From: an uncultured Eubacterium sp.
GTDB lineage: Bacteria > Bacillota > Clostridia > Lachnospirales > Lachnospiraceae
DNA: 11,140 nt
Direction: 5' to 3'
Assembly: GCA_900551945.1 (NCBI GenBank)
Contig: URYE01000078.1
Span: forward strand, 1 to 11,140
Shown here: positions 1 to 11,140 of the stretch, one piece after another
Numbering within the stretch: the first letter of the stretch is position 1
How the letters are laid out: each line of letters opens with the position of its first letter
Program-made: the position numbers and the translations under genes
Notes under the pieces: generated by a model
What the model was told of the DNA's origin: nothing
The model's input: only the letters and a program-made list of their open reading frames with translations
The model's database searches: none

Positions 1-84
1 AGGTGGAAACTTAAATATCAAACTTCTTAAATAGATACATTAGTATCTTAGAAGCTCATTACCTTTAGGTGATGGGTAGTTCAC
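1..84 (+). mobile_element. Right end of an IS200/IS605-type (TnpB-encoding) element, truncated by the window start
   Basis: Bases 55-76 form a 10-bp stem (CTCATTACCT with AGGTGATGGG, two G-T wobbles) on a TT loop. It is preceded by GAAG and followed by TAGTTCAC, ending at about 84. This GAAG-stem-TTTA-stem-TAGTTCAC layout is what I recognise as the 3' end of many clostridial IS200/IS605 elements, where it serves as the right-end hairpin for the Y1 transposase and as the 3' end of the omega RNA that guides TnpB. A second imperfect hairpin lies just upstream (23-27 and 33-38 with 43-48 and 50-54). A short open frame (2-34, ending in TAG, tail GGNLNIKLLK) could be the last codons of tnpB, but it is too short to identify. 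No complete transposase gene is visible. The assignment rests on pattern memory of the end sequence. Confidence 0.55.
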
Positions 85-150
85 TATAACTTAATATTTT
101 ACGAAAGTTTATTTGTATGCAGAATACAAAAAATTAAATACTACTGCATT

Positions 151-179
151 TTGAATGACGGATAATAAAGTAGTATAAT
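151..179 (+). promoter_or_regulatory. Sigma-A-type promoter of the hydrogenase transcript
   Basis: TTGAAT at 151-156 and TATAAT at 174-179 are separated by exactly 17 bp, a near-consensus housekeeping promoter. Transcription would start near 186, leaving a leader of about 55 nt before the hydrogenase start. An inverted repeat, ATGCAG (117-122) and CTGCAT (144-149), lies directly upstream of the -35 box and might be a regulator site, but this is weak. The promoter lies about 65 bp from the inferred end of the insertion element. Confidence 0.7.
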
Positions 180-241
180 GTAATGGTTTGAGTGGAAATT
201 AGAAGAAATACAGAAAAGAAAAGTAGAAAAGAGGAATTTTT

Positions 242-1702
242 ATGCTGACGAATGATGCAACTATTTTAAAGATTAAACATGAGGTACTTTATCAAGTAGC
301 TAAATTGGCTTATGAGGGTGAGTTTGATGAGAAGAAGGAAGAACTTCCTTATAAACTTATACCTGGCCCAACTCCACAGTTTAGATGTTGTGTATATAAG
401 GAAAGAGAGATTGTTAGACAAAGAATTAGACTTGCAGAAGGAAAATGTCCTACTGAAAGTGACCATTCTGGTGCTAACAATATCATTCAGGTTATAGAAG
501 CTGCGTGTGCGGACTGTCCTTTATCACATTATATTGTTACTGATAACTGTCGTAAATGTATGGCTAAAGCCTGTCAACAGTCTTGTAAGTTTGGTGCTAT
601 TTCTATGGGTAGGGATAGAGCATATATTGACCCTGCAAAGTGTAAGGAATGTGGAATGTGTGCAAAGAACTGTCCTTATAATGCGATTGCTGACCTTATA
701 AGACCTTGTAAAAAGACTTGTCCAGTAGACGCAATTACAATGGACGACAATGGTTTTTGTGTAATTGATGAGCAAAAATGTATTAGATGTGGTAAATGTA
801 TTCACAGATGTCCATTTGGTGCGATAGGCTCTAAGACAGATATTGTAAGTATTATTAAAGATATACTTGCAGGAAAGAAGGTTATAGCTATGTTTGCGCC
901 AGCAGTAGAAGGTCAGTTTGGTGCTGATATTACAATGTCAAGTATAAGAACTGTCTGTCGCAAGCTCGGCTTTGATGATATGATTGAAGTTGGGCTTGGT
1001 GGAGATATGACTGCGGCAGCAGAAGCAGAAGAATGGGTAGAAGCTAATAAAGACGGAAAGAAGATGACAACTTCTTGCTGTCCTGCATTTGTTAATATGA
1101 TTAGAAAACATTTTCCACAGCTTGCTGACAATATTTCAACAACTGTATCACCTATGTGTGCTGTATCAAGAATGTTAAAGGCAAAAGACCCTGACACTGT
1201 AACAGTATTTGTAGGTCCATGTATAGCTAAAAAGAGTGAAGTAAAGGATAATCCTAACGAGGGTACAGCCGATTATGCGCTTACAATTGGTGAATTTAGA
1301 GCGATGATGAGAGCTAAAGGTGTTGAGCTTGAACCAGAAGAAAATAATACACAACAAGCAAGTGTATATGGAAAACGTTTTGGAAATGGTGGTGGCGTTA
1401 CTGCGGCTGTGCTTAAGAGTATGGAAGAAATGGGAGTTGACTCATCACAATATAAAGTTGAAAAATGTGCAGGTGCGGCTGAATGTAAGAAGATACTTAC
1501 ACTTCTTAAAGTTGGAAGACTTGATGCTGACTTTGTAGAAGGTATGATGTGCGAAGGTGGCTGTGTAGGTGGGCCTAGTCAGCATAAGGCTGAAAATCTA
1601 TTTAAGAAAGATAGAGATACACTTATATCAGAAGCTGATACAAGAGGAGTACATGAAAATTTAGGTAATTACGATATGTCATCATTTAGTATGCACAAGT
1701 AA
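242..1702 (+). CDS. Monomeric [FeFe] hydrogenase, group B type
   Basis: This is a cytoplasmic iron-only hydrogenase that reduces protons with electrons from ferredoxin (or oxidises H2) during fermentation. The N-terminal part has extra cysteines (C49, C50, C69, C89, C92) and a string of ferredoxin-like cysteine motifs: C103-C106-C111-C115, C134-C137-C140-C144, C156-C160 and C180-C183-C186-C190. The catalytic H-cluster domain has its three signatures: TSCCPAF (C279 as the expected proton-relay cysteine, C280 as ligand), GPCIAKKSE (C327) and EGMMCEGGCVGG (C437, C441). GPC in place of the usual MPC, F after TSCCPA, and the C-terminal GGPSQH are typical of group B rather than group A enzymes. The start at 242 has GAGGAA about 6-8 bases upstream. 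The ORF is complete and of normal length. H-cluster maturases (HydE, HydF, HydG) are not in the window. The class is secure; the direction of catalysis and the redox partner are inferred. Confidence 0.93.
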   Translation: MLTNDATILKIKHEVLYQVAKLAYEGEFDEKKEELPYKLIPGPTPQFRCCVYKEREIVRQRIRLAEGKCPTESDHSGANNIIQVIEAACADCPLSHYIVTDNCRKCMAKACQQSCKFGAISMGRDRAYIDPAKCKECGMCAKNCPYNAIADLIRPCKKTCPVDAITMDDNGFCVIDEQKCIRCGKCIHRCPFGAIGSKTDIVSIIKDILAGKKVIAMFAPAVEGQFGADITMSSIRTVCRKLGFDDMIEVGLGGDMTAAAEAEEWVEANKDGKKMTTSCCPAFVNMIRKHFPQLADNISTTVSPMCAVSRMLKAKDPDTVTVFVGPCIAKKSEVKDNPNEGTADYALTIGEFRAMMRAKGVELEPEENNTQQASVYGKRFGNGGGVTAAVLKSMEEMGVDSSQYKVEKCAGAAECKKILTLLKVGRLDADFVEGMMCEGGCVGGPSQHKAENLFKKDRDTLISEADTRGVHENLGNYDMSSFSMHK

Positions 1703-1719
1703 AAAAATTGGAGATATGT

Positions 1720-2277
1720 ATGGAGTATAAAGGAATTAAAAAGATTAACGAAGGAAAGTTTATAACACGTTATGACCTTGAATATGAAACAAATGACCAT
1801 CAAAAAAAGGTGTATGAAATTATAAGCAGAGATAAGGATATTAAGACATTAGAACAGCTTAATAACAATCATACGGATGGTGTTGTGATTATTATGACAG
1901 ATACAACAGGTGAAAAAATTCTTCTTAATAGAGAATATAGAATGGCTGTTGGTGGCTTTGTGTATAATTTTCCAGCAGGACTTATAGACAAAGGCGAAAC
2001 TCCACAAGAGGCAGGAAAAAGGGAACTAAAAGAAGAAACGGGTCTTGATGTTATTAGCATTGAAGATACACTTTTTGACAGTTATAGTGCAATAGGCTTT
2101 TCTAATGAAACAAATGCTGTTATAATAGGCAAAGCAGATGGAACATTTGCGCCTAGTACATCAACATTAGAAGAAATAAGTGCGGCTTGGTATACTAAGG
2201 CACAAGTAAGGGGATTGTTAAAAGATAAACATTTCGCTGCTAGAACACAGGCATATTGTTACTTGTGGTCTAAATAA
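1720..2277 (+). CDS. NUDIX hydrolase, ADP-ribose pyrophosphatase-like
   Basis: This enzyme probably cleaves ADP-ribose or a related nucleoside diphosphate compound into AMP and a phosphorylated sugar. A complete Nudix box lies at residues 87-109 (G87, E93, R101, E102, E105, E106, G108), giving the Mg2+-binding and catalytic glutamates. The segment before it, REYRMAVGG..NFPAGLID, is the form seen in ADP-ribose pyrophosphatases. I chose ATG 1720 (185 aa) because TGGAG at 1709-1713 gives a 6-base spacing; the frame could be extended to a TTG at 1708, but that overlaps the Shine-Dalgarno site. The gene starts 17 bp after the hydrogenase stop, so it is very probably co-transcribed with it. The substrate is not proven by sequence. 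Confidence 0.88.
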   Translation: MEYKGIKKINEGKFITRYDLEYETNDHQKKVYEIISRDKDIKTLEQLNNNHTDGVVIIMTDTTGEKILLNREYRMAVGGFVYNFPAGLIDKGETPQEAGKRELKEETGLDVISIEDTLFDSYSAIGFSNETNAVIIGKADGTFAPSTSTLEEISAAWYTKAQVRGLLKDKHFAARTQAYCYLWSK

Positions 2278-2298
2278 AACTGTATAAGGGTGAAAGAA

Positions 2299-3093
2299 AT
2301 GAAGTTTACAAATAAGTTGTGGCATAAACTTGTGCTTGTTGTAATGGTAATAGCTGTATTTCCAACAATAGTGGCTTGTAAAAAAAGTGGTGCTAATATA
2401 AAGGTATTTGAATATGAAACTATGGACGATGGCAATATAAAAATTACTGGTCTTACTGACAAGGGAAAGAATGACAGTAAGTTGACAATCCCATCTCAGC
2501 TTGACGGTAAGAATATAACTATAATTGAGTCGGGTGCATTTAAAGATAATACAAATGTTACAGAAGTTGTTGTAAGTGATGGCGTTAAGTCAATTAATTC
2601 TAATGTTTTTTATAATTGTAAAGCACTTGAAAAGATTACAATTCCGCAGTCTGTTGAAATTATTGGCATGAATGCCTTTGCAAATACTCGTTGGGAGTCA
2701 GTTGAGTATGAAAGTCATACTGAAATAGTTGTCAATAATATTTTAGTTGGCGTTAAGGAAGGATTAAGTGAGTACACAATACCAGAAGCAGTAAAGATTA
2801 TAGCATCAGGTGTATTTTATAATAATACAGAGGTTAAAAGTATAACTTTAAATAATAATATTGAAAAGATTGGTGATTATGCTTTTTCGGGTTGTACACA
2901 AATCACTGAGTTAAATTTACCAGATAGTGTAAAAACTATAGGCTATTGTTCATTTAGTAATAATACACAACTAGATATAAGTATTCCATCAACTGTAGAA
3001 CAAGTAGGAACAGACGCTTTTCTCGGTGTTAAACATTTAAGTTACTCTGGTAATTTAAAGGGAAGTCCTTGGGGAGCAACTGAGATTAATTAA
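2299..3093 (+). CDS. BspA-like leucine-rich repeat lipoprotein (LRR_5 type)
   Basis: The protein is predicted to be exported and lipid-anchored: basic N-terminus, hydrophobic segment at residues 11-26, then TIVAC with C27 as the lipidated cysteine. From about residue 60 it consists of BspA/Treponema-type leucine-rich repeats, recognisable by the recurring pattern IxIPxSVxxIGxxAFxxCxxL (for example around 113-128, 181-197 and 206-219). It ends in NLKGSPWGA, a common closing motif of this family. Such proteins act on the outside of the cell, often in binding or adhesion; a specific role cannot be deduced here. ATG 2299 is preferred (264 aa) over a GTG at 2290, because AAGGG at 2286-2290 is well spaced for the ATG and abuts the GTG. 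It lies 21 bp after the NUDIX gene, probably in the same transcript. Confidence 0.85.
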   Translation: MKFTNKLWHKLVLVVMVIAVFPTIVACKKSGANIKVFEYETMDDGNIKITGLTDKGKNDSKLTIPSQLDGKNITIIESGAFKDNTNVTEVVVSDGVKSINSNVFYNCKALEKITIPQSVEIIGMNAFANTRWESVEYESHTEIVVNNILVGVKEGLSEYTIPEAVKIIASGVFYNNTEVKSITLNNNIEKIGDYAFSGCTQITELNLPDSVKTIGYCSFSNNTQLDISIPSTVEQVGTDAFLGVKHLSYSGNLKGSPWGATEIN

Positions 3094-3156
3094 AGTGGTT
3101 TGCTATATTTATTAATTTACACAGCTATATAATTTAGCATTAAGAAAGGCGGGGTT

Positions 3157-4098
3157 ATGATTAAAACAGAAAAGAAGATATTTAAGTCATCTAATGGGAA
3201 GAATAATGTATTTGTAAAGATATGGTATCCAGATAGTGAAAAATATAACGAACCCGTATGTGTACTTCAGATATGTCATGGTATGATTGACCACATTGAA
3301 AGATTTGATGCTATGGCAGAGTATATGGCACAAAGGGGAATACTTGTTGTAGGAAATGACCATATAGGACATGGACATTCTGTAGAAAATGAAAATGATT
3401 TTGGCTATTTTGCCGATGACAAAGACCCAGGAAGATATCTTGTAGAAGATATGCACAGACTTACAAAGATTATGAAGCATAAGTATCCAGACAAGCCATA
3501 TTTTCTTGCAGGACACAGCATGGGTTCATTTATGGTAAGAAGATATATTATTAAGTATGGTAAAGAACTTGATGGAACTGTAATTATGGGTACTGGCAAT
3601 CAAACGAAAATTCTTGTAAATACTGGGCGTATGCTGAGTGGTATTGTGGGAAGTTTAAAGGGTGACAGATTTAGAAGTAAGCTGATTAATGATGTTATGT
3701 TTGGTGCTTATAATAAGAAAATAAAGGGCGCAAGAACGAGCCACGACTGGTTGACAACTGACAGTGATATTGTAGATGCTTATGAAAATGATGAGAAGTG
3801 TTCTTATATTTTTACTATAAATGGTTATTATGGACTTCTTAATACGATTGCTTATGTAAGTGACTTTGATAATATTAAGAAAGCACCTATGGAATTACCT
3901 GTGTTAATGGTATCAGGTGAGGATGACCCGGTTGGTGGTTATGGAAAAGATGTTAAGAGATTGTATAATACTTTTAAGAAGCATTTTTTAGATGTTACAC
4001 TTAAGCTTTATAAGGGGTGTAGGCATGAGCTTCATAGTGAGAGTATTAAGGATGAAGTGTTTGAAGATATTTATAATTGGATAGTTGAAGAAATTTAA
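3157..4098 (+). CDS. Alpha/beta hydrolase, monoacylglycerol lipase / lysophospholipase-like (serine aminopeptidase S33 fold)
   Basis: This is a cytosolic serine hydrolase resembling PldB/monoacylglycerol lipases, which release a fatty acid from monoglycerides or lysophospholipids. Visible features in order are the oxyanion-region ICHGMIDH (39-46), the strand and turn GNDHIGHGHS (66-75), the nucleophile elbow GHSMG with S121, the acid in SGEDDP (D257), and the catalytic histidine H290 in CRHEL. The 313-aa length is usual for the family. There is no signal peptide. A strong AAAGGCGGGG ribosome site lies 4-12 bases before ATG 3157. A TATAAT-like hexamer at 3128-3133 in the 63-bp gap may provide its own promoter, but no good -35 box is seen, so read-through from the upstream genes is also possible. 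The substrate is inferred from family resemblance only. Confidence 0.88.
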   Translation: MIKTEKKIFKSSNGKNNVFVKIWYPDSEKYNEPVCVLQICHGMIDHIERFDAMAEYMAQRGILVVGNDHIGHGHSVENENDFGYFADDKDPGRYLVEDMHRLTKIMKHKYPDKPYFLAGHSMGSFMVRRYIIKYGKELDGTVIMGTGNQTKILVNTGRMLSGIVGSLKGDRFRSKLINDVMFGAYNKKIKGARTSHDWLTTDSDIVDAYENDEKCSYIFTINGYYGLLNTIAYVSDFDNIKKAPMELPVLMVSGEDDPVGGYGKDVKRLYNTFKKHFLDVTLKLYKGCRHELHSESIKDEVFEDIYNWIVEEI

Positions 4099-4125
4099 GT
4101 TAAAAAATATAAATATTGGCAGACA

Positions 4126-4342
4126 GAAAAATGGTATGTATTTTATGTACTGATGAATAAGTGTTAAGAACTTCTAAGATAAGCTGACAGGTTTTTTGCA
4201 AACGTACGAGTCGGAAAAAATGCGACGTCGTGTCGCTTTTTCCTAACTTGCACGTCCATGTGCAAGTTACTCTGTTTATTGACAGCTTATCTAAGATGTT
4301 CTAAACATTTATTATATATACATAAAATACATACCATTTTTC
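4126..4342. repeat. Palindromic element with nested long inverted repeats and two inner hairpins (copy 1)
   Basis: The ends are a perfect 24-bp inverted repeat (4126-4149 with 4319-4342). Inside is a second inverted repeat, 4168-4188 with 4281-4301 (18 of 21 positions pair), whose left arm contains TTCTAAGATAAGCTGA. Pairing extends outward in part (4159-4167 with 4302-4309), so the two arms together reach about 60 bp. Within them sit two adjacent hairpins. Hairpin A is 4213-4219 plus 4222-4226 with 4232-4243. Hairpin B is a perfect 10-bp stem, TAACTTGCAC with GTGCAAGTTA (4244-4253 and 4260-4269). The interior 4201-4270 is 47% GC (33 of 70 by hand count), clearly richer than its surroundings. 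No ORF is credible. It lies between convergent genes, so it could also stop transcription from both sides. MITE-like repeat or structured RNA are the main readings. Confidence 0.8.
4213..4243. terminator. Hairpin able to act as an intrinsic terminator
   Basis: GGAAAAA (4213-4219) and GCGAC (4222-4226) pair with GTCGC (4232-4236) and TTTTTCC (4237-4243), with a GTCGT loop and a two-base bulge. A-runs on one side and T-runs on the other make it terminator-like in both directions. It lies 115 bp past the alpha/beta hydrolase stop and on the far side of the degV pseudogene. It is also hairpin A of the palindromic element, so termination may be secondary. Confidence 0.4.
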
Positions 4343-4345
4343 AGC

Positions 4346-4394
4346 CTTTTTTACGTTCAAAATATTGCACCTACTTTTTTTAAGTGTAAAAAAG
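4346..4394. repeat. 9-bp perfect inverted repeat with T and A tracts, between the palindromic element and degV
   Basis: CTTTTTTAC (4346-4354) pairs with GTAAAAAAG (4386-4394) across a 31-base loop. It follows the degV reading direction (minus strand) by about 30 bases and could contribute to ending that transcript, but the large loop and AT-only stem make it a weak terminator. Confidence 0.3.
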
Positions 4395-4422
4395 ATATTT
4401 ATGTAAGAGAGAAGTGGGAATA

Positions 4423-5156
4423 TTATAGAAGTGTTTCGTATTTTGGCATTATGCCTATGCCGAGGGCGTAAGGGCCTGTGTGACAGGCGGTGGCTACTCC
4501 TATTCTTGTTGGGAAGGTTTCGGTGCTTTCTACGCATTTTATATTAAATGTATCTTCAACTACCTGTCGATATTCGTCACGTTCTTCAAAGTTACAACCT
4601 GAGTCAACATTAAACAGATAATCATTATAAGAAAGGTTATTATCAGAAAAATGTTTTTTACAACATTCAATCATACTAGCCTTTGCTTTTTTTCTAGTAC
4701 GGCTAATTCCACCTATATTTAACTCTCCATTTTTAAGAACAATAACAGGAAGAATACTTAACTTTCCGCTGATAAGGCGGGCAAGTTTTCCTATACGACC
4801 ACCTTTTTGAAGATAGTCAAGAGAGCCGACAGTAAAGTATATACGTCCCAAATCTGTCATTTTAGTAAGCACTTTTACAGCATCTTCATAATCAACATTG
4901 TTACGACTCATTCTGACAGCTTCATGCACAAATAAAGCCATAGAAGAAGAATTTTGCATAGAGTTAAAAATAGTTATCTTTGAGTCAGGATAATCTTCAA
5001 GAATTTGATTTTTGGCGTTAGTAGCTGATCTTTATAATATTTATCCCCGTCAAATGTTACATAAAGGGGAACAAGTTCAATATTTTGTGTTTCTGTGAAA
5101 CTCTTTGAAAGGTCACATGCTGTATCACTTATAACTTTAAACATAAAAAACGCCAT
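4423..5156 (-). pseudogene. DegV family (fatty-acid-binding) protein, disrupted by internal deletion and frameshift
   Basis: DegV/FakB proteins bind a fatty acid and present it to the kinase FakA. The N-terminal piece (from 5156, or more likely from the second ATG at 5144: MFKVISDTACDLSK..VTFDGDKYYKD) is intact up to about 5028-5030. From 5028 the family resumes in another frame as SATNAKNQILEDYPDSK, continuing into NSMQNSSSMALF and running normally to the stop at 4423. It includes YFTVGSLDYLQKGGRIGK and the final RIGVATACHTGPYALGIG with the conserved histidine. Between the two pieces the usual middle section, roughly 50-60 residues with the TSQPS and SSxxSGTYQ motifs that bind the fatty-acid head group, is missing. 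A single base error cannot explain this: both a deletion and a frame change are present. Downstream in-frame starts exist (ATG 4959), but the product would lack the binding core. Confidence 0.85.
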
Positions 5157-5261
5157 TCCGCCAATAATAATGGCATATAAATTTAGTCAATTGTACTTTT
5201 AATGGTGTGTGTTTGTTTTATATAATTCTGCTATCGTACAATAATATTGGAAAAAATAGGC

Positions 5262-5290
5262 TTAACATTTTGACAAATTTCGTATATAAT
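5262..5290 (+). promoter_or_regulatory. Sigma-A-type promoter of hypB and the following genes
   Basis: TTAACA (5262-5267) and TATAAT (5285-5290) are 17 bp apart. Transcription would begin near 5297, about 50 bases before the hypB start, with GAAAGGA (5331-5337) as ribosome site. The gap 5157-5345 otherwise separates the divergent degV pseudogene from hypB. Confidence 0.65.
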
Positions 5291-5345
5291 AAAAATAGCT
5301 ATGCAAACATAATAATCATGATAAACACATGAAAGGACTATTTTA

Positions 5346-5984
5346 ATGAAAATAATAGATGTAAACACAGGAGTTTATGAAAAAAATGATGAAATAGCCA
5401 AAAGAGTAAATGACTATTTTCATAGCAAAGGCATAAAAGTATTTAACTTTCTAGGAACACCTGGTTCAGGAAAGACAACCTTGTTAGAAAAAATAGCTGC
5501 AAAAATGGATAAATCAAAACTCGCAGTTATTGAAGGAGATTTATATACAGACCAAGACGCACAAAGAATGACACAGTTAGGAATAAGAACAATACAGCTT
5601 AATACTAAGGGGGCGTGTCATCTTGAAGCACAGATGATAGAACAGGCAATAAATGAACTTAATCTTGATGGAATAGATACAATTATTATAGACAATATAG
5701 GCAACTTAGTGTGTACCGCAGAATTTAAGATTGGCGAAGATATAAGAGTAACAGTGTCAAGTGTTACAGAGGGCAATGACAAGCCATCAAAGTATCCATT
5801 AATGTTTGAAACAACAGATATACTTGTTATTAACAAAATCGACCTTGCACAGTATACTAACTTTGATATAGAAGCATTTAAAAAATCAGTTCGTGAAGTT
5901 AATTCACATTGTACAATAGTTGAAGCAAGTGCATTTAAAGAACAGGGAATAGAAGAAGTAATTGAAGCTATGAAGCTTGCATAG
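5346..5984 (+). CDS. hypB: HypB, nickel-delivery GTPase for hydrogenase maturation
   Basis: HypB is a cytosolic G3E-family GTPase that, with HypA, inserts nickel into [NiFe] hydrogenases. Visible motifs are the Walker A/P-loop GTPGSGKT (37-44), [13 protein letters not shown] (63-75), the metal site CH at 91-92 (GACHLEA), a third metal-site cysteine C123 in [11 protein letters not shown], and the guanine-specificity motif NKID (163-166). The N-terminal cysteine or histidine-rich nickel store of some HypB proteins is absent; the 212-aa length fits the short form. It is the first gene of a run with the DJ-1 gene 30 bp downstream. No hypA, other hyp genes or [NiFe] hydrogenase are in the window. 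The nearby hydrogenase is an iron-only enzyme that does not need HypB, so the client must be elsewhere: a [NiFe] hydrogenase, or another nickel enzyme. Confidence 0.92.
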
Positions 5985-6014
5985 AATAATTATTAAAAGG
6001 ACAGGAAAAAATAT

Positions 6015-6566
6015 ATGAAGGTTACAACATTTTTAACAGAAGGCTTTGAAACAGTAGAAGCTTTAGCAGTAGTTGATGTATTAAGGAGAGCAGGAGTTAC
6101 AGTAGATTTAGTATCTGTAACAGATAAAAGACAAATAAAGAGCGCACAGGGCATTACTGTTTTGGCAGAGTATACATTTGACGAATACAATATGAAAGAA
6201 GCAGATGCAGTATTTCTTCCGGGTGGACCAGGTCATGTTCACTATGAAGAAAATAAAGAACTTATCGAAAATATAAAAGAATTTGCTGATAATAATAAAT
6301 ATGTTGCGGCTATATGTGCAGCGCCTAGCATACTTGGCAGAGCAGGTATTCTAAATGGAAAGAGAGCTACTTGTTTTCCGGGTTTTGAAAGTGAGTTAAA
6401 AGGAGCAACTCTTGCTGATGTAACAGAAAGAGTAGTTGTTGATGGCAATATTATTACTTCAAGAGGTATGGGAACAAGTATTGACTTAGGTTTAGAGCTT
6501 GTTAGAGTGCTTGTAGGTAATGAAAAAGCTGATGAACTTGCAGTAAACACACAGTATGTATTATAA
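6015..6566 (+). CDS. DJ-1/PfpI family protein
   Basis: This is a small cytosolic protein of the DJ-1/ThiJ branch. Members have been described as protein or nucleotide deglycases, glyoxalase III or oxidative stress proteins, and the physiological reaction is debated. The reactive cysteine is C101 in the nucleophile elbow AAICAAPSILG. The partner acid is E12 in TEGFETVEA, matching the Glu near the Cys in human DJ-1. FLPGGPGH (67-74) and ATCFPGFE (118-125) are further family signatures. The 183-aa length is standard. An AGG-type ribosome site lies 9-13 bases upstream. It sits 30 bp after hypB and 27 bp before the carboxypeptidase gene, so co-transcription is likely, although the three functions have no obvious common pathway. 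Confidence 0.88.
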   Translation: MKVTTFLTEGFETVEALAVVDVLRRAGVTVDLVSVTDKRQIKSAQGITVLAEYTFDEYNMKEADAVFLPGGPGHVHYEENKELIENIKEFADNNKYVAAICAAPSILGRAGILNGKRATCFPGFESELKGATLADVTERVVVDGNIITSRGMGTSIDLGLELVRVLVGNEKADELAVNTQYVL

Positions 6567-6593
6567 ATATATTTTAAAAATCAGGGGATTGTA

Positions 6594-7703
6594 ATGAATA
6601 AAAATATAAACAATTATAGTGATGAATATAGAATTGATTATGAAATAGAAATAAAACGTGCAAAAAGAAGAAAGAAGCTTTTAGAAGAAAGAAGAAAAAA
6701 GCAACAGCGAATAAGAAAGATAAAAAGGATTGCAGCTAGTGCAGCGGCAATAATAGTTCTTTCAACAGCAGGCGTAGCATCAATTTATATGAGCAAGGAT
6801 ACTGCTCAAACTGAAAGCAGCTACAGTCCAAAAGAAACTCTTGAAGTTGCAGCAGATATCAATAGTGCAAGCAACATAAGTAAGAATTTATATCCGGCTA
6901 TAAGCCCAGTCTATTCAGAAATAGATAGTGAAGATATAAAAAGCCCATATATAGCATTACTTGATGTTGAAAATAATTCCTTAATAGCAGGCCGTAATAG
7001 TGACCAGATGATTTATCCTGCTTCAATGACAAAGGTTATGACTCTTATCGTAGCAGTTGAAAATATTGGTGATACTAACAGCACTTATACAATGTCTGCG
7101 CCAATGATTTCATCACTTGTTGCTCAAGAAGCTTCAAGAGCTGGTTTTGACCCTGATGAAACAGTTTCATTTAACGATTTATTATACGGACTTATTCTTC
7201 CATCGGGAGCAGATTCTGCTGTTGCATTAGCAGAAATGGTTGGTGGAACAGAAGAAGGATTTGCGCAGCTTATGAATAAGAAGTGTGAAGAACTCGGATT
7301 AAAGGATACACATTTTGTCAATGCGTCAGGGCTTTTTGATGAGAACCAATATACAACTCCACTTGAAATGGCTATGATTATGAAATATGCAATGTCAAAT
7401 GAGACTTGTGCAAAGATACTTTCAACTTATCAGTATACAACTGCACCTACACCACAGCACCCAGAGGGAATTGCACTTACAAGTACTATGTTTAGCAGAA
7501 TGTATGGAACAGAAGTTGAAGGTGTTACTATTACAGCAGGAAAGACAGGATATACAGATGAAGCAAAGAGTTGTCTTGTAAGTTATGCTGAAAAAGACGG
7601 ACATCACTATGTTGCAGTTACAGCGGCAGCAGATTACAAATGGCATGTAATATTTGACGATTTTGAAATATATGGAAATTATCTTCCACAACAGCCAGCA
7701 TAA
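6594..7703 (+). CDS. D-alanyl-D-alanine carboxypeptidase (peptidase S11, penicillin-binding protein)
   Basis: This is a membrane-anchored serine peptidase that removes the terminal D-alanine from peptidoglycan stem peptides. The first 45 residues are strongly basic and probably cytoplasmic; residues 46-66 form one membrane segment, and the rest lies outside. Active-site motifs are SMTK with S144 and K147 (SxxK), SGA at 204-206 in the place of SxN (SGAD is frequent in clostridial members), and KTG at 317-319. The protein ends about 50 residues after KTG, so it lacks the C-terminal beta domain and amphipathic anchor helix of DacA-type enzymes. AGGGGAT at 6583-6588 is well placed for ATG 6594. 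It is the last gene of the hypB run and is followed by a hairpin terminator. The exact paralogue (DacF-like or sporulation-type) cannot be told. Confidence 0.88.
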   Translation: MNKNINNYSDEYRIDYEIEIKRAKRRKKLLEERRKKQQRIRKIKRIAASAAAIIVLSTAGVASIYMSKDTAQTESSYSPKETLEVAADINSASNISKNLYPAISPVYSEIDSEDIKSPYIALLDVENNSLIAGRNSDQMIYPASMTKVMTLIVAVENIGDTNSTYTMSAPMISSLVAQEASRAGFDPDETVSFNDLLYGLILPSGADSAVALAEMVGGTEEGFAQLMNKKCEELGLKDTHFVNASGLFDENQYTTPLEMAMIMKYAMSNETCAKILSTYQYTTAPTPQHPEGIALTSTMFSRMYGTEVEGVTITAGKTGYTDEAKSCLVSYAEKDGHHYVAVTAAADYKWHVIFDDFEIYGNYLPQQPA

Positions 7704-7728
7704 TTTTAAAGCTTTTATTTAGTTAAGA

Positions 7729-7775
7729 GCAAAGAACCAAAGTCTGTACCTGCATACGACTTTGGTGATTTTTGC
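7729..7775 (+). terminator. Intrinsic terminator after the carboxypeptidase gene
   Basis: A perfect 9-bp stem, ACCAAAGTC (7736-7744) with GACTTTGGT (7758-7766), carries a 13-base loop and is followed by GATTTTTGC. An outer GCAAA/TTTGC pairing (7729-7733 with 7771-7775) extends it. It lies 26 bp past the stop codon, at the right distance for the end of the hypB - DJ-1 - carboxypeptidase transcript. Confidence 0.7.
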
Positions 7776-7871
7776 AATAACCCCATATTTGTATTAAGCA
7801 AACAGCAAATCGAATTGTGAATATTCGGTTGGATTGATATTAAATTAAAGTTGGAAGGGATTTAATTTCTA

Positions 7872-8666
7872 ATGGACGAAATAGAAAAGCACTATAATAA
7901 ATTTAATGAAGAAAAAAGGCTTACAAGAAGACATGGTCAAGTTGAGTTTATAACTTCAATGAAATATATTCACAAGTATCTTGATATTATTAAAAGGGAT
8001 ACTAAAAGACAAGAAGCTGATATTAAGATTATGGATATTGGCGCAGGTACAGGTAGATATAGTGTTGCGCTTGCAGGTGAAGGCTACGATGTCACAGCCG
8101 TTGAATATGTAAAGCACAATCTAGGGCTTTTAAAGGCGAAGAAAAGTACAGTTAAGGCGTATCAGGGAACGGCTGTCAATCTTAAAAGGTTTAAGGACAA
8201 TGAATATGACCTTACACTTCTTTTTGGACCTATGTATCATTTATTTGGATTTGAAGATAAGTTAAAGGCTCTTAAAGAAGCCATAAGAATAACTAAAACC
8301 GGTGGCGTGGTGCTTGTTGCATATTGTATGAATGAGTACTGTGTCCTTACATATGCTTTTAAGCAAAATCATATTAAGGAATGTCTTGAAAATGGCAAAC
8401 TTAGCGAAGATTTTCATTGTATACAGAGTATGGAAGACTTGTATGACTATGTAAGATTAGATGACATCAATAAATTAAATGCGGCCGCAGGCGTTGAACG
8501 TTTGCAGATTATATCAGCAGATGGGCCAGCCGATTATATGCGTCAAGTGTTAAATGCAATGGACGATGAAACTTTTAAGACATTTATAGATTATCACCTT
8601 GCAACTTGTGAAAGACCAGAGCTTGTAGGAGCAGGTGCGCATACACTTGATATATTAAAAGTCTAA
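7872..8666 (+). CDS. Class I SAM-dependent methyltransferase
   Basis: The protein has a Rossmann-type methyltransferase domain. Motif I is IMDIGAGTGRYS (53-64), and the acidic end of the second strand is VTAVEYV (74-80). YDLTLLFGPMYHL (112-124) is the post-motif strand, and ITKTGGVVLVAY (140-151) the following one. The C-terminal 100 residues, including the DYMRQVLNAMDDETFKTF segment, match a group of small uncharacterised methyltransferases common in Firmicutes. The substrate cannot be deduced. GGAAGGGA (7853-7860) is the ribosome site, 11 bases before ATG 7872. A possible promoter (TTGTGA 7815-7820, TATTAA 7838-7843, 17-bp spacing) precedes it, but is poor. It is followed 65 bp later by dpaA; a functional link is not evident. 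Confidence 0.85.
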   Translation: MDEIEKHYNKFNEEKRLTRRHGQVEFITSMKYIHKYLDIIKRDTKRQEADIKIMDIGAGTGRYSVALAGEGYDVTAVEYVKHNLGLLKAKKSTVKAYQGTAVNLKRFKDNEYDLTLLFGPMYHLFGFEDKLKALKEAIRITKTGGVVLVAYCMNEYCVLTYAFKQNHIKECLENGKLSEDFHCIQSMEDLYDYVRLDDINKLNAAAGVERLQIISADGPADYMRQVLNAMDDETFKTFIDYHLATCERPELVGAGAHTLDILKV

Positions 8667-8731
8667 AAATCTATCACTAAAACAGATAATTTTTATATAA
8701 TAAAATATAGCTTGAAAAGAGGAGTTTTAAG

Positions 8732-9556
8732 GTGAACAAAAGTCTTAAATTTATATTGGCAGGTAGTGATAATAGACAACATTTTCTATATAATATTTTA
8801 AAAAATAATGGCTTTAGGGCATTATATTTAAGTGATAAAGAGCTTGAAAATTATAATGAAGAATGTGATGTTATCTTGCTCCCGGTACCGTCAAGTACAA
8901 TATATTTTGACAAGGTTAAAAAGCTTTTTAAAGGCAATGAATATATATTTGGCTGTAATATAAGCAAATTTATTAATAAAAATATTGCAGATAAAGTATA
9001 TACTGAAAAGGAAATTGACTTATTTAAAACACTTAATATAGTAGAATATATGGCAAATGAAGCAGTAGCGTACAAAAATGCTGTTGCAACGGCGGAGGGA
9101 GCAATTGCTGAAGCTATTGTGAGAAGTAGTGTTAATTTAAGTTTAAATCATAGCCTTATAGTGGGATATGGAAAGTGTGGTGAAGTACTTGCTTGTAAGC
9201 TAAAAGGTTTGGGAAGTTATGTTACATTTATAGAAAGAAAGGCAAGTAAAAGAGCGCAGGCAGAAGCTTATGGCTATAAAGCAATAGATTTTAACAGTGA
9301 TAATTACAAGGAACTTATTAAGTTTAAGTATGTATTTAATACTGTTCCAGCTATGGTAGTTGATGAGAGTATGCTTAAAGCTTTTGATAAAAATGTAACA
9401 ATAATAGACATAGCTTCAAGACCTGGTGGTGTAGATTATGATTATTGCAAGAAAAATGGTATTAATGCCGTAAATGCGCTTGGACTTCCGGGAAAGTATT
9501 CACCTGAAACATCAGCAGACATACTATATCAAGTTATTTGTGAAAATTTATTATAG
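8732..9556 (+). CDS. dpaA: Dipicolinate synthase subunit A (SpoVFA)
   Basis: With DpaB this protein converts the product of dihydrodipicolinate synthase into dipicolinic acid, in the mother cell during sporulation; dipicolinate is then loaded into the forespore core. The N-terminal FILAGSDNRQ (7-16) fits the start of the family, and ATAEGAIAEAI (119-129) is conserved. The nucleotide-binding loop is VGYGKCG (144-150; G145, G147, G150), and the C-terminal signatures are IASRPGG and LGLPGKYSPETSA (250-262). The start is GTG at 8732, supported by AGAGGAG at 8718-8724 with a 7-base spacing; no better ATG lies nearby. The 274-aa length is close to the usual size. dpaB follows 26 bp downstream. The 65-bp leader has no convincing sigma-A promoter; a mother-cell sigma factor is expected but I could not identify a clear site. 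Confidence 0.88.
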   Translation: MNKSLKFILAGSDNRQHFLYNILKNNGFRALYLSDKELENYNEECDVILLPVPSSTIYFDKVKKLFKGNEYIFGCNISKFINKNIADKVYTEKEIDLFKTLNIVEYMANEAVAYKNAVATAEGAIAEAIVRSSVNLSLNHSLIVGYGKCGEVLACKLKGLGSYVTFIERKASKRAQAEAYGYKAIDFNSDNYKELIKFKYVFNTVPAMVVDESMLKAFDKNVTIIDIASRPGGVDYDYCKKNGINAVNALGLPGKYSPETSADILYQVICENLL

Positions 9557-9582
9557 TTTTAGATGGAGGTTGGAAGTGTAAA

Positions 9583-10179
9583 ATGGAGCTGAAATTATAT
9601 AATAATATTACGGTTGGATTAGTAATAACAGGTTCATTTTGTACGTTTAAAAAGATAATAGCTGTGATACAGTCATTAAAAGACAGGGGCATGAATGTTG
9701 TCCCTGTCTTTTCAGAAAATGTACAGTCGATTGACAATAGATTTAACAATGCAAAGGACTTTATCAAGGAAATAGAAGAATTGACAGGGCAAAAGGGGAT
9801 ATATTCAATACCAGAAGCAGAGCCAATCGGCCCGAAAGCCTTATTTGACGTAGTAGTTATTGCTCCATGTACAGGAAATACAATGGCAAAGTTAGCTAAT
9901 GGTATAACCGACTCAACAGCACTTATGGCAGCAAAAGCTCACCTTAGAAACAATAGACCATTAGTTATTGCGATATCAACTAATGACGCATTAGGTATGA
10001 ATCTTAAAAATATAGGTCAACTAATGAATGTTAAAAATATATATTTTGTTCCGTTCGGACAGGATAATTACAATAAAAAGCCTAATTCAATGATTGCACA
10101 TTTAGATAGAACCGTTGATACAGTTATTTTGGCATTAGAAGGAAAGCAGTTACAACCAGTTGTTGTATCACCGTTCTAA
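9583..10179 (+). CDS. dpaB: Dipicolinate synthase subunit B (SpoVFB), flavoprotein family
   Basis: This is the second subunit of dipicolinate synthase and belongs to the flavoprotein (HFCD-like) fold. Signatures are VGLVITGSFCTF (11-22), APCTGNTMAKLANGITDS (94-111) and PLVIAISTNDALG (126-138), with NIYFVPFGQDNYNKKPNS near the C-terminus. The 198-aa length is normal. ATG 9583 has GGAGG at 9565-9569 (13 bases, rather far) and GGAA at 9572-9575 (7 bases). A strong terminator-like inverted repeat lies inside the coding region at 9678-9712. The gene directly follows dpaA and is certainly in the same transcript. Lysine-pathway genes that accompany spoVF in Bacillus (asd, dapG, dapA) are not adjacent. 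Confidence 0.88.
   Translation: MELKLYNNITVGLVITGSFCTFKKIIAVIQSLKDRGMNVVPVFSENVQSIDNRFNNAKDFIKEIEELTGQKGIYSIPEAEPIGPKALFDVVVIAPCTGNTMAKLANGITDSTALMAAKAHLRNNRPLVIAISTNDALGMNLKNIGQLMNVKNIYFVPFGQDNYNKKPNSMIAHLDRTVDTVILALEGKQLQPVVVSPF
9678..9712 (+). repeat. Terminator-like inverted repeat inside dpaB
   Basis: AAAAGACAGGG (9678-9688) pairs perfectly with CCCTGTCTTTT (9702-9712). Two more inner pairs (G9689 with T9701, C9690 with G9700) give a 13-bp stem and a 9-base loop, ending in four T. It starts about 95 bases into the dpaB coding sequence. Confidence 0.7.
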
Positions 10180-10467
10180 AATATATTATTCTAATAAAAT
10201 TTTTTATATCAATAACATTTCCTAAGATATTTAGTAGTATGTAAATCTATAAATGAGCAAATTTAAAATATTTTAAAATATTAGCTGTATCACTAAGAAA
10301 TATGATACTTTTTTAAAAAAAATGTATTTTAAGTGCAAACAAAAAAGCCCAATCTTGTGCATTTTTTGTATTTGCTTATTTATAGATATAATAATAAATT
10401 CACAATTCAAAAAATGATTTTTTATTCAGATTAGAATATGAAAATTATGTAAATTCAATTTATTAGC
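10180..10467. other. AT-rich intergenic stretch with two terminator-like hairpins
   Basis: No gene is supported here. GTATCA (10287-10292) pairs with TGATAC (10303-10308) and is followed by six T, a weak terminator for dpaAB. GCAAAC plus an A-run and GC (10335-10348) pairs imperfectly with GC, a T-run and TTTGC (10359-10375), a more stable hairpin that could stop transcription from either side. The rest is AT-rich sequence in which I see no ORF, tRNA or known riboswitch. Confidence 0.45.
10335..10375. terminator. Imperfect hairpin with A/T tracts, probable terminator
   Basis: The left arm (10335-10348: GCAAACAAAAAAGC) matches the reverse complement of the right arm (10359-10375) with small gaps only. 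The loop CCAATCTTGT sits between GC pairs and the A/T runs give a T tract on both strands. It lies 156 bp beyond the dpaB stop. Confidence 0.4.
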
Positions 10468-10497
10468 TTGACAATTCCTTTCGAGTTAGATTAAACT
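10468..10497 (+). promoter_or_regulatory. Promoter of the DUF454 gene
   Basis: A perfect TTGACA (10468-10473) lies 18 bp before TAAACT (10492-10497), a moderate -10 box. Transcription would begin near 10504. The -10 box is covered by the first of two operator-like inverted repeats. Confidence 0.55.
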
Positions 10498-10523
10498 AAT
10501 CATTGCTGTTAGCAAAAACTAAC
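10485..10523. promoter_or_regulatory. Two tandem operator-like inverted repeats (GTTAG-N6-CTAAC type)
   Basis: GTTAG-ATTAAA-CTAAT (10485-10500) and GTTAG-CAAAAA-CTAAC (10508-10523) have the same half-sites and the same 6-bp spacing. Their starts lie 23 bp apart, about two helical turns. The first covers the -10 box and the second lies just after the expected transcription start, the classical place for a repressor. The half-sites somewhat resemble those of DtxR/IdeR-type metal regulators, but the spacing differs; I cannot name the regulator. Confidence 0.55.
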
Positions 10524-10546
10524 TTTAGAAAGGCATGGGTAACTTA

Positions 10547-10930
10547 ATGGGAAAAATTATCAATTTAATATGCGTTGTAGTAGGAATTATTTCAATGGTG
10601 GTTGGAGTTATTGGCATAGTGCTACCAATTCTTCCAACCACTCCTTTTTTCCTTTTATCAGCATTTTTATTTGCAAAAGGCTCAGAAAAATTTCACAAAT
10701 GGTTTATTAATACGGGGCTTTACAAGAAGTATATAGTTGCAGCTGTACATAATAAAGAAATGACACTTAAGCAAAAAATAAAAATGCTTAGTGTGCTTGG
10801 AATTATTTTTATAGCTGGATTTATATTTAGTCCTGTGTGGTACGCAAAGGCGTTAATAGCTTGTATTGCAATAGGACATTTATATTACTTTGGGTTTAAA
10901 GTTAAGACATTAAAAGTACAGGAAGATTAA
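10547..10930 (+). CDS. DUF454 (YbaN-like) small inner-membrane protein
   Basis: This is a small integral membrane protein of unknown function. From ATG 10547 it is 127 aa. The first two thirds match the family hallmark: a hydrophobic segment (residues 5-25), then LPILPTTPFFLLSAFLFAKGS, then a polar stretch FHKWFINTGLYKKYI. Two more hydrophobic segments follow (about residues 79-95 and 98-112). I prefer ATG 10547 because the family begins MGKII-like and GAAAGG (10528-10533) is too close to the other candidate, ATG 10535, though 13 bases from 10547 is long. It is expressed from its own promoter with two tandem operator-like repeats, so it is probably regulated. No partner gene is adjacent. Confidence 0.82.
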   Translation: MGKIINLICVVVGIISMVVGVIGIVLPILPTTPFFLLSAFLFAKGSEKFHKWFINTGLYKKYIVAAVHNKEMTLKQKIKMLSVLGIIFIAGFIFSPVWYAKALIACIAIGHLYYFGFKVKTLKVQED

Positions 10931-10995
10931 CTATAAGCTGTATTATACAATGAAAATAGGTAAAGAATTTTATAGTTGATGGCTGAAAGCTAAGT

Positions 10996-11140
10996 AGTTC
11001 TAAGATGTGCTGATTTAGACGATGAAGTCGAATGTGACCATAACTATGAGAAACATGCTTTGCGAGTTTCTCAAGTTATCGCGACAGTCACCAAGGTCTT
11101 GTGCAAGCACAGACTTTGGCTCGTTGTTCGCGTAAATCAA
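10996..11140. repeat. Structured palindromic element (copy 2), cut by the window end
   Basis: The left arm AGTTCTAAGATGTGCTGATTTA (in two parts, 10996-11010 and 11011-11017) matches the inner stem of copy 1 at TTCTAAGAT and GCTGA. TGATTTA (11011-11017) pairs with TAAATCA (11133-11139), closing the structure; the remaining right arm would lie past the window. Inside are a small hairpin (GAC 11018-11020 with GTC 11027-11029), a long interrupted stem (GTGAC 11034, ATAAC 11040, TGAGAAAC 11047 with GTTTCTCA 11066, GTTAT 11075, GTCAC 11087), and a hairpin CCAAGGTCT (11091-11099) with AGACTTTGG (11111-11119) extended by GTGC/GCAC. CGCGA (11080) can alternatively pair with TCGCG (11128). The interior is 47% GC by hand count (54 of 115). 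No credible ORF is seen. Confidence 0.7.

Follow-up and report, generated by a model that had tools for sequence, protein, structure and literature searches.

The TwoAYGGAY motif (Rfam RF01731) is already catalogued as a bacterial RNA motif, though it is unexplained. It is entered in a table of Weinberg et al. (2010) with 'RNA? y' and with 'n' for cis-regulatory (PMC2864571), and its Rfam type entry reads 'Cis-reg'. Based on a motif match to a CsrA-binding hairpin, RF01731 was proposed to bind CsrA (PMC4333381), and it is listed among the families given an extended consensus structure on covariation (PMC11701678, PMC7657543). The passages that name TwoAYGGAY in the literature covered, mostly open-access papers, describe it neither as a repeat nor as a mobile element. 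A conserved RNA is usually demonstrated by covariation in its stems. Among DNA repeats, the copies of miniature inverted-repeat elements (MITEs) share their ends. For template switching at inverted repeats, the signs listed are homogenization of the arms and inversion of the spacer (PMC8604942, PMC8794818).

Results

A TwoAYGGAY element between convergent genes

The window, that is, the whole stretch of 11,140 nucleotides that was analyzed, comes from an uncultured Eubacterium sp. of the Lachnospiraceae. Its sole cmscan match above threshold is to RF01731, which scores 106.4 bits (cut-off, 43) on the minus strand at 4153-4316; this match overturns the statement of an earlier note on this DNA that no named family matches. 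RsaF (plus strand, 24.6 bits vs a cut-off of 60) and STnc250 (20.8 bits vs a cut-off of 42) were sub-threshold Rfam matches and were set aside. The features of the locus are as follows:

3157..4098, plus strand, left neighbor, alpha/beta hydrolase (PF12146), convergent
4126..4149, no strand, left outer arm, pairs perfectly with 4319-4342 over 24 bp, beyond the Rfam model
4153..4316, minus strand, RF01731 TwoAYGGAY match, model positions 1-168 (cmscan 106.4 bits, gathering cut-off 43, E 9.6e-19)
4156..4189, no strand, left inner arm, pairs with 4280-4313 over 34 nt (85% complementary)
4173..4180, plus strand, TCTAAGAT, direct repeat at 4290-4297
4213..4243, minus strand, second hairpin, minus-strand loop ACGAC, without GGA
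4244..4269, minus strand, hairpin with hexaloop ATGGAC (loop 4254-4259, minus strand), ANGGAY type
4280..4313, no strand, right inner arm, partner of 4156-4189
4290..4297, plus strand, second TCTAAGAT, read from the sequence
4319..4342, no strand, right outer arm, 24 bp
4423..5156, minus strand, right neighbor, DegV family (PF02645), two frames (4423-4959 and 4974-5156), convergent

It is close to certain that the element belongs to RF01731. When the AYGGAY loops were used as a test, the long stem and the two hairpins were present, and the loop ATGGAC fits, whereas ACGAC does not; we call the window copy a divergent member of the family because of the curated model score and not because of its loops. 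The arms are nested. As the earlier note had stated, the outer repeat is perfect over 24 bp (4126-4149 against the reverse complement of 4319-4342), and an inverted-repeat search saw this outer pair as 4121-4149/4319-4347 (29 nt, 93%); judging from the copies of relatives, we take it as a putative copy-specific arm. The inner inverted repeat of that note also exists, but it is longer than the 21 bp given, with 4156-4189 pairing to 4280-4313 (34 nt, 85%), and the two adjacent inner hairpins were found at 4213-4243 and 4244-4269. Because TCTAAGAT is repeated directly at both places, the folded stem carries one A-A mismatch (U-U on the minus strand). By eye, similar mismatch motifs come back in the copies of relatives. 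A target duplication of nested insertions is an attractive origin for the T-T/A-A mismatch, but the motif and its offset differ among copies.

The RNA fold of 4110-4360 reaches -96.5 kcal/mol, compared to -45.5 ± 4.7 kcal/mol for 200 dinucleotide shuffles (z -10.84), and none of the 200 shuffles was as stable, which rules out a chance palindrome. A simple terminator is ruled out by the length of the element and its recurrence as a family; together with the shuffle result, these bear out the earlier view that the fold goes far past a terminator. The fold energy of 4126-4342 is nearly equal on the two strands (plus, -93.0; minus, -94.2). The interior G+C content, put at 47% before, was measured as 43% (4190-4279) or 41% (4168-4301); it is 33% for 4126-4342, 33% for the window, and 21% for the outer arms. 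The element had also been described as free of ORFs; a 78-aa minus-strand ORF (4301-4537) does overlap its right end, and we take this ORF as spurious.

The element lies between the hydrolase stop (4098) and the DegV-family stop (4423), and its arms begin 27 and 80 nt past these stop codons. A promoter scan of 4050-4460 gave four weak matches (2.0 expected), and three terminator-like hairpins were found on both strands at the element (0.1 expected). The DegV-family profile match is gapped between the two frames, and the relative G427 has a single 304-aa ORF there; the split frame is either a sequencing error or a pseudogene. G427 is the nearest genome by DNA in a family sample of 299 genomes and has the same DJ-1, carboxypeptidase, and DegV neighborhood. 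Two adjacent, oppositely oriented elements follow its DegV gene, on the same DegV side as in the window, and the gene beyond differs. Protein relatives of the hydrolase reach up to 84% identity, the best named ones being from a Lachnospira sp. (56%) and a Eubacteriales bacterium (55%), and HydA is the sole gene common to the window and a 19.5-kb stretch of G314. A second structured stretch, 10975-11140, is cut off by the window end and has no RF01731 match; it gives a gapped 49-column match to the left arm of the main element, ending TTCTAAGAT..GCTGA, and is possibly another copy in the same genome.

RF01731 copies in related genomes

All comparative results come from relatives, none from the window's own species. 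In a class sample of 391 Clostridia genomes, with the best candidates (at most 7) per genome scored, at least 35 genomes had an RF01731 match at E <= 1e-3, and at least 26 passed the cut-off. Five genomes were searched fully and carried 8, 18, 10, 4, and 11 copies. In the genus of G314, 27 of 29 genomes were positive, with 0 to at least 49 matches each; 49 is a lower bound because 66 of 91 candidates were scored in the richest genome. Many intergenic copies, which the earlier note had suggested searching for, are found in these related bacteria.

After three duplicates were removed, 121 loci were kept, and 111 of them could be placed between two ORFs (7 were too short and 3 lacked a gene call). 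The flanking genes were co-directional at 64 loci, convergent at 34, and divergent at 13. Orientation relative to co-directional genes was readable at 50 of the 64 loci, with 24 copies in the same and 26 in the opposite direction (p 0.89). By eye, the Rfam strand calls can be reversed (L080/L081, L036, L046, and L059) because the element, in structure, almost coincides with its reverse complement. Among the 26 of 34 convergent loci that were tested, the palindrome reaches both stop codons in 13, coming within 20 nt at both ends in 7 and running past the stops in 6, one of which (L103) rests on doubtful ORF calls. At L112, L127, and L144, the stop codons or 3' ends of the convergent genes lie inside the palindrome, and the ends of the two genes mirror each other.

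Copies cluster in places. These clusters lie among ordinary-sized ORFs of both orientations, and integron-like cassette arrays were rejected; a search for a plasmid copy gave no match. Three different hairpin elements of the RF01731 type follow one another on a single contig of G179 (L065, 4540-5320), which is among the genomes that gave no CsrA match.

Palindromic arms extend beyond the Rfam model

When copies were folded and aligned together with their flanks, the palindromes of relatives ran far past the Rfam model. Arm-to-arm alignment gave a median span of 643 bp at 67 loci of the G314 genus (quartiles 612-738, range 199-1038) and of 275 bp at 46 loci of other genomes (quartiles 225-325, range 133-794), the extremes of these ranges resting on automatic alignment. 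The window copy, spanning about 230 bp, is like those outside the G314 genus. Within one genome, the core and inner arms are common to the copies, which then diverge, and the arms of each copy stay complementary to each other. This private-arm pattern was seen in 11 G401 copies and in the 16 of 29 fetched G399 copies that were displayed. No outer ends common to the copies were found in G401 or G203, though their inner parts are common; the ends of the G399 copies are weakly shared, and in G314 an outer motif is common to 30 matches (0 in a reversed control). One 612-bp palindrome of G314 (L145, 17272-17883) has a collapsed or lost core, has kept its arms, and carries the G314 outer motif.

A scan for long palindromes over 17 stretches (281,607 bases) reported seven, of which four overlap RF01731 matches and three belong to the family by arms or fold; its threshold missed short-armed copies, including the one in the window. 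Read inward, the outer arms are C-rich and G-poor on both strands (L105-L144), a composition expected of Rho-loading sites. The arms of 25 G399 copies contain 31% C and 21% G, and those of 10 G401 copies 34% C and 18% G, compared to 24-27% C and 18-19% G in the flanks. The arms in the window (A+T-rich, 21% G+C) are without this bias.

Orthologous sites show inverted and replaced cores and empty sites

Pairs of the same locus in different species were taken from flank matches, which gave eight comparisons; a ninth (L155 vs G397) repeats one of the eight, and the first G402 copy was used twice. The core was unchanged in four comparisons, inverted in three, and replaced in one. The three inverted cores are 98%, 93%, and 89% identical to the inverted core of the partner species, compared to 70%, 67%, and 64% in direct orientation, so that inversion of the inter-repeat segment, one trait of invertible phase-variation elements (invertons), was found between species for the core in three of eight comparisons. 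In L152/L157, whose core is unchanged, the arms about 180-240 nt from the center match the opposite side at 98-100% and their own side at 85%; since this arm segment was inverted without the core, inversions of different depth have occurred.

Divergence of the arms was followed by placing each 60-nt segment freely in the other species, where unrelated segments average 67% with a maximum of 85%. In L096/L098 and in the second copies of G402 and G397 (G402_2/G397_2), the segment about 300 nt from the center falls to or close to background in both arms, with 56-76% identity to either side of the other copy (best match 61-76%). Within each copy, left and right arm are still 81-83% alike at this place, and same-side identity rises to 73-98% in the neighboring segments, outward and inward. 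The arms in most ortholog comparisons are recognizably conserved between species, so fast arm turnover is the exception at the distance studied. Turnover in L080/L081 was rejected because free placement gave 93-98% conservation. A comparison of the outermost 100 nt was discarded since the detected arm ends differ and put the segments out of register.

Sites with and without a copy were found as well. When a 10.2-kb stretch of G402 carrying two copies was matched to the 29 congeners, three of them, G414, G395, and G415, were seen to lack the second copy (about 700 bp), their flanks adjoining with no palindrome in between; the matches at this site overlap by 2 bp, a candidate target duplication that could not be pinned down in the sequences. 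Another 571 bp are present in G395 and missing from its close relative G415, a difference that reads equally as gain or loss, and the leftmost bases of this palindrome are also present at the empty site of G415. Insertion into a pre-existing palindrome was rejected, there being none at the G414 empty site. So was copying of the arms from the immediate flank, since by eye the arms of G402 are unlike that flank; the comparison of the two yielded no source for the new arms.

The elements of relatives have several traits of a MITE, being short, non-coding, and multi-copy, with inverted ends and variable presence at orthologous sites, and it is well supported that RF01731 is a dispersed palindromic DNA repeat in these genomes. 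Each of the two possibilities raised by the earlier note is partly borne out: the structured RNA by the match to RF01731, and the non-coding mobile repeat, in relatives only, by scattered copies with long inverted arms at sites that are occupied in some genomes and empty in others.

Mismatches in the arms show no G-U excess

Where RNA selection keeps pairing, G-U mismatches on the coding strand should far exceed A-C mismatches. The arms of 11 copies contain 52 G-U and 54 A-C mismatches and those of 29 copies 112 and 103 (total 164 vs 157), and the stems of 82 hairpins closed by ANGGA-type loops contain 7 and 12; these counts stand without a known-RNA positive control (four tRNAs were parsed, too few), and copies from the same genome do not count as independent. 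In the cases tried, the two strands have similar fold energies, with the largest gap at L145 (-363 vs -340).

The absence of a G-U excess, the random orientation, and the inversions and paired replacement of arms lead us to read the arm pairing as a product at the DNA level, most likely of template switching or arm-to-arm conversion. DNA copying is the best reading, though not a proven one, of how the arms are maintained: the changes at orthologous sites are signs of template switching but do not prove it, and recombination between the arms would serve equally. Compensatory changes in the stems had been expected to establish a structured RNA family. Paired changes do occur, but they are not decisive, given the missing G-U excess, the inverted cores, and the two comparisons out of eight in which an arm segment was replaced left and right.

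RF01731 co-occurs with CsrA

In the class sample, with the best candidates (at most 7) per genome scored, CsrA is encoded by 30 of 35 RF01731-positive and 94 of 356 negative genomes (p 5.6e-12); the positive genomes without it are G179, G221, G260, G278, and G323. In the family sample, with at most the 9 best candidates per genome scored, the corresponding numbers are 44 of 45 and 110 of 254 (p 1.7e-13), the one miss being G582; two of the 154 CsrA matches lie below the curated cut-off. This co-occurrence may reflect shared ancestry or motility. Under a strict rule, at least one ANGGAN hexaloop is present in 85 of 125 copies and two in just 4, and loops of the ANGGAY type come back in different genera. 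The ANGGA loops agree with the published proposal of CsrA binding, but the window copy keeps one GGA loop of two. Judged from these sequences, binding of CsrA to the RF01731 core RNA is plausible. G368, a genome with eight matches to RF01731, gave three to CsrA: one of 87 bits and two weaker ones with the same score of 53 bits.

Discussion

The window itself holds the RF01731 match and the nested arms. Its relatives show intergenic copies, occupied and empty sites, arms that differ within a genome, and orthologous cores that are inverted or replaced. With moderate confidence, we read the window element as a member of a scattered set of DNA palindromes of the insertion type, each formed around an RF01731 core, whose pairing would be kept at the DNA level and whose loops perhaps bind CsrA. 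Once inserted, a long hairpin would be a preferred place for replication forks to switch strands, or for arm conversion. Such switching could copy one arm onto the other, flip the center, and let both arms change together, and arm-to-arm copying would therefore maintain the pairing at the DNA level. The core, if transcribed, might bind CsrA through its ANGGA hairpin loops, in which case the repeat would scatter CsrA-binding sites through the genome. A bolder version, which we put forward as tentative and more probably wrong than right, is that these palindromes remake themselves: a core with CsrA loops inserts, gains long mirror arms private to its site, and these arms are homogenized, flipped, and replaced in segments by strand switching, so that covariation would arise without RNA function.

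The element could also be an ordinary MITE moved by the transposase of some insertion sequence, its arms being terminal inverted repeats that have diverged with age. The presence/absence sites, the spread from 0 to at least 49 copies within one genus, the few-hundred-bp span with no convincing ORF, and the outer motif of G314 (30 matches, 0 in the reversed control) all speak for it; the outer ends in G401 and G203 are nevertheless private where the inner parts are common, two of eight comparisons show an arm segment exchanged jointly at left and right, and target duplication is not clear at either the G402/G414 or the G395/G415 site. We regard this explanation as possible but doubtful. A regulatory RNA of the CsrA-sponge type, with pairing kept by RNA selection and copies arising as duplicated sRNA genes, would account for the published motif match to a CsrA-binding hairpin (PMC4333381), for the recurrence of ANGGAY loops across genera, and for CsrA being encoded by 44 of the 45 RF01731-positive genomes in the family sample. 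It sits poorly with arms and loop stems that lack a G-U excess, with strands that fold similarly, with random orientation to neighboring genes, with outer arms that are unrelated among copies of one genome, and with a second loop without GGA in the window, and it appears rather unlikely.

The position of the window copy between convergent genes, its terminator-like hairpins on both strands (three vs 0.1 expected), the 34 convergent against 13 divergent settings among 111 copies, and the 13 of 26 tested convergent loci where the palindrome reaches both stops are what would be seen if the element were a bidirectional terminator or insulator, kept for ending transcripts from both sides. This function is an unlikely explanation of the family, however, as the neighboring genes are co-directional for 64 of the 111 copies and divergent for 13, the element far exceeds the length needed, and the conserved loops are left unexplained.

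If the arm pairing of this dispersed palindrome comes from DNA copying, RF01731 would be a natural test of how far covariation misleads. Should the palindromes indeed remake themselves, bacteria would have their own equivalent of self-converting palindromes, and the covariation on record for RF01731 would have arisen largely through mutation. A strong and checkable co-occurrence with CsrA in Clostridia is also added to a proposal that, as published, rests on a motif match.

The locus resembles several known systems and departs from each of them. The window matches the sequence and structure model of Rfam RF01731 end to end and above the cut-off; the model has 168 positions and the family is treated as RNA, whereas the palindromes of relatives reach far past it, and the window copy has a single AYGGAY loop. 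As in CsrA-binding sRNAs of the CsrB/RsmZ type, GGA stands in a hairpin loop and the hosts usually encode CsrA; RF01731 differs in its many dispersed copies, in the absence of a visible strand-specific pairing constraint, and in often having a single GGA loop. With MITEs and with interspersed repeats of bacteria, among them the RU elements of enterobacteria, it shares short, non-coding, dispersed, intergenic copies with inverted ends, but the outer arms of RF01731 palindromes are private in several genomes. Homogenized arms, an inverted spacer, and paired multi-base changes are the likeness to template switching at inverted repeats, where the cited accounts describe short repeats or stems of RNAs, the spacer measuring a few bases (PMC8604942, PMC8794818); the RF01731 palindromes, in contrast, extend over several hundred bp, have cores of about 100 bp, and show these changes recurrently in many copies.
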